From Chloracidobacterium sp. (GTDB taxonomy: Bacteria > Acidobacteriota > Blastocatellia > Pyrinomonadales > Pyrinomonadaceae), in contig JABTUB010000001.1 in NCBI GenBank assembly GCA_015075585.1, positions 310,001 to 374,000 on the forward strand: a DNA stretch of 64,000 nt. Reading direction: 5' to 3'. The notes under the pieces are model-generated. The model had not been told where the DNA came from. It made no database searches and saw only the letters and a list, made by a program, of their open reading frames with translations. Below are positions 1-64,000 of this stretch, piece after piece. The first letter of the stretch is position 1, and the number at the start of each line of letters is the position of its first letter. Both the position numbers and the translations under genes were made by a program.

Positions 1-1
1 G

Positions 2-205
2 TACAATATCCTTGTCGAAGAGGCGAATATCGCGCTTCGCGGCCTCTTTATCATCGATCCGGAAGGCGTCCTTCAGTACTCCGCGGTTCACAGTCTCAAT
101 ATCGGCCGCTCGGTCGATGAGACGCTTCGCGTTCTTTCAGGGCTTCAGACCGGCGGCCTTTGTGCTGCCGATTGGAAGCCGGGCGAGGAGAACCTAAAGG
201 CTTAA
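2..205 (+). CDS. Typical 2-Cys peroxiredoxin, C-terminal part (5' end outside window)
   Basis: Only the last 67 codons are present; the reading frame is open to the left edge. The visible part contains the LFIIDPEG strand and, at visible residue 54, a Cys in GGLCAADWKPG. In AhpC/Prx1-type peroxiredoxins the matching VCPAGWKPG motif carries the resolving cysteine, so this is the C-terminus of a thiol peroxidase that reduces H2O2 and organic peroxides in the cytoplasm. The catalytic cysteine lies outside the window. The gene is followed at once by a hairpin terminator at 224-249. Family call is firm; the exact subclass (AhpC-like or Prx1-like) cannot be settled without the N-terminus. Confidence 0.85.
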   Translation, partial: YNILVEEANIALRGLFIIDPEGVLQYSAVHSLNIGRSVDETLRVLSGLQTGGLCAADWKPGEENLKA

Positions 206-223
206 CCTTGGGAAAGGTAGCGG

Positions 224-249
224 AATGGGCGGTCGATGCCGCCCATTTT
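224..249 (+). terminator. Intrinsic terminator after the peroxiredoxin
   Basis: Positions 224-232 (AATGGGCGG) pair exactly with 239-247 (CCGCCCATT) around a 6-nt loop, followed by T-rich sequence. It lies 18 nt after the peroxiredoxin stop. An in-frame ATG for the next gene sits in the loop, which argues that the next gene starts later, at 278. Confidence 0.7.
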
Positions 250-277
250 CGTGCCGCAAAATTGGAGGAATGACTTT

Positions 278-751
278 ATGCCAATGAGGATCGGCGACCC
301 GATGCCGCAGCTCGAAGGAGCGACCACATGGTTCAACGGCTCGGCAACGGACGCACAAGAGCACATTAAGGGAAAACCCGTGTTGGTGCATTTCTGGGCG
401 GTGTCCTGTGGAATTTGTAAGGATAAGATGCCGCAGTTGAGACAGTTGATCGAAACATACACGCCGGCAGGGCTTCGAACAGTGGCGGTTCATATGCCGC
501 GTTATGAGGCGGATACGGATCTTGATACGGTAAATGAATCGATCTCAGCACAGCACATTACAGAACCTACGGCCGTAGATAGCCTCCATAAGCTGAAAGA
601 TGCATTTCAAAATGAACAAGGCTGGGTGCCTGTGTATTATTTGTTCGATGCTGAAGGCAAGCTGAAGACGCGGGCGGCAGGCGAGTTCGGAATAGGCGTT
701 CTCAAAGGTGCACTTGAGAAGATGTTTCCCGGCCAAACATCGGGGAATTAG
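278..751 (+). CDS. Thioredoxin-like (TlpA/redoxin family) protein with CGIC motif
   Basis: A 157-residue protein with a thioredoxin fold: the LVHFWAVSC strand leads into CGIC at residues 44-47, followed by a helix with KDKMPQL and a later YYLFDAEGKL strand. The CxxC pair suggests a thiol-disulfide oxidoreductase or a redoxin of the ResA/TlpA type. No signal peptide is visible, so it probably acts in the cytoplasm, unlike most ResA proteins. ATG at 278 is chosen because GGAGGA precedes it at good spacing and because the earlier in-frame ATG at 236 lies in a terminator loop. A cis-Pro is expected near the GWVPVYY segment and is present. The substrate is not known. Confidence 0.8.
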   Translation: MPMRIGDPMPQLEGATTWFNGSATDAQEHIKGKPVLVHFWAVSCGICKDKMPQLRQLIETYTPAGLRTVAVHMPRYEADTDLDTVNESISAQHITEPTAVDSLHKLKDAFQNEQGWVPVYYLFDAEGKLKTRAAGEFGIGVLKGALEKMFPGQTSGN

Positions 752-797
752 GGCCTTCGGGCCTTGCGCCGCGGAAAAATTCACGAGAATATCAGAT

Positions 798-828
798 AAA
801 AGGCTGCTCGCGACGGGTAGCCTTTTTT
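798..828 (+). terminator. Intrinsic terminator
   Basis: AAAAGGCT at 798-805 pairs with AGCCTTTT at 819-826 and runs into a long T tract. It ends the thioredoxin-like gene 46 nt after its stop. Confidence 0.7.
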
Positions 829-853
829 GTTTTTTTGTCTTGCAACCTATAAT
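825..853 (+). promoter_or_regulatory. Candidate sigma-70-type promoter for the YidB/OmpA gene
   Basis: A consensus TATAAT lies at 848-853. The -35 position at 17 bp spacing falls in the T tract of the preceding terminator (TTTTGT, 825-830), so the -35 match is poor. Transcription from here would give a leader of about 165 nt before the ATG at 1023. The rest of 752-1022 shows no gene. Confidence 0.35.
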
Positions 854-962
854 ATGTTCGATACGTCAAAGGTCGGTTCGTAAGAACATCGGCACACTAT
901 GTGTGCCTCGGCCTGCGCTCGTAAACTCGAGACACTTTTAACAATTAAATAATTTCGGTTTT

Positions 963-997
963 GACCGATCTGTCCGCATCGCGGTTGCGGATAGGTC
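963..997 (+). promoter_or_regulatory. Hairpin in the leader upstream of the YidB/OmpA gene
   Basis: TCCGCA (973-978) pairs with TGCGGA (986-991), with a second short stem GACC/GGTC outside it (963-966 and 994-997). It is close to the strong AAGGAG ribosome site at about 1009-1014. It might be a leader structure or just chance; no known riboswitch fold was recognised. Confidence 0.25.
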
Positions 998-1022
998 GTT
1001 ATCTAAAAAAGGAGATCCTTCT

Positions 1023-2258
1023 ATGTTTGATTCGATAATTGAGATAGCAAAGAGCAAGCTCGGCCTGGGCGGCGATCAAGCCGGCTCAGTGTTGGCGGCA
1101 TTGCTACGTTACGCCGCCGACCCGGCCAACGGCGGCTTTAGTGCGTTCCTGGACAAGTTCCGTTCGGCCGGCCTCTCTTCGGTCGTTGATTCCTGGATCG
1201 GCGGAGGCACCGGCGAAGCGGTAACCGCCGAGCAGGTCGTATCTGCCATCGGCAGCGAGGCCGTCGGTTCGATCGCCTCTGATGCCGGTGTCAGCAATGA
1301 TGAAGCGTCGGCAGCGATCGCGACAATGATGCCGGGCCTTGTCGATAAATTAACGCCTGATGCAGAACTTCCGGATGACGACGGCATCTTTTCAAAGGTC
1401 GGCGGATTTCTTTCTGATTGGGGAAGTTCGATCGGCGGAGCGGTCCTCGGCGGCGCGGCTGTTGCTTCAGCAGTTGCAGGAAGCGCAGCGGACAAAGTCG
1501 GCGATGTAACAGGTGCCGCGTATCACAAGGGCAAAGAGGTGCTTGGCGGCGGCCTTGATGCGATTAGGAATGTCGGCGAGCCGACGGAGAAAGCGGATGA
1601 CGGGCCTGTTCTTCGCTGGCTGCTGCCGATAATCCTTCTTGGTGTGGTCGTCGGGGTTGGCTATATGTTCTGCGGCAACCCGCAGAAACCGGCGAGCAAC
1701 CTTGCAAATACGAATGCAAATCCGAATGCAAATCCGAATACAAATATTAGCAAACCTGCCGTAAACGTGCCTACGAACGCGGTTGCCGGGCTTGTAGATG
1801 TTGTGCTCCCGGATGGGACGAAGCTGCAGGCCCATCCCGGCGGCATCGAGGATCAGATGGTAAAATTCATCGGTTCTGATGAATACAAGAATGCAACGCA
1901 AGAGAGCCTCAAGGACAAGTGGTTCAACTTCGACGACCTGACCTTCAAATTCGGATCGGCCGAGCTCGAAGATTCATCAAAGCGACAGCTTGATAATATC
2001 GTCGCGATCCTTAAGGCTTTCCCGGAGGCAAAGATCAAGATCGGCGCCTACACCGACAAGAAAGGTGACGATGCGGCGAACCTAAAGCTTTCGGACGGCC
2101 GCGCAAAGACCGTAAAGGCAGCATTGGACAAAGCAGGCGTCGGTGGTCAGGTAGTTGATGCCGAAGGCTACGGTGAACAACACGCTGCGGTTGATGAGAA
2201 TGCTAGTGACGACGAGCGCAAGGCCGATCGTAAGACGGCGATACGCTTTGTGAAATAA
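1023..2258 (+). CDS. YidB-like (DUF937) domain fused to a membrane anchor and OmpA-like domain
   Basis: 411 residues. Residues about 1-130 match the YidB/DUF937 family: an amphipathic, Gly/Ala-rich helical domain with repeats of GSEAVGSIASDAGVS type. A glycine/alanine-rich stretch follows, then a single membrane helix near 199-218 (WLLPIILLGVVVGVGYMF), an Asn-Pro linker near 227-241, and an OmpA/MotB-like domain from about 300 to the end. The OmpA part has the F-x-F-G-S-A-x-L start and the NxxLSxGRAxxV core that binds peptidoglycan diaminopimelate. The topology puts the YidB part in the cytoplasm and the OmpA part in the periplasm, so it may tie the inner membrane to the cell wall. An AAGGAG site precedes the ATG. 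The role is unknown; the domain calls are good. Confidence 0.85.
   Translation: MFDSIIEIAKSKLGLGGDQAGSVLAALLRYAADPANGGFSAFLDKFRSAGLSSVVDSWIGGGTGEAVTAEQVVSAIGSEAVGSIASDAGVSNDEASAAIATMMPGLVDKLTPDAELPDDDGIFSKVGGFLSDWGSSIGGAVLGGAAVASAVAGSAADKVGDVTGAAYHKGKEVLGGGLDAIRNVGEPTEKADDGPVLRWLLPIILLGVVVGVGYMFCGNPQKPASNLANTNANPNANPNTNISKPAVNVPTNAVAGLVDVVLPDGTKLQAHPGGIEDQMVKFIGSDEYKNATQESLKDKWFNFDDLTFKFGSAELEDSSKRQLDNIVAILKAFPEAKIKIGAYTDKKGDDAANLKLSDGRAKTVKAALDKAGVGGQVVDAEGYGEQHAAVDENASDDERKADRKTAIRFVK
1702..1746 (+). repeat. Short in-frame tandem repeat coding for an Asn-Pro linker
   Basis: The coding sequence repeats units of the type AATCCGAATGCA about four times, giving N-A-N-P steps in the linker between the membrane helix and the OmpA domain. 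Such low-complexity linkers often vary in copy number between strains. Confidence 0.6.
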
Positions 2259-2284
2259 GCGGCCGCGAAGCCGCCGGTCAGGTT

Positions 2285-2314
2285 AAAGGCTGTGCCGAAC
2301 GGTGCGGCCTTTTT
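2285..2314 (+). terminator. Terminator between converging genes
   Basis: AAAGGC at 2285-2290 pairs with GCCTTT at 2307-2312 and ends in a T run. It sits between the stop of the YidB/OmpA gene and the stop of the minus-strand DUF4112 gene at 2317. Confidence 0.55.
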
Positions 2315-2316
2315 CT

Positions 2317-2811
2317 TTATATGTTGAGCGTGAATATCTCCCAGAATATCGAGCCGATCACATAGACACTTGCCGCTAGTGAGGCGATCAGAATAAGGAA
2401 CAGAAGGGCGACGAGTCCGAGCACGAATATGTAGTCGCTGCGGCTGCCGGCACCGTGTCCCGCAGCCCGTGTGCGAATGAGGTTCATATTCTGCTGATTG
2501 GCTTTCCATACGAAGTCGAAGGCATCGCCGATCAGCGGTATCGAACCGACAAGGTAATCAAGGCCCACGTTTATCGCCATTCTGAGCAGCGTTATCTTCG
2601 GCACACCGTATCTCACGCCTGCGAAAAGGATGTAAACCGAGGGCAGGAAGGTAAGCGTATCGCCGACGTTCGGAATAAGGCCGATCAGGGCATCAAGCCC
2701 GAAACGCCATTCGGTGCCGGGTACTCGAAAAAGGCCGTCAAGGTAGCGTGCCAGTTCATCGAGGCCCTTTTCGATGCGGATCTGCTTTTCTTGCGGTGTG
2801 ATATCAGACAT
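2317..2811 (-). CDS. DUF4112 family small membrane protein
   Basis: 164 residues with the conserved core of DUF4112: LDALIGLIPNVGD, then a membrane segment, then VGSIPLIGDAFDFVWKAN, a repeated I-P-x-x-G-D hairpin pattern. One or two hydrophobic helices near the C-terminus (FVLGLVALLFLILIASLAA) point to the inner membrane. The function of the family is unknown. It is the last gene of a minus-strand group with the HEAT-cyclophilin and OsmC genes, 12 nt after the cyclophilin stop, so it is probably co-transcribed with them. Confidence 0.85.
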   Translation of the reverse strand: MSDITPQEKQIRIEKGLDELARYLDGLFRVPGTEWRFGLDALIGLIPNVGDTLTFLPSVYILFAGVRYGVPKITLLRMAINVGLDYLVGSIPLIGDAFDFVWKANQQNMNLIRTRAAGHGAGSRSDYIFVLGLVALLFLILIASLAASVYVIGSIFWEIFTLNI

Positions 2812-2823
2812 CGGTAATTCCCA

Positions 2824-5055
2824 TTATTTGCCGACGATCTTAACGCTGATTATGCGGTCGCCGCGGGCGATATTATCGACGACCTTCATATCCGCCTCGC
2901 TGACGTGTCCGAAAACCGTGTAGCCGCCATCCAAGTGCGGCTGCGGCGTGTGTGTTACGAACCACTGCGAGCCGCCCGTATCCTTGCCGCTCAGCGCCAT
3001 GCCTACGGCTCCGCGATCGTAAGGCAGCATATTTATTTCGCATCGGATCGACCAGCCGGGGCCGCCGTTCCCATCGCCGCGAGGGTCGCCGTCCTGCATC
3101 ACGAAGTTCGGCACGACACGGTGCACTCTAACGCCGTTAAAGTAACCGCTGCGTGCAAGCTTTATAAAATTATCGACGGTCAGCGAGGCTTCCTCAGCGG
3201 CGAAGACGATCGAAAATGTACCCTTTTCCGTGGTCAGCACGGCCTTGACCGAGCCGTTCTTACGCGACAATGCGCGCGCATAGTCAGCATCGCTGTTCAG
3301 AACCTGCCCGAGCCGCGTGCCGAACGCGGAAAGGTACGGCTGTACTTGATCTTTGTGTTTATCGCGTGCGACCTCGAGAGTCATCGCAATACCGGGAGAT
3401 CGTTTTATCAGCTCTGTATCATCGAGTATCTCCAGGGCCTTTTTGCGGACGAGATAATCCCGCGCCGACAGTGCGATGCTGAACGTGCCGACACCGGCAT
3501 TCTTGTCGAGCTTGGCAAGAGCATCAAGTATCGCAAGTTGAGCGTCGTTATCGTGTTTGTCGGTGATAAGGGCATAGGCGAACGCGGAGTTCAGAGCTTC
3601 GACATTCGCTTTCGACGACGGAAGCTCGGTCAAAGCTCCGGCGGCGGCGGCTCTTACAAAAGGGTCACTATTCTTTAGCAGCGACAGCAGTATCTCATTC
3701 AGATTGTCCGGTTTGAGCGCGGCCATTGCCCCGATCAAGTCGGGTATCGACCGCAACATCCGATCCTGATCCTTTGCCTTGACCTTTGTAGCCATGCCCA
3801 CCGTGAGTTCGACGAGTTTGCCGCCGGCCTGTGCGATAAGCATATCGTCCTTTGTTGTCGCAATTTCGCCGAGTCCCTGTCCGTAAGCCGAAGCCGCGTG
3901 AAAATTCTGAAAGGCGGCATCTGCGGGCAGCGTGAAGTTTATCATCGCTTCCGGCGAAACACGGGCGAGAGCGATGAATGTCTCAGGATCGACATAGCCT
4001 GTACGCTCAGCGAGCCGCGTCAGAAATGTCTTGGCATCGGCATTATCGGCCCCTTCGAGCAGGCGGCCGACGGCTGTCGCGATCTCCAGCAGTTCGTTCT
4101 TGTTCAGCCGAACAACGACCGGTTTGAGCTTATCGGCCTTTATTCCGGGCTTAAGGATCGGGTCGCCGTGCATCGGCAGCAACAGCTGCTGTCCGCGTTC
4201 GATCAGTTTTGCTGCCGCTTTCGGATCGCCGAGGCTGCCGAGTGCGCGGACGGCTGCGACGCGTACCCGCTGATCGTCGCCATTCATTGCGGCATCGATA
4301 AGAAGCGGCAACGCTTCGGTGTCTTTTGCACGGCCAAGCACAGTTGCTGCATTTGCCCGCACGATCGGGTCCGCATCCCGCCGAAGCATCGAACGTATGT
4401 CGCCGAGAGCATCCTTGTACCCAAGCCTTGCAAGCGTGTTCAACGCATCGGCCCTGACGCGTGCATCGTCGCTTGTCAGGAAAGCCGCGGCCGTTTTTGT
4501 TCCGCCTTCGGGCCGCGCACGCAAAATGGCTGTCAGTCCGCTCAAGACGACTTCACGGATAGGCGAGCCGCTCCCCAATTCGTCATTCAACACATGTACG
4601 ATCGCCGACCTTAACGGGCTTAGATTCTCGTCCTTCGGGTTTGCGGCGACGATCTTGCCTGCGGCTTCGACAGCCCGCGACAGAAGTTCTTTATCCCGTT
4701 TCGGAGAGCCTGACTCGGCTTGCAGAACAAATAAAATCCTGTCTCCGCCGGCAGCCGCTTCGATCTCGCCCAATGCGAAAACAGCCGCGGTCAAAACGGC
4801 TCCTGAATTGTTTTTGTCCTCAAATAACGCAGTAAGTGCGGGAATAGCTTTCTGACTGCCGATCCGTCCGGCCGCCAAGGCGGCTCGCGCGCGGACAGCA
4901 GCGTTTGGCGACCGCATCAGCTCGGCGAGGCGGTCATCATAACGCCTCGCGTCCTCGGCCTTGAGGATCTCAATACCGGTTTTCAGCGGCACTTGTGCTG
5001 CAGCGATCGAACCAAGAACAAAAATTAGGACGATCACCGCAAAGATCTTATTCAT
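2824..5055 (-). CDS. Secreted HEAT-repeat protein with C-terminal cyclophilin peptidyl-prolyl isomerase domain
   Basis: 743 residues. An N-terminal signal peptide (IFAVIVLIFVLGSIAAAQ) is followed by about 500 residues of HEAT-like repeats with the pattern VRARAALAAGRIG and VRVAAVRALGSLG. Residues about 601-743 form a cyclophilin-type isomerase: VHRVVPNFVMQDGDP carries the catalytic Arg and the Gln, and GSQWFVTHTPQPHLDGGYTV is the usual active-site loop, so the domain should be active. It would act on proline bonds in the periplasm or at the outer membrane, with the HEAT solenoid as a client or partner surface. Its ATG overlaps the OsmC stop by 4 nt, so the two are probably translated in a coupled way. 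Confidence 0.9.
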   Translation of the reverse strand: MNKIFAVIVLIFVLGSIAAAQVPLKTGIEILKAEDARRYDDRLAELMRSPNAAVRARAALAAGRIGSQKAIPALTALFEDKNNSGAVLTAAVFALGEIEAAAGGDRILFVLQAESGSPKRDKELLSRAVEAAGKIVAANPKDENLSPLRSAIVHVLNDELGSGSPIREVVLSGLTAILRARPEGGTKTAAAFLTSDDARVRADALNTLARLGYKDALGDIRSMLRRDADPIVRANAATVLGRAKDTEALPLLIDAAMNGDDQRVRVAAVRALGSLGDPKAAAKLIERGQQLLLPMHGDPILKPGIKADKLKPVVVRLNKNELLEIATAVGRLLEGADNADAKTFLTRLAERTGYVDPETFIALARVSPEAMINFTLPADAAFQNFHAASAYGQGLGEIATTKDDMLIAQAGGKLVELTVGMATKVKAKDQDRMLRSIPDLIGAMAALKPDNLNEILLSLLKNSDPFVRAAAAGALTELPSSKANVEALNSAFAYALITDKHDNDAQLAILDALAKLDKNAGVGTFSIALSARDYLVRKKALEILDDTELIKRSPGIAMTLEVARDKHKDQVQPYLSAFGTRLGQVLNSDADYARALSRKNGSVKAVLTTEKGTFSIVFAAEEASLTVDNFIKLARSGYFNGVRVHRVVPNFVMQDGDPRGDGNGGPGWSIRCEINMLPYDRGAVGMALSGKDTGGSQWFVTHTPQPHLDGGYTVFGHVSEADMKVVDNIARGDRIISVKIVGK

Positions 5056-5501
5056 ATATTTTGATCTGCCGTTCCTTGAGAGAGGTCGATCACTTCGTAG
5101 CTCGACGTTATCTCGACCGTCGGACGAATGGTTGCCGCTACCGAGCAGTATTTTGTATCCGACAGCTCGATCGAGCGTTCGACGGCATCGGGCGAAACGC
5201 CGCGGCCGTACACGATATGGTGGACGTGCATCTTTGTGAACTTTCGCGGATGATCATCGGAACGCGTTCCGGCGACCTCGATATTGTAATCCGTTACGTC
5301 TTGGCGCTTTTTCTTCAGGATCGAGATCACGTCGGCGGCCGTGCACGCCGCGAGCGATATCAAGAGCATCTCGACCGGCGAGGGTGCCGAGCGTCTATCT
5401 GCTTTTGTATCAAGCGCATACGCATGACCTGACGGCGATGTGCCGATAAAGAATTCATCACCCGCATAGCGGACCGTGGCTTTGTAGTCGTTATTTGTCA
5501 T
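5052..5501 (-). CDS. OsmC family peroxidase-like protein
   Basis: 149 residues with the OsmC/Ohr fold signature: a first redox Cys in ISLAACTAADVI and helix-rich centre, preceded by the PSPVEMLL motif. The second Cys is in the C-terminal part (KYCSVAATI). OsmC proteins reduce organic hydroperoxides with a cysteine pair in the cytoplasm. This version resembles the YhfA-like subgroup more than Ohr, judged by the SLAACTAADV motif, but that split is tentative. First gene of the minus-strand group; its stop overlaps the next gene by 4 nt. Confidence 0.88.
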   Translation of the reverse strand: MTNNDYKATVRYAGDEFFIGTSPSGHAYALDTKADRRSAPSPVEMLLISLAACTAADVISILKKKRQDVTDYNIEVAGTRSDDHPRKFTKMHVHHIVYGRGVSPDAVERSIELSDTKYCSVAATIRPTVEITSSYEVIDLSQGTADQNI

Positions 5502-5557
5502 AAAATCCGATCTCGTAAATATTGCGATTTTAGCATAACGACAGCAGGCCTTGGCAT

Positions 5558-5585
5558 TTGCCGAACAACTATTGGCACGTAAAAT
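5558..5585 (+). promoter_or_regulatory. Candidate promoter for the glycine-zipper protein
   Basis: TTGCCG at 5558-5563 and TAAAAT at 5580-5585 are separated by 16 bp, in the 148-bp space between the divergent OsmC gene and the gene starting at 5650. The predicted leader is about 58 nt and ends in an AGGAGA ribosome site. Confidence 0.4.
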
Positions 5586-5649
5586 GCTTCACACATCTGC
5601 AGGTCGGTGTGTGCGGCAGTTTTCGGCACGGCCTTTCAGGAGAAATGCA

Positions 5650-7254
5650 ATGAAGATGATCTTAAGATCGGCCTCAACGGCGGTATTTGTACTTGGACTG
5701 GTATTTGGCATCGCGTCTGTCGGCAATGCTCAGGCACGCAGCCAGAAGGATGTGCGCGATGCGATCCGCAGTGCCAACTCAAACCTCGACAACCTCGAAT
5801 ACAGCATCAAGTCGCAAATGCAGAGCGGGTCTGTGAGTGCGGGCGAACTCGGCGATATCATAGCGGGAACGAGAGAGCTTCGCGCAGCGGTTCGCGAATT
5901 TCAGCAGAATTTTGACCGCAAGGGTGAAACGCGCCGCGACGTTGAAGGCATCGTCGATCGTGCGCGGCGGCTCGATCGCAAAATGCGCAGTGCGGGCGTT
6001 AATAGCCGTGTACTTGACGATTGGGACGGCGTATGCCGCCAGATCGAGCGCATTGCAAACAACTACGGCATTATTCCGGATTGGACATCGAACAATTCAC
6101 AGCCCTCCACCGACAACAACGATATGTATGCCGCCGGAAACGTGGTTGATATGGGCCTCACCGGAACGTACGACCTCGACCCGCAACGCAGCGAGCAGAT
6201 CGACAATATCCTTGCGGATACAAATGTTGCTCAGGCTCAGCGTGACGAGTTAAGGCAGAAGCTGGAAGCTCCGGGCCAAATCGCGATCGCGGTCCGCGGA
6301 ACCGACGTTACGCTGGCAACGTCCGCCTCTTCGCCTATGACCTTTTCGGCAGACGGACGCGAACAAACGGGCCAGGACGCGAGCGGACGTTCGATCCGCA
6401 CCCGCTCGACACTGAGCGGCGATGTGCTGACGATCTCCTCGCTCGGCGGCGAAAGTGATTACACCATTACGTTCACATCCGAAGATAACGGCCAAACACT
6501 CAAGGTGTCGCGCAGGATTACGACTGAATATCTTGATCAGACGATCTTTACAGAAAGCGTTTACCGCAAGACGGATCAGATCGCTCGCCTCGGCATCGAT
6601 AACGGCTACGCGGGCGGCTCCTCTGACAACAATAACGGCAGCTATTCCGACAGCGATCAGCCGGATAACGGCAATTACGGCAGCGTTCCGACACCGAGCC
6701 GTCCGCGCGTCGGTAAATTCATTGTGCCGAACGGCGTTATCATCTCCGGCTCGCTGGATAATGACGTTGACACAAAAGTGTCGCAAAACAATGACCGTTT
6801 TCGGATGATCGTCGAGTCGCCTGATGAATTTCGCGGAGCGGTAGTCGAAGGTTACCTGACCGGCATCGCGCGTTCCGGAAGAGTTTCGGGCCGCTCGAAT
6901 CTCACGTTCAACTTTGAGCGGATCACGCTGCGTGACGGCACTGCGTATGACTTTGGCGGCACACTCCAGTCAATTCGCGATACGCAGGGTAAAAATATCA
7001 AGATCGATACGGAAGGTGCGGCACGCGGCGACAGCCAGACGAAAGAGTCCGTCAAGCGCGGCGGCATAGGCGCCGGCCTCGGCGCGATCATCGGGGCGAT
7101 AATCGGCGGCGGAAAAGGTGCGGCTATCGGAGCCGTGATCGGCGGCGGCGCGGGCGCAGGCTCGGTCGCGGTGCAGGGACGGGACGACTTGCGGCTGCTG
7201 AAAGGCTCGACCGTTACAGTTGTTTCATCATCGCCGATCCGCGGCCCGCGTTGA
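5650..7254 (+). CDS. Secreted protein of unknown function with C-terminal glycine-zipper
   Basis: 534 residues from ATG 5650, chosen because AGGAGA lies 6 nt upstream and because it begins a clear signal peptide (VFVLGLVFGIASVGNAQA). An N-terminal charged helical region of about 130 residues is followed by a Ser/Asn-rich beta region and a domain with the VPNGVIISGSLDNDVDTK motif. The end carries a glycine-zipper (GGIGAGLGAIIGAIIGGG and GGAGAGSVA), a pattern seen in outer-membrane or membrane-inserting proteins. A last strand LLKGSTVTVVSS follows. Similar proteins are, from memory, common hypotheticals in acidobacteria; no enzyme motif is visible. It is monocistronic, with a hairpin just after its stop. 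Confidence 0.75.
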   Translation: MKMILRSASTAVFVLGLVFGIASVGNAQARSQKDVRDAIRSANSNLDNLEYSIKSQMQSGSVSAGELGDIIAGTRELRAAVREFQQNFDRKGETRRDVEGIVDRARRLDRKMRSAGVNSRVLDDWDGVCRQIERIANNYGIIPDWTSNNSQPSTDNNDMYAAGNVVDMGLTGTYDLDPQRSEQIDNILADTNVAQAQRDELRQKLEAPGQIAIAVRGTDVTLATSASSPMTFSADGREQTGQDASGRSIRTRSTLSGDVLTISSLGGESDYTITFTSEDNGQTLKVSRRITTEYLDQTIFTESVYRKTDQIARLGIDNGYAGGSSDNNNGSYSDSDQPDNGNYGSVPTPSRPRVGKFIVPNGVIISGSLDNDVDTKVSQNNDRFRMIVESPDEFRGAVVEGYLTGIARSGRVSGRSNLTFNFERITLRDGTAYDFGGTLQSIRDTQGKNIKIDTEGAARGDSQTKESVKRGGIGAGLGAIIGAIIGGGKGAAIGAVIGGGAGAGSVAVQGRDDLRLLKGSTVTVVSSSPIRGPR

Positions 7255-7256
7255 TC

Positions 7257-7280
7257 ACGGCGTTCAGTGCCGTTTCTTTA
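7257..7280 (+). terminator. Weak terminator after the glycine-zipper gene
   Basis: ACGGC (7257-7261) pairs with GCCGT (7269-7273), then TTTCTTT. The stem is short, so it may be leaky; a stronger one follows at 7374. Confidence 0.4.
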
Positions 7281-7373
7281 CCCGACGTCTTCCTTGGCGT
7301 GCTTCACGGTTAGTGCTTTGAAGTTTGTGGTAACAGAGAGAGGCTGTTTGAAAACTTTTCCGCGTAGCGGCAC

Positions 7374-7401
7374 AAAACCCCGCCATTTATGGTGGGGTTT
7401 T
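7374..7401 (+). terminator. Strong A/T-flanked hairpin terminator
   Basis: AAAACCCCGCCA at 7374-7385 pairs with TGGTGGGGTTTT at 7390-7401 with one G-T pair and a 4-nt loop. The run of A on one side and T on the other lets it work on either strand. The remaining sequence of 7255-7550 holds this, the weaker hairpin before it and a further hairpin at 7454-7475; no gene was seen there. Confidence 0.75.
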
Positions 7402-7453
7402 GATCTTACGGAGAAGGACGCTAGAACGCCCTTTGTTGTCATTGCGGTCCTTT

Positions 7454-7475
7454 ACCGCGCCCTAAAGTGCGCGGT
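7454..7475 (+). other. Hairpin upstream of the winged-helix gene
   Basis: ACCGCGC (7454-7460) and GCGCGGT (7469-7475) are a perfect 7-bp inverted repeat with an 8-nt loop. No T run follows, so it is more likely a leader hairpin or an operator-like site than a terminator. Confidence 0.3.
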
Positions 7476-7550
7476 TATTTGCCCTTCGGGACTTTTAAGC
7501 CGGCGTTTTTTGGTGCTTTCGTTCCGCCTCGTTTATCATCAATTGCTGCT

Positions 7551-8351
7551 ATGCCCATGCTTCCGCCGGAGATAGAACAGTACCGTGACCGCCTTTGGCG
7601 GCGTGAGGACGCGCTAAAGGTCGATTCCGTCGAAGAAGTTGAGCAAATGGTCGAGCGGCTCGGTTTCTGTCTCGGGCTTACCGATACACGAAAAGGCCTG
7701 CCGTCGGTCTATATCGCGGTCTGCGGGCGCCGCGACGTGCACCTTCCGCGAAACGTCCAAAAGGATGAGGAAGCAAGCCGCGCGTGGGTGCTTAAAGATG
7801 AAGTTATCGCACGCGGCCGCCTGTATTACGGCAAGATCTACAAAGGGCACTCGATGTTCGTCGCGCCGAGGCTCGTCGCCGCGTTAAATTCGATATGGGG
7901 CTGCTCAAAAGCGGGCGAGAGCGGCATTCTCTCAAAGAACGCGCGCGATGTCCTTCGGGTCCTCAGAAAGGAGGGCGAGATGGCCACCGCCGACCTTCGC
8001 AGCGAATGCGGCTTCCGCGACAAGAAAGATCTTACAAAGGCGATCGATGAGTTGCAAAAGCGTATGAAGGTCCTTCCGCAGGAGGTGCTCTACGTACCGA
8101 AATTCACATACATCTGGACGCCGGCGGAAATGCGTTTTCCAGAACAACTTGCAAAAAAGATGACGCGCGATGATGCCGTCCTTGAACTTGCGCGCTCGTA
8201 CCTTAAATTGTGCGGAATGACGCTCGTCGGCGAACTTGCGGGCAAATTCAGCCTGACACGCACCGAAGCCGGCAAGGCAAATCACCGCCTTGTTGACGAA
8301 GGTTTTGCCGTCCGGCCGGCTAAAGGCATATACAAGTTGGCGGAGCTTTGA
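7551..8351 (+). CDS. Winged-helix DNA-binding protein, probably AlkZ-related
   Basis: 266 residues from ATG 7551 (a second ATG two codons on is equally possible; no strong ribosome site). It has two or three winged-helix-like segments: LSKNARDVLRVLRKEGEMAT with DLRSECGFRDKKDLTKAI, and LTRTEAGKANHRLVDEGF near the end. The N-terminus has an RLWRREDALKVDS opening. The overall layout recalls the AlkZ/YcaQ-related group of tandem winged-helix proteins, some of which are DNA glycosylases, but the catalytic QxQ/QxD-type motif of AlkZ was not recognised. It stands alone between a terminator and the convergent efflux locus. Winged-helix fold likely; DNA-repair role only a guess. Confidence 0.65.
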   Translation: MPMLPPEIEQYRDRLWRREDALKVDSVEEVEQMVERLGFCLGLTDTRKGLPSVYIAVCGRRDVHLPRNVQKDEEASRAWVLKDEVIARGRLYYGKIYKGHSMFVAPRLVAALNSIWGCSKAGESGILSKNARDVLRVLRKEGEMATADLRSECGFRDKKDLTKAIDELQKRMKVLPQEVLYVPKFTYIWTPAEMRFPEQLAKKMTRDDAVLELARSYLKLCGMTLVGELAGKFSLTRTEAGKANHRLVDEGFAVRPAKGIYKLAEL

Positions 8352-8397
8352 CGCCTTCGCACAACTAATATCGCCGGCCAGCGACCGAGCGTACTCT

Positions 8398-11300
8398 TTA
8401 CGCGTCGTCGTTCGGAACGGCAATTACAGGGCAGGGAGCTCGGCGTATGATCTCGATCAGAGACGTGCCGATCGCCTTCTCGCCCGTAAGGCCGCGGCGG
8501 CTTGCCAGAACAATAAGGTCAACGGCGGCACTTTCAGCATGGGCGATCACTTCGCTGATAAGCTCGCCAGTTCGCGAGATCTCGCTCAACCGGCAATCGG
8601 CGCGCAGTTCGTCCGGCATCCGATCGCATACGCTTTGCTTGCCGCCGTTCGAAGTGATGCGGACAACCGACAGACGGGCGTTTAGCTTTTGTGCAAGCTC
8701 GGCGGCGAACCGAACCGCATCTTCCGAGTTATCCTCGCCATCGACCGCACACATTATATGCTCGATCCGCACTTCTCCCTCGATGCGGATGTTCGGGTTG
8801 ACGGTCAGGACGGGCGTACGGCTTTCGCGCAAGACCATTTCAGCAACCGAGCCGAATTTTAGCTTCTCAAAGCCTTTGCGGCCATGCGTGCCGAGAGCAG
8901 TCAGAAGCACGTTCGACCTGTCGGCTTCTTTCAGTATTGCCGATACTGGTTGGTCGTCCGCAAAGACCGGCGTGAATTCCGCCGTGTCGCCGAGCTGCTC
9001 ACGGACGAACTCTTTGATCTGCAGTACATTCTCATCCTCGACGGTCTGTTCGGCAGATGCGATCTCCGCAAGCTGCGCGTCGGTGAAGTAGCGCGGCAGA
9101 TCCGGTTCGCGTGCGGTCAATACCTTTAGAGAGGCACCGAACGCTTTTGCGATCTTTTCGGCAAATTTGAGGGCGACGGCCGACGGTGCACTGAGATCGG
9201 TCGCGGACAGTAATGTACGCTCATCGGATCGTGTCGGCGGTTCAGGGTGCTTTTTGCGTTCACTCATGTAAAAAAGCACGGGAACTGCCATTCGCGAGAG
9301 CAGCAGGGAAGCAACTTCGCCCGCCATCAACGATATGGCAAGGCCTTGGAAGATCGGGTCGGCGAGCATCACTGCCGAACCTACGATCACCGCTGAGGCG
9401 GTCAGCAGCATCGGACGAAAGCGCACCGCTCCGGCATCGACGACCGCATCGACAAGCGACATTCCGTGCTGCATCCGCAACTCGACGAAATCGACGAGGA
9501 TGATCGAATTTCGCACAACGATACCTGCACCCGCGATAAAGCCGATCATTGACGTTGCCGTAAAGAAGGCGCCCATCAGGGCATGCGCCGGCAAGATGCC
9601 GACAAGCGAGAAAGGTATCGCCGCCATGATCGTGAGCGGCGTCTTGAATGATTGGAACCAGCCGACGACAAGGATATAGATGAGTACCATCACCGCGGCA
9701 AAGGCAATGCCCATATCACGAAAGACCTCGTACGTGATATGCCACTCGCCATCCCACTTCATCGAGTATTTGTCGGTCAGGAACGGCTGCGATGCAACAT
9801 AACGCTCAAGCTCATATCCCTCCGGAAGCCGTAGCTCGGCGATCTTTTCGTTCAGGCCGAGGATCGCGTAAACGGGGCTTTCAACCACGCCTGCGACATC
9901 CGCCGTTACATAAACGACGGGCATCAAGTTCTTGTGGTAGATCGATCTGTCTGTATGCACCTCCTTCACATCGACAAGCTCGCCGACGGGAACGAGTTCG
10001 CCGCGGCTTCCGATCACCTTTATCTGCTTGAGGTCGGCAATGGTGGAGCGGTCGGCCTTGGGAAGACGCAAATTGATCAGCACATCTTCCTTTTCGGTCG
10101 GCACGTGGAGCAGCCCGACATTCATGCCGTCAACGGCTATGCGCAGCGTCTGCGCGATCTGTTCGGCCGAGATGCCGCTGAGCGCCGCTTTTTCCTTGTT
10201 GATCTTTAGGTTGAACTTTGGCTGCTCGTCCTCGACGTACCAATCGACATCGACAACGCCGTCCGTGGCCTCGAGGATCCCGCGTATGCTCTGTGCGATC
10301 TCGATCTGCCGCTCGTAGATCGGGCCGTATATCTCGGCAACGATCGTTTGAAGCACGGGCGGCCCGGGCGGCACTTCAGCTACCTTGATGTTGGCACCGT
10401 ATTTTTCGGCGATGGTCTTTAGGCCGGGCCGAACACGCTTTGCGATGTCGTGACTCTGTGCCGAACGGTCGTCCTTGGGCAGCAGGTTGACCTGAATATC
10501 GGCGACATTAGAGCCGCTCCGCATAAAATAGTGGCGGACCAAGCCGTTGAAATTGTACGGTGCGGCGGTGCCGACATACATCTGATAATCGACGACCTCA
10601 GGCACCTGTCCGACGTAGTTCGCAAGCTCGCGGGTAACAGCTGCCGTCTGTTCGAGCGTCGAGCCTTCCGGCATATCGATCACAACCTGAAATTCGCTCT
10701 TATTATCGAACGGCAGCATCTTAACCTTGACGAACTTGAACGCAACAAGCGACATTGCGGCAAGCAGCAGGAAGACGACGCCGGCGAGGAACGAGTATCG
10801 CCACACCGGCTCTGCAATAATGTGGTGCATAACGCGGCGATAGAGCCGCGTAGTAAACCCTTCCTTTTCGTGATCGTGTGTGCTGTCGCGCTTAAGCAGC
10901 TTCAAGGCGGCCCACGGCGTTACGACAAAGGCGACGAGCATCGAAAAGATCATCGCCGCCGATGCGCCTATCGGGATCGGCCGCATATACGGCCCCATAA
11001 GGCCGCTGACAAATGCCATCGGCAAGATCGCCGCGATCACCGCGAACGTGGCAAGTATCGTAGGATTTCCGACCTCATCGACCGCACGCACGGCGACCTC
11101 GATGATCGACTTTCCTTTGTTCTCCGGCAGGCCGTAATGCCGCGTCATATTCTCGACGACGACGATCGCATCATCAACCAAAATGCCTATCGAGAAGATA
11201 AGTGCGAACAGCGTTATTCGATTGAGCGTGTAGCCGTAGAAATAGAAGACCGCCAGCGTCAGCGCGAGCGTTACGGGTATAGCGATCGCAACGATGCCGG

Positions 11301-12438
11301 ATTCGCGCCAGCCGAGTGCGAAAATGATCAACGCCGAGACCGACAGCACCGCGACGAGCATGTGCAGAAGCAGTTCGTTCGACTTTTCAGCCGCAGTTTC
11401 GCCGTAGTTGCGCGTTACCGAAACGCGAACCTCATTCGGGATGAATGTACCCTTCAGGTCATCGACCTTTTCAAGCACGCGGTGTGCAATGTCGATGGCG
11501 TTCGTGCCCTTTCGCTTCGAAACAGCGATCGTAACGGCAGGTTCGACAGCCGTCGCTGCATTGCCGCCCGCCTGCTCGTGCTGTTCGCCCGCACCGTGGC
11601 CGAACATTACGTAATTTGCCGGCTCTTCGGCAGTATCGGCGATGACTGCAACATCATGCAGAAATACAGGGCTGCCGTTAGACACACCGACGACAACGTT
11701 GCCGACGTCTTCCGCGTTTGTAAGAAAATTGCCGGTCTCAACGACCGCCTCTATATTCTCCGCCGAGACGGAGCCTGACGTAAGCTGCTGATTTGCCTGC
11801 GAAAGCAAGGGAACGAGTGCCGCGGGGGCAATGCCGCGTGAGGCCATCCTTGCCGGATCGAGCAGCACCCTTACCTGACGGCGCTGGCCGCCGATAACCT
11901 TTACCTCAGAGACATCCGTGATCTCCTTTATCTGATCGGTGATCTGCGCCGCGATACGCCGGAGCGTGAAGTGATCGTATTTCGAACCGGAAAGCGTGAG
12001 AGCGAGTATCGGCACGTCATCGATGGAACGCGGCTTTACAAGCGGCATCGAGGCTCCTTGCGGAATGATGTCCGCATTCGCATTGAGCTTTTGATTGAGC
12101 CTTACAAGTGCATCTTCCTCGTTCTGGCCGACCTTGAAGCGTATGATCGCCATTGCCGCTCCGGGCGATGACGTCGAATAGATGTACTCAACGCCCGGGA
12201 TCTCCCACAGCAGCTTTTCCATCGGCTTTGTAACACGCTCCTCGACCTCCTTTGGCGATGCTCCGGGCATCTGCACCATCACATCGACCATTGGTACGAT
12301 GATCTGCGGCTCTTCCTCACGCGGAAGCATCACGACCGCACCCAGCCCGAGCAGGATCGATGCCGAGATGATGAGCGGCGTCAGCTTCGATCGAATAAAA
12401 GCCGAGGCGAGTTTTCCTGCAATGCCGAGGTTCTTCAT
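8398..12438 (-). CDS. RND efflux permease fused to two C-terminal universal stress protein domains
   Basis: 1346 residues, against about 1030-1060 for ordinary pumps. Residues 1 to about 1060 are a full RND permease: TM1, two large periplasmic loops, and TM4 with [13 protein letters not shown], whose Asp pair is the proton relay of HAE1-type pumps, then a second six-helix half ending in [18 protein letters not shown]. After a charged linker come two Usp domains, about 1069-1200 and 1210-1340. The first has the ATP-binding pattern G-2x-G-9x-GS (GTHGRKG through FGS, near 1181-1195); in the second the pattern is off by one residue and lacks the first Gly, so it may not bind nucleotide. The Usp pair would lie in the cytoplasm. 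It is the last gene of the DUF2892-tolC-adaptor-RND operon, 3 nt after the adaptor stop, and thus probably controlled by the divergent ArsR protein. Confidence 0.93.
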
Positions 12439-12441
12439 CGC

Positions 12442-13641
12442 TTATTTGACCTTCGCGCCGTCCGTGATCCGTTCGACATTCGAGGTCGCCACGCGGTCTC
12501 CCTCGGAAAGGCCTGACAAGACCTCGATCGAGCCGTCCGCCGATTTGCCTGTCGTGATGATCCTGAAATTTGCAATGCCGTTATCGTCAACAACGAACAC
12601 ACCTGCCAATTGCCCGCGTTGGATGATCGCTGATGCAGGTACCGTAAAGGCGTCCTTTGCCGCCATCGGGAAACGCGCCGTACCGAACAGGCCGCTTCGC
12701 AGCAGCGAATTAGGTTCGAGCAGCACCTTTACGACAAAGCTGCGGCTTGCTTGGTCGGCCGTCGGCAGAATTTCGGAAACGGTGCCGAGAAAGTCACCGC
12801 CGCCCAAGGCATCGATCCTCACGCTGACACGCTGGCCGGTACGGACAGACCTCGAACGCGATTCTTCGACATTCGCTTCGAGCAGGTATGACGAGTTGTC
12901 CTCGATCGAAAGCAGCGGTGCTCCCGGTGCCGCAGTGCCGCCCGCCTCCGCGAATTTCTTTACGACAACACCAGCAACCGGCGACACGATACGCGAATAG
13001 CCTTCGACGACACGCACGCTTGCAATATCCGCCTTTGCCCGTTCGATCTGCGCATCGACCTGCTGTTTCTTTGACAATATCGCTTGCACCGAGGCTTTTG
13101 CGCGTTCAAGTTCCGAAGCGGCGGCGTCGAGCTTTGCCTTAACCTCATCGTATTCCTGCGCGCTGACGGAACGCCGCGAAAAAAGCTCCTTATAGCGGGC
13201 GAACGTCTTCTCGGCAAGCTGTTTATTGACCTCGGCCGTTCTAACTCCGGCACGTGCGGCATCGGCATTCTTTTCGACCTCGACCTCTGCGGCCCGCGCC
13301 TCTTTCAGGCCGCTCTCAGCCTGCTGAAGACGTGTCTTTGCCTCGCTGTTGTCTATCCGGACAAGCAGTTGGCCGCGACTGACACGATCGCCCTCAGACA
13401 CCGGAAGCGAGATGATACGCCCGAGAATGTTCGCGGAGATCTGCGTCGTTGTCTTTGCATTGACGGTGCCCGTCGCCTCATAAAAGTCCTCGATCGACGA
13501 TCGGGTTACTGTCGTAACAGCGACGTCGCCGATCTCGTTCGCCGCGGGCCGGACGGAATTGCCGGCCTTCTCTTTGCCGCATGCCGCGAACGTCGCGGCC
13601 GCCGCGGCCAAGAGGAACACCGATATTGAACGCTTGTACAT
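12442..13641 (-). CDS. RND efflux periplasmic adaptor lipoprotein (membrane fusion protein)
   Basis: 399 residues from ATG 13641, preferred over an in-frame TTG 15 nt upstream because AGAGGG precedes it. A lipoprotein signal ends in FAAC. Then come the barrel-sandwich half motif TQISANILGRIISLPVSEGDRV, a long coiled-coil hairpin (about residues 90-185, rich in Ala, Glu, Lys), the second lipoyl half SRIVSPVAGVVVKKFAEAGG, a beta-barrel domain and a membrane-proximal domain. It bridges the RND pump and TolC across the periplasm. Its neighbours on both sides are its expected partners, and the genes are nearly contiguous. Confidence 0.93.
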   Translation of the reverse strand: MYKRSISVFLLAAAAATFAACGKEKAGNSVRPAANEIGDVAVTTVTRSSIEDFYEATGTVNAKTTTQISANILGRIISLPVSEGDRVSRGQLLVRIDNSEAKTRLQQAESGLKEARAAEVEVEKNADAARAGVRTAEVNKQLAEKTFARYKELFSRRSVSAQEYDEVKAKLDAAASELERAKASVQAILSKKQQVDAQIERAKADIASVRVVEGYSRIVSPVAGVVVKKFAEAGGTAAPGAPLLSIEDNSSYLLEANVEESRSRSVRTGQRVSVRIDALGGGDFLGTVSEILPTADQASRSFVVKVLLEPNSLLRSGLFGTARFPMAAKDAFTVPASAIIQRGQLAGVFVVDDNGIANFRIITTGKSADGSIEVLSGLSEGDRVATSNVERITDGAKVK

Positions 13642-13652
13642 AATCCCTCTGA

Positions 13653-15068
13653 TCAATAAAAAAGACGTACGTCGGTTAGCTGCCCTGTAGCAAGCAGCAA
13701 AGCCGCATAACTGACGTAATGATCGTATCTGGCCCTTAAAAGCGAATATTTGGCATTGACCGCCGCAAGTTCGGCCCGAATCACCTCATCAAACGTCGAG
13801 AGGCCGACCTCATAACGGTTTCGAACGATCGCGAGGGCCGCCTCAGCCTGCGAGATGCTCTTGATCGAGGCCTCGATCTTTGCTTTTGCTGTCTTATGGT
13901 CTTGGAGTGCTTTAACCACGTCGAGCCGTATGCGGTCGGCGAGTACACGCAGTTCGGAGTCCGCAAGCACTTCGCCCTCCGCCGCTTGGGCAATGCGGGC
14001 CTTACGGCCCGGATCGAACAGAGTGAAAGTAAGATTCACGCCGACGGTATAATCGCTGCTGCCGTTCGCAAGATATGGCGAACTGTATCCGAAATTGCCG
14101 AAGGCATCGACACGCGGCAGAGCCGTGTTCTTTACGGCTTTTGTATCGCGTTGCCTGTTCTCAACATTTGCTTTTGCGGCGAGATAGTCGGGCCGAAGTT
14201 CGAGAGCCGTCTTGATGAGGGCCGCCTGATCTTCAAGCGGAAAATACTTTTCGTTGAGGCTTCCCGTCGGGTCGATAAGCCCGTCAACGCCGTCGCCGAG
14301 CTTTAGGCTGAATGCCGCCCGCGATGTCGCAAGCCGGTCTTCAGTTTCGATCTTTCGTTGAGCGGCGTTAGCCACCTCGACCTCTGCTGCAAGCGGATCG
14401 GCCTCGGTCGCAATTCCGACCTCGAACATATCGCGTGCCTTTTTCCGATTCGCCTCGGCCGAGCGGAGCGATCCGTCATCGACCGCCGCCATCTCTTTAT
14501 CGAGTATCACGCCGTAGAACAAGCGGATCACATCAAAGCGTATCCGCTGCTCAGTGCCTTCAGCCTGAAGGTCGGCACGCTTGCGCTCCGTCCTTGCCTG
14601 CTCGACCCTGATCGAAGCCTGCCGCTGGTCGAACAGAGGCATTTGCGTACTGACAAGGCTTCGGAAATTGACCAAACTTCGAGGATGGTTCAACGCATCA
14701 AGGGCGAAGTTGTCCGCACGAAAACGAGCCTGTTCGAGCCGCGAGCCAAATACAAAGACCGGATTGTTGCTCGCTGTCGCCGATTGTGTGAACTGCACGA
14801 TAGGGCGATTAACCGTTCGTGCCTCGGCGATGCGCAGCTCAGCAAGCCGCTGATGCGAACGCGTTACACTCGTCTGCGGATCATTTGTTAGCGCCCGATC
14901 GACGGCAGCCGCAAGATCGACCGCCGATCCGGTATTCTGCTGACCGTAAGCCGTTACGAACATTGCTGCCGTGACAAGCCATGCCCCAAATATGCCGAGT
15001 GCAAGCCGGCGCAAGATATTTGTCGTATTGGCTGCGTCCATTCGGCCGCTACCCGAAGCGAATGACAT
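13653..15068 (-). CDS. TolC family outer-membrane efflux protein
   Basis: 471 residues, the usual length. An N-terminal signal peptide (LALGIFGAWLVTAAMFVTAYG) is followed by two repeats of long helices and beta strands; motifs of the family include DRALTNDPQ, NPVFVFGSRLEQARF and RYEVGLSTFDEVIRAELA. It forms the outer-membrane exit duct of the RND pump encoded next to it. An alternative start 27 nt downstream (MDAANTT) is possible; neither has a good ribosome site. The gene follows the DUF2892 stop by 4 nt and the adaptor follows closely. Confidence 0.92.
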   Translation of the reverse strand: MSFASGSGRMDAANTTNILRRLALGIFGAWLVTAAMFVTAYGQQNTGSAVDLAAAVDRALTNDPQTSVTRSHQRLAELRIAEARTVNRPIVQFTQSATASNNPVFVFGSRLEQARFRADNFALDALNHPRSLVNFRSLVSTQMPLFDQRQASIRVEQARTERKRADLQAEGTEQRIRFDVIRLFYGVILDKEMAAVDDGSLRSAEANRKKARDMFEVGIATEADPLAAEVEVANAAQRKIETEDRLATSRAAFSLKLGDGVDGLIDPTGSLNEKYFPLEDQAALIKTALELRPDYLAAKANVENRQRDTKAVKNTALPRVDAFGNFGYSSPYLANGSSDYTVGVNLTFTLFDPGRKARIAQAAEGEVLADSELRVLADRIRLDVVKALQDHKTAKAKIEASIKSISQAEAALAIVRNRYEVGLSTFDEVIRAELAAVNAKYSLLRARYDHYVSYAALLLATGQLTDVRLFY

Positions 15069-15072
15069 ACAA

Positions 15073-15264
15073 CTAGCTGTGCTTGAAGCCGAGAGCTTTA
15101 AGGATCGATATCATCGGGCACCAGCCCGTGAACGCCGACTGTGCAAGGTTCAGACCGACGAATGCCGTAAAGTAAAAAAAGTAATGGCTGACCAAAAAGC
15201 CCAACACCACGCTCGCAAAGACGAAAACGCCTGCGATCAAATGAAGCATCCTTTCTATTGTCAT
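15073..15264 (-). CDS. DUF2892 family small membrane protein
   Basis: 63 residues with two membrane helices and the family ending GWCPMISILKALGF. The same domain is the membrane part of the rhodanese YgaP, and stand-alone copies often lie beside sulfide- or persulfide-responsive ArsR regulators. Here it is the first gene of the efflux operon and faces an ArsR gene. A strong AGGGGG precedes the ATG. The Cys in GWCP is conserved in the family; its role is not settled. Confidence 0.88.
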   Translation of the reverse strand: MTIERMLHLIAGVFVFASVVLGFLVSHYFFYFTAFVGLNLAQSAFTGWCPMISILKALGFKHS

Positions 15265-15297
15265 AAAACCCCCTGAAAATTCGCCGCCGCTTATTTA

Positions 15298-15317
15298 CAC
15301 TATATTGCCATATAGTG
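15298..15317. promoter_or_regulatory. Probable ArsR operator between the divergent efflux operon and its regulator
   Basis: CACTATAT (15298-15305) and ATATAGTG (15310-15317) are an exact 8-bp inverted repeat with a 4-nt centre, and the right arm is partly repeated again just downstream (ATATAGTT). ArsR-type dimers bind AT-rich inverted repeats of this shape. It lies in the 84-bp gap between the DUF2892 and ArsR start codons, so one site could control both directions, including the regulator itself. Confidence 0.7.
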
Positions 15318-15348
15318 ATATAGTTGTACTACGATAAATGAGTTTGAT

Positions 15349-15714
15349 ATGATGTGTCAAGGCTTGAAACAAATGAAGACAAAGAAACAGGAATTGAGCG
15401 ACGAGGCCTTGGAGATGATCGCGACGCGATTTCGCGTTCTTGCCGAACCGACGCGGCTGAAAATATTGAATATCCTGCGCGGGCATGAGATGTCCGTAAG
15501 CGAGCTCGTGGCTGCTTGCGGCTCGGGGCAGGCGAATATATCAAAACACCTTTCGATACTGCTGAACGCCGGCATCGTTTCGAGACGCAAGTCCGGCCTG
15601 ACGGCCAATTACCGAGTCGCCGACCCGTCGATATTCGACCTATGCGATGTTGTTTGTTCACGGCTCAAGGATGATCTTGAGACGCGGCAAAGCGTACTGC
15701 AAGGCGTTATCTGA
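15349..15714 (+). CDS. ArsR family winged-helix repressor
   Basis: 121 residues (a start at the ATG 24 nt later is also possible). The ArsR core is clear: FRVLAEPTRLKILNIL, then SVSELVAACGSGQANISKHLS as helix-turn-helix, and the wing RRKSGLTANYRV. Cysteines at 57, 99 and 103 could form a metal or thiol-switch site: C57 lies where metal-sensing ArsR proteins have ligands, and C99/C103 lie in the last helix, which in BigR/SqrR carries a persulfide-sensing Cys. Which signal it senses cannot be read from the sequence. It probably represses the divergent DUF2892-tolC-adaptor-RND operon through the inverted repeat between them. Confidence 0.88.
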   Translation: MMCQGLKQMKTKKQELSDEALEMIATRFRVLAEPTRLKILNILRGHEMSVSELVAACGSGQANISKHLSILLNAGIVSRRKSGLTANYRVADPSIFDLCDVVCSRLKDDLETRQSVLQGVI

Positions 15715-15733
15715 TAATATTGGAGCGCCGTCA

Positions 15734-16078
15734 ATGATAAGGAGCTACGCAGAGTTCTGGGAATTCTATGTCGAGGAGCACTCGAAACCTTTGACGCGCC
15801 TGCTGCACCTTATCGGAACGGTTTTGAGCTCCGCATTGCTTGTCCGGCTGATAGTCGCGGGAACTTGGTATTACTTTCCGCTCTGCCTGCTGATCGGGTA
15901 CGGTTTTGCTTGGACAGGGCATTTCTTTGTCGAAAGGAATCGGCCGGCGACATTCAAATATCCGCTTTGGTCACTCATTTCGGACTATAAGATGGTCATC
16001 TACATGCTGACCGGCAGGATGAACGCCGAGGCCGAACGGATACTCGCTCAAAAGTTAGGCTTTTCACGCTCGAGATAG
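15734..16078 (+). CDS. DUF962 / Mpo1-like membrane protein
   Basis: 114 residues from ATG 15734, which has GGAG 8 nt upstream; a longer frame upstream overlaps the ArsR gene and is not needed. The family motifs are present: FYVEEHSKPLTRLLHLIGT and FAWTGHFFVERNRPATFKYP, with the conserved histidines. Yeast Mpo1 of this family is an Fe(II)-dependent dioxygenase that shortens 2-hydroxy fatty acids; bacterial members are little studied. Two to three membrane helices are visible. The gene follows ArsR closely. Confidence 0.85.
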   Translation: MIRSYAEFWEFYVEEHSKPLTRLLHLIGTVLSSALLVRLIVAGTWYYFPLCLLIGYGFAWTGHFFVERNRPATFKYPLWSLISDYKMVIYMLTGRMNAEAERILAQKLGFSRSR

Positions 16079-16117
16079 AGCATCAAGCTAATATCTCGAA
16101 GAAAGGAGGATCCTGTA

Positions 16118-16651
16118 ATGCTGCTTGCAAAGAATTGGTGGGCGTTCCTTTTACGCGGGATCATCGCCCTCATTTTCGGGGCCGTCGCGATAATGGCTCC
16201 GTCTGTCGCGTTCATCTCACTCGTTCTGGTTTTCGGCATATTTGCGCTTGTTGACGGCATTTTCTCGATAGCGTCGGCCTTTGCGTCAAATGCAAAAAGT
16301 GAGAATTGGTGGTGGCTGATGCTCGAAGGCCTTGTCGGTATCTTGATAGGCTTCTTAACGATATTTCAAACATCGGTAATGGGCGATGCGTGGCTTTTCC
16401 TTATTGCTGCGTGGGCGATCATCAACGGCGTTTTCAAGGTCGTCGCTGCCGTCAGGCTTCGCAAGGTGATCAAGGGCGAGGTTTGGATGATACTGAGCGG
16501 CCTGCTGTCGGTGGCTTTCGGCGTCCTCGTGGCGATGAACCCAGCGTCGGGCGCATTTGCTGTCGGCTTCATCATCGGCATTTACGCATTTCTGTTCGGC
16601 ATTATGCTGATCCTGCTGTCGATGAAACTGAAAAGATTCTCGGCGCGTTAA
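16118..16651 (+). CDS. HdeD family (DUF308) membrane protein
   Basis: 177 residues with about six membrane helices and the family motif NWWAFLLRGIIALIFG, repeated in the second half as VWMILSGLLSVAFGVLV. HdeD in E. coli is linked to acid resistance at high cell density; most members are of unknown job. A very strong AAGGAGG precedes the ATG, suggesting high expression. Confidence 0.88.
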   Translation: MLLAKNWWAFLLRGIIALIFGAVAIMAPSVAFISLVLVFGIFALVDGIFSIASAFASNAKSENWWWLMLEGLVGILIGFLTIFQTSVMGDAWLFLIAAWAIINGVFKVVAAVRLRKVIKGEVWMILSGLLSVAFGVLVAMNPASGAFAVGFIIGIYAFLFGIMLILLSMKLKRFSAR

Positions 16652-16738
16652 TGGCAGCGGATATCCGCGGCACACTGCGGTACGGCTTCTTACTTTGACG
16701 GCCGTGCTCTGGTAGAATGTGCTTTTTCGGGCAGGAAG

Positions 16739-17362
16739 ATGAAAGAAGTAGCGACCGATATCGTAAACCCCGAGGCACTCAACTCGACCATCGAATTCCT
16801 AACTGCGATGGTCACTCCAGCATTGCTCATTTCCGCGACAGGCTCGCTTGTGCTCTCGACATCGACACGCCTCGGCCGAGTCGTCGATCGCGTTCGCCAG
16901 TTGGAAGAGCGGCTGTCGGATCTGATCTATCGCGACAACAAGGACGAGATACCGCTTTACGATAAACGCGTCGAGGTCATCGTCGATCTGCTCGACAAGG
17001 TTACGAGCCGCTCGCGCATACTTCAGCGGGCGATGGCAACATTCTATTACGGCCTTGGTTTCTTTGTGTTGACAAGCGTGGTGATCGCGGTCGCAGCGTT
17101 CTTTAACTCATACCGCTGGGTGCCGATACCGGTCGGCATTATCGGCATTATGTTCATCTTTTGGGGCAGTATGCTAATGCTGCGCGAGACGAGCATGGCA
17201 ACCGCGACGGTCAATGCTGAGATGGATTTCACATGGGAGCTTGCACGCGAGGTCGCCCCCAAGTCGGTCGCGGTCAAGTACAAGTCGAAGGGCAAGAACA
17301 AGGGAATGAGGCCCGCGAAGATCAATGACCGCCGGATACCTGAAGCTCCTAGCGGAGAATGA
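16739..17362 (+). CDS. DUF2721 family membrane protein
   Basis: 207 residues. The opening EFLTAMVTPALLISATGSLVLSTSTRLGRVVDR is the family signature: a first membrane helix followed by a charged stretch. Two more helices (FYYGLGFFVLTSVVIAVAAF and IPVGIIGIMFIFWGSMLML) follow. The tail is lysine-rich. Function unknown. It overlaps the next gene by 38 nt, which suggests joint expression with the radical SAM protein. Confidence 0.85.
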   Translation: MKEVATDIVNPEALNSTIEFLTAMVTPALLISATGSLVLSTSTRLGRVVDRVRQLEERLSDLIYRDNKDEIPLYDKRVEVIVDLLDKVTSRSRILQRAMATFYYGLGFFVLTSVVIAVAAFFNSYRWVPIPVGIIGIMFIFWGSMLMLRETSMATATVNAEMDFTWELAREVAPKSVAVKYKSKGKNKGMRPAKINDRRIPEAPSGE

Positions 17363-18332
17363 ACTCAAGTGCCGAGTGGCGGCTCTCGAGGATCTTTTGC
17401 GCTCCTGCACTGTCTGTCCGAAGGATTGCGGCAACGACCGTTTGAAAGACCAGATCGCGGCGTGTTATTCCGGCCGTTTGCCGATCGTTTCGAGCTACAC
17501 GGCCCACTTCGGCGAGGAGCCTGTTTTGAGCGGGACGCGAGGCACGGGAAACATCTTCTTCGGCAACTGCAATCTCCGGTGCGTTTATTGTCAAAATTAT
17601 CAGATATCGCAAACCTGGAAAGTGCAGCGTAAGAATGAGGTTACGCATGAGCGCCTCGCCGAGATGATGCTCGAACTTCAGGCGCACGGCTGCCACAACA
17701 TCGGCTTCGTTTCGCCGACGCATTTCGCTCCGCAGATGGCGCGTGCCGTGATGATCGCGGCTGAGCGCGGGCTTCGGCTACCGATCATTTATAACACTAA
17801 TGCTTACGATTCGGTCGAGGTGCTGCGACTGCTCGAGGGCATCGTTGACATATACTTGCCCGATCTGAAATATGCCGATCCAGACGCCGGTTTTCAGTAC
17901 TCAAAGGTGCGTAATTATGCGCGATACGCCCGCACGGCAATAAAAGAAATGCACCGCCAAATGGGTAGCGAACTCGTCTTCGACGAAGAAGGCATCCTGC
18001 GGCACGGCCTTCTAATTCGCCTCCTCGTTCTGCCGAACGATATTGCGGGGCTTGCCGAGAATCTGCGTTGGATCCGCGATGAACTCGGCCCGAAAACCGC
18101 TATATCACTGATGGCACAGTACTATCCAACCAACAAAGCAGCCTCTGATCCGCGTTACATTTTGCTCTCGCGTCGCATCAGCGAAGGCGAATGGTTCGAG
18201 GCCGTTTCCTTGCTCGACGAGATCGGTATGGAAGAAGGCTTTATGCAGGAATACGAGTCCGCCTCGCATTACTACCGCCCGGATTTCACCGACAAGGAAA
18301 AGCCGTTCAAGGATATAAGGGATTTTGAATAA
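17325..18332 (+). CDS. PflX-like radical SAM protein
   Basis: 335 residues. The radical SAM cluster motif is CNLRCVYCQNY (CxxxCxxC), preceded by an N-terminal Cys-rich segment SCTVCPKDCG that may hold another iron-sulfur cluster or zinc. The family is COG1313, related to pyruvate formate-lyase activating enzyme, with the LRLPIIYNTNAYDSVE and IYLPDLKY motifs. No formate lyase or glycyl-radical enzyme is near, so it is not a classical activase; the true role of PflX proteins is unknown. It overlaps the upstream gene by 38 nt and its end overlaps or abuts the peroxiredoxin. Confidence 0.88.
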   Translation: MTAGYLKLLAENELKCRVAALEDLLRSCTVCPKDCGNDRLKDQIAACYSGRLPIVSSYTAHFGEEPVLSGTRGTGNIFFGNCNLRCVYCQNYQISQTWKVQRKNEVTHERLAEMMLELQAHGCHNIGFVSPTHFAPQMARAVMIAAERGLRLPIIYNTNAYDSVEVLRLLEGIVDIYLPDLKYADPDAGFQYSKVRNYARYARTAIKEMHRQMGSELVFDEEGILRHGLLIRLLVLPNDIAGLAENLRWIRDELGPKTAISLMAQYYPTNKAASDPRYILLSRRISEGEWFEAVSLLDEIGMEEGFMQEYESASHYYRPDFTDKEKPFKDIRDFE

Positions 18333-18360
18333 AGGTCATGACCATCATGGCATAGCACGA

Positions 18361-18825
18361 ATGAAACAAGGTGATAGAGCACCGGATTTTACGCTAAAGG
18401 ATGGCGACGGGAACGATTGGACGCTGAGCGATCGTCGCGGACGGACGGTTGTGCTGCTTTTCTATCCGGGCGACGATACGCCCGTGTGCACACGGCAGCT
18501 TTGCTCAGTGCGTGATAACTGGCAGGCGTACGAAGCGACGGGGGCAGAGGTCATCGGCATTTCGACCGACAGCACGGCGTCGCACGACGCATTTACTGCG
18601 AAATATTCGCTCCCGCTAACGCTGCTGTCGGATCCGAATGCAGATGTTTCCCGCGTGTACGGAATGAAAAGCTGGCTGCCGGGCCGCTCGGCACGAGGCG
18701 TTGTTGTGATCGACCGCACCAGCCGCATCGCCTATCACAAAGTGCAGCCGCTGAGCCTCTTTCGGCCCAGCGATGCAGACGTCATCGAGGCGATAAAATG
18801 TGCGGACGCGGGCGGTTCGTGGTAG
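18361..18825 (+). CDS. bcp: BCP/PrxQ-type peroxiredoxin
   Basis: 154-residue form from ATG 18361, which fits the family start (MKQGDRAPDFTL); a TTG at 18325 is in frame but would overlap the radical SAM gene. The active site is YPGDDTPVCTRQLCSVRD: the first Cys is peroxidatic, and the Cys 5 residues later is the usual resolving Cys of PrxQ. It removes hydrogen and lipid peroxides in the cytoplasm with thioredoxin. It is next to a YggX-like gene, another oxidative-stress protein. Confidence 0.88.
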   Translation: MKQGDRAPDFTLKDGDGNDWTLSDRRGRTVVLLFYPGDDTPVCTRQLCSVRDNWQAYEATGAEVIGISTDSTASHDAFTAKYSLPLTLLSDPNADVSRVYGMKSWLPGRSARGVVVIDRTSRIAYHKVQPLSLFRPSDADVIEAIKCADAGGSW

Positions 18826-18834
18826 CATCGAACT

Positions 18835-19137
18835 ATGGCTCTTTTTAGTAATAAGTTCGTTTGCAAGCGTTGCGGTAACAAGGGCGAACAGCTCAAGGCG
18901 GCGCCGGTGCCGAATGAGATCGGCCGGCGTATAGTTGACGAGATATGCACGGGATGCTGGCAGGCGTGGCTGCAAAAGCAGACACAGTTGATCAACCACT
19001 TCGGGATCGACGTAATGGATCCGAAGGCTCAACAATTCCTTTTCGACAATTTGAAGGGCTTTCTGTTCGATGAGGGCGCGCCCGGCGTTCCGCTAACACA
19101 GATCGATACTTCCAAGAAGGGGAATATCAGTTGGTAG
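18835..19137 (+). CDS. YggX-like iron-trafficking / oxidative damage protection protein with two CxxC pairs
   Basis: 100 residues. The C-terminal half is that of Fe(2+)-trafficking proteins: WQAWLQKQTQLINHFGIDVMDPKAQQFL. The N-terminus differs: E. coli YggX has one Cys, whereas here VCKRCGNKG and ICTGC give two CxxC pairs, most like a zinc ribbon. YggX protects iron-sulfur clusters during oxidative stress. The peroxiredoxin ends 9 nt upstream. Family good; whether it handles iron or zinc is not known. Confidence 0.8.
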   Translation: MALFSNKFVCKRCGNKGEQLKAAPVPNEIGRRIVDEICTGCWQAWLQKQTQLINHFGIDVMDPKAQQFLFDNLKGFLFDEGAPGVPLTQIDTSKKGNISW

Positions 19138-19190
19138 CAATGATGCAGCCGACGGCCGAAATGCAGTTTGTCGGGTGAAACGGCCGTGTT

Positions 19191-19853
19191 ATGGATCTGC
19201 TGAGCGAAGACCTCGACATAGCAAAGGTCACGGCCGCACAATTCGACACGCTTCTTGCAAATGGCTGGCGTCATTTCGGGACGCGCTTCTACCGCTATAA
19301 TTGGCAGGTGTATGAGCGGAGGCTCGTTCGCGTTATGGCGTTGCGAATACGGCTCAGTTCGTTCCGCCAAAAGCGCAGCCAGCGGCGTGTACTCACACGC
19401 AATGCCGACCTTGAGGTCTCGATCACACCGCCGGTCATCGATGCCGAGGTCGAGACTCTTTTTCATCGCCATAAGCTGCGCTTCAAGGAGCATATTCCCG
19501 AAAGCATCTTCGAGTTCATCGCCCCGAACGAGGCCGCTTCGCCGACAACGCTGCGGCTCATAACCGCTCGCGATCTCGAAGGGCGTCTCGTCGGAGCAAG
19601 TTTCTTCGATCTCGGCGAAGTGAGCCTGTCGGCCATTTACAGTTGTTTTGATCCGGAACAGACACGCCGCAGCCTCGGTATCTTTCTGGTACTCAAAGGC
19701 ATCGAGTATGCGATCGAGAGCGATAAGCTCTTCTACTATCACGGGTACGCATTCGATGTACCGTCCTTTTACGACTATAAAAAACGCTTTACCGGCGTCG
19801 AAAGATTCAACTGGAACGGCTCCTGGGAGCCGCTCCAAGCGTATCCGCGCTAA
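19191..19853 (+). CDS. Arginyl/leucyl-tRNA-protein transferase-like protein (Ate/Bpt C-terminal domain)
   Basis: 220 residues. It aligns from about residue 15 with the Bpt/ATE1 family: FDTLLANGWRHFGTRFYRY, then MALRIRLSSFRQKRSQRRVLTRNADL, the acceptor core LFHRHKLRF, and YSCFDPEQTRRSLGIFLVLKGIEYA. True Bpt/ATE1 enzymes have an N-terminal Cys-rich region before this; here those cysteines (CxxC) are absent. Such enzymes add Leu or Arg to protein N-termini so that ClpS/ClpAP or other readers destroy them. The clpA gene lies 1.5 kb away on the other strand. GNAT-like fold likely; transferase activity uncertain. Confidence 0.75.
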   Translation: MDLLSEDLDIAKVTAAQFDTLLANGWRHFGTRFYRYNWQVYERRLVRVMALRIRLSSFRQKRSQRRVLTRNADLEVSITPPVIDAEVETLFHRHKLRFKEHIPESIFEFIAPNEAASPTTLRLITARDLEGRLVGASFFDLGEVSLSAIYSCFDPEQTRRSLGIFLVLKGIEYAIESDKLFYYHGYAFDVPSFYDYKKRFTGVERFNWNGSWEPLQAYPR

Positions 19854-19870
19854 GCAAACAGGATCGCGTG

Positions 19871-20512
19871 CTATTCGGCCGACGCTGTTGTTATCTTCAT
19901 CGAGAAGCGGGTGAGTTCGCGTTTATAGAACTTGTACTCGGCGATATAGCGAAAGGCCGCTGTGCTGTCCGGCACTTTTATATCGTCGAATTGAAATCGC
20001 AGCAGATCGACCTTGCCTGTTGTTGTGTGTTCGAGGGGCCGGCCTTTTTTCTTCAAGATATCGTTCGGGCCGATACTGTTTGTCCGCGTGAGGTTCGGGA
20101 TGCCGACAAGCAGCGAGACGGCCATATCGCGGCCCGATTGATGATTGCCTACAAAGACATTCGATTCGGTAAGGAAGCGGCCGAATTTCTCGGCGACAAA
20201 GTGCCTGTTCCGATAATCATCGCCTACCTCGTAAACCTCGAGTGCGGTTATAAAATACGGCTCATCGAGTGAGGCGGAAGTGAGCTTCAGCACGCTTGTT
20301 GCCCGCGAATTATAGAAATAATATGTGCAGGTCCCTTCGTCGGTGCGCGGCTGGTAGCCGTCAAGGAACTTCTTTGCCGACTCGCGGTCGCCGAGCTTGA
20401 CGCCCGCGACGGACATATCGGGCACACCCGCAGTTGCTTGGGCTGATAGGGTACCTGCAATGCTCAAAGAAAACAGTAGCGAAACGATAAAATAAGAAAA
20501 GGAAATTCTCAT
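19871..20512 (-). CDS. Secreted protein of unknown function
   Basis: 213 residues with a signal peptide (FIVSLLFSLSIAGTLSAQA). The mature part has no recognised domain; it has a VAGVKLGDRESAKKFL segment, which resembles starts of small beta proteins that follow signal peptides, and single Cys. It converges with the transferase gene (18 nt apart). The next minus-strand gene upstream is another secreted unknown, about 100 bp away. Confidence 0.65.
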   Translation of the reverse strand: MRISFSYFIVSLLFSLSIAGTLSAQATAGVPDMSVAGVKLGDRESAKKFLDGYQPRTDEGTCTYYFYNSRATSVLKLTSASLDEPYFITALEVYEVGDDYRNRHFVAEKFGRFLTESNVFVGNHQSGRDMAVSLLVGIPNLTRTNSIGPNDILKKKGRPLEHTTTGKVDLLRFQFDDIKVPDSTAAFRYIAEYKFYKRELTRFSMKITTASAE

Positions 20513-20610
20513 TCTGGCCTCCCTGTCCGAGGATCCAACGCAGGCGGCAACGAAGGCCGCCCCGATATGTATAACAAATTTTAACAGATATTAACAGTGT
20601 CGAGCAATGA

Positions 20611-21294
20611 TTATTTCAGTTCGGCCTTTGTCCATTTGAGATCGCTGTTCAGATCGCGGAAATGATCGAGCATCGGCAGAAAAGCCGTCGTCGTCTCGCT
20701 GACATTGCTCATAACGGTGCGTTTGCCGGCAGTGTGCGTCGCGGTGATCGACGTGTTGCCGGCGGTCAAGCTCATTCCGTCACGCCATTCCCTGAACGCC
20801 TCATTATCGGCGATCTTTTTTGCAAGCTCGGCAAATCGATCGGGCGTGAGGCTTGCCGTCGAACGTGTCTCCTCGACAAGATCTTTACGTTTTTCGGCCT
20901 TGTTCCAACGGCGAATGGTAACGACCCGTTCGGCGCTTCCGTCGCGGTTAACCGTCATCATGTAATCGCAAGGCGATTCGCTGCTCATGAAGCCGTCATC
21001 ATTGCCGAAGTACTCGTTATAGGTCTTCGCGCACTTGTCACCCTTTGGGAAAAAGCCTCGGTACACGGTCACGAGTTTCAGCTCGGAGATATTATCGGCA
21101 GCGATCGGCGCGGCCCCTGGCTCGCCCGGCGGCGTTCGCTCGTGCTGCGGGGGCGCTTCCCGATCACCGCCGTTGATATTTGGCGCCGTTCTATCGGTAT
21201 AAGCACCGCACGCGTCGGCGATAACGACAACACCCGCGGCTGCGATCAGCATTGTTATAAGTACGTTTCGTCCGCTCATTGAAAGGTGATTCAC
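20611..21294 (-). CDS. Putative lipoprotein of unknown function
   Basis: 227 residues. The start may be at 21294 or the ATG 15 nt later. A hydrophobic N-terminal segment ends in IADACGAYTD, a possible but non-standard lipobox, followed by a Pro/Glu-rich linker. The mature region has a KLVTVYRGFFPKGDKC opening and a C-terminal part with GMSLTAGNTSITATHTAGKR. No known domain was recognised. It lies 14 nt after the clpA stop, so it is probably co-transcribed with clpA. Confidence 0.6.
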   Translation of the reverse strand: MNHLSMSGRNVLITMLIAAAGVVVIADACGAYTDRTAPNINGGDREAPPQHERTPPGEPGAAPIAADNISELKLVTVYRGFFPKGDKCAKTYNEYFGNDDGFMSSESPCDYMMTVNRDGSAERVVTIRRWNKAEKRKDLVEETRSTASLTPDRFAELAKKIADNEAFREWRDGMSLTAGNTSITATHTAGKRTVMSNVSETTTAFLPMLDHFRDLNSDLKWTKAELK

Positions 21295-21308
21295 GCGGTC
21301 GCGGATCG

Positions 21309-23558
21309 TCAGAAGCTCAGCACAAGCTCGCCGCCTTTCGCATCCGCGGAGACGCTGCCGCCATCCGTTAGTCTGCCGAAGAGGATCTCATGCGCGAGCG
21401 GCTGTTTGACCTTTTCGTGGATGAGGCGAGCCATAGGCCTCGCGCCGTAACGTGCATCGAAGCCGTTCTCGGCGAGCCACTCGCGGGCGCCGTCGGTCAG
21501 CGTTATATTGACGCGCTTTTCGGCAAGCTGTGCGTTCAGCTCGCGTATGAACTTATCGACGACGAGTTTGATGACTTCGGTATCGAGCGGTTTGAACGCG
21601 ACCCACGCATCGAGCCGGTTGCGGAATTCCGGCGTGAAGGTACGCTCGATCGCACCTTTCGCGCTTCCCTTTGTCTCGGTCGAATTCCTAAAGCCGACGC
21701 CGCCAGATGAAAGTTCACGCGCGCCGGCATTCGTCGTCATGATCAAGATAACGTTGCGGAAATCGGCTTTCTTGCCGTTATTGTCGGTAAGCGTGGCTGA
21801 GTCCATCACTTGGAGCAGCAGGTTGAAAAGATTCGGATGAGCCTTTTCGATCTCGTCGAGGACAAGGACGGCGTGCGGTGTACGCATTATCGCCTCGGTC
21901 AGCAGCCCGCCTTGGTCAAAGCCGACGTATCCCGGCGGAGCACCGATCAGCCTTGAGACCGTGTGCGGTTCGGCATATTCGCTCATATCAAAGCGAATGA
22001 ACTCGATTCCGAGTATCTCAGCAAGCTGTTTTGAAACTTCTGTCTTACCGACGCCGGTCGGGCCTGAGAAAAGGAATGAGCCGACGGGTTTCGTTTCATG
22101 CCCGATGCCCGCGCGTGAGATCTGTATCGCGTCAACGATCGCATCAATGGCCTCATCCTGGCCGTAGATGATCTTCTTGATGTCCGCGCGAAGCGTTTTG
22201 AGTCGTACCTTCTCATCGGCAACCACCGATCTCGGCGGTATCTTTGCCATTCGGGCGATGGTCCGCTCTACCATTGCCACGGAAACGCGTTTCGGACGCC
22301 GTGCTGCGGGCATCAGTTTTACCGAAGCGCCGACCTCGTCGATAACGTCGATAGCTTTGTCAGGCAAAAAGCGGTCGTTTATGTACTTTCCGGCAAGTTC
22401 GGCAGCCGTGTGCAGGGCATCGGACGTATATTTAACTCCGTGATGCTCTTCGTAGAATCCCTTGAGGCCCTTTAGGATCTCGACGGTTTCTTCGACGGAA
22501 GGTTCGTTGATGTCGATCCGCTGAAAACGCCGCGCCAATGCTCGGTCGCGGTCGAATGCTGCCTTGTACTCGGCATGCGTGGTCGAACCGATACAGCGGA
22601 GCTCGCCCGCGGCAAGGGCGGGCTTCAAAATATTCGACGCATCCATCGAGCCGCCTGAGACCGAGCCTGCTCCGACGATGGTGTGTATCTCGTCAATGAA
22701 CAGGATCGCATTTTCGTGCTCCTTCAGCTCATTTATTATCGCCTTGAAACGCTGCTCAAAATCGCCGCGAAACCGCGTGCCAGCAAGGACCGCGCCCATG
22801 TCCAAAGCAAAGACCTCGGCGTCGCGGAGCACATCCGGCACATCGCCCGTGCTGATCTTCAATGCAAGGCCCTCAGCAAGGGCCGTCTTGCCTACGCCCG
22901 GCTCGCCGACATAGAGCGGATTGTTCTTTTTTCGGCGGCAAAGCACCTGCACGGTACGTTCGATCTCCGCCTCGCGTCCGACAAGCGGATCGATCTCGCC
23001 GGCTTTTGCCCTCGCTACAAGTTCAACGGTAAAGCTCTCGAGCGGTCGCCGCGAAGGCGCCGGTGCGGGGCCGTCGTCGGCATAATCCTCGGCGCTCTCG
23101 AACGGATAATGCTCGTCATTCATTATCCGCTTTGAGATGCCGTGCGATATGTAATTAAGTACGTCGAGCCGCGTAATTCCTTGCTGTAAAAGCATATAGA
23201 CCGCGTACGACTGGCCGTTCTGATAGAGCGAGACGAGGATATTGCCGCCGTCAACCGACTTTTGGCCGCTGCTTTCGGCCTGGAGCACCGCGTGCGAGAT
23301 CGTCGATTGAAAAGTGCTCGTCAGCTCGGGCAGCGTGGTTTCGTCAAAAAGATTTTTTTCAAGGACGTTCTCAAAATAATCGTCAAGCGAGCGCTTGAGC
23401 TTTCCGATGTCCGCCCCGCACTCCAGGAGGATCTCGCTCGCCGTATTGTCGAACAAGAGGACGTACAGAAGGTGCTCGATCGTAACGAACTCATGGCTGT
23501 GCTTGACCGCAGCATCGACCGCGGCACTGATCGTTTCTTCTACATCACGCGTCAACAT
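21309..23558 (-). CDS. clpA: ATP-dependent Clp protease ATP-binding subunit ClpA
   Basis: 749 residues, the usual size. An N-terminal repeat domain ([20 protein letters not shown]) that binds ClpS is followed by two AAA modules: D1 with Walker [14 protein letters not shown] and Walker [10 protein letters not shown], and D2 with [12 protein letters not shown] and [11 protein letters not shown]. It lacks the long middle coiled coil of ClpB. The IGL/IGF loop for ClpP is in the D2 end (SGGVGFRN). It unfolds proteins for ClpP degradation. clpP and clpS are not in the window. thrB lies 48 nt upstream. Confidence 0.95.
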
Positions 23559-23606
23559 CTGAGAAATTCCAAAATTAGTTTACCCGATTTTGCGAGGAAA
23601 TGCCGA

Positions 23607-24524
23607 CTAAATGATCCGCACGCCCTGCCGGCCGACTTGCGAGGTGTAAATGTCGAACTCGATATCCGTAGTCTTATAAACATCACGCATCGCACCCGCA
23701 ACTTCGTTCGCGGTCTCTGCGGCATCGCACAGCATAAAGACCGAAGGGCCGGAACCTGAGATGCCGCCGCCCATCGCTCCCGCCTCGAGACCGGCGGCCT
23801 TAAGCTCGGCGAATTTCGGTATCAGGCGCTGGCGTACCGGCTCGATAACAACGTCCTCCATCGATCGTGCTATCAGGTCAAGGTCGCCGCTCATCAGGCC
23901 GGCGACGAACGCGCCGAGGTTACTCCAATTCCGCACGGCATCCGCAAGCGGCACTTCACGCGGCAGTATTGCACGGGCGTCGCTGGTCTTGATCTCGATC
24001 TGCGGATGGATGACGCATGCCCAAAGAGCAGGGAATTCAAGCTCGACGACGTCCAGCGGGTCGGCAGAGCGTACAAGGGTGAAGCCTCCGTAGGTACACG
24101 GTGCCGCGTTGTCGGCGTGCCGCGAACCGGATGCAAGCAACTCGCCTTCCATTGCGAACTTTACAAGCTCGGCTTTGACGAAACGCCTGTCGATCAGTTC
24201 ATTTGCCGCAGCGACCGCTCCGCACGAGCTTGCCGAACTCGAACCGATGCCGCTGCCGGGCCTTATTCCCTTGCGTATCGCGATCTCGAAGCCATGCTCG
24301 ACGCCGGCCTCGTCAGCAAGAGCCTGAACCGCAACGCCCGCAACATTCTTTGCCGGATCGGTCGGCAGGGCGCTGTCGTCCAGATTTACTATTGTGATGC
24401 CGCGTTCGCTTACCTTTCTGACCGTGATCTCATCGAACGGCTCTTCCAACGCAAATCCCAAGCAGTCAAAGCCGCATACGACATTTGAGACTGTTGCCGG
24501 CGATCTGACCGTGATCTGTTCCAT
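23607..24524 (-). CDS. thrB: Homoserine kinase
   Basis: 305 residues from ATG 24524. A longer frame from 24596 would leave only 5 bp to the divergent thrC start, so the internal ATG is preferred. GHMP kinase motifs: RSPATVSNVVCGFDCLGFAL at the N-terminus, the nucleotide loop RPGSGIGSSSASSCGAV, and the third motif MGGGISGSGPSVFML. It phosphorylates homoserine for threonine synthesis. The partners thrC and thrA are directly divergent. Confidence 0.93.
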   Translation of the reverse strand: MEQITVRSPATVSNVVCGFDCLGFALEEPFDEITVRKVSERGITIVNLDDSALPTDPAKNVAGVAVQALADEAGVEHGFEIAIRKGIRPGSGIGSSSASSCGAVAAANELIDRRFVKAELVKFAMEGELLASGSRHADNAAPCTYGGFTLVRSADPLDVVELEFPALWACVIHPQIEIKTSDARAILPREVPLADAVRNWSNLGAFVAGLMSGDLDLIARSMEDVVIEPVRQRLIPKFAELKAAGLEAGAMGGGISGSGPSVFMLCDAAETANEVAGAMRDVYKTTDIEFDIYTSQVGRQGVRII

Positions 24525-24566
24525 ATTTCGCAAAGATCGGGTCAGCGTTATATCATTGATGATTTC

Positions 24567-24581
24567 CGAGAGACTGTCTCG
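24567..24581. promoter_or_regulatory. Inverted repeat between thrB and thrC
   Basis: CGAGA (24567-24571) and TCTCG (24577-24581) flank a 5-nt centre, and GAGAC-T-GTCTC is a nested near-palindrome. It lies in the 77-bp divergent space where both promoters must be. It may be an operator, but repeats of this size also occur by chance. Confidence 0.3.
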
Positions 24582-24601
24582 AGCGGAAGAACGCACCCTG
24601 A

Positions 24602-25897
24602 ATGTACTACTTTAGCACAAACCGCACATCTGTTGATGTTAGCTTCCGTAAAGCTGTCATAAACGGCCAGCCGGACGACCGCGGGCTGTATTTCCCGTCG
24701 GAGATCCCGCACATCGGTGCCGAGTGGTTCGCCCGCATCGGTACGATCTCTGCTGCTCAGGTCGCTTTTGACGTGATCCGCCCTTATGTCGGCGGCGAGA
24801 TCGCTGATGAAAAGCTTTTTGAGATATGTCGCGAGACGCTTGAAATGGACATTCCGCTGGTGCCGCTCACGGAACGGATTTCATCCCTCGAATTGTTCCA
24901 CGGGCCGACGCTTGCGTTCAAAGATGTGGGCGCGCGTTTTATGAGCCGCTGCCTCGGTGCGTTTGCAGCGGACGAAGGGCAGAAAACGCTTGTGATCGTG
25001 GCCACATCGGGCGATACCGGAGGTGCTGTTGCGGCGGGTTTTTACGGAATTGAAGGCGTTGAGGTCGTAATTCTCTATCCGAAAGGCAAGGTAAGCCGCG
25101 TTCAAGAGCTTCAGCTTACAACCTTTGGCGGAAATGTAACTACATTAGAATTACAGGGCTCCTTCGATGACTGCCAGAAGATCGCTAAACAGATCCTTTC
25201 AGACGGCGAGATGAGGTCGAAGGCACGCCTTACCTCGGCGAACTCGATAAATGTGGCACGTTGGCTCCCGCAGCAGTTCTATTATTTCCTGGCCGTAAAG
25301 CAGTGGCACGGCAGCGAACCGCCGGTGATATCAGTCCCGAGCGGCAATTTCGGTAATCTTGCCGCGGGCGTCCTTGCCCACGCCTCAGGGCTTCCGATCA
25401 AGCATTTTATTGCCGCATGCAACGTGAACGATGTCGTACCGCGATTTCTGATCGACGGTGTTTACAGCCCCCGCACGACGATCCCGACGTTATCTAACGC
25501 CATGGACGTTGGCGACCCTAGCAATTTTGTACGTATAAGCGAGATATTCGGCGGCGATCTGGAGCGAATACGGGCGGCGATCACGGCATATTCGGTCACC
25601 GATGCCGAAATTGTCGATACTATCCGGAATGTGTACTTACAGAGTAATTACATCTTAGATCCGCATGGGGCGGTCGCGTATCGTTCATTGGCAAATTATT
25701 TGGACGGTAAGCTGAATGAAGGCGGAATATTTCTGGAAACCGCCCATCCGGTCAAGTTCGACGCGGTTGCTAACACCCTTGGCAACGGCGGAGCCACTCC
25801 CGCGAGTGTTGCGGAGCTTGAAAACAAATCGCGGCACAGCATCGAAGTGCCCAATGACGTTGACGCTGTCCGCGATATCATTCTGACAAGATCATGA
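24602..25897 (+). CDS. thrC: Threonine synthase
   Basis: 431 residues. PLP-binding Lys107 in HGPTLAFKDVGARFM, the phosphate-binding TSGDTGGAVAAGF loop, and the VPSGNFGNLAAG segment are those of the E. coli-type (class 1) enzyme. It converts O-phosphohomoserine to threonine. Its last 4 nt (ATGA) overlap the start of thrA. Confidence 0.95.
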   Translation: MYYFSTNRTSVDVSFRKAVINGQPDDRGLYFPSEIPHIGAEWFARIGTISAAQVAFDVIRPYVGGEIADEKLFEICRETLEMDIPLVPLTERISSLELFHGPTLAFKDVGARFMSRCLGAFAADEGQKTLVIVATSGDTGGAVAAGFYGIEGVEVVILYPKGKVSRVQELQLTTFGGNVTTLELQGSFDDCQKIAKQILSDGEMRSKARLTSANSINVARWLPQQFYYFLAVKQWHGSEPPVISVPSGNFGNLAAGVLAHASGLPIKHFIAACNVNDVVPRFLIDGVYSPRTTIPTLSNAMDVGDPSNFVRISEIFGGDLERIRAAITAYSVTDAEIVDTIRNVYLQSNYILDPHGAVAYRSLANYLDGKLNEGGIFLETAHPVKFDAVANTLGNGGATPASVAELENKSRHSIEVPNDVDAVRDIILTRS

Positions 25898-28335
25898 GAG
25901 TACTAAAGTTCGGCGGCTCCTCTGTCGCAAATGCGGCAAACATCCGCAAGGTGATAAACATTGTCCGCAAGGCGGCGGCACAAGGCCCGTGTGGGGTCGT
26001 GGTCTCGGCTCTGCAAGGGACGACCGATGATCTGATACGTGCCGGACAGTGTGCAGAACGAGGCGACGACGGCTATATTGAATTGATCAGCAACATCGCG
26101 GAACGCCACTATCTTGTGATCCGCGAACTTTTCGGCGAAGACTCGCTGCCTGTCGTACAGGACCTTGTCGAGACGGCGGTCGAGGAGCTGGAGCGCCTTT
26201 GTGAAGGCATTCGGCTTGTTCATGAACTGTCGCCGCGGACCCTCGACCGCGTTCTTAGTTTTGGTGAGATCGTTTCGTCCCGCATCCTTTCAGAGCGGCT
26301 GGCGGATGAGAAGATAGAGAATATTTGGGCAGACAGCCGCGAACTGATCAAGACCGATTCGACATTCGGCAACGCGACCGTCGATCGCAAACGGACGGAG
26401 CACCTGATCCGCGAGCACTTTGCCGAACTTGGCGGTACTCTTCGTGTGATGCCGGGCTTTATCGCGTCTGACGCCGGCGGCAGTACGACGACGCTTGGCC
26501 GCGGCGGCTCTGATTATACGGCGGCTATGGTCGCAGCGGCGACCAATGCACACATACTTGAGATCTGGACGGATGTTTCCGGGATGATGACCGCCGACCC
26601 GCGTTTCGTCAAGAATGTTCACGAGATCTCGCACCTTACATACCGCGAGGCGATGGAGCTTTCACACTTTGGTGCAAAGGTGATCTATCCGCCGACGATC
26701 CAGCCCGTAATGGCAAAGGGAATTCCGATCGCGGTCAAGAATACATTCGCGCCTGACGAGCACGGCACGCTCATCGAATCAGAAAGTTCAGCGGCGACGG
26801 AGATGATACGCGGCATATCGAGCATTGACCGCGTTGCGGTTCTCAGCCTCGAAGGCAGCGGCATGGTCGGCATTCCGGGCTTTTCGCGAAGGCTCTTTGA
26901 CACGCTTTGGCGTGCGAACATCAACGTCATTCTGATCACGCAGAGTTCATCTGAGCATTCAATATGCGTTGCCGTCGAGGACAAATTCACCGAGGTCGCC
27001 CGAGCCGCCGTAGATACGGAGTTCGCGTACGAGATCAGTATAGGCAAGCTCGACCCGCTGAGGGCGGACATCGGCTTTTCGATCCTCGCACTCGTCGGCG
27101 ACCGAATGAAGGAGCACACAGGTGTTTCGGGCCGTATGTTCACTACGCTCGGCCAGAACGGCATAAACATCCATGCGATCGCACAAGGTTCGAGCGAACG
27201 CAACATATCGGCGATCATCTCATCGAAGAACGTCCGCAAGGCCGTCAACACGCTGCACGAGGAATTCTTCTCGGACGGCAACAAGCAGGTCAATGTCTTT
27301 ATCGCGGGTGCGGGCACGGTCGGCAGCCGACTGATAGATCAGATGGGGCGGCAGCATCAGCACCTGATCGACGAGCTGCGTTTGAATGTGCGTGTGCTCG
27401 GCATTGCGAACAGCAGGCGTTCGCTTTTCTCGGATGATGCGCTCGACCTTTCGACGGCGGTACGAGACCTCGCCGATGGTCAGCCGATGACGATAGATGA
27501 GTTCACGGATGCGATGATCGAGGCCAATAAGCGCAACGCCGTTTTTGTCGATGTAACGGCAAGCGCGGATGTCGTCGCGGCCTATCCCAAGCTACTGAAG
27601 AAGAGCATCTCGATAATCGCATGCAACAAGATCGCGGCGTCCTCAGAGTACGCACGTTACGCCGAGCTTCGTGCTTTGGCACGCGAATACGGGGCGAATT
27701 TCTTTTTTGAGACGAACGTCGGCGCGGGCCTTCCGGTGATAAACACGCTCGGAGACCTTATGCGAAGCGGCGACCGCATCGACCGGATCGAGGCAGTGCT
27801 CTCAGGCACGCTGAATTTTGTTTTCAACCATTACGACGGTACGCGGAGCTTTGCGGAGGTCGTACGGCAGGCGCAGGACGAGGGTTATACCGAGCCTGAT
27901 CCGCGGCTCGACCTCAGCGGCACGGATGTCGCCCGCAAGATCCTCATACTCGCACGCGAGAGCGGCTACGAACTCGAAATGGAGGATATCGAGAACAGCA
28001 GCTTTCTGCCGGGATCGTGTCTCGAAGGCAGTGTTGATGACTTCTATCGCGAGCTTGAGCGGCACGAGGCTCATTTCCGCGGCCTCTTTGACGCGGCGGG
28101 CGAACGCGGCGAACGGCTCAAATACATCGCAGCCTTTGACGGAGGAAAGGCATCGGTGGGCCTTCAGTCGATCGGGCCGAAGCATAACTTTGCCAACCTT
28201 TCGGGCAAGGACAATGCCGTGCTCTTCTATACAAAACGTTACGCCGACCAGCCGCTTGTGATAAAAGGTGCGGGCGCAGGTGCCGACGTGACCGCCGCGG
28301 GCGTCTTTGCCGACATCATCAGAGCCTCCCGATAG
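25894..28335 (+). CDS. thrA: Bifunctional aspartokinase / homoserine dehydrogenase
   Basis: 813 residues, close to E. coli ThrA (820). The kinase starts VLKFGGSSVANAANI and has SFGEIVSSRI; two ACT regulatory domains follow (VLSLEGSGMVG and ALVGDRMKEHTG). From about residue 465 the dehydrogenase has the NAD(P) motif GAGTVGSRLI and the VDVTAS and GAGLPVINTLGDL core. It does the first and third steps from aspartate to homoserine. Feedback by threonine is likely through the ACT domains. It overlaps thrC by 4 nt; thrB is divergent. Confidence 0.95.
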   Translation: MRVLKFGGSSVANAANIRKVINIVRKAAAQGPCGVVVSALQGTTDDLIRAGQCAERGDDGYIELISNIAERHYLVIRELFGEDSLPVVQDLVETAVEELERLCEGIRLVHELSPRTLDRVLSFGEIVSSRILSERLADEKIENIWADSRELIKTDSTFGNATVDRKRTEHLIREHFAELGGTLRVMPGFIASDAGGSTTTLGRGGSDYTAAMVAAATNAHILEIWTDVSGMMTADPRFVKNVHEISHLTYREAMELSHFGAKVIYPPTIQPVMAKGIPIAVKNTFAPDEHGTLIESESSAATEMIRGISSIDRVAVLSLEGSGMVGIPGFSRRLFDTLWRANINVILITQSSSEHSICVAVEDKFTEVARAAVDTEFAYEISIGKLDPLRADIGFSILALVGDRMKEHTGVSGRMFTTLGQNGINIHAIAQGSSERNISAIISSKNVRKAVNTLHEEFFSDGNKQVNVFIAGAGTVGSRLIDQMGRQHQHLIDELRLNVRVLGIANSRRSLFSDDALDLSTAVRDLADGQPMTIDEFTDAMIEANKRNAVFVDVTASADVVAAYPKLLKKSISIIACNKIAASSEYARYAELRALAREYGANFFFETNVGAGLPVINTLGDLMRSGDRIDRIEAVLSGTLNFVFNHYDGTRSFAEVVRQAQDEGYTEPDPRLDLSGTDVARKILILARESGYELEMEDIENSSFLPGSCLEGSVDDFYRELERHEAHFRGLFDAAGERGERLKYIAAFDGGKASVGLQSIGPKHNFANLSGKDNAVLFYTKRYADQPLVIKGAGAGADVTAAGVFADIIRASR

Positions 28336-28461
28336 ATATCCGACGAAAGGCCCGCGCAAAACATTGCGTGAAAGCGAATTTACGAGCAACGGTCCTTAAG
28401 TCGCAGCCTTGTGCCGGTCATTCCATTGCGGAATTCACTGATATCCGAGCTCAGACCCGCA

Positions 28462-30888
28462 TCAGATGAAGGCGAAATCGAACTGGGCCTGATGAATATG
28501 CTTGTCTGATGTCAGATCGACGCTGCCGAGATATGCTTCGATCTCGTCAAGCACCTCACGTTCGTCGCCGCGAAATGCCGCAGCGACCTCAGGATGCACC
28601 CGCAGCGTCGTGTGGCGAATGTCATCAACCGACCGCGAGAGCCTACGCGCCTCCGCGAGTATCTCGTAGCACACCGTAATTGGCGATTTGATCCAACCCG
28701 AACCCTCACAGTAGCTGCACGGTGCGCACATCGTCCGCTCAAGCGACTGCTTGACGCGCTTGCGCGTCATAATGATAAGCCCGAAATCATTGAAGGACAG
28801 CACCTTTGTCGGCGAACGGTCTGATGCGAGAGCCTCCTGCAGCGCCTGCGAGACCTTGTGCCGATTGCGGCGGTCCTCCATATCGATCAGATCGAGCACG
28901 ATGATGCCGCCAAGGTCGCGAAGGCGTATTTGCCGTGCGATCTCCTCGACCGCTTCGAGGTTGGTCTTGACGATCGTATCCTCAAGACGCGCGTTGCCCT
29001 TGCCTACGAACTTGCCTGTGTTCACGTCGATCGCAACGAGAGCCTCGGTCTGGTTAATGACCAGATAGCCGCCGGACTTGAGCCAAACGCGCGGCTTTAA
29101 CGCCTTGTCTATCTCTTCCTGAACGCCGTAATACTCGAGTATCGGCTGCTCGCGGGTGTAGAGCTTTATGCGGTTGACCATTCGCGGCTGGATCATGTTG
29201 ATGAACTCGACCGTGCGTTGATATTCCTCGTCGCTGTCAACACGGATGGCCGTAAAGTCATCCGCAAGCTGATCGCGAAGGATCCGCTGAACGAGATCGA
29301 GGTCTTTGTGCACAAGCGACGGCGCCTTCTTCCTCTCGGCCCCCTTCTTTGAGTCGGCCCACATACGCACAAGGTAACGTGCGTCGTTTCGCAGATCTTC
29401 TTCGCCGACACCTATGCCTGCCGTGCGGACGATGAAGCCGCCAGTTGATACTTCAGGATCCTGGCTGATCCGCTGGATCATTCCGCGCAGACGGTTGCGC
29501 TCGTTGGCAGACTCGATCTTGCGTGAGACGCCGAGGTGGTCGATCGTCGGCATATAAACAAGGTAGCGGCCCGGCAATGCGATGTGTGATGTGATGCGGG
29601 CACCCTTTTTGGCGATCGGTTCCTTGGCGATCTGGACAAGTATCTCTTGGCCTTCACGCAGAAGGTCGCCGATCAACGGCTGCGGCCGTCGCTCACCGCG
29701 GTTGTCGCCGCGATTGTCGGTGCGGCCATCGCCGGTCTGTTTGTCGCGGCCCTTGCCTTTGCGGCTGCGGTCCTGATGCTTCTTGCCGTTGGTATCCGCT
29801 TTTGTTTCAACCACGGGTTCCGTGTTCGGTTCGGCATCTGTTTGCAATTGGATGACAGGCTCATGAGCATCAAGCTCAGACGCGTTCTCTTCAGCTTCGG
29901 CTATCACCTCATCAAGCTCAATTGCGAGTTCTGCGTCCGCCTTCGATTTGACACGGCGGCGTCCGCGTCCGCCGCGTCGTACTGACATTTCAGCCGTATC
30001 GGCAGGCTCTTTCACCGAGGCCTCCGCATCCTCGAGCGGCTCATCAACCTTCGCCTTCTTGGCCTTCGGCTTTGCGAATTTACCCTTCGCAGCAGCACGC
30101 TTTCCCGCGGGCTTCTTTTTCGGCGCCGGCTTCGTCTCAACTCCCTCAGCTTCTGTTTCAGCAGCAGCGGCCTTTTTGGTTCGCGTACGCTTTTTTGGGA
30201 CAGCGGCCGATTCCTCATCATCGGCGATCCGCTCGAATGATGCGTCCGCAGCAGCGTCCTTTATGATCGAACCGACCTCCGCCTCGGCAGTGCCTTCGAT
30301 CTCAAAGGAACCGACGGTTACCTTCTCGAACTGCGGCTCGGCATGTTCGCTCGGGGCGGCTGCCTCATCATCCGCGATGCGCTCAAAGCCGGAATGGTCA
30401 AAATCTATCTCGATCGGTTCGAGGTCTTCGATCGGTTCAGCGGACGGCTCGGACTGTTCGTAGTGTTCTTCTTGCGTATCGGAGCTTGATGCATCGGCAG
30501 TGTCCGTCGCAAGCGGTTCGGCACGCTCCTGAGCAGAATCCATCTGCTTTTCAAGCTCGATGCGGTCGCGCTCGACCTGATCGGTAGCCTCGCGTTTTGC
30601 TTGCTCGGCAGACGTCTTTTTGTTCTTATTCGCGACAATGCGTTCGATCTCTTCCTCTTCATCAAAGAAATCAGACACATAAAGGAACGCATCGCGTTCG
30701 AGGCCGATATCGACAAAAGCCGACTGCATTCCGGGCAGGACGCGCATCACGCGTCCCTTGTAAACATTGCCGACGACGCCGGCATTTTCTTCGCCGCGCT
30801 CGATGTAGAACTCGGTAACGCGGCCGTTGGTGAGAATTGCGATCTTCTTTTCGCGTCCGTTGACGCTGACGATCATCTCTTTGGACAT
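28462..30888 (-). CDS. RNase E/G family ribonuclease with a large insertion in its S1 domain
   Basis: 808 residues. The S1 domain opens with GRVMRVLPGMQSAFVDIGLERDAFLYVSD (residues about 45-75) and closes with LLREGQEILVQIAKEPIAKKG from about 404. Between them lie some 320 residues of low-complexity Glu/Ala/Lys/Pro sequence, which includes two copies of FERIADDE and basic patches (KKKPAGKRAAAKG, RGGRGRRRVK). The catalytic core has VAIDVNTGKF (Asp near 618) and IIVLDLIDM (Asp near 668), the magnesium ligands, and the zinc-link region CAPCSYCEGSG. It cuts single-stranded RNA and matures rRNA. The tail is short, as in RNase G, so the basic insertion may act like the C-terminal scaffold of RNase E. 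Confidence 0.9.
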   Translation of the reverse strand: MSKEMIVSVNGREKKIAILTNGRVTEFYIERGEENAGVVGNVYKGRVMRVLPGMQSAFVDIGLERDAFLYVSDFFDEEEEIERIVANKNKKTSAEQAKREATDQVERDRIELEKQMDSAQERAEPLATDTADASSSDTQEEHYEQSEPSAEPIEDLEPIEIDFDHSGFERIADDEAAAPSEHAEPQFEKVTVGSFEIEGTAEAEVGSIIKDAAADASFERIADDEESAAVPKKRTRTKKAAAAETEAEGVETKPAPKKKPAGKRAAAKGKFAKPKAKKAKVDEPLEDAEASVKEPADTAEMSVRRGGRGRRRVKSKADAELAIELDEVIAEAEENASELDAHEPVIQLQTDAEPNTEPVVETKADTNGKKHQDRSRKGKGRDKQTGDGRTDNRGDNRGERRPQPLIGDLLREGQEILVQIAKEPIAKKGARITSHIALPGRYLVYMPTIDHLGVSRKIESANERNRLRGMIQRISQDPEVSTGGFIVRTAGIGVGEEDLRNDARYLVRMWADSKKGAERKKAPSLVHKDLDLVQRILRDQLADDFTAIRVDSDEEYQRTVEFINMIQPRMVNRIKLYTREQPILEYYGVQEEIDKALKPRVWLKSGGYLVINQTEALVAIDVNTGKFVGKGNARLEDTIVKTNLEAVEEIARQIRLRDLGGIIVLDLIDMEDRRNRHKVSQALQEALASDRSPTKVLSFNDFGLIIMTRKRVKQSLERTMCAPCSYCEGSGWIKSPITVCYEILAEARRLSRSVDDIRHTTLRVHPEVAAAFRGDEREVLDEIEAYLGSVDLTSDKHIHQAQFDFAFI

Positions 30889-31366
30889 ATAAGGATAGTT
30901 TCCCCTTTCAATTATTTAGGATCGGGAAAGGAAGTCGTCGGGTGTGAATAGCGTAGGGAAACAGCTAAGATCGAGAAATGTTCGGCAAAATGACCCGTTG
31001 TACCGGCCCCGCGCGCAAATGCACTTCGAGCGGAGAACGTATGTTAAAGGCCGAAAACGCCGGGATCAGTTTCAAAACGCGACGCAAAAGGCGTCCGTGT
31101 ATTCGGGGAGCATCCGTTTCCTTAAAAAAGGAAAAGTGCTCAAACCCTTGAAGATCTCTTTCAAAACCTACTCATTCCGAGTAAAAACCTTTCGTGTCCG
31201 CGAACGGCAACAACTTAACGTACTGCCGCTGCATCCGGACAAATAAAGTATTTCACAAGAGCAAATCGTTGTAAATACAAAAAGTTGCGATTTACGTTTG
31301 AGAGGCCGGCTGAAATGCGTATCAGACGGCCTCTTTGTGGTTGTGTGAGTGTTTGTTTTGTTCGTA
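30889..31366 (-). other. Intergenic region upstream of the RNase E/G gene
   Basis: 478 bp with no convincing gene. It holds a 7-bp hairpin (TTTCCTT at 31117-31123 with AAGGAAA at 31128-31134) and a terminator-like repeat near 31301-31334. An open frame on the plus strand at 30944-31246 is basic and unlike known proteins. As the leader of an RNase E/G gene, this may be a long 5' untranslated region; E. coli rne has one used for self-control. Confidence 0.3.
31301..31334. terminator. Hairpin downstream of the VCBS-repeat gene
   Basis: AGAGGCCG (31301-31308) pairs exactly with CGGCCTCT (31327-31334) around an 18-nt loop. It lies 32 nt beyond the minus-strand stop at 31367. The T run is on the plus-strand side, so its direction is unclear. 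Confidence 0.45.
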
Positions 31367-32776
31367 TCAACGCACGAAGATGCTTGGGACAGGGATGTCG
31401 CCCGTTGAGCCGAACTGTTTGATCAGAAGGCCGGCGGTCGAGCGTTTCACATACCAAGTGCTGCCGGTCGGACGGAACACGGCTGCGTCTGCCTTGCCGT
31501 CGCCGTCATAGTCGCCCGGCGAAGGCACATCGCCCATCGTCCCGAACTGATCCGCGTAATATGTCAGATTTTCGCTCCGAAGGATGTACCACGTTCCCCC
31601 TGATGTCCAGAATGCAACATCCGCCTTGCCGTCTCCCGTGTAGTCGGCAGGCACTGCCTTGTCCGTCGAAGAGCCGAACTGCGTTGCGAACACGCTGTTG
31701 TCGGAACTCTTCAGTATCCACCATTCGGCACCGTTAGCACCGTTGGGGCGGAATACGGCAATGTCAGCCTTGCCGTCGCCGTCATAGTCCGCTGCGACGG
31801 GTTTGTCGCCTGCCGCTCCGAAGCCTGTGATCGTAGTGCCGCCCGTTGTGTTGTTTATGTACCAAGTGGAGTTCGACGGACGGAACACTGCTGTGTCGGC
31901 CTTGCCGTCGGCATCGTAATCCGCAGGCACGGGCACATCGCCGCTTGCTCCGAACGGCGTTGCATAGTACGTCATATCCTCACTGCGGAGAACGTACCAA
32001 TAGCCTGTCGAAGGCCTCCAAAACGCCACATCAGCCTTGCCGTCGCCCGTGTAATCAGCCGCAACGACACTGTCTGTCGCCGCACCGAACTGTGTGGCGA
32101 ACACACCGTCATTCGAACTCTTCGATATCCACCACTCCGAGCCGTTCACTCCATTCGGCCGATAGATCCCGATATCCGTCTTCCCGTCACCGTCAAAGTC
32201 GAATGGTATTTCGAGCGGAAGGATGGTCGCACTTGTGTCATAGATCTGATCGCCGTTAGGCCCCGTGCCGTTGTTTGCCTGATTGCCTGATGCATAAAGC
32301 TTTATCGAGCCGACATTTGATGCCGGAGCCGTCCAATCGACTTGCCATGTCGCTCCGCCGGTTTGACCCGCAAAAGTACCCTGCGATGTATGCTCGGAAT
32401 ATTGGCGTCCGTTCTCGGTGATGATCTGCGTGTTGGCAGAAAGATTTGTAAAGCTGCCCGCATTGTTCGTGCCCGCAAGGGCCAACAGCTCATAACCCCA
32501 GCGTTTTCGCGTAGTGTCAGGCGATTGATGCTGCACGGTCACGTGATACGTGCGGCCGGGAAAATATTTGGCGGGAGCGATGATCGCAAATGTTCCGCCC
32601 GTGTGGGGATCAGTACTGTGGCACGCCGCGCAGTTCGATTCGTCAGGTGCGCTCGAAAAGCCCGCGGGCGGCCCTGCCGAGAGCATACTTGCTTTCGGCG
32701 CATCGAATAAAAGCCCGGCCAATCCCAGCATCGCAACTCCTGCGATGACGGCGATCTTCACCTTTTTCGTTATCAT
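31367..32776 (-). CDS. Secreted VCBS/FG-GAP repeat protein with N-terminal CxxCH domain
   Basis: 469 residues. After a signal peptide comes a domain of the choice-of-anchor V type, with GPPAGFSSAPDESNCAACH: the CxxCH motif (Cys49-His53) is that of c-type heme attachment, though a single such motif in this domain may not bind heme. From about residue 195 there are six repeats, each with a calcium-binding DYDGDGKAD loop (for example FDFDGDGKTD, ADYTGDGKAD, ADYDADGKAD) and W-rich strands, giving a beta-propeller typical of FG-GAP proteins. The product should be exported. GGAGG lies just before the ATG. Ligand unknown. Confidence 0.85.
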   Translation of the reverse strand: MITKKVKIAVIAGVAMLGLAGLLFDAPKASMLSAGPPAGFSSAPDESNCAACHSTDPHTGGTFAIIAPAKYFPGRTYHVTVQHQSPDTTRKRWGYELLALAGTNNAGSFTNLSANTQIITENGRQYSEHTSQGTFAGQTGGATWQVDWTAPASNVGSIKLYASGNQANNGTGPNGDQIYDTSATILPLEIPFDFDGDGKTDIGIYRPNGVNGSEWWISKSSNDGVFATQFGAATDSVVAADYTGDGKADVAFWRPSTGYWYVLRSEDMTYYATPFGASGDVPVPADYDADGKADTAVFRPSNSTWYINNTTGGTTITGFGAAGDKPVAADYDGDGKADIAVFRPNGANGAEWWILKSSDNSVFATQFGSSTDKAVPADYTGDGKADVAFWTSGGTWYILRSENLTYYADQFGTMGDVPSPGDYDGDGKADAAVFRPTGSTWYVKRSTAGLLIKQFGSTGDIPVPSIFVR

Positions 32777-33022
32777 CAGTTTCCTCCAAATTTGGCATAT
32801 ATGTTACCAGAAAGCGCCTGTACAGCTCAAAAAACGAAAAATGTTTATAAAACGGGCAGTTTCATTAGAAAAGTAGGCTAAAAAAAGTGTATCATTTCAG
32901 GTTAGACATTTTGGGCGGCGGCGTCTTTGTTTATGGTTTTTCCCGACCCGGCCGGAAGCGATGATCATTTCCCGTACGACACTATCTCTAAGAATAAAAT
33001 ATAGGAACCACTTTCATATCGA

Positions 33023-34069
33023 ATGGCGTTAAAGTCTTTATTTAGTTTATTTTCCAGCGATCTGGCCATTGACCTCGGGACGGCGAACACGCTCGTCTAT
33101 GCAAAGGGGCGCGGCATTGTCGTCAGCGAACCCTCGATAGTTGCGATCAATAAAGTGACCAATCAGGTCGAAGCGGTCGGCCGCGATGCAAAGGAAATGC
33201 TCGGTCGCACGCCGGGAAATATAGTCGCTATCCGCCCGATGAAGGACGGCGTGATCGCGAATTTTGAAGTAACGGAAAAGATGCTCCAGCACTTTATCCG
33301 AAAGGCTCACAACGGCAAATCGTGGGTGCGTCCGCGTGTGGTCATCGGTATTCCGTCTGAGATCACGCAGGTCGAGCGCCGCGCGGTCGAGGATTCCGCG
33401 TATCGTGCCAAGGCCAGTGAAGTTTACCTTGTCGAAGAAGCAATGGCCGCGGCGATAGGTGCGGGCCTGCCTATAACCGAGCCGCATGGCAATATGGTCG
33501 TCGATATCGGCGGCGGAACGACGGATATCGCCGTTATCTCGTTATCAGGCATCGTATATTCGCGCGCCGTGCGGGTTGCGGGCAACGAGATGGACGAGGC
33601 AATTACGCAGTACATAAAGCGCAAGCACAACCTGCTGATCGGCGAGCGCACTGCGGAAGCCATCAAGATAGCGCTCGGCAGTGCCTTTCCGCTGGATGAG
33701 CCGCTCTCGATGGATGTGCGCGGCCGCAACTTGATAGAAGGCATACCAAAGACGATAACGATGACGGATGAGGAGATCCGCGAAGCGCTCGCCGACTCGA
33801 TCGCGACGATCATCAACGCCGTTCGCGTCGCCCTCGAGCGTACTCCGCCGGAATTGTCCGCAGATATCGTCGAGCGCGGCATCGTTCTTACCGGCGGCGG
33901 TGCGTTGCTTAAGAATCTCGACAAGCGTTTGATGATCGAGACCGGTCTGCCGGTCGTCATCGCTGACGACCCTCTCTCCTCGGTCGTGCTGGGCACGGGC
34001 AAGATGCTCTCGGATTTCGAGCTTCTCAAGCGTGTCAAGTGGGACAACTCGTTGATGACAGGAAGTTAA
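33023..34069 (+). CDS. mreB: Rod shape-determining protein MreB
   Basis: 348 residues, full length. Actin-fold motifs: [20 protein letters not shown] (phosphate 1), [16 protein letters not shown] (phosphate 2), and [16 protein letters not shown] (adenosine). It forms membrane-bound filaments that place wall synthesis along the cell. It starts the mreBCD-mrdA-rodA-mrcA cluster. A 246-bp space to the divergent VCBS gene holds its promoter; an AGGAA site lies somewhat far from the ATG. Confidence 0.97.
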
Positions 34070-34156
34070 GTATGGCGTGGCGATACTCGTTTGCGGTGAC
34101 ACAGTCGGGCAAGCCTATGTGTCGCCGTTTCTCGTCATTAGACAGCCTCGTGCCGT

Positions 34157-35047
34157 ATGGTTGAGCGAAGTCAAAAAGAGGTCTGGCGGCTTGCCCCGTG
34201 GCTGATGATCGCATTGCTGCTGCTGAACTTTATCCTGATGGCGTTCGACGCAAGGGATATAAGGTCGGGGCATCTTGTCGTGCGTGCGTGGGCGCAGACC
34301 ATTGCGGACTTTGTCCAATCGCCGATAACGTCGGTAACCAGCGCGGTCGGAAATTATTTCACCTCGATCGCGGAGCTTCGTTCGGCAGCATCGGAAAATG
34401 ACATTCTGAAGCAGCGTGTGCAGGAACTCGAGGTCGAGGTCAAGCGAAGCGAAGATCTGTCGAACGAGAACGAGCGGCTAAAAGCGTTGCTCGATCTAAA
34501 GGAGAGCAGCAAATATAAGGTGCTGACCGCCCGCATAATCGGCCGCGACCCATCGGTTTGGTTCGATTCGTCGATAATAAACCGCGGCAGCCTCGACGGC
34601 GTGAAGCTCAATATGCCTATCGTCGCGGACGGCGGGCTTGTGGGCCGCGTTACGGCTGTCAGCCCGCTTACGGCACAGGTCGATCTGATCACGTACAGTA
34701 AGTCGGGTGTCGGCGGCGTTGTGGGCGAGATTAGCGGCTCAAATGCCTTGGGTGTCGTTACCGGAACAAGCAAAAAGGATCTGCTCGAGATGAAGTATGT
34801 GCCGGGAACGGCTGACGTGCAGGTCGGCCAATCGGTATTTACGACCGGGCAGGACGGCATCTTTCCGGCAGGCTTGAAGATCGGCGAGATCGTAAGCGTT
34901 GTTAGCGGCTCGGCAACGACGCCGCATCAGATACAGATAAGGCCCGCCGCGAAGTTGAATTCGATGCAGGAGGTCGGCGTCCTGCTTTACGAATCGCCGC
35001 AGCAGGTCGAATACGACCAAAAGGTGCCGAACGCCGTAAAGAAGTAG
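34157..35047 (+). CDS. mreC: Rod shape-determining protein MreC
   Basis: 296 residues: a short cytoplasmic part, one membrane helix (PWLMIALLLLNFILMAF), a coiled coil (about residues 70-115, with LKQRVQELEVEVKR), and the paired beta-barrel domain with DSSIINRGSLDGVKLNMPIVADGGLVGRV. It is the periplasmic scaffold that ties MreB filaments to PBP2. 87 bp separate it from mreB. Confidence 0.95.
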   Translation: MVERSQKEVWRLAPWLMIALLLLNFILMAFDARDIRSGHLVVRAWAQTIADFVQSPITSVTSAVGNYFTSIAELRSAASENDILKQRVQELEVEVKRSEDLSNENERLKALLDLKESSKYKVLTARIIGRDPSVWFDSSIINRGSLDGVKLNMPIVADGGLVGRVTAVSPLTAQVDLITYSKSGVGGVVGEISGSNALGVVTGTSKKDLLEMKYVPGTADVQVGQSVFTTGQDGIFPAGLKIGEIVSVVSGSATTPHQIQIRPAAKLNSMQEVGVLLYESPQQVEYDQKVPNAVKK

Positions 35048-35062
35048 GCAGCATTATCAATA

Positions 35063-35611
35063 ATGGAAGGAGTTAAACTCACGATCGCACTCATCATCGC
35101 CGTGCTTTTGCAGTGGACACTGCGGAGCGTTTCGGAGGTGTTCGCGTTCGTTGACCTTCCGTTGATCATCGTCGTTTATGCGGCGCTTCAAAGGGATTCG
35201 ATAAGGGCGTTGCTGTTCGGAACCGCAGCAGGACTGGCTGTCGATGCACTCAGCGGAGGACTGCTCGGAGCCAATGGGTTTACGAAAACGCTCATCGCCT
35301 TCGCAGTGTCAGAGCTTGCCCGCCGCGTGTATTTGGACAACATTTTGCTGCGTATTCCCGTCCTAGCATCAGCGAGTGTGTTGAACGGCCTTGTCTATTT
35401 CGGGCTTCATCGGCTGTTGGGGCAGGTGCCGAGCGGCGATCCGCTCATTACGGGTGCGTATTCGCTTATCGGCACGACCATTTCGGGCACGCTCATTTAT
35501 CTTGCGCTCGACAGCATTGGTAAAGGACGAACCCGTGTTCGCCGCAAACGCGAGGTATTCTCGGTGCGCAGGCAGACGAGGCGGCGTAACCCTATACGCT
35601 TGACCAAGTAG
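35063..35611 (+). CDS. mreD: Rod shape-determining protein MreD
   Basis: 182 residues with about five membrane helices, starting VKLTIALIIAVLLQWTL, and the family motif GTAAGLAVDALSGGLLGANGF. A basic C-terminal tail (GRTRVRRKREVFSVRRQTRR) is longer than in many homologs. It works with MreC and RodA in the elongation complex. Confidence 0.93.
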   Translation: MEGVKLTIALIIAVLLQWTLRSVSEVFAFVDLPLIIVVYAALQRDSIRALLFGTAAGLAVDALSGGLLGANGFTKTLIAFAVSELARRVYLDNILLRIPVLASASVLNGLVYFGLHRLLGQVPSGDPLITGAYSLIGTTISGTLIYLALDSIGKGRTRVRRKREVFSVRRQTRRRNPIRLTK

Positions 35612-35625
35612 GGCAGCGGAACGAT

Positions 35626-37515
35626 ATGAAACTGAACGATCATGTTCAAAACCTTCGAGCACGTGTCGGAACGATACAGTTGCTGGCGTTCATTCTGCTT
35701 GCTTTGCTCGGAACTCGGCTGTACTACTTGCAGATCGTTCGCGGCGATTACTTCAGCGAGCGGGCCGAGAGTCAGCGTGTTCGCCTGATACCGATACCTG
35801 CACCGCGCGGCGCGATCTTTGACCGCTACGGCAAGCTGCTCGTTGATTCGCGGCCGACATACAACATCGTCATTTCGAACGACGGTTTGAAGTCGCTCAA
35901 TACCGACAACCGGATCGAAGCATATTCCGGCGGGCTTAAGCTCGACCGGCAATTTGTCATCGACCGTATCGCTCTCATAAAAAAGCAGAACGATTTCGAA
36001 TCGCTCGTGCTTAAGGAAAATGTCTCGATACCTGATATCACGTGGGTCGAGGCACATTCGCTTGAGTTTCCCGAACTTCGCGTTGAATTGCAGCCTCAGC
36101 GGCATTACCCGCTCGGAACTTCGCTTGCGCATGTGCTCGGTTATGTCGGCGAGATCAGCCCGAAGCAGCTCGAAGACCCTGAATATAAAGAAAAAGGCTT
36201 CCGTCCCGGCGACATTATCGGTAAAGGCGGTCTCGAGCAGTATTACGACGAATTCCTTCGCGGGCGTCCGGGCTATCGAAAGGTGCTTGTGGACAGCCGC
36301 GGCCGCGTGCAGAGCGAACTTGAGGTCGTGCAGCCGCAATCGGGCCAAGACCTTGTAACCACGATCGACTACGACCTTCAGCTTGCAGCGGAAGAGCAGC
36401 TTGCGAACTCATCGACAAAACGCGGGACGATAATCGCGATGGACCCGAACAACGGTGAGATGCTTGCGATGGCGTCGGCTCCGTCATTCGATCCGAATGT
36501 CTTTGTAAAGGGCAGCTCCGACCCTGCGGGCCGCAAGCAGATCGCCGCGTATTGGCAGGATGAGACGCGACCCCTCTACAACCGCGCGATACAAGGAAGA
36601 TACCCGCCGGGATCGACCTGGAAGATCCCCGAATCGGTAGCCGCACTGCGGCAGGGAACGATAACCGTTGCCCATTCGAACGTGATCTGCGGCGGCGGCA
36701 TCACGATCGGCAACAAATTCACGCGCTGCATGGGCAGCCATGGTGCTCCGCCGCTTGACCTTGCTATCACAAAATCGTGTGACGGCTACTATTATCACCT
36801 TGCCCTAAAGATGGGCATTGACGGCCTGATAAAGATGGTCGAGGACTTCGGCCTCGATCAGCGGACAGGTATCGACCTTCCGCACGAAAAGATACCGCAG
36901 ACGCCGAAGACATGGATGCCCTACATCCTCAAACGCGAAGGAAAGTGGAGCGATATCAGAACTGTGTACGCCTCGATCGGCCAAGACACGGTCGTGGTAA
37001 CGCCGATATCAATGCTTCGTGTGATAGCAACTGTCGGAATGCGCGGCCGCGAGTATATTCCGCACTTTCTAAAAGAATTCAAGCCGATCGCTGCGATAGG
37101 GCAGGAGAACGACCCGAATTATATGCCGGCACGGCCCGGCTTCGGTTTTCAGCATCCTGAACCGCGGCTTGTTGAGATGGATGACAAGCAGTGGGACCTT
37201 GTGATCAAGGGAATGTGGGGCGTGGTTAACGCCGGCGGTACGGCAGCGTCGATCCGTATGCCTGACCTCGAGATAGCGGGTAAGACCGGTACGGCACAGG
37301 TCGCATCGCTCGGAAAGGATACAGGAAAGAACAAGGATCACGCTTGGTTCGACAGCTTTGCGCCTGCGTACAAACCCGAGATAGCCGTCGTTTCACTTAT
37401 CGAGAACTCAGGATTCGGAGCTGCTAACGCCGGTCCTGCTGCACGCGGAATGTATCAGGCATGGCTTGCCAAGAAGCGCGCTGCAACGCCCGATCAGGAG
37501 GCTGCGGCTGAATAG
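35626..37515 (+). CDS. mrdA: Penicillin-binding protein 2 (elongation transpeptidase)
   Basis: 629 residues, usual for PBP2. One N-terminal membrane helix, then a pedestal domain (PAPRGAIFDRYGKLLVDSRPTYN), then the transpeptidase. The active-site Ser330 is in STWK (330-333); SCD takes the SxN place, as is normal in PBP2, and KTGTAQ is the third motif. It cross-links new peptidoglycan made by RodA during side-wall growth. The RodA gene follows 3 nt after its stop. Confidence 0.96.
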   Translation: MKLNDHVQNLRARVGTIQLLAFILLALLGTRLYYLQIVRGDYFSERAESQRVRLIPIPAPRGAIFDRYGKLLVDSRPTYNIVISNDGLKSLNTDNRIEAYSGGLKLDRQFVIDRIALIKKQNDFESLVLKENVSIPDITWVEAHSLEFPELRVELQPQRHYPLGTSLAHVLGYVGEISPKQLEDPEYKEKGFRPGDIIGKGGLEQYYDEFLRGRPGYRKVLVDSRGRVQSELEVVQPQSGQDLVTTIDYDLQLAAEEQLANSSTKRGTIIAMDPNNGEMLAMASAPSFDPNVFVKGSSDPAGRKQIAAYWQDETRPLYNRAIQGRYPPGSTWKIPESVAALRQGTITVAHSNVICGGGITIGNKFTRCMGSHGAPPLDLAITKSCDGYYYHLALKMGIDGLIKMVEDFGLDQRTGIDLPHEKIPQTPKTWMPYILKREGKWSDIRTVYASIGQDTVVVTPISMLRVIATVGMRGREYIPHFLKEFKPIAAIGQENDPNYMPARPGFGFQHPEPRLVEMDDKQWDLVIKGMWGVVNAGGTAASIRMPDLEIAGKTGTAQVASLGKDTGKNKDHAWFDSFAPAYKPEIAVVSLIENSGFGAANAGPAARGMYQAWLAKKRAATPDQEAAAE

Positions 37516-37518
37516 TAG

Positions 37519-38634
37519 ATGGTCGCGATCTTCGAAAAACACGATCTTCGTGATTTTGATTGGCCGACGGCGTTGCTTGCGACACTGATCGCGGCATTCG
37601 GCGTTTGGCAGATCCACAACGCGCTGCCGTCCGAGAATTATTGGACCAAACAGATCATCGGTATCGTTATCGCTCTGGCGGCATTTCTTGTCGTCAGCTT
37701 TATGGATTATCGCAGGCTGATCGACCTTGCTCCGGTATTTTACGTGATCGGCCTTGTGATGCTGCTGATGGTGCTGACGCCCCTCGGTGTTACCATAAAC
37801 GGCCAAAAGGCGTGGGTGCGTATCGCAGGCATTCAGTTCCAGCCGTCCGAGTTTTGCAAGATACCGACGGCTCTGATGCTTGCAAAATTTTTTGGTGCTA
37901 AAAAAGGCGGTACGCTCAGTATCCGCGAGATGCTTATCGGCGGTGCGATCTTTGCGGGGCCGATCCTGCTGATACTTCTCGAGCCCGACGCAGGGCAGGC
38001 TATTACCTATTTTCCGATACTGGCCGCGATGTATTTCCTGTCCGGGATCAAGATGAGATACGTTGTGCTGGCGGTTGTCGCAGCAGCGGTGCTTGTGCCT
38101 GCGGCGTGGATCGTCGGGGTCAAGACCGGCAAGATAAAGACCTATCAGCAGGAGCGTATAAACGCCATAATCGACCCCAGCAGCGTCGATCCGCGAGGCT
38201 TTGGTTATCACACTATCCAATCCACGATAACCGTCGGCAAGGGCGGGCTTTCGGGCAATCAAGGCGACACGGAAACATCACAGAGCGTGCTGAAATTCCT
38301 GCCCGAGCCGCAGACCGATTTCATCTTTGCCGTTACGGCGGAAAACACCGGATTTATCGGCTGCGTATCGCTGCTGCTGGCTTACGCACTGCTGCTGTCG
38401 CGAATGATCGCGGGTGCCCGCCAATCGTCCGAACGATCGGGAATGCTGCTGATAATGTCGATCGTTTGCGGGCTTGTTTTTCAGATATTTATGAATGTCG
38501 GGATGGCTCTCGGCATACTGCCCGTTATAGGTGTGCCGCTTCCGCTGATGAGTGCGGGGCTGTCGGCGATATTATCGACATTTATTGCCATCGGGTTTGT
38601 AGTAAGCGTAAAATTACGTCGTTTTGTTAACTAA
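37519..38634 (+). CDS. rodA: SEDS peptidoglycan polymerase RodA
   Basis: 371 residues, about ten membrane helices. SEDS motifs: the GVTINGQKAWVRIAGIQFQPSEFCKIP block and the Asp-containing LLEPDAGQA loop, which holds the key acid of glycan polymerisation, and the GNQGDTETSQSVLKFLPEPQTDFIFAV loop. It builds glycan strands for PBP2 to cross-link. The start is 3 nt from mrdA's stop. Confidence 0.96.
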   Translation: MVAIFEKHDLRDFDWPTALLATLIAAFGVWQIHNALPSENYWTKQIIGIVIALAAFLVVSFMDYRRLIDLAPVFYVIGLVMLLMVLTPLGVTINGQKAWVRIAGIQFQPSEFCKIPTALMLAKFFGAKKGGTLSIREMLIGGAIFAGPILLILLEPDAGQAITYFPILAAMYFLSGIKMRYVVLAVVAAAVLVPAAWIVGVKTGKIKTYQQERINAIIDPSSVDPRGFGYHTIQSTITVGKGGLSGNQGDTETSQSVLKFLPEPQTDFIFAVTAENTGFIGCVSLLLAYALLLSRMIAGARQSSERSGMLLIMSIVCGLVFQIFMNVGMALGILPVIGVPLPLMSAGLSAILSTFIAIGFVVSVKLRRFVN

Positions 38635-38647
38635 GTGAGGCTGTAGT

Positions 38648-41212
38648 ATGGCTAAGGGTTCAAATGGTTCTGATGGTGTTGAGGTAAGGTCCGGCGGCGA
38701 AAAACGCACGGGGCTGTCTACCTTCACATTGATGCTCACCGCATTGATGCTCGCACTTGCTGCCGGGTCAATGACGGGCGTTCTGGCATCGTATTATCTG
38801 AATAATTCGCGTTATTCGGTCGAGGTCTCCGCTCTCGCGACCTATCGCCCGCCGCAGGTGACGACCATTTACGCCGATGACGGCGAGACCGTGCTTGCGG
38901 AATTCGCGATCGAGAAACGTATCCCGATAAAGATACAGGACGTACCAGATCGCGTTACCGATGCGCTGCTTGCGATCGAGGACTACCGTTTTCGCGACCA
39001 CATCGGCATCGACCCTTACCGCATTATCGGTGCGGTTTTCAGGAATATAACGACGGGCCGAACAGAAGGCGCCTCGACCATCACGCAGCAGCTTGCAAAA
39101 AACCTTTTCCTCTATAAGGACCAGACATACAGCCGTAAGGTAAATGAGTGGGCTGTTGCCCTGCAGATCGAGCGTTTGTACACAAAGGACCAGATCCTCG
39201 AAATGTATATGAACTACGTCTTTCTCGGTGCAGGTTCGTATGGTTTTGAGGCCGGTGCGCGAACGTATTTCGGCAAGTCGCTCAAGGATCTGACGCTCGA
39301 GGAAGCGGCATTGCTCGCGGCCATACCGAAATCGCCGGAGTATTCGCCGACACGCAATATGGCGAAAGCTCTTGAGCGCCGCAACGTTGTGCTTGATCAG
39401 ATGCGTAAGTACTTTCCCGATAAGTACTCACAAGCTGAGATCGACGCCGCAAAAGCGACAGAGATCAAGCTTGCCGACACGGCGTACTATCAATCACAGC
39501 CGAAATCGACCGCTTGGGATTATCCTGTCGAAGAGGTTCGCCGCTATCTTGAAGAAAAATATACGACACGCGTCGCACAGGGCGGCCTAAAGGTCTATAC
39601 GACGATAAATGTCGAGGCACAGAAGATCGCGACGACCGCCATCCGGCAAGGGCTGCGTTCATACGACAGAGGCCGGCCATGGCGTTCGGAATATCAGAAT
39701 ATCCTCGTGGATGACGACGGCGAACCCATAACCGATCAGAAGGAGATCGATCGCCGCCTCCAGTCCTATAAACACGCCGATTGGTACGGCGATGATTACA
39801 AAGAGGGTGAGTACATCAAGGGACTTGTGGTCAAGGCCAGCCCGACGTCGGATGAGGTCGGCGTCAGATTCGGACGCTATAAGGCGATCGTCCGTCCCGG
39901 CAATATGGGCCGGAGCGGCCGGCGGCCGGTTGCTGAGCTCAAGCCCGGCTTTCTTGCCGAATTTCTCGTAAAGAAGGTAGATAACGAGCATCAGCTGCTA
40001 GACGTCGAACTGCAGCAAGTGCCGGAGGTGCAGGCGGCACTCACCTGTATAAATTCCCACACGGGCGAGATCGTCGCGATGGTCGGCGGCTATGATTTCC
40101 ATACGAACAAATTCAACAATGCCACGCAAGGCTTGCGGCAGACAGGCTCGGCGTATAAGCCTTTCATCTACACGGCAGCCGTCGAGGACGGCATGACGCC
40201 CGACAGCGTGGTCAGCGGTGCTCCGATCAAACGCGGCGGCTGGCAGCCGCACAACTACGACGGCAGTACGAGCCACGGCAACGTGCCGATGAAGATCGCA
40301 CTTGCCAAGTCGTACAATATCGCAGCGGTTCATCTACTTGAACAGGTCGGCATCCAGGCAGGTGCACAGATGGTAAGACGTTTCGGCATCTCAAATCCGA
40401 TGGCGCCGAGCCTTCCGTCGGCATTGGGTGCGAGCGAGGCTTCGCTCCTAGAGATGACCTCGGCATACTCGGTATTTCCGAACAAGGGCATCAGAATGAC
40501 GCCGCACCTGATCCGAAAGGTCTATAACCGCGACGGGTCGCTGCTTGAAGAATATGACGGAGGCAGCTCAAAGGTAACGAGCGAATACGTTGCTTCGACG
40601 ATGGTTCAGATGATGCGCGGCGTTACCAGCGGCGGCGGTACCGCGGCCGGAGCAAGCGCCGCAGGCCAGCAGCTCGCCGGTAAGACCGGAACCGTGAACG
40701 ATCATACCGACGTTTGGTTCATAGGCTATACGCCGACCTACGTTACGGGAGTTTGGATGGGCAACCCGCTCAGAAAAGAGAACCTCGGCAATAGTATGAC
40801 CGGCGGCCATGGAGCATTGCCGTATTTCAATGCATTTATGAATCCCTTTATGAAGGGTAAGCCGCACGACAGCTTCTCGGCTCCGCCGCCGATGCCGCCC
40901 GATATCAAGGCTCTCTCGGAACGCAACAAACGCGAGGAACTCGAAAAACTCGAGGATGCCGATGCCAAAGGACGTTTGATCACGGGCGGCCCCGTGAGTG
41001 ATAAGCCTTCGGCCGATCCGGAGCTTACCGCGCCTGATCCCAAGGGAGACGACAAGCCTTCGGTTACGATCGAACCTCACGTTGAGAAGCCGACAGCTCC
41101 TGTCGATAATCCGCCGCGCAGGCCGGAAGTGAAACCGCCGGCAACTCGCCCTGAAGTACCGGCCGAAAAGCCGGCAGGTGAGAAACGCAAGGGCAAAAAA
41201 GGCGACGGATAG
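38648..41212 (+). CDS. mrcA: Bifunctional penicillin-binding protein 1A
   Basis: 854 residues. A membrane helix near the N-terminus is followed by a GT51 glycosyltransferase with IEDYRFRDHIGIDPYRI and GASTITQQLAKNLFL (catalytic Glu in the first), then an OB-like insert and a transpeptidase with Ser501 in SAYK, SYN, and KTGTVND. The last 70 residues are Pro/Glu/Lys-rich low complexity (about residue 780 on). It both makes and cross-links glycan. It ends the mre cluster and is followed by a strong terminator. Confidence 0.95.
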   Translation: MAKGSNGSDGVEVRSGGEKRTGLSTFTLMLTALMLALAAGSMTGVLASYYLNNSRYSVEVSALATYRPPQVTTIYADDGETVLAEFAIEKRIPIKIQDVPDRVTDALLAIEDYRFRDHIGIDPYRIIGAVFRNITTGRTEGASTITQQLAKNLFLYKDQTYSRKVNEWAVALQIERLYTKDQILEMYMNYVFLGAGSYGFEAGARTYFGKSLKDLTLEEAALLAAIPKSPEYSPTRNMAKALERRNVVLDQMRKYFPDKYSQAEIDAAKATEIKLADTAYYQSQPKSTAWDYPVEEVRRYLEEKYTTRVAQGGLKVYTTINVEAQKIATTAIRQGLRSYDRGRPWRSEYQNILVDDDGEPITDQKEIDRRLQSYKHADWYGDDYKEGEYIKGLVVKASPTSDEVGVRFGRYKAIVRPGNMGRSGRRPVAELKPGFLAEFLVKKVDNEHQLLDVELQQVPEVQAALTCINSHTGEIVAMVGGYDFHTNKFNNATQGLRQTGSAYKPFIYTAAVEDGMTPDSVVSGAPIKRGGWQPHNYDGSTSHGNVPMKIALAKSYNIAAVHLLEQVGIQAGAQMVRRFGISNPMAPSLPSALGASEASLLEMTSAYSVFPNKGIRMTPHLIRKVYNRDGSLLEEYDGGSSKVTSEYVASTMVQMMRGVTSGGGTAAGASAAGQQLAGKTGTVNDHTDVWFIGYTPTYVTGVWMGNPLRKENLGNSMTGGHGALPYFNAFMNPFMKGKPHDSFSAPPPMPPDIKALSERNKREELEKLEDADAKGRLITGGPVSDKPSADPELTAPDPKGDDKPSVTIEPHVEKPTAPVDNPPRRPEVKPPATRPEVPAEKPAGEKRKGKKGDG

Positions 41213-41234
41213 GGCAAGGTACCGCAATATGGGT

Positions 41235-41276
41235 AAAAAGTTCAAGGGCTCCGATCACGGAGCCCTTGAACTTTTT
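41235..41276. terminator. Strong bidirectional terminator between mrcA and the esterase gene
   Basis: A perfect 19-bp inverted repeat: 41235-41253 (AAAAAGTTCAAGGG...) pairs with 41258-41276 around a 4-nt loop ATCA. Runs of A and T on the two sides let it end transcripts from both strands: the plus mre cluster and the minus esterase gene. Confidence 0.9.
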
Positions 41277-41294
41277 CCGAATATCGCCGGAGGC

Positions 41295-42065
41295 CTAGCC
41301 GTTGATAAAGCGGCCCAGGTAATAAGGCAGCATCTTTCGCCACCACGGCCAATCGTGTGCAACATCGTGGCCCCAAAGTTCGAGCAGATGCGGAATACCC
41401 TTGGAGTTCAGCAGATCCGAGAATTCACGGCTTCGCTCCGGCGCCTCATAGTTGCCCCGGCCCGTTACGATCACTATCGAATCCGCATGCCGCAGGCGCG
41501 GCAGGTGATGATCATCATTCAAATTACGCAAATACATCGTCGGGTTATTGAAATAGACGTTGTCGTCGTAATAGCCCTTGTCGAGGTAGTTGTAGATGTC
41601 GTAACTGCCGCTCATGGCGATCGTGCCGCGGAACAGATCAGAGTGTTTGAAGTAAGTATTGACCGCGAGAAATGCACCGAGCGACGCTCCTGTTGTAAGC
41701 GGACGCGCATTGGGGCCGCATTCATTTCGAATAAGCGGCAGAACCTCGTCAACGATGTAGCGGTCGTAACGCGACAGCATCTCAACTTTCCACGCGGGAT
41801 GCGACTCGCGGTTAAGCAGGCTGTATTTGTTAACCGAATTGATCGAATATGCCCGTATCAAACCCGCATCAATATAGTCCTTGATCGCGTCGATCAGGTG
41901 AAAACGCTCATATTCCAAATAGTCGGCCGCGGCCGTTGGGAACATCAACAGCGGATAGCCCGAATGGCCGTACGCGACCAGCGGCATATCCATATTAAGG
42001 TTGTGGCTGTACCACGATGTAATGTCTCGTCTCATAATCGTAACGGCCCGCTCGGGAAAATTCAC
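41295..42065 (-). CDS. Esterase family alpha/beta-hydrolase
   Basis: 256 residues from a GTG at 42065; an ATG at 42035 (MRRDITSWYSHNL) is an alternative start. The nucleophile is Ser128 in GASLGAF, the Asp is probably in IVIVTGRGNYE or the following loop, and the His is in GHDVAHDWPWW. The family (putative esterase, COG4947-like) includes secreted and cytoplasmic enzymes; no signal peptide is present here. Substrate unknown. It lies 18 nt after the lipoprotein gene on the same strand. Confidence 0.8.
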   Translation of the reverse strand: MNFPERAVTIMRRDITSWYSHNLNMDMPLVAYGHSGYPLLMFPTAAADYLEYERFHLIDAIKDYIDAGLIRAYSINSVNKYSLLNRESHPAWKVEMLSRYDRYIVDEVLPLIRNECGPNARPLTTGASLGAFLAVNTYFKHSDLFRGTIAMSGSYDIYNYLDKGYYDDNVYFNNPTMYLRNLNDDHHLPRLRHADSIVIVTGRGNYEAPERSREFSDLLNSKGIPHLLELWGHDVAHDWPWWRKMLPYYLGRFING

Positions 42066-42083
42066 GGGCCGAAGTTCCGCTTT

Positions 42084-43022
42084 CTATCTTACTACTGTGA
42101 TCTCTCTGCTCGTCGAATTGTAGCCGCCGTTATCAACGACATTGCCGGCAGCATCAACGAGTTCAAGTTTGACGGTGTGTGTACCCGCTGTCCAGCCCGA
42201 AAGCCATATCGGCTCCCATTTTTCGATGAACTGCGGCTCGCTGCCGTCAACCGACCAGCGCACTCGATATTCGCCGCCGTCGCCCTTCAATTTAGCACCG
42301 GAGAGCCAAAAGTCCAGCATGATCGCGTTCGCATCATCGCCCTTATACTCACCTTTCGGGCGGCTGTATGTAAGCAAAGGCTTTGAGGCATCGACCGCAC
42401 CGGCGTTGCTTGCTTTCATATCCTTGCCTTCGGGCGTCGCCTTTGGCTCGGTGTTCGCAACGGTGTTCCCGTTAACGGTCGTCGGCTTAGTGGTATCGGC
42501 ATTGCCGTTCTTGACCGAGAATTTCACCATCTGAAATGCGCCTTCGTTCTTATAGCTCTCGTGCCAAGGCCGCGACGGAAAGACCCGTATAGTGTGGGCG
42601 CCGTCAGTTACATTCCGCAGTTCGAACTCTTGGTCGAGATCGTAATATGCCTCGTACGGCTGGTTGTCCAGGATGACGTGAATGTGATTGCCGGTGTGTG
42701 TTTCCTCATTCATGCCCGGCTTGTAGCCCTTAAGATCGCCGCCGAGTTCCAACTTCAGCTTTACGGTCGAGCTTGTCAGATCGGCGTTCGCCCGTGGCTC
42801 GATTATCTTAAGTGTCGGCTTTGCGGAGTCCTGCTCGCCGCGTGCGGCCATCATGTCCTTGATCTTCTGCGGACGCTCAACGACCGAAAGACTCTGCTTT
42901 TCAGGCGCCGCATTGTTCGTCGGCGTATTATTTGCTGTCGGAGCGTTGTTCGTTGCGGTACCTCCGCAAGCGGCAAGAAAAACGCCCGTGATAACGGTTA
43001 AAATGATCTTAGTAAATCTCAT
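42084..43022 (-). CDS. Lipoprotein of unknown function with beta-sandwich-like domains
   Basis: 312 residues. A lipoprotein signal ends at FLAACGG, followed by an Asn/Thr/Pro-rich linker (low complexity to about residue 40). Two beta-rich domains are apparent: one with THTGNHIHVILDNQPYEAYYD and DGAHTIRVFPSRPWHES, and one near the C-terminus with SGWTAGTHTVKLELVDAAGNVVDNG. These resemble Ig/fibronectin-like folds that hold ligands or act as structural spacers. Exported to the outer membrane or the periplasmic face. No enzyme motif is visible. Confidence 0.75.
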   Translation of the reverse strand: MRFTKIILTVITGVFLAACGGTATNNAPTANNTPTNNAAPEKQSLSVVERPQKIKDMMAARGEQDSAKPTLKIIEPRANADLTSSTVKLKLELGGDLKGYKPGMNEETHTGNHIHVILDNQPYEAYYDLDQEFELRNVTDGAHTIRVFPSRPWHESYKNEGAFQMVKFSVKNGNADTTKPTTVNGNTVANTEPKATPEGKDMKASNAGAVDASKPLLTYSRPKGEYKGDDANAIMLDFWLSGAKLKGDGGEYRVRWSVDGSEPQFIEKWEPIWLSGWTAGTHTVKLELVDAAGNVVDNGGYNSTSREITVVR

Positions 43023-43055
43023 AAATACCTCGTGAAAGTGGGAACACAGCCTTTA

Positions 43056-43763
43056 TTATGCGGCGTTGCCCGGCTGTGTATGGACCTGCGGCGATACAGC
43101 CGCCTTTTGTACTTCTGCTTCCGAGTTCTCATATCCGAAAACGCGGCGAAAATTCACTTCCAAACGCTCTTCAACTTCTGCAAGAGCGATCTCGCGGCCG
43201 AGCAGGCGATCCATTGACGTTACAGGTTCGCCTTCGCACGCGATGATCCAATTGTAATAAGAAAGGTCGGTGTTCACATTGAGTGCAAAGCCGTGGGTCG
43301 TAACCCAACGCTTGATATGAACGCCGATAGCCGCGACCTTTCCTTGCTCAGTGTGTACGCCGGTCAAGCCTTCTATGGTAAAGGCCTTGATCCCGAAATC
43401 ATCCATCGTGCGGATCAGTACCTCTTCGAGGTCGCGCACATATCTGTGTACGTCCTCGCGCTCGGGCGAAAGTGAGATTATCGGATAGCCGACGATCTGG
43501 CCGATGCCGTGATACGTAACGCGGCCGCCGCGATTTATCTCGAATACCTCGACACCCAAGTTTCGCAGCACCTCGGCCGTTGCAAGTACGCCGCTCTCAT
43601 TTGCACGCCTGCCGATGGTGAATGTGTGAGGATGCTCAAGCAGCAACAGATGATCCGCTTCACGCCGTTCGATGACCTCGGCTTCGAGCTTCGCCTGCAG
43701 ATCGAGCGAATCGGCGTAGCCAACCCTTCCGAGCCTGCGAACCTCTAAACTGCGTCTTGCCAT
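43056..43763 (-). CDS. lipB: Octanoyltransferase LipB
   Basis: 235 residues. The family motifs are present: LLLEHPHTFTIGRR, then NRGGRVTYHGIGQIVGYPI, and GKVAAIGVHIKRWVTTHGFALNV with the catalytic Lys. The nucleophile Cys is Cys176 in IIACEGEP, in place of the usual ACGI context. It moves octanoyl groups from ACP to lipoyl domains. lipA, a sulfur-inserting radical SAM enzyme, was not seen here. Confidence 0.94.
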   Translation of the reverse strand: MARRSLEVRRLGRVGYADSLDLQAKLEAEVIERREADHLLLLEHPHTFTIGRRANESGVLATAEVLRNLGVEVFEINRGGRVTYHGIGQIVGYPIISLSPEREDVHRYVRDLEEVLIRTMDDFGIKAFTIEGLTGVHTEQGKVAAIGVHIKRWVTTHGFALNVNTDLSYYNWIIACEGEPVTSMDRLLGREIALAEVEERLEVNFRRVFGYENSEAEVQKAAVSPQVHTQPGNAA

Positions 43764-43808
43764 ATGGCTATGATAAGATTTTCGAGACGTTTTGAACAGG
43801 AAGTTACG

Positions 43809-44342
43809 ATGATGAGCAATTCGAAAGGGCTATTTCTGATCGTCGCATTGATGATCTTGATGCTCTCCGGCTCTGCTTTTGCGCAGAAGCGGACGACGAA
43901 GAGGCCGGTGCGGCGAGCGCCCGCAAAAGTATCGACCGTACCGCCGCTCGACGTACGTGCTGCCCGCGAAAAGGTCGATAATCAGCTTGCGAATGTTAAC
44001 CGCTTTATTGACGTGCTCGGGCCGATAGCGCAGGGCATCGAAGATCTGGATGCTCAGGCCGGCACAAAGCCCCTTTCGAAAACAGCCGCAGACAGCAATG
44101 CCGCGAATAAACGAAAAGTGGTCGGTGCTATCCGGAATCTCAAGATCGGGATTTCTCAGCTTGAATCAGAATTTCGCACAAAGGCATCGCTGGCAAAATA
44201 TCTGCCACAGATAAGCGGAATGACCGATCTTATGGCTCAGGCTGAGGATCTTGCGATCGCGGGGAAATTCGTCGCGTCAAAGGATCCGCTGCGGGGCGTC
44301 GCAGGCAAGTTGACGGACACGCTCGGCGTAATGCCGCGTTGA
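43809..44342 (+). CDS. Small secreted protein of unknown function
   Basis: 177 residues from ATG 43809, chosen because AGGAAG precedes it and because it starts a signal peptide (LFLIVALMILMLSGSAFAQK). The mature part begins with a basic stretch (KRTTKRPVRRAPAKV) and goes on with helices predicted from its heptad-like Leu/Ile spacing (VDNQLANVNRFIDVLG, GAIRNLKIGISQLES). No domain was recognised. It is divergent from lipB and convergent with the thioredoxin-like gene, 4 nt apart. Confidence 0.65.
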   Translation: MMSNSKGLFLIVALMILMLSGSAFAQKRTTKRPVRRAPAKVSTVPPLDVRAAREKVDNQLANVNRFIDVLGPIAQGIEDLDAQAGTKPLSKTAADSNAANKRKVVGAIRNLKIGISQLESEFRTKASLAKYLPQISGMTDLMAQAEDLAIAGKFVASKDPLRGVAGKLTDTLGVMPR

Positions 44343-44346
44343 TGCC

Positions 44347-45012
44347 CTACTGCTTATTTAGCTTTATCTCGAGGCCTGCCGTGTCGCAGGCCTCTTGCTT
44401 TTCCGTACTCGCGGAGGCGCGATGATCATCGGACGGCGGGATGCCCAATTTTTCGCGGATGAACTTCTCGCCCTCCGTTTCGATCATTTCGCCATTGATG
44501 AGGAATGTTCTCTTGAGAAGCGTATCGCCCTTTGTTTCAACCTTTGACGGGTCGATGAAGATGTACCAAGGCGTGCCCCAATTTCGAAAATCGCCGGCTA
44601 AGGTTCGATAGCGGTAATGCTTGGTCTTTTTCGCATCCTCCTGACTGTCCGATTCGTAAACAACAGGGAATGCGACCTTATTGGCCTCCAGATTCGACCG
44701 CATCGATGCGACCGAGCTGTATTCACCAACGCCTATGATCTCAAGACCTTTTGAAGAGTAGTCTTTGTAGAACCTTCTTAGGAACGTGATATCGTGCCGC
44801 CAGCCATGGCACCAAGGGGCAAAATAAACGATGATGACGAGTTTTTTGCCTGCGATCATTTGCCGCAGATCACGATCCTCGCCCGTTCGGACATCCTTCA
44901 GGGTCCAATTCTTATATGAGATATCCTTCTCGACGATCGGTGACTGCTCATTTTGAGCCGCTGTCGCCGCAAAGGACGCCAAAATAAAGAAGATCGCAAA
45001 GAATATTCTCAT
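44347..45012 (-). CDS. Exported thioredoxin-like (TlpA/redoxin) protein with a single active-site Cys
   Basis: 221 residues. Signal peptide (FFAIFFILASFAATAAQ), then a redoxin fold: LVIIVYFAPWCHGWRHDITFL gives the motif WCHGW, so the second Cys of the usual CxxC is Trp. A cis-Pro in GTPWYIFI follows. With only one Cys it may act as a peroxidase-like or peptide-handling protein rather than a disulfide reductase. A further Cys in the tail (KQEACDTAG) is far from the active site. Confidence 0.75.
   Translation of the reverse strand: MRIFFAIFFILASFAATAAQNEQSPIVEKDISYKNWTLKDVRTGEDRDLRQMIAGKKLVIIVYFAPWCHGWRHDITFLRRFYKDYSSKGLEIIGVGEYSSVASMRSNLEANKVAFPVVYESDSQEDAKKTKHYRYRTLAGDFRNWGTPWYIFIDPSKVETKGDTLLKRTFLINGEMIETEGEKFIREKLGIPPSDDHRASASTEKQEACDTAGLEIKLNKQ
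44371..44402 (+). terminator. Terminator for the plus-strand secreted gene, inside the converging gene's 3' coding end
   Basis: GAGGCCTGC (44371-44379) and GCAGGCCTC (44386-44394) form a perfect 9-bp stem with a 6-nt loop, then TTGCTTTT. It lies 28 nt after the stop at 44342, within the last codons of the minus-strand thioredoxin-like gene, so the protein end and the RNA signal share sequence. Confidence 0.75.
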
Positions 45013-45133
45013 ACGTTCTGATAAAGACTATCTATTCAGATGCCAAACATCAAGAAAAAAGTTGGCGCATTGAATTCGACACCGCCGCAATGCGGCAGAA
45101 TCAAGCGTTTGTGGTAAAATACGGCTCAAGATC

Positions 45134-45562
45134 ATGGCCGATAAACCGACAGTTACCGATATTTTCCGTTTCGCACTCGAACAGCGTAAGTCTAACCCGA
45201 ACGCTTCATATGGCGATCTGAAGTCGCAGATCGTAAGCAAGTACAGTGGCGGCGCATTTCCGGGCAATGCATTTTTGACGATCCCTGAGTATGACAACAT
45301 CGTGCCTGAAGAAGATTGGACCGCAGGCTTGCCTGTCGTGATGCGCGGCATTCAGGGCGAGAATTGGCAGGAGGTTGCCCACGGCATCATCATCAGCCTC
45401 GAACAGATCGAGAACTACCCTAAGCAGTCAGGGCGTGAGGACGACCCGACAAAAGATTGGCGCGACCGTGATGCCGGCATCGAGGACGCCGAAGAAAAGG
45501 TCCTTGAAAAATGGATGCCGGAAGATCTGATGTCGCTCGCAAAACGCAGCTCACATACGTAA
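45134..45562 (+). CDS. Conserved-looking hypothetical protein
   Basis: 142 residues, charged and cytoplasmic by appearance. It contains a short N-terminal helical part (VTDIFRFALEQRKS), a YGDLKSQIVSKYSGGAFPGNAF segment, and an acidic middle with REDDPTKDWRDRDAGIED. No domain recognised. It lies between the thioredoxin-like and RNase Z-like genes, both on the other strand. Confidence 0.55.
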   Translation: MADKPTVTDIFRFALEQRKSNPNASYGDLKSQIVSKYSGGAFPGNAFLTIPEYDNIVPEEDWTAGLPVVMRGIQGENWQEVAHGIIISLEQIENYPKQSGREDDPTKDWRDRDAGIEDAEEKVLEKWMPEDLMSLAKRSSHT

Positions 45563-45578
45563 AGGCCGTTGCGCTCGA

Positions 45579-46349
45579 TCATTGATCTAGCGTGATGCTC
45601 GCTCCGTCCTTTGCCTCGATCACGTTACACGGCGGGTCGAGGCTCCTTATTTCCTCCGCGATATCGACCGCATCCCAATCCGAAAAGAAGTGCGTAAGCA
45701 TCGCCAGCCGCGGCTTCGCCTTGCGTATCAGGAACATCGCCTCCCGCAGTTCAAGGTGTGTGTCGAGCGGCTTGTCCTTAAAGAACGAACATTCGAGGAT
45801 AAAGAGATCGACGCCGGCGGCCATTGCGGCCAAGGCCTCGTCAAAACCCGTGTCCGATGTGAAGGCGATCGTCCGCTCGCCGTTGTCGATGTGTATGGCA
45901 AGGCTCTCTTTGGTGTGCGGCGTCTTTGCGGCAACTGCCTTTACGCCGGGCAAGATCTCGAAGTGTTCGAGCGGCGCTGCCTCAACGATATTTACCGGAA
46001 AATGCTGCTTCAGCAGCCGATAATTCCCTGCTGCATCCATCGCATCGATCAGGCGGCGAAGCCCTGCCGGGCCGAAGATCGTGAGGGCACTTGCGCGCCG
46101 GCTCATTTCAGGAGCATGCTTCATACCGAAGAGCAGCGGTGCAAGCCCGCCGACGTGATCGAGATGGAAGTGCGATATCCAGATGGCATCAAGTGAAGGC
46201 CAATCCGGGCGTTCAGCCCCAAGCCGTGAAATGATCGACGGCGGGCAGTCAAGAAGTATGCTGCCCTTGCCGGTGTCAAGCCAATATCCGCTGCTTGTCC
46301 GCGTCGGGTGCGGAGCCGAAGAGCCTGAGCCGAGAACGGTCAATCGCAT
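45579..46349 (-). CDS. Metallo-beta-lactamase fold hydrolase, RNase Z-like
   Basis: 256 residues from ATG 46349 (MRLTVLGSGSS); an in-frame start further upstream would reach into the Rrf2 gene's promoter and is unlikely. The zinc motif is HFHLDHVGG, with later TPHTKESL, SDTGFDEAL and LTHFF supplying the remaining His/Asp ligands. The first motif GSGSSAPHPTRTSSGYWL is typical of RNase Z/ElaC-type proteins, but the exosite arm of true RNase Z is not clearly present, so the substrate may be other than tRNA. Confidence 0.82.
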   Translation of the reverse strand: MRLTVLGSGSSAPHPTRTSSGYWLDTGKGSILLDCPPSIISRLGAERPDWPSLDAIWISHFHLDHVGGLAPLLFGMKHAPEMSRRASALTIFGPAGLRRLIDAMDAAGNYRLLKQHFPVNIVEAAPLEHFEILPGVKAVAAKTPHTKESLAIHIDNGERTIAFTSDTGFDEALAAMAAGVDLFILECSFFKDKPLDTHLELREAMFLIRKAKPRLAMLTHFFSDWDAVDIAEEIRSLDPPCNVIEAKDGASITLDQ

Positions 46350-46419
46350 ACGGCCGATTGTAGCAGAAAGCCGCCGCGCCGACCGTACCATTCCGGATCG
46401 GAATTTCGAGCGGCAAATC

Positions 46420-46448
46420 TTGACATAAAAGTATGGTTTTGAGATTCT
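46420..46448 (+). promoter_or_regulatory. Promoter of the Rrf2/SUF operon
   Basis: A perfect TTGACA (46420-46425), 17 bp, then GATTCT (46443-46448), a poor -10. It would give a leader of about 40 nt before the ATG at 46492. A palindrome overlaps the -10, as in repressor-controlled promoters. Confidence 0.6.
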
Positions 46449-46452
46449 CAAA
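46438..46452. promoter_or_regulatory. Candidate Rrf2 operator overlapping the SUF promoter
   Basis: TTTGAGA-T-TCTCAAA is a perfect 7-1-7 palindrome directly at the -10 box. Rrf2 proteins bind dyad sites at their own promoters, so this fits a site for the next gene's product. It could not be compared with other operators here. Confidence 0.6.
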
Positions 46453-46491
46453 GTTACGGGAATATCCGAAATTGCTTGCTAAGAGTGGTTT

Positions 46492-46977
46492 ATGAAGATA
46501 TCGGCTCAAGAGGAATACAGCTTGCGGTGCCTGGTGCAACTTGCCGAGTTATCGGCGGGCGAGAGCCTTACACTGCCGCAGATCGCCGAACGCGAGGGCA
46601 TCTCGACCGCCAATGCGGGCAAGCTGATGTGGATGCTGAATAAGGCAGGCTTTGTTCAATCCACGCGAGGAACGAAAGGCGGCTATTTTTTAGCGCGGCC
46701 TGCGGATGAGATCCGACTTAGTGAGATAATAAAGGTGCTCGACGCGGAAACCGTGCATAAGCACTGCTCGAGCTATTCGGGTGTTAAGGATGAGTGCGTA
46801 CACAGCGGTGATTGCGGTATAAGGCCCGTAATTTTGGGGGTTCATGAGCTGGTGGAGAATGCGTTATCACAGATAACGCTGCAGCAGCTCGTAGGCAGTG
46901 AAAAGAGCGTCGATAAGATGTTCCACTCGATCCAAGGCCTCGACCGCCCGATCGATCTTCAGCGTGCCGGTGTATAG
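46492..46977 (+). CDS. Rrf2 family iron-sulfur-type repressor (SufR/IscR-like) of the SUF operon
   Basis: 161 residues. The N-terminal winged helix is SLRCLVQLAEL with TLPQIAEREGISTANAGKLMWML, and the wing ends RGTKGGYFLARP. Cysteines at 92, 102 and 108 (HC...EC....DC) form the three-Cys pattern that binds a 2Fe-2S cluster in IscR-type regulators; a fourth ligand may be a non-Cys residue. It probably reports cluster supply and controls the downstream suf genes and itself through the palindrome at its promoter. Confidence 0.9.
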   Translation: MKISAQEEYSLRCLVQLAELSAGESLTLPQIAEREGISTANAGKLMWMLNKAGFVQSTRGTKGGYFLARPADEIRLSEIIKVLDAETVHKHCSSYSGVKDECVHSGDCGIRPVILGVHELVENALSQITLQQLVGSEKSVDKMFHSIQGLDRPIDLQRAGV

Positions 46978-47031
46978 CGGCATTCGCGCAAGAGGAACGC
47001 GGCCGATACGGTTATCTGTCGAATAAGAATT

Positions 47032-48471
47032 ATGTCAACGGCAACAGAGTTATTAAAAGATCGCGAATATAAGTACGGATTCGTTACGGACATCGAGACC
47101 GAAGTGATCCCGAAAGGGTTATCCGAGGCGACCATACATTTGATCTCGTCCAAGAAGAACGAACCGGAATGGATGCTCGACTTTCGGCTGAAAGCCTATC
47201 GAAGCTGGCTGAAACTGAGCGAACCTTCGCGTTGGCCGAACTTCGAGTATCCGGAGATCGACTTTCAGGATATCGCGTACTACGCCGCACCTCGGCATAA
47301 ACCGAAAAAAGAGTCGATGGATGAGGTCGATCCGAAGCTGATCGAGACCTTTGAAAAGCTGGGCATCCCTCTCAGCGAACAGAAAATGCTGGCAGGCGTT
47401 GCGGTCGATGCCGTGTTCGACTCGGTTTCGGTCGCGACAACGTACAAAGAGAAATTGAAGAAAGCGGGCGTCATCTTCTGCTCATTCTCGGATGCCGTGA
47501 AGGAGTATCCCGAACTTGTGCAGAAATACCTGGGCTCGGTAGTGCCTTACGGCGACAATTTCTACGCGGCGTTGAACTCGGGGGTGTTTTCGGACGGTTC
47601 GTTCGTTTACATTCCTAAAGGCGTTCGCTGCCCGATGGAACTTTCGACGTATTTTCGAATAAATACGCAGGAATCCGGGCAGTTCGAGCGAACGCTTATC
47701 GTTGCCGAAGAAGGCGGTTACGTCGCGTATAACGAAGGCTGCACGGCGCCGCAGTTCGATACGAATCAGCTTCACGCGGCGGTCGTCGAACTCGTTGCGT
47801 TGGATGATGCCGAGATCAAATATTCGACCGTCCAGAATTGGTACGCGGGTGATGAGAACGGCGTCGGCGGCATATTCAATTTTGTTACGAAACGCGGCGC
47901 CTGCCGCGGAAAGAACGCAAAGATCTCATGGACACAGGTCGAGACCGGCTCTGCCATCACGTGGAAATATCCGAGCGTTATCCTGCAGGGCGACAATTCG
48001 ATCGGTGAGTTCTACTCGGTCGCGTTGACCAATGACGCGCAGATCGCCGATACGGGCACCAAGATGATCCACATCGGCAAGAATACACGCTCGACGATTA
48101 TCTCAAAGGGCATTTCTGCGGGACGGTCCAATAATTCGTATCGCGGCCAGGTCAAGGTGATGCCGAAAGCCGAAGGGGCAAGGAATTATACTCAGTGCGA
48201 TTCGATGCTGATCGGCAGCAGCTGCGAGGCGAACACCTTTCCATACATCGAAGTGATGAACAACACTGCCCGTGTTGAGCACGAGGCGACCACTTCAAAG
48301 ATCAGCGAGGACCAGCTCTTCTATCTGCAGCAGCGCGGCATCTCGCAGGAAGACGCCGTCTCGCTCATCATCAACGGCTTCTGCAAGGACGTGTTCCGCG
48401 AGCTGCCGATGGAATATGCCGTTGAGGCACAGAAGTTGCTGGGTCTGAAACTCGAAGGAAGTGTGGGGTAG
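47032..48471 (+). CDS. sufB: Fe-S cluster assembly protein SufB
   Basis: 479 residues, full length. The beta-helix core has [17 protein letters not shown], a long run with [23 protein letters not shown], and the C-terminal [27 protein letters not shown] motif; the Cys in SSCEANT fits the one needed for cluster assembly. It forms the SufBC2D scaffold. After its stop the next core gene, sufC, is 2 kb away, displaced by inserted genes; its last 66 nt recur, changed, at 50224-50289. Confidence 0.96.
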
Positions 48472-48527
48472 GCAAACATATGAGTAGTTGTGAGTCTGTA
48501 GTGCTTGAAAGGTTCATACTTAATAAG

Positions 48528-49721
48528 ATGAGACACTTATTGTTACTACCTCTTGTAATACTAACTTTATTAGTTTCCGTCTCGGCTCAAGTCCGAGTTA
48601 CTGGCGTCGTAACATCAGTCGAGAGCGGGGAATTGTTTATTCTTAGCTTAAATAGAAATACAAGTATTCCTATTAAGTTACGTCTGATTGAAACACCAAC
48701 AGATGACCAGGAATTATATGAGGTAGTTAGAGATCACGTTAGCAATTTTTTATTGGGCAAAACTATTACTGTCACAATTACGAGACTAGAGAATAGTTAT
48801 GAGCTGGCTGTAATTTTAGATGGAATTGAAATCAGCAAACAAATGGTTCGTGATGGTGCAGCTTGGTATTTGGACGACGCCACGCTTGATGCAGAAACGC
48901 GTAATGAATTTAGAACTTTAGAAAATCTCGCAAAGTCAGAGAAACGTGGCATATGGGGAGTTGATGGTTTAATTAAGCCCTCAATATTAAGAAAAGCGAT
49001 TGAGGAATCAAAAGATCCGATCACAGACAATGCTGTAGCGCTGATTGCCTGGCAAATGTTAGGGTCGTCGGTTGAAGATGTTTTTGCACCAGAAATATAT
49101 TCCGCGCAATCTGGGTCCTGCTCGGGTCGAGTTGTCGGAGTATCTGACGGCGACACTGTCACTATCCTGAATAACAATAATCAAACAATAAAAGTTAGAC
49201 TCGAAGGAATTGATGCGCCAGAAAAGTCACAATCTTGCGGGATGCGTTCAAAGGAATTTTTATCGGACCAGATTTTTGGCAAAACTGTTAGCTGTGAATC
49301 ACATAAACAAGATCGTTACGGAAGATCGATCGGGAAAATTTCTTTTAACGGACGTGACATAAATAAATCCATGGTCGACAGCGGATTTGCTTGGCATTAT
49401 AAAAATTACGCATCTGAACAATCACAAATTGACCGTGTTTCATATAGCTCCGCGGAATCGTCAGCAAGATCATCTGGTTTGGGAATTTGGGCGACAACCT
49501 GCGACCATACGCCGCCTTGGGAATTCAGAAAAAACAAATTTTTAGCAACTTTTACGGACAATTATTATGATAACTTTGCCTCTCAACTAAGCAGGACTTT
49601 CTATTATTCAAATTCGGGAAGTCCATTGTCATCTGGCAGTGGGCCCGTTCAAGTACGTGGATATTATCGAAGTAATGGCGCCTATGTACAATCGCATACA
49701 CGGAGGTCTCCAAGAAGATAA
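48528..49721 (+). CDS. Secreted protein with two SNase-like (thermonuclease) domains
   Basis: 397 residues from ATG 48528, chosen for its signal peptide (LLLLPLVILTLLVSVSAQ); a start at 48480 is possible. Two staphylococcal-nuclease OB folds follow. The first (about residues 20-150) lacks the second catalytic Arg; the second (about 200-330) has VVGVSDGDTVTI, VRLEGIDAPEKSQ and DRYGRSIGKI, giving the full R-E-R active site, so it should cut DNA and RNA. The tail has PVQVRGYYRSNGAYVQSHTR, a motif often found after such nucleases. The gene is much richer in A/T and in codons such as TTA, ATA and AGA than its neighbours, so it looks transferred. Confidence 0.85.
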   Translation: MRHLLLLPLVILTLLVSVSAQVRVTGVVTSVESGELFILSLNRNTSIPIKLRLIETPTDDQELYEVVRDHVSNFLLGKTITVTITRLENSYELAVILDGIEISKQMVRDGAAWYLDDATLDAETRNEFRTLENLAKSEKRGIWGVDGLIKPSILRKAIEESKDPITDNAVALIAWQMLGSSVEDVFAPEIYSAQSGSCSGRVVGVSDGDTVTILNNNNQTIKVRLEGIDAPEKSQSCGMRSKEFLSDQIFGKTVSCESHKQDRYGRSIGKISFNGRDINKSMVDSGFAWHYKNYASEQSQIDRVSYSSAESSARSSGLGIWATTCDHTPPWEFRKNKFLATFTDNYYDNFASQLSRTFYYSNSGSPLSSGSGPVQVRGYYRSNGAYVQSHTRRSPRR

Positions 49722-49791
49722 ATTATTGGATATTTTAGATTGTTAGGGATTAACAACAAGGAAACGGGGAAAAGTGTGGCTATGAGGACGT

Positions 49792-50001
49792 ATGAATTTA
49801 GCAATTGAACTTGAACAAGAAGATGACGGCCGTTGGATCGCTGAGATCGATGAGCTTGATGGAGTTCTCGTTTATGGCGATACAAAGGAAGAAGCGATTC
49901 GGAACGTAAAAACGCTTGCCCTTCGTGTTATCGCCGATCGACTTGAAAATGGCGAGAATTTGCCCCAACAAGTGGAGAGCCTGATATTTCAAGCAGCATG
50001 A
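49792..50001 (+). CDS. hicB: HicB family antitoxin
   Basis: 69 residues with the HicB partial RNase H-like fold: IELEQEDDGRWIAEIDELDGVLVYGDTKEEAIRNVKTLALRVIADRLENGE. It lacks a DNA-binding tail of the ribbon-helix-helix or helix-turn-helix kind seen in longer HicB, so self-regulation may depend on other factors. It precedes and overlaps hicA by 4 nt (ATGA). Confidence 0.9.
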   Translation: MNLAIELEQEDDGRWIAEIDELDGVLVYGDTKEEAIRNVKTLALRVIADRLENGENLPQQVESLIFQAA

Positions 50002-50210
50002 GTAGCTGGAGATCGGCAAAAGCCAGGCGCGTTTTGGCCGCACTGGAGAGCATCGGCTGGCGCGTCAAACGTCAGAAGGGGTCACACAAAACCCTTTCAC
50101 GAGAGGGCTGGGCGGATTATGTATTTGCGTTTCACGACGGTGATGAGATCGGGTCAAAGATGATGGCCCGCATTGCCAAAAAGACCGGACTAAAACCGGA
50201 AGATGTTTGA
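49998..50210 (+). CDS. hicA: HicA family toxin
   Basis: 70 residues with the double-stranded RNA-binding-like fold of HicA/YcfA: LAALESIGWRVKRQKGSHKTLSREG, where His in GSHKTL is the catalytic residue of the ribosome-linked mRNA interferase, and FAFHDGDEIGSKMMARIAKKTGL. It would halt translation when HicB is lost. The start overlaps hicB, and the stop lies directly before the sufB remnant. Confidence 0.9.
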   Translation: MSSWRSAKARRVLAALESIGWRVKRQKGSHKTLSREGWADYVFAFHDGDEIGSKMMARIAKKTGLKPEDV

Positions 50211-50223
50211 TTTGGCTCGAATG

Positions 50224-50289
50224 CAGATGGAATGCTCTGTCGAAGTTCAGAAATTGCTTGGATTGAAATTCGAAGGAACCGTGGGTTAG
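50224..50289 (+). pseudogene. sufB: Vestigial second copy of the sufB 3' end
   Basis: The frame ending at the TAG at 50287-50289 encodes a 21-residue end matching the last 21 residues of SufB at 15 positions (both end in EG-x-VG after QKLLGLK). At DNA level 49 of 66 bases match 48406-48471, and many of the changes are at third codon positions. No sufB sequence was found before it; HicA ends 13 nt upstream. It is not itself a gene, but the remnant of a sufB end that came from a different copy or a different organism. Confidence 0.8.
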
Positions 50290-50295
50290 ACACTA

Positions 50296-50443
50296 ACCAC
50301 GTAGGCACATAGAACATATAGGATCTTGCTGTGTTTTCTCTGTGACTGTGTGATTAAAAAGAAGCGATGAGAAAACCACATAGAAACATAGACGACATAG
50401 AAAATGAATCCTGAAACTATGCGGCCTATGTGACTGTCTGGTT
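50296..50443. repeat. Degenerate short-unit repeat arrays upstream of sufC
   Basis: Units of about 8-9 bp based on ACATAGA recur at 50376-50402 (CCACATAGA, AACATAGAC, GACATAGAA) and near 50297-50322. The opposite-strand type CTATGTG occurs at 50417-50443 (CTATGCGGC, CTATGTGAC, then TGTCTGG). Together they form inverted arrays without a gene between them. The style is the same as the arrays around the GxxExxY gene at 54495. sufC starts 8 nt after the last unit. Confidence 0.6.
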
Positions 50444-50450
50444 TAAAAAA

Positions 50451-51206
50451 ATGATGTTATTGGAAGTAAAAGACCTGCATGCAGGCATCGAAGGAAAAAA
50501 GATATTGAAAGGCCTGAATCTTCAGGTCAACAAGGGCGAGGTCCACGCCATCATGGGGCCGAACGGTTCGGGCAAGTCAACCTTGTCAAAGGTTCTCGCC
50601 GGCCATCCGTCATACGAGGTTACTTCGGGCGAAGTGCTGTTTGAAGGGCGCAACCTGCTTGAGCTCGATCCGGACGAGCGCGCACGCGAGGGCGTCTTTA
50701 TGGCGTTCCAATATCCGGTCGAGGTGCCGGGCGTTTCAAACTCGCAGTTTCTGCGTCTTGCGTACAACGAAAAGATGAAGCACATCGGCGAGGAGGAGCT
50801 CGACCCGCTCGAATTCAACGATCATCTGAAGGAAAAGGCGAAACTCGTCGAGATGGATCCGCAGTTCTTCAAGCGGTCGGTGAATGAGGGTTTCTCGGGC
50901 GGTGAAAAGAAGCGTAACGAGATACTGCAAATGGCAGTGCTCGAACCAAAGCTTGCGATCCTTGACGAGACCGATTCGGGGCTTGATATTGACGCCCTGC
51001 GCATCGTCGCCGAGGGCGTGAACAAGCTGCGTTCGAGCGAGAATGCCATCATCCTCGTTACGCACTATCAGCGGCTTTTGAATTACATTCAGCCCGATTT
51101 CGTCCATGTACTTGCGGGTGGCAAGATCGTGAAGGAAGGCGGCAAAGATCTTGCTCTCGAACTCGAAGAAAAGGGCTACGATTGGGTGAAAGCAGCCGCA
51201 AAGTAA
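50451..51206 (+). CDS. sufC: Fe-S cluster assembly ATPase SufC
   Basis: 251 residues from ATG 50451 (a second ATG follows directly). ABC ATPase motifs: Walker [10 protein letters not shown], the Q-loop [13 protein letters not shown], the signature [10 protein letters not shown], and Walker [13 protein letters not shown]. SufC is the ATPase of the SufBC2D scaffold. The bases before the start are A-rich and lack a good ribosome site; the repeat array lies directly upstream and may have replaced the original. Confidence 0.96.
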
Positions 51207-51207
51207 A

Positions 51208-53295
51208 GTGGCCGCAGCTTCGACAAAACAGAACGGCAGTCAGGTGATCGTCGCTATTTGGGCGGCGGTTCTGCTTACCGTTTTTATTGCATTTCGAAGT
51301 ACCGATCTGCTAAAGCTGCCGATGCTCTTGGGCGGCCTCGGCGGCGGTGAGGTGTTCGGTGCGGCGTTCGTCGATACATTGATCGGTGCGGCGGCCGCAG
51401 GTGCCGTTCTCTTATCGTGGTTCGGCCTCGGCTCGCTCACTGCCAAATTGATCCGGGCCGAACGGCGCGAGAACGATTCGCATGTTCTCGAACTTGTACG
51501 TTCGACGGCCGTCGGTTCGATCCTCTGGTCGCTTATATGGTTCTTTCTCGGCATTGCCGGCCTTTACACCAAAACGGCGGCGGTAACGGCGATGGCGCTT
51601 GGTATCGCATTATGTGTTTTCGGGGCGCTTCGCCTGCGTGAAGCACGCAATGAGAGCCGAACACCGGATGCAGCTTCGGGTGTTGACCGGCTGCTGATCT
51701 TGCTTGTCGGGTTCGTTCTGTTGATCGCGTTCGTCGCGGCACTTGCGCCGCCGACCGCAAAGGACACGCTGCTCTACCACTTCGCTCTGCCAAAGGCCTA
51801 CATCGCGCAGGGCGGCAACGGCTTTGTCGAGGGCAACATCGCGAGCTACCTTGCCCTCGGCGGCGAGATGCATTTCGTCTGGGCGATGCTGCTCGGCGGC
51901 GTTTACAGCGTGCGTGCGGGTGAGGCTGCCGCGGGCGTGACGGCGTTCCTTTTTTTGCCGCTGCTGCTTGCGGCCGTTTTCGGGTGGGCACGCGAGGCAA
52001 ATGTGTCGCGTCGTTGGTCGCTGCTTGCGGTACTCATCGTCGCAGGGATACCGTCGGCGTACTTCGCGGCATCGAGCGGATATACGGATATTGCTCTGGC
52101 TCTGTATGTAACGCTCGGCATCTATTCACTGCTTCGATGGCTGGACGGCGGCGAGCATCGCCAGCTTGTCTATCTTGCGATATGCCTGGGCGGATCCCTT
52201 GCGATCAAACTTACGACGATATTCGTAATAGCAGCCATCGTCCTCATCGCATTGCTTCGGCTTCGGCAGGTGCAGAATTCGGCGCGGATGCTTGGATCGC
52301 TTTGCCTAAGCCTTGTGCTTGCCGGCGTGCTTGCTTCGCCGTGGTATCTGCGAACGTGGCAGGCAACAGGTTCGCCGCTTTTTCCTTTTTATTTGAGCAT
52401 TTGGAAAGGTGCGGCTCCGGGCTGGGATGTCGAACGGTCGAATCTTTTTCAGGCGATGAACGCTCAATACGGCGGCGTCGATCGCGCACCGGTGAATTAT
52501 CTGCTCGCACCGCTTCGTCTTTCACTTGCCGCTCAGCCGGAAGATGCAGATCTGTACGACGGCGTGCTTGGTGCAGCGTTCCTGATCGGCCTGCCGCTCA
52601 TTTGGTTCGGCCTTCGCCGAAAGAACTCAACGGTCGCGACGCTTACCGGCATTTCAGGGATCTACTTTCTGTTCTGGCTTTTTTCGAGCGAGCAGATCAG
52701 GTATCTCCTGCCGATCGTCCCGCTGCTTGCGGTCGCAGTCGCGGCTTCGGCAGATAGTTCGGAGGAGAAAGGCGCCGAAAAAGCGTGGTATTACGCGCTC
52801 GCGTTCGCTTGCCTTTTGGGCATCGGAACGTCGCTCGCATGGTTCGCTATGCGTTCGCCGATGCGTGTGGTGCTCGGCGGCGAGACACGCGATGAGTATT
52901 TGGCACGGATGATCGATCATTACCCGTATTACCAGGTCGTTAACAGCGAAACGCCGCAAAATGCAGCCATCTGGCTGATCGATATGCGACGCGACACATA
53001 CAATATCGAACGCCGTGCGGTCTCGGATTATTTATTTGAAGATCATACGCTGAAAGAGATTCTTTGGAGGTCGCAGAACATAGATGATCTGCGGCGCAAT
53101 GCCGCTGCGCTAAAGGTCGATTACATACTTGCACGCCACGATTTTCTTTTCGGCTACGACATCTCTCCGCTCGTCGATGACAAGCGGCCGCGTGCCGAGA
53201 ATGACGCAAAGCTTTCAATGGCGAAAGCCTTCCTGCTCGATCCGATGCGAGTGATCAAGCAGGACAAAAAATTTAGTTTGGTAAAGGTTAATTAG
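51208..53295 (+). CDS. Polytopic membrane glycosyltransferase-like protein (GT-C / GT39 type)
   Basis: 695 residues from a GTG just after the sufC stop (TAAA-GTG). It has about 12 membrane helices and a cytoplasmic or periplasmic C-terminal domain of about 150 residues. After the first helices, ALAPPTAKDTLLYHFALPKAYI is the first periplasmic loop, whose Asp-containing D-x-L-x-Y-H is like that of dolichol-phosphate-mannose-type enzymes, and the pattern EQIRYLLPIVPLL recalls ArnT/PMT proteins. It would use a lipid-linked sugar. It is in the SUF operon with no visible link to iron-sulfur work. Confidence 0.7.
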   Translation: MAAASTKQNGSQVIVAIWAAVLLTVFIAFRSTDLLKLPMLLGGLGGGEVFGAAFVDTLIGAAAAGAVLLSWFGLGSLTAKLIRAERRENDSHVLELVRSTAVGSILWSLIWFFLGIAGLYTKTAAVTAMALGIALCVFGALRLREARNESRTPDAASGVDRLLILLVGFVLLIAFVAALAPPTAKDTLLYHFALPKAYIAQGGNGFVEGNIASYLALGGEMHFVWAMLLGGVYSVRAGEAAAGVTAFLFLPLLLAAVFGWAREANVSRRWSLLAVLIVAGIPSAYFAASSGYTDIALALYVTLGIYSLLRWLDGGEHRQLVYLAICLGGSLAIKLTTIFVIAAIVLIALLRLRQVQNSARMLGSLCLSLVLAGVLASPWYLRTWQATGSPLFPFYLSIWKGAAPGWDVERSNLFQAMNAQYGGVDRAPVNYLLAPLRLSLAAQPEDADLYDGVLGAAFLIGLPLIWFGLRRKNSTVATLTGISGIYFLFWLFSSEQIRYLLPIVPLLAVAVAASADSSEEKGAEKAWYYALAFACLLGIGTSLAWFAMRSPMRVVLGGETRDEYLARMIDHYPYYQVVNSETPQNAAIWLIDMRRDTYNIERRAVSDYLFEDHTLKEILWRSQNIDDLRRNAAALKVDYILARHDFLFGYDISPLVDDKRPRAENDAKLSMAKAFLLDPMRVIKQDKKFSLVKVN

Positions 53296-53299
53296 AGCA

Positions 53300-54451
53300 A
53301 TGACTGCAATGACAGCGGCCCCTGAAACGGCTTACAAAACAAAATTCGAACGATTCATTACCGGTGAGGCCAATGCGGAATTGGCTGAGGAACGCAGGCG
53401 CGCATTCAAGCATTTCGAGGAGAACGGCTTTCCGACGCCAACGCTTGAGGATTGGAAATATACCAACCCGGCAATCGCGAAAGAGTTCGACACGGTTATC
53501 CGACCCGTCGTGCCAGTGAACGGAAATTTTGACCGCGAGGCCTTGGGAATTCTAAAAAGGTTTGACAGCTTCCGCAATGGTTTTACGTCGCTCAACGCCG
53601 CGTTCGCTGAGATCAGCGTGATCCGCATCCCGAAAGAGACGGCACTTGCTGAGCCGATCGTTCTGAACTTCACTTCGGATGACGAAGCGGCCGCATTCCC
53701 GCATGTCATCGTGATCGCTGAGGCAGGCAGTAAGGCGACGATCGTCGAGCATTACGACTCTGAGCGGCAGAGCTTTACTAACGCCGCCGTGCAGATCGTT
53801 ATCGAAGACAATGCCGCCGTCCGGCATTACCGCGTGCAGAAGGATTCGCTCGATGCGTTCAACTACGGCGTTACCGAAGTAACAATCGGCCGCGGAGCGA
53901 GTTATGATGCGACAAGCATCAATTTGGGCGGTGCGTTATCGCGGCATGATATTGATGTGAAATTTACCGCCGAAGGCGGCGAAGCGTGGGTTGACGGCCT
54001 CTTTATGCTCGACGGCGCGCAGCATCACGACACACATTCCATACTCGATCACACCGTGCCGAACTGCACATCGCACCAGACCTATCGCGGTGTTCTGAAC
54101 GGCGATTCGCGAGGTGTTTTTAACGGCAAGGTCTTCGTTCGCCGCGGTGCTCACGGCACTGATGCCGAGCAGTCGAACAAGAATCTGTTGCTGTCGAACA
54201 CTGCCCGGGTCGATACAAAGCCGCAGCTTGAGATCTTTAATGAAGATGTAAAATGCAGCCACGGTGCAACGGTCGGCCAGCTCGAGGAAGAGGAGCTTTT
54301 CTACCTACTGACCCGCGGCCTGCCCGAGCAGCTCGCACGCAACTTGCTGACCTATGGATTCGCCGAGGAGATCATCAACAAGATCGAGATCGACTCGATC
54401 AAGCAGGATCTCGACGCGGCCGTGTTGAATAGACTGAACGCAGAAATATAG
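53300..54451 (+). CDS. sufD: Fe-S cluster assembly protein SufD
   Basis: 383 residues. The N-terminal EERRRAFKHFEENGFPTPTLEDWKYTN region and the beta-helix core with HHDTHSILDHTVPNCTSHQTYRGVLNG, the NLLLSNTARVDTKPQLEI motif, and the C-terminal CSHGATVGQLEEEELFYLLTRGLPE are those of SufD. It pairs with SufB in the scaffold. It begins 4 nt after the glycosyltransferase-like gene. Confidence 0.95.
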   Translation: MTAMTAAPETAYKTKFERFITGEANAELAEERRRAFKHFEENGFPTPTLEDWKYTNPAIAKEFDTVIRPVVPVNGNFDREALGILKRFDSFRNGFTSLNAAFAEISVIRIPKETALAEPIVLNFTSDDEAAAFPHVIVIAEAGSKATIVEHYDSERQSFTNAAVQIVIEDNAAVRHYRVQKDSLDAFNYGVTEVTIGRGASYDATSINLGGALSRHDIDVKFTAEGGEAWVDGLFMLDGAQHHDTHSILDHTVPNCTSHQTYRGVLNGDSRGVFNGKVFVRRGAHGTDAEQSNKNLLLSNTARVDTKPQLEIFNEDVKCSHGATVGQLEEEELFYLLTRGLPEQLARNLLTYGFAEEIINKIEIDSIKQDLDAAVLNRLNAEI

Positions 54452-54460
54452 GAAATTTAA

Positions 54461-54487
54461 CCACGGAGGACACAGAGAGCACAGAGA
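54461..54487 (+). repeat. Left inverted array of a 9-bp unit by the GxxExxY gene
   Basis: Three 9-mers in a row: CCACGGAGG (54461-54469), ACACAGAGA (54470-54478), GCACAGAGA (54479-54487). Read on the other strand they are TCTCTGTGC, TCTCTGTGT and CCTCCGTGG, the same unit as the right array at 54868. They lie just before the GxxExxY start. Confidence 0.75.
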
Positions 54488-54494
54488 AGTTTAG

Positions 54495-54866
54495 ATGGAG
54501 TTGAATGAGATCACAGAGGCCATCATAGGGTGCGCTATTCGTGTCCACAAAGCGTTGGGGACAGGCTTGCTGGAGAGCACGTATGCGGTCTGTTTGGTTC
54601 ACGAGCTTTCCAAATCTGGTTTCAACGTAAGGTCACAGGTTGCCTTGCCGGTTCTTTATGACGGCATAAAGCTGGACGCCGGATACAGGATCGATCTGTT
54701 GGTAAATGAGACGGTAATAGTCGAGCTTAAGGCCGTCGAGGCGATACAGCAGATCCACGAAGCTCAGGTTATTTCCTACCTGAAGTTGAGTGGCAAAAAG
54801 ATCGGCCTGCTAATAAATTTCAATGTGAAGATGCTAACGAACGGTATCAAGCGACGGGTAAATTGA
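54495..54866 (+). CDS. GxxExxY family protein
   Basis: 123 residues. The family name motif is GTGLLESTYAVCL, after the IIGCAIRVHKALG opening; a PD-(D/E)xK-like core is suggested by YRIDLLVNETVIVELKAVEAI, where D, E and K are spaced as in such nucleases. The family's function is not established. It sits between sufD and sufS and is flanked on both sides by inverted arrays of a 9-bp unit. It looks like a small mobile or parasitic gene rather than a SUF component. Confidence 0.85.
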   Translation: MELNEITEAIIGCAIRVHKALGTGLLESTYAVCLVHELSKSGFNVRSQVALPVLYDGIKLDAGYRIDLLVNETVIVELKAVEAIQQIHEAQVISYLKLSGKKIGLLINFNVKMLTNGIKRRVN

Positions 54867-54867
54867 A

Positions 54868-54903
54868 TCTCTGTGGTCTCTGTGGTCTCTGCGGTCTCTG
54901 TGG
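54868..54903 (+). repeat. Right tandem array of a 9-bp unit by the GxxExxY gene
   Basis: Four adjacent copies of TCTCTGTGG (third copy TCTCTGCGG) at 54868-54876, 54877-54885, 54886-54894, and 54895-54903. The array starts 2 nt after the GxxExxY stop and sits 9 nt before the sufS start. Confidence 0.85.
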
Positions 54904-54912
54904 TAAATAGAA

Positions 54913-56154
54913 ATGGAAGCCGTAAAAGAAATGACAAGTTGGGATGTAGAAAAGATAAGAGCGGATTTTCCCGTACTTTCGCGTGAGGTGAATGGCAAGC
55001 CGCTCGTTTACCTAGACAACAGCGCGTCGTCGCAGGTTCCGCAGTCGGTGATCGACCGCATCACGAAATACCTTACCGAGGAACACTCGAATATCCATCG
55101 CGGCGTGCATTACCTTTCACAGCACGCGACGACGGCCTACGAGGCGACCCGCGAAAAGGTGAAACGCTTCATCAACGCTGGGGAAGCGAAAGAGTGCATC
55201 TTCGTTCGCGGGACGACCGAGGGCATCAACCTCGTTGCGTATTCTTATGGCCGTGCTTTCATCAACGAGGGCGACGAGATCATTCTCTCTGCGATGGAGC
55301 ATCATTCGAACATCGTCCCGTGGCAGATCGTCGCAGAAGACCGCGGTGCGAAGATCCGCGTCATCCCGATGAATGAACGCGGCGAACTCATCATCGAGGA
55401 ATACGAAAAGCTGCTTAACGAACGCACGAAGATCGTTGCGGTCGCCCATGTATCGAATTCGCTCGGCACCGTGAACCCGATCAAAGAGATGATCGCGACG
55501 GCGCATAAATTCGGCGTGCCGGTGCTCGTCGATGCCGCGCAAAGCGTGCCGCATTTTCCGGTGGACGTACAGGATCTCGATGCGGACTTTTTCGTCTTTT
55601 CGGGGCACAAAATGTTCGCCCCGACCGCAAGCGGCATCGTTTACGGCAAACGCGAATGGCTCGACAAGCTGCCGCCTTATCAGACCGGCGGCGGGATGAT
55701 CCGCACCGTTTCGTTCGAGAAGACGACGTACGCTCCCATACCTGAGAAGTTCGAGGCCGGCACGCCCGGCATCGCCGCCGGCATCGGGCTTGGGGCCGCG
55801 ATCGATTATCTGAACGCTCTCGATTTCGAGGCGGCCGCCGAATACGAACATTCGCTGCTCGAATACGCGACCGCACGTCTCTCCGACATTCCCGAGGTCA
55901 AGATCATCGGCACCGCCGCGAATAAGGCCAGCGTACTTTCTTTCACTATCGAAGGCATCCATCCGCACGATATCGGCACCATACTCGATCAACAGGGAAT
56001 CGCCGTGCGTGCCGGACATCATTGTGCACAGCCCGTGATGCAGTTCTTTGACGTTCCGGCAACCGCAAGGGCATCTTTTGCGTTCTATAACACGAAGGAA
56101 GAAGTTGATAAACTTGCGGATGCGATCCAAAAGGTGATCGAGGTGTTTGCATGA
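54913..56154 (+). CDS. sufS: Cysteine desulfurase SufS
   Basis: 413 residues, usual for the type II enzyme. PLP-binding Lys233 is in FSGHKMFAP; catalytic Cys371 in RAGHHCAQP is in the short loop typical of SufS; NSASSQVPQSVID and EHHSNIVPWQ are the other signatures. It takes sulfur from cysteine and passes it to SufU. The last 4 nt overlap the following small gene. Confidence 0.96.
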   Translation: MEAVKEMTSWDVEKIRADFPVLSREVNGKPLVYLDNSASSQVPQSVIDRITKYLTEEHSNIHRGVHYLSQHATTAYEATREKVKRFINAGEAKECIFVRGTTEGINLVAYSYGRAFINEGDEIILSAMEHHSNIVPWQIVAEDRGAKIRVIPMNERGELIIEEYEKLLNERTKIVAVAHVSNSLGTVNPIKEMIATAHKFGVPVLVDAAQSVPHFPVDVQDLDADFFVFSGHKMFAPTASGIVYGKREWLDKLPPYQTGGGMIRTVSFEKTTYAPIPEKFEAGTPGIAAGIGLGAAIDYLNALDFEAAAEYEHSLLEYATARLSDIPEVKIIGTAANKASVLSFTIEGIHPHDIGTILDQQGIAVRAGHHCAQPVMQFFDVPATARASFAFYNTKEEVDKLADAIQKVIEVFA

Positions 56155-56363
56155 AGAAGAAGCGCGAGATGGAAGTTTGGTACGGGAGATTCGAAGATGC
56201 TCCGAAGCATCCGGATCTGGCGTACTGGCAGGCGCAACCCGACGAGAAGAAATTCGCGGCGGCTTGGGAGATGGTGATCGAGGCCTACGCCATCAAAGGA
56301 GTTGACATAAGTGAATCCAGACTTCAAAGATCTGTTGCAAGCTTTAAACGCTCACGGAGTTAG
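56151..56363 (+). CDS. Small protein paired with a nucleotidyltransferase-like gene
   Basis: 70 residues, acidic and aromatic-rich, with YWQAQPDEKKFAAAWEMVIEAYAIKG and SRLQRSVASFKRSR. From memory this form recurs next to nucleotidyltransferase genes of the kind that follows; the pair may be a toxin-antitoxin-like or defence module. Its start overlaps the sufS stop (ATGA), and its end overlaps the next gene's GTG. Confidence 0.65.
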   Translation: MKKKREMEVWYGRFEDAPKHPDLAYWQAQPDEKKFAAAWEMVIEAYAIKGVDISESRLQRSVASFKRSRS

Positions 56364-56772
56364 GTATCTGATCATTGGCGGTTATGCCGTGATCAAATAT
56401 GCTGAACCCCGCTTTACAAAGGATCTCGACATTTGGGTCTCCCCCGACATTGAGAATGCATCCAAAGTGTACGCGGCGCTTGTTGAGTTCGGGGCACCGC
56501 TTTTCGACCTTACTCCGGCTGATTTTGAGGATGAAGGCTTCTTTTACACGATCGGGATGCCGCCCAATCGCATCGATATCCTTTTCGACCTGCACGGAGT
56601 TGATACTGAGAGTGCTTGGGAGAATCGCGTCATTGGCGTCTGGGGTGACGTTGAGGTTGGCTTTATCGGACGTTCGGACCTTATAAAGAACAAGTTGGCG
56701 GCCGGGCGACTTCAAGACCTCCTAGACATCGAAAAGCTCAGGGAGACGGAAAACAACAATGATGAGAATTAG
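56311..56772 (+). CDS. Nucleotidyltransferase fold protein (MNT/AbiEii-like)
   Basis: 153 residues from GTG 56311, preceded by AAGGAG; it overlaps the upstream small gene by 53 nt. The motif LIIGGYAVIKYAEPRFTKDLDIWV is that of minimal nucleotidyltransferases: G-G-Y-A then D-x-D (the pair in DLDIW). The end has RSDLIKNKLAAGRLQDLLDI. Such proteins can add nucleotides to RNA or proteins, as in some toxin-antitoxin systems. Its neighbour and position in the SUF operon support an accessory insertion. Its last 14 nt overlap the hydrolase start. Confidence 0.75.
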   Translation: MNPDFKDLLQALNAHGVRYLIIGGYAVIKYAEPRFTKDLDIWVSPDIENASKVYAALVEFGAPLFDLTPADFEDEGFFYTIGMPPNRIDILFDLHGVDTESAWENRVIGVWGDVEVGFIGRSDLIKNKLAAGRLQDLLDIEKLRETENNNDEN

Positions 56773-57604
56773 CTTGATACTTTTCTGCTCCTTTTTGTTG
56801 GCGGCTTGCGGTTCGCCGGCGGCGAATACCGCGAAGAATATGGCGTCGTCGAATGCTGCGGCTTCGCCCTCGGTGGTGCCGGAGTTTCAGCCGAAGGCCG
56901 AGGCGGTCACATTCGACGCTCCGGACGGCGTGAAACTCGTCGGCAGTTTCTATAAGGCGCAGAAGGTGAATTCGCCGGCCGTGCTCTTAATGCATCAGTG
57001 GGAAGCGAACCGCCATACGTTCGATGAGTTTGCCGAACGTATTAACAAGGCCGGTTACGCTGTGCTTTCGCTCGACGGACGAGGCTTCGGTGATTCGACA
57101 AAGACGGCGGATGGCAAGAGTGTAAAAGCCGGCCGCACCGACGCGGACGTAAAGGCGATGCTCGGAGATGTGAATTCCGCCGTCGAGTTTCTCGGCAAGC
57201 AGGAGAACGTAGATGCGAACAAGATCGGCATTGTCGGAGCTTCGTACGGCAGCAGCCTTGCCATTTTATACGCTGCCGATCATCCGAACATCGCCGCTGT
57301 CGTACTCCTATCGCCGGGGCTCAATTATTTCGGCAATATGCCGACCGAGCCGGCGGTCAAGAAATACGGCAGCCGTCCGATCCTGCTCGTCGCGGCCGAG
57401 GATGATAAAGAGTCGGCCGACGCCGTGCGTCAACTTAAAGAAGTATCGGCGAACCCGAAGGCTGAAGCTACGGTCTATGCCGATGGTGGCCACGGTACGG
57501 CGATATTCGCGTATCGCGATCCCGATGACAGCGCGGCGAGGCCGCTTGCCGACCTGATGCACAAGTTTCTTGCCAAGGCGTTCAAGACGGAGGCTGCGAA
57601 ATAG
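56759..57604 (+). CDS. Alpha/beta-hydrolase lipoprotein
   Basis: 281 residues. A lipoprotein signal ends at LLAACGS; an Ala/Ser-rich linker follows. The hydrolase core has the nucleophile Ser162 in GASYGSS, a LLVAAEDD strand with an Asp, and GGHGTAIF with the His. Dienelactone hydrolase-like. It would work on the periplasmic face. It is in the SUF operon next to sufU and is not known to take part in cluster making. Confidence 0.8.
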   Translation: MMRISLILFCSFLLAACGSPAANTAKNMASSNAAASPSVVPEFQPKAEAVTFDAPDGVKLVGSFYKAQKVNSPAVLLMHQWEANRHTFDEFAERINKAGYAVLSLDGRGFGDSTKTADGKSVKAGRTDADVKAMLGDVNSAVEFLGKQENVDANKIGIVGASYGSSLAILYAADHPNIAAVVLLSPGLNYFGNMPTEPAVKKYGSRPILLVAAEDDKESADAVRQLKEVSANPKAEATVYADGGHGTAIFAYRDPDDSAARPLADLMHKFLAKAFKTEAAK

Positions 57605-57611
57605 TTAAACG

Positions 57612-58061
57612 ATGTCCGAACTCAACGAGCTTTATCAAGAGGTCATCCTCGAACACAACAAGAGTCCGCGAAACTTTCGCGAGATCGAACCGGCCGATCG
57701 GATGGCCGACGGGCGTAATCCGCTTTGCGGCGACGCGTTGCGGGTGTATGTTACACTCGACGGCGACACGGTCACGGACGTCGCTTTCAAAGGTTCGGGC
57801 TGTGCGATATCAAAGGCCTCGGCCTCAATGATGACGCAGGCGGTCAAGGGCAAGACGATAGCCGAGGCCGAGATTCTGTTCGATGAATTTCATCGTATGG
57901 TCACCGGCGAACTTGACCCGAATGATGAGGAAACGCATCTGGGCAGGCTGAAGATATTTTCCGGTGTGCTCGAATTCCCGGCGCGTGTCAAATGTGCGAG
58001 CCTGAGCTGGCATACGCTCAATGCCGCACTTCACGGCCGCGAGGATATAACGACCGAATAG
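57612..58061 (+). CDS. sufU: SUF sulfur-transfer protein SufU
   Basis: 149 residues. The zinc and sulfur site has Cys39 in NPLCGD with Asp41, Cys64 in GSGCAIS, and Cys128 in RVKCASL, the pattern of SufU. It takes sulfur from SufS and gives it to SufB. The start is 7 nt after the hydrolase's stop. This is the last SUF gene in the window. Confidence 0.95.
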   Translation: MSELNELYQEVILEHNKSPRNFREIEPADRMADGRNPLCGDALRVYVTLDGDTVTDVAFKGSGCAISKASASMMTQAVKGKTIAEAEILFDEFHRMVTGELDPNDEETHLGRLKIFSGVLEFPARVKCASLSWHTLNAALHGREDITTE

Positions 58062-58122
58062 TCTTATGCCGACACGGCGGCATTGAGACGGAGTTGACGC
58101 AGCAATTCTGATTCGACCTTTT

Positions 58123-58707
58123 ATGATGGCCGAAACCCCTCAGCGACTGCTCGGACGAGGCCCGTTACTTGCCTGTATAACGGTCATCGCCGCCACTGCT
58201 CTCTTCCTGAACTTTCAGGGACGTGTCTGGTGGTGCCAAGCCGGCGATCTGTCGCCATGGGCATGGGACATTTGGTCAACTCACAATTCGCAGCACCTTC
58301 TCGACCCGTACAGTTTCACGCATATTCTGCACGGTGTTTTCGAATACTGGATGTTGTTGCTGCTATTTCCGAACCTTCCTGCAAAATGGCGGCTTGTGAT
58401 CGCCGTTGCGATCGAGGCCGCTTGGGAAGCCCTCGAGAACTCGTCTTTCATAATCAATCGCTACCGTACGGCGACGCTCTCGCTCGATTATTTCGGCGAC
58501 TCGATCATCAATTCGATCTCTGATATCGTCTGCTGCGGCCTCGGGTTCGTGATCGCCTCAAAGCTGCGATTCCGGCGTTCGCTTCTGTTCTTTATCGTAA
58601 CGGAGATCACGCTTACGCTTACTATCCGCGACAGCCTGATCCTTAACGTGATAATGCTTCTTTATCCGATCGACGCCATAAAGGTGTGGCAGATGGCAGG
58701 CCGTTAG
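58123..58707 (+). CDS. DUF2585 family membrane protein
   Basis: 194 residues, four to five membrane helices. The family signature is NSQHLLDPYSFTHILHGVFEY and EAAWEALENSSFIINRYR. Function unknown. It lies 60 nt after sufU. Confidence 0.82.
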   Translation: MMAETPQRLLGRGPLLACITVIAATALFLNFQGRVWWCQAGDLSPWAWDIWSTHNSQHLLDPYSFTHILHGVFEYWMLLLLFPNLPAKWRLVIAVAIEAAWEALENSSFIINRYRTATLSLDYFGDSIINSISDIVCCGLGFVIASKLRFRRSLLFFIVTEITLTLTIRDSLILNVIMLLYPIDAIKVWQMAGR

Positions 58708-58743
58708 CATTCCGATGCGTTATTAAATATCATCATTACCACT

Positions 58744-61011
58744 ATGAAAAAGCTTTGCCTCGTACTCGTTTCGCTTCTCGTACTATCCGGATTTTCTGCT
58801 GCTCAGCAGAAGGTGCTCGATCTTGATGCGATATTCGGGCCCGATCCGGCGAAACGCGTTCGGTTCAGCGGCTCGCTCCCGCAGATCCGCTGGTCAGCGG
58901 ACGGGCGTTACCTCGAAGACTTTTCCTCGGGCAAGATGCAGCGGCTCGATCCGGCGACGGGCCGTGCAGTTTGGCAGTTCGATTCTGCGAAGCTGTCGCT
59001 CGCACTCGCACGTATCGGTATTCGCGGCGATGAGGCCGACCGTATCGCAAGCTCGCCGATGCTGCAGTTCAGTTCGGACGGCAAGGGCATCGTACTCGAT
59101 CAGCAGAACGACCTGTGGTATTACGCCGTAGCCGAAGGAACACTGAAACGGCTCACGAATGACCGCGCCGCCGAGGCGGAAGAGGCGTTCAGCCCGGACG
59201 GCCGCTTTGTCTCGTTCATACGCGGCAACAACCTGTTCATAGTCGATGTTGCTAAGGCGGATACAAAGCAGATCACGCGCGACGGCAAAGAAGGCGACAA
59301 GCCGATCTACAACGGTTATCTCGATTGGGTTTATGAAGAGGAACTTTACGGCCGAGGCAATAAACGCGGCTATTGGTGGTCGCCTGACTCAAAGAAGATC
59401 GCGTTCCTGAGGCTTGACGAGGCGAAGGTGCCGACATTTACCATACCGAATGACATACCGAACGGACAGCTTATCGAGGTCGAGCATTATCCGAAGGCGG
59501 GCGACCCGAACCCCGACGTTCGGCTCGGCATCGCGGATATCACAAAGAATACGATCGTGCCGAACGCCGGACGCATACCGAAGATCGGCGAAAAGCTTCC
59601 GCCGACGCTTTTGCGTTTCGGCGATGCGGCAAAGTTCGTCGATCTCTCTGGCTACAAGCGCGACGATCTGCTGATAGCGCGTGTAGCGTGGGCCGCCGAT
59701 GGCAACTCGGTTCTCTTCGAAGCTCTCGACCGTGAGCAGACCAATATGGACCTTAATGCCGCAACGCTCGACGGCAAGGTGCAGAAGCTTATCAATGAGA
59801 CGACGCCCGCGTGGGTCGAGGTCTATGATGACCCGATCGTGCTCAAGGATTCGCCGCGTTTCATCTGGCAATCGGCACGCAACGGCTGGCGTCACCTATA
59901 CCTTTATGAGAACGACGGGCGGCTCGTGCGGCAGCTTACGAACGGCAAATGGGAGATCCGCAATGTGTACGGCGTTGACGAAAAGAACGGCTACGTCTAT
60001 TTTGCGGCAACAAAGGACAGCCACATCGCGGAGAATATCTACCGCGTGTCGCTCGAAGGCGGCGAACCGCAGCGGCTGACCTCAGGCGACGGCACTCACG
60101 CGGCGATGTTCAACACCGGCTTTTCCGCCTTTATCGACGTTGCCAGCGATGCGATGACGCCGCCGCAGATGTACCTTAACAGTGCGGACGGAACGCGAGT
60201 GCGTACATTGGCAGAGAACCGCGTGGATGTGCTGCGGCAGTACGGCCTGTCGAACGTCGAATTCCTAAAGGTTCCGACACGCGACGGCTTTCAGATGGAA
60301 GCGATGATGATCAAGCCGCCTGACTTTGACGCGTCGAAGAAATATCCGGTCTTTGAATACACATATTCAGGGCCGCATGCGCCGTCAGTGGCTAACCGCT
60401 GGCAGGGAACGCGGATGATGTGGTTCCAGATGCTCGCGCAAAAGGGCTACATCATTTGGGTCTGCGACAACCGCTCGGCAAGCGGCAAGGGCGAAGAATC
60501 GGTCTGGCCGATGTACAAGCGAATGTATGAGCTTGAGCTACGCGACCTAGAGGACGGCGTCAGCTATCTGCGTTCGCTGGCGTATGTTGACGGCGACCGA
60601 ATAGGCCTTCACGGATGGAGCTACGGCGGTTCGATGACGAGCTATGCGATGACGCACAGCCGCTCTTGGAAGGTCGGCATCGCAGGCGGCACGGTTGCCG
60701 ATGAACACCTTTACGACTCGATCTACACCGAGCGTTATATGCTGACGCCGCAAAATAATCCCGAAGGCTACGAACGCTCGTCTGTCGTAAAGGCAGCCGC
60801 GAACCTCAACGGCAAACTGCTGCTCATACACGGCATGATGGACGACAACGTCCACTTGCAGAATACGACACAGCTCGCTTACGCACTGCAAAAGGCGGGC
60901 AAACAGTTCGACTTGATGCTCTACCCGACCCAGCGACACGGCGTTGCCGACCCGCAACAGGCCCGCCATCTCTACGAGCTGATGACGGACTATATCATCA
61001 AGAACCTGTGA
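58744..61011 (+). CDS. Secreted prolyl oligopeptidase (DPP-IV family, S9B)
   Basis: 755 residues with a signal peptide (LVLVSLLVLSGFSAAQQ). The beta-propeller half (to about residue 480) has repeats with SPDGRFVSFIRGN; the hydrolase half has catalytic Ser626 in GWSYGG, Asp700 in HGMMDDNVH, and His732 in RHGVAD. The EEELYGR motif at the propeller rim is the double-Glu motif that anchors the N-terminus, so it removes dipeptides with Pro or Ala second. The periplasm or outside is the place. Confidence 0.93.
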   Translation: MKKLCLVLVSLLVLSGFSAAQQKVLDLDAIFGPDPAKRVRFSGSLPQIRWSADGRYLEDFSSGKMQRLDPATGRAVWQFDSAKLSLALARIGIRGDEADRIASSPMLQFSSDGKGIVLDQQNDLWYYAVAEGTLKRLTNDRAAEAEEAFSPDGRFVSFIRGNNLFIVDVAKADTKQITRDGKEGDKPIYNGYLDWVYEEELYGRGNKRGYWWSPDSKKIAFLRLDEAKVPTFTIPNDIPNGQLIEVEHYPKAGDPNPDVRLGIADITKNTIVPNAGRIPKIGEKLPPTLLRFGDAAKFVDLSGYKRDDLLIARVAWAADGNSVLFEALDREQTNMDLNAATLDGKVQKLINETTPAWVEVYDDPIVLKDSPRFIWQSARNGWRHLYLYENDGRLVRQLTNGKWEIRNVYGVDEKNGYVYFAATKDSHIAENIYRVSLEGGEPQRLTSGDGTHAAMFNTGFSAFIDVASDAMTPPQMYLNSADGTRVRTLAENRVDVLRQYGLSNVEFLKVPTRDGFQMEAMMIKPPDFDASKKYPVFEYTYSGPHAPSVANRWQGTRMMWFQMLAQKGYIIWVCDNRSASGKGEESVWPMYKRMYELELRDLEDGVSYLRSLAYVDGDRIGLHGWSYGGSMTSYAMTHSRSWKVGIAGGTVADEHLYDSIYTERYMLTPQNNPEGYERSSVVKAAANLNGKLLLIHGMMDDNVHLQNTTQLAYALQKAGKQFDLMLYPTQRHGVADPQQARHLYELMTDYIIKNL

Positions 61012-61017
61012 TCGCGG

Positions 61018-63291
61018 TCACTCGGTGCTTCGGTCGAGTACGACCTCAGGGTATTGTGCGGTGAATTGATCGCTCGGCAGCGTATCGATCTCGCCGCGGA
61101 GCGGCCGTGTGCCGACATTGGCCCGGAAGTTCCCGTTGTCGTCATACAGCCGCCGATACTGAGCTGTGTTGCGGATGATGCCCTGAACGTACTGCTTTGT
61201 TTCCTTGAACGGAATATTCTCGGCGAATTCATCGATCTCAGCGGGCAGCGAGGCTCGCCACTGCGGCACACGGCCGGGGCCGGCGTTGTAAGCGACGGCC
61301 ACGTATTCCACGCGGCCGAACTTGTCGAACTGATCCTTCAAATACGCCGTGCCGAGTTCGATGTTCAGTGCGGGGTTGTAAAGATCCTCCGCTGAAGCCG
61401 GTGAATCGAGGCCGTATTTGCGCGCCACGGCACGAGCCGTCGGCAAAAGCAGCTGCATCAGTCCGTAGGCGTTCGCGCTCGACTTGGCACGCGGCGAGAA
61501 GATGGTCTCCTGCCTGATAAAGCCCGCGACCTGATAGCGGTCGAGACCGCGCGCAACCGCCCACTTTTGAATATCTGCCCAGTTGGTCAGCGGATAGAAA
61601 AACGCCCATTCCTCACGCCCCATTTCCTCAGGAAACATTTGAGCATAATCGGGATAGCTCTTTTGCATCGCGATAAGTGCCGAGGTGTTGTCGCCCTTCC
61701 AACGATAGTGCCGCGCGAGTGCGAGGTTGATCTTCGGGCTTTTGTCGGCACTGCGTTTTGCTTCTTTCAGCTCGTCTATCGCCCAATCAAAAAGCCCTAT
61801 GATCGAAAGCTCATCACCCTTTTCCGCACGCTCAAGTTCGCGAGGGCCGGCCGTTTCGGCGGCGACGGTAACGGTCTTGAGGTTTGCGGCGGCGCGTGCG
61901 ATCGTGTCATTCGCCGGCGTTGTCGTGCGGCATTGCCCCGCGGCTTTCATTGCGGCGAGGCGTCCGGATGCAAGATAGCCGTACCAATTCGCACCATAGC
62001 GATAAATGACCGCGTCGTACAAGGCGCATGCCTCGGCCGTCTTGCCGGCACGTTCGCTGTCGCGTGCCGCCCAATAGCCGGCCTTGCCTCGATTTGTCGT
62101 GTCCTTATCGGCGTAGCGGGCAAGGTGTTCGATAAGCATCTGCGACGAAGCGGCGAAATTCTTGGCTTCGTGCTGAAGCCACGCCGCTTCGAACTGAGCC
62201 TGCGCGACATCGACGGAGTTCGGAAAGGCATTGAGCGCCGTGCTAAGGAAATATGTTTCTTCGGTACGCATTCTTGCATCGCGTGCGGCAAGGCCCGCGT
62301 CGATGAAGGTCTTTGCCGTGAGCTTGCCTTGCGGAAATCTTTGCCGCATCTCGTCCGCCGCGGTACGTGCCTGCGGCCACTGCCTCGCTTTGGCGTAGCC
62401 GAGCACGAGCTGACGCGATGCTTCTTCACTTTCGAGAGAATTCATCGGCATTGCCGCGAATGCCTTCTGTGCATCCACCATCCGCGCCGCACCCGAGAAG
62501 GCCGTAACCTTAGCAAGCCGCACGTCGTTGGCTGTTACGGCACTTTCCGGTATCGATGCGAATGCGTTCGCCGCATCGGCCCAAAGGCTCAGTGAAAAGA
62601 GCCGCATCGCAAGATCGAGCGATTCCTGCACGTTCGCGGGTGTCAAAGGCTGGCCGAGCGACGTAAGCTTTGCCGCGGCCTCAGCCGCAGCGGGAGTACG
62701 AGCCGCAGCGAAATATGTGCGGCGATAGTAACCGATCGCCTCGGGCATCGAATTTTGAGCTTCGTACGCCTTTGCGGTCAGCAGAAGAGCGTCTGGATCA
62801 TTTGCCGTGCTCATTTGTACAAGGAACGGCGGCACCTCGACCGCACGCCCGGCGGCGATCGCCGCAGCGGCCCAACTGAGTTTTGAATCACGGACGCGCA
62901 CCGAATTGGGATATTCGTGCAGCAGTTTGTCGAAAGCCTCGAGGGCACCGGCATTATCGCCCGCGGCCTGCAGGGCTTTTCCGCGAAGCCACAACGCATG
63001 ATCGGCGGCCTTTGTCTTTTCGTTGAAGATCTTTGAGTTGAGCAGTGCCGCCGCTCCCGCCGGATCGTTCGCATCAAGCTTCATTTTCGCATGCAGAAGC
63101 CGCGCGAGTGCACCTGAACGTTTGTTCGCAAAGCGCGTTTCTATATCGGCAATCATCGCTTCGGGCGGCATTTTGCCGGTCGAGGTGATCTCACGAAGTC
63201 TTGCGAGTGCCTGCTCCTCGCTCTGCTGGCCGCTGCAGCTGAGCGTTAGGATGATAAGCAAAATGATGGCGAATGTTTGTTTGCGGAGCAT
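61018..63291 (-). CDS. Lytic murein transglycosylase (Slt70-like) with alpha-solenoid
   Basis: 757 residues from ATG 63291; a TTG 12 nt upstream is in frame. The N-terminal signal ends at TLSCSGQ, a possible lipobox. A long TPR-like alpha solenoid (about residues 25-570) carries repeats of about 35 residues. The last part is the SLT lysozyme-like domain: FIRQETIFSPRAKSSANAYGLMQLLLPTA with the catalytic Glu in RQETIF, and VAVAYNAGPGRVPQW. It cuts glycan strands of peptidoglycan. Gene order is convergent with the peptidase, 6 nt apart. Confidence 0.9.
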   Translation of the reverse strand: MLRKQTFAIILLIILTLSCSGQQSEEQALARLREITSTGKMPPEAMIADIETRFANKRSGALARLLHAKMKLDANDPAGAAALLNSKIFNEKTKAADHALWLRGKALQAAGDNAGALEAFDKLLHEYPNSVRVRDSKLSWAAAAIAAGRAVEVPPFLVQMSTANDPDALLLTAKAYEAQNSMPEAIGYYRRTYFAAARTPAAAEAAAKLTSLGQPLTPANVQESLDLAMRLFSLSLWADAANAFASIPESAVTANDVRLAKVTAFSGAARMVDAQKAFAAMPMNSLESEEASRQLVLGYAKARQWPQARTAADEMRQRFPQGKLTAKTFIDAGLAARDARMRTEETYFLSTALNAFPNSVDVAQAQFEAAWLQHEAKNFAASSQMLIEHLARYADKDTTNRGKAGYWAARDSERAGKTAEACALYDAVIYRYGANWYGYLASGRLAAMKAAGQCRTTTPANDTIARAAANLKTVTVAAETAGPRELERAEKGDELSIIGLFDWAIDELKEAKRSADKSPKINLALARHYRWKGDNTSALIAMQKSYPDYAQMFPEEMGREEWAFFYPLTNWADIQKWAVARGLDRYQVAGFIRQETIFSPRAKSSANAYGLMQLLLPTARAVARKYGLDSPASAEDLYNPALNIELGTAYLKDQFDKFGRVEYVAVAYNAGPGRVPQWRASLPAEIDEFAENIPFKETKQYVQGIIRNTAQYRRLYDDNGNFRANVGTRPLRGEIDTLPSDQFTAQYPEVVLDRSTE

Positions 63292-63411
63292 ATGGGTCAA
63301 CAAAGTAAAGATGGCCGAGTATAACGCAGGGTTGTTCGGCGTTATACTTTGTACGGTATTATAGCAAACGCCGGCGGCCTGTTGTTCTTGACCGGCCCGG
63401 CGTCAAAAGTT

Positions 63412-64000
63412 ATGCGAAAAGCTCTCTTTGGCTTGCCCTTCCTTCTCGCTTTCTCGATCCTGTCGCACGCACAGACGCCGACACCCACGCCTGCAGAAGA
63501 CGATAATGTCGTAAAGATATCGACCAGCCTCATCCAGCTTGATGCAACATTCGTTGACAGTAAGGGCAACGCGGTGCGCGACATCAGACGCGATGAGGTC
63601 GAGGTCTATGAGAATGGGCGAAAGCAGGCTGTCAGCGGCTTCTCCTTCGTCAACGTGCCTTTGGGGCGTGCCGTGCAGACCGCCGCTGTCGATAAGAATG
63701 CGCCGCCCGTGCCGCAGGCTCAACTGAGGCCCGAGAACATTCACCGCACCATTGCTCTGGTGGTTGACGACCTGTCGCTGTCATTTACGAGTGTGTATGA
63801 GACGCGGCGCAGCCTCAAGAAGTTCGTTGATGAGCAGATGCAGATCGGCGACCTTGTTGCCATCGTTCGTACAGGTGCAGGCGTCGGTGCTCTGCAACAG
63901 TTCACATCCGACAAACGCCTGCTTTATGCGGCTATTGAGCGTGTTCGTTGGAATCCGCTGGGCACCGGCGGAATAGGAGCGTTCGCGCCGATAAGTGCAG
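63412..64000 (+). CDS. VWFA-related secreted protein, N-terminal part (3' end outside window)
   Basis: 196 residues are visible. A signal peptide (LFGLPFLLAFSILSHAQ) is followed by VKISTSLIQLDATFVDSKGNAVRDI and the VEVYENGRKQ motif, which open the VWFA-related domain family first defined in acidobacteria; a von Willebrand A fold starts near RTIALVVDDLSLSF, whose D-x-S-x-S matches the MIDAS site. Metal-dependent adhesion or binding outside the cell is likely. The ORF runs off the right edge. Confidence 0.88.
   Translation, partial: MRKALFGLPFLLAFSILSHAQTPTPTPAEDDNVVKISTSLIQLDATFVDSKGNAVRDIRRDEVEVYENGRKQAVSGFSFVNVPLGRAVQTAAVDKNAPPVPQAQLRPENIHRTIALVVDDLSLSFTSVYETRRSLKKFVDEQMQIGDLVAIVRTGAGVGALQQFTSDKRLLYAAIERVRWNPLGTGGIGAFAPISA

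Follow-up and report, generated by a model that had tools for sequence, protein, structure and literature searches.

A proposed degradosome-like platform within the S1 domain of RNase G-type enzymes from Acidobacteriota

In gammaproteobacteria, the C-terminal tails of RNase E are described in excerpts of two accounts (PMC4435900, PMC11964227) as disordered regions with repeats, conserved microdomains, and Arg-rich RNA-binding patches. Noncatalytic sequence also occurs inside the S1 domain: in excerpts of a further account (PMC4245959), alphaproteobacterial and plant RNase E enzymes are reported to carry charged S1 inserts of ~50-150 aa that are predicted to be disordered. The same excerpts describe the insert of Caulobacter crescentus RNase E as partly helical in the crystal and located in the predicted RNA site, where its acidic side chains may mimic RNA; they also report that an RNase E fragment (residues 1-274) containing this insert binds RhlB, as shown for the fragment and not for the insert alone, and that removal of the S1 insert from Arabidopsis chloroplast RNase E lowers activity (PMC4245959). 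RNase G is nonessential in E. coli, where RNase E is also present (excerpt of PMC4435900).

Here, a comparative genomic approach was applied to an RNase E/G gene found in a 64,000-nucleotide stretch of Chloracidobacterium sp. DNA (the window), whose nearest named records belong to Pyrinomonadaceae, Blastocatellia, and Acidobacteria; outside Acidobacteriota, the comparison covered E. coli and PDB entries such as Caulobacter 4oxp. The encoded enzyme carries an insert of ~325 residues at the same place in the S1 domain as Caulobacter RNase E (4OXP), and both inserts are charged and predicted to be disordered, the latter as excerpted for Caulobacter. However, the Caulobacter insert spans only ~60 residues between aligned ends, far fewer than the ~325 of the window's enzyme or the phylum's maximum of 707, and Caulobacter RNase E also has a C-terminal scaffold, whereas the window's enzyme has none. 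The S1 insert of Arabidopsis chloroplast RNase E likewise belongs to the shorter kind (~50-150 aa in the excerpted account, PMC4245959). The disordered scaffolds of gammaproteobacterial RNase E, as excerpted, are similar in having conserved microdomains, repeats, and Arg-rich patches, but they are located on the tail rather than in an S1 loop, and the catalytic domains belong to another group. E. coli RNase G (rng) shares with the window's enzyme the lack of a tail, the same C-terminal end point, and a gene location beside mreBCD; yet it is a 489-aa protein without an insert in a cell that also has RNase E, whereas the window's gene is the sole RNase E/G of its genome. The initial annotation had regarded the S1 domain as a new position for a scaffold. 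The position is in fact known in kind, given the shorter alphaproteobacterial and plant inserts and the RhlB-binding Caulobacter fragment (excerpts of PMC4245959); the Acidobacteriota enzymes, of RNase G type, combine this site with content resembling that of a tail. In the literature listings searched, no publication dealt with S1 inserts in RNase E/G from Acidobacteriota, and an earlier mention is possible in the 2015 review by Ait-Bara and Carpousis.

An RNase E/G enzyme with a split S1 domain

The gene occupies positions 28462-30888 on the minus strand as a single reading frame, uninterrupted by stops, that encodes an 808-aa protein with a giant S1 insert and is of RNase G type by gene order. 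The protein scores 466.5 bits against TIGR00757 (cut-off 325.95), and its catalytic region (aa 438-712; 28753-29577, minus strand) matches the RNase_E_G family PF10150 with E=6.6e-100. Residues D621, D666, C724, C727, R488, and T489 align with their E. coli RNase E counterparts and are invariant columns across 63 insert-bearing sequences, 61 of them from the host class. D621 and D666 are presumably the two catalytic aspartates, the CxxC pair 724/727 is taken to be the Zn-link, and R488/T489 the 5′ sensor. Thus, as judged from sequence, the catalytic domain, the catalytic aspartates, the CxxC motif, and the RT pair that define the RNase E/G family are all present. The RNase G model PRK11712 was matched up to position 487 of 489 at aa 806, which indicates that a C-terminal tail is absent, as the initial annotation had stated; only 3 residues lie beyond the last profile position, leaving no noncatalytic C-terminal scaffold of the RNase E kind. 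The PRK11712 score of 489.9 bits does not reach the equivalog cut-off of 594, and with an insert of ~325 aa the protein differs from the short RNase G enzymes that have no noncatalytic region.

Alignment to E. coli RNase E (2bx2) breaks off at aa 74 and picks up again at aa 403, and in the E. coli enzyme only ~13 residues separate the matching points. On the basis of alignments to 2bx2 and 4oxp, the first half of the S1 domain comprises aa 38-77 (30658-30777) and the second half aa 403-440 (29569-29682), with the insert between them at aa 78-402 (29683-30657, all on the minus strand). The ends at aa 77 and aa 398 align to residues 97 and 157 of 4oxp, which places the insert, by alignment, in the loop between S1 strands 3 and 4, as in Caulobacter RNase E. 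The insertion of ~320 residues within S1 that the initial annotation had placed at 29670-30650 is therefore real, with slightly different ends.

The insert has few order-promoting residues (WCFIYVL share of 13.5% vs 32.5% after the insert) and is strongly charged (42% vs 30% after the insert); it is rich in Glu, Ala, Lys, Asp, and Arg, with E and A the commonest, so the earlier description of a charged, partly basic block holds. Charge blocks as high as those of the window's insert were obtained in 0 of 500 shuffles, and the corresponding z exceeded 3 in 114 of 124 inserts. Directly after S1 strand 3 lies a conserved charged helix, delineated by model and conservation (aa 77-123; 30520-30660, minus strand), which includes an acidic run, DEEEE; few parts of the insert are as well conserved as this run and the helix. 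Further along the minus strand are a poorly conserved basic stretch rich in K, P, and A (aa 231-282; 30043-30198), an Arg/Gly box, MSVRRGGRGRRR, that is conserved in alignments (aa 301-312; 29953-29988), and an R/G/D/N-rich linker ahead of the second S1 half (aa 371-402; 29683-29778). Boxes of the Arg/Gly type were found in 101 of 124 inserts, as a raw count.

In the structure model of the window's protein (mean pLDDT 61, usable in parts), for which a PDB search puts RNase E first, aa 77-88 and 94-123 are helical, with pLDDT of ~80 at aa 101-120. Nearly all of aa 125-432 has pLDDT below 50. Parts of the S1 domain (aa 33-45 and 63-77) and aa 599-632 also fall below 50, and low model confidence is therefore weak evidence of disorder; the model of a relative with a full FERI module (see below) was likewise poor (mean pLDDT 48). 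Composition and the partial model together suggest that the insert is probably disordered.

Conserved islands, the FERI module and selection

Genus and class alignments revealed conserved islands amid drifting insert sequence: the charged helix after strand 3, the FERI module, LEDAEAS and EMAVRRGGRGRRR, and the R/G-rich end. The FERI module spans ~75 residues and has the form FER[IV]xD[DE] - G[ED]hhKDAxxQxxI - VGSL - [FL][EQ]R[IV]xD, with 9 invariant columns and a constant order of parts in 20 chosen sequences. In the window, it is located at 30208-30402 on the minus strand (profile E=1.3e-8 in its own genome), without the central KDAxxQ helix. The FERIADDE motif that the initial annotation had noted as used twice is indeed present in exact copies at aa 168-175 (30364-30387) and aa 218-225 (30214-30237), both on the minus strand. 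Across the class, the pattern FER[IVL]x[DE][DE] occurs 166 times, in 89 of 103 inserts, compared with a mean of 0.115 and a maximum of 1 in 200 rounds of shuffling of the class inserts.

When the 20 chosen modules were built into a profile and the 58 class genomes were searched with it, 56 gave a match at E up to 0.1, and 52 still did at E up to 0.001; there is one match per genome, and it always falls in the RNase E/G gene when contigs and frames are compared. At the threshold of 0.1, no other gene in the 58 class genomes was matched. The two misses are G260, in which the gene is truncated at a contig end, and G040, and matches in families f4 and f7 are weak and partial (E from 1e-5 to 0.1). 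In a local search, all 140 class proteins, a redundant set that contains the 20 training modules and the protein of G040, scored above the best decoy (6.2 bits), and none of 33 other inserts scored. The module is thus class-wide at the level of sequence comparison. The KDAxxQ helix core is present in 96 of 104 class inserts and in 0 of 20 others; it is missing from the inserts of the window, L141, L143, L150, L153, L155, L156, and L157. The window's species lacks it, though other members of the genus in the set keep it, and a frameshift was rejected as the cause, the other two frames there containing stops and no trace of the helix. Searches with the 20 modules gave no credible relatives in Pfam (best E 0.045, for one of the 20) or in the PDB (best E 0.72).

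Two further interpretations of the module were discarded. FERI as a general address tag is not supported, with the DNA pattern giving 2 hits in its own genome, both in this gene, and the backward control 1. As candidates for a membrane-targeting helix, three module helices fell below residues 565-582 of E. coli RNase E in hydrophobic moment and charge.

In family f15, which belongs to another class, the inserts carry a different motif: LPGE[ST] was found in 11 of 11 inserts, one to three times each, and in 0 of 113 other inserts. These f15 inserts (L161, L162, L188, L189, L191, L193, L211, L214, L216, L219, and L221) show one to three copies of an LPGE[ST][IL]SKY-like motif together with an RWRGRRGRRR-like box. 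The motif is a candidate docking motif of its own.

Pooled dN/dS was 0.02 for the catalytic part and first S1 half, 0.04 for the helix after strand 3, 0.07 for the FERI module, and 0.19 for the remaining insert, as calculated from 14 close, overlapping pairs with dS often near saturation. At the sequence level, these values indicate that the insert is under purifying selection and that its drift is constrained.

Distribution, descent and gene order

TIGR00757 matches were found in 177 of 197 genomes of the phylum and in none of the remaining 20; from among the matches listed, 113 genes from 58 families were extracted, families with weak or no matches being left out. S1 loops of at least 50 aa (50-707 aa) occur in 59 of the 113 genes and C-tails of at least 100 aa in 18, one of which is also N-terminally extended, and no gene of the 113 (58 families, among the matches listed) combines an S1 loop with a C-tail. 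Another 32 genes have neither loop, tail, nor extension, and four have an N-terminal extension only, as counted from the first Met with GTG and TTG starts left out. Long N-terminal extensions in genes L166 and L044, from other families (~480 and ~410 aa, respectively, counting from the first Met), add a third place at which noncatalytic sequence occurs; long upstream frames in genes such as L051, L057, L168, L169, and L180 were rejected as extensions for having no Met before the S1 part. Every extracted gene of the host class has an insert, of 251-552 aa, and the inserts of family f15 measure 451-707 aa. The initial annotation had held that an insertion common in the family and plainly without partners would speak against a scaffold: common it is, throughout the extracted class genes, and the class-wide FERI module argues that the insert likely has a partner.

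Trees were built on the catalytic part with the insert excluded. All inserts of at least 100 aa fall in a single clade, both in a careful tree of 85 rows (37 of 37 rows, support 100/96), from which 28 rows with long branches or near-copies were left out, and in a quick, wider tree (48 of 48 together, support 96). The 48-gene clade contains no short-loop gene, and in the quick tree loops of 56-92 aa occur mostly in the branch neighbouring it, suggesting stepwise growth of the insert. The tailed genes group with E. coli RNase E (17 of 17 together, 100/100, careful tree), and the window's enzyme lies outside this 100/100 group. E. coli RNase G also lies outside, on a long branch beside the tailed group, with its placement unsure. 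Therefore, the trees support exclusion from the RNase E group more firmly than assignment to RNase G, and the tie of the insert genes to RNase G rests more on gene order.

E. coli rng adjoins mreBCD. In the window, mreB (33023-34069, plus strand; 60.7% identity to the E. coli mreB region) lies 2.1 kb from the RNase gene on the opposite strand and is followed, up to 38634, by what we take to be mreC, pbp2- and rodA-like genes. The upstream gene (31367-32776, minus strand) encodes a protein with repeats of the form DYDGDGKAD, presumably FG-GAP/VCBS-like, and, close to the N-terminus, a single CAACH motif of haem type. Relatives of mreB, mreC, pbp2, and rodA were sought in flanks of ~8-10 kb on each side, some ending at contig ends, and were found near 22 of 30 non-tailed genes vs 0 of 10 tailed genes, two of the latter judged by frame length alone. 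The non-tailed genes comprised 8 of 12 insert genes, 5 of 5 middle-loop genes, 2 of 4 single short genes, and 7 of 9 non-tailed genes of two-gene genomes. Within flanks of up to 5 kb, mreB was found near none of 46 close named relatives (14 show another cluster gene), and the link to the mre cluster is therefore loose in the window's genus; wide flanks of two other members of the window's family contained no mre/rod cluster genes. The separation of the insert clade from the tailed group, together with mre/rod gene order, suggests that the enzyme is of RNase G type and grew a scaffold-like insert. The comparison with RNase E from which the initial annotation set out thus gives way to a place apart from the tailed RNase E group, and a relocated RNase E tail is supported by neither tree nor gene order.

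An RNase E/G match was found in all 60 relatives searched and a second such gene in none of them, some genes being cut by contig ends. In other insert-bearing families, RNase E/G is a single gene in 29 of 29 genomes, four of which were assessed through family mates; additional hits are S1-like pieces below 29 bits. In contrast, genomes with an extracted tailed gene showed a second RNase E/G match in 9 of 9 cases, two below cut-off. A scaffold is not obligatory where RNase E/G is present as a single gene: several families (f29, f37, f41, and part of f13) have such a gene with a short loop and no tail. Among 40 genomes of relatives, including the window's own, RNase Y was over its curated cut-off in none (weak matches in 25), PNPase was matched in all 40 (over cut-off in 37), and TIGR00649, which we take to be the RNase J family, was over cut-off in 36.

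Proposed role of the insert

The insert is moderately likely to be a platform next to the RNA groove on which partners dock and RNA is held. Conserved microdomains within a region judged disordered by composition and the partial model, the pattern expected of a degradosome scaffold, are found in it. The proposal of the initial annotation that the block gathers RNA or partners is upheld as far as its features go (composition, charge blocks, Arg/Gly box, conserved microdomains, and purifying selection), and a scaffold role is what these features may suggest. One or more protein partners specific to the class, with a helicase or an exonuclease as the obvious guess, would dock on the FERI module and on the helix that follows strand 3; the Arg/Gly box, which may bind RNA, and the basic blocks would hold RNA near the catalytic cleft. 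The enzyme would then work like a degradosome core, as RNase E with its tail does elsewhere.

The two main rivals to this reading can each hold alongside it. One treats the insert mainly as a gate: the helix after strand 3, with its DEEEE run, would occupy the RNA groove and bar or choose substrates, and the remainder would be a tether. The Caulobacter insert, partly helical, in the predicted RNA site, and with acidic side chains that may mimic RNA (excerpts of PMC4245959), offers a precedent, and the acidic run and helix here are well conserved and modelled as helical. Nevertheless, a gate is unlikely as the main role: it leaves the separate class-wide module downstream, the repeated FERI motifs, and the Arg/Gly box unexplained, and the long charged stretch has no equivalent in the aligned f15 sequences, which nonetheless retain inserts of 451-707 aa.

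The other rival holds that the insert binds RNA and forms condensates with no specific protein partners, in the manner of bacterial ribonucleoprotein bodies; it accounts for the charge blocks, the frequency of Arg/Gly boxes (101 of 124 inserts), and the low order-promoting content. It is improbable as a full explanation, however, as the 9 invariant columns of the FERI module (20 chosen sequences) and the fixed order of its parts exceed what a composition-driven region would need. Tolerated low-complexity growth with little function, to which the length range among extracted class genes (251-552 aa) and the poor alignment of much of the insert might point, is highly improbable given dN/dS of 0.19 even in the variable part and 0.04-0.07 in the helix and module (dS high, pairs overlapping) and a 48-gene clade devoid of short-loop genes.

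Extending the platform reading to the phylum, it is proposed tentatively, at somewhat less than an even chance, that Acidobacteriota lineages without RNase E rebuilt the degradosome on RNase G, with an S1-loop platform whose class-specific docking motifs (FERI; LPGES[IL]SKY) would bring partners and RNA beside the RNA cleft instead of on a tail. The phylum has both tailed and S1-inserted enzymes, never both in one sampled gene, and gene order places the inserted ones with RNase G. Should the insert recruit partners, the degradosome would have been built on different paralogues and at different places, and the FERI module provides a concrete bait for partner finding in a little-studied phylum.
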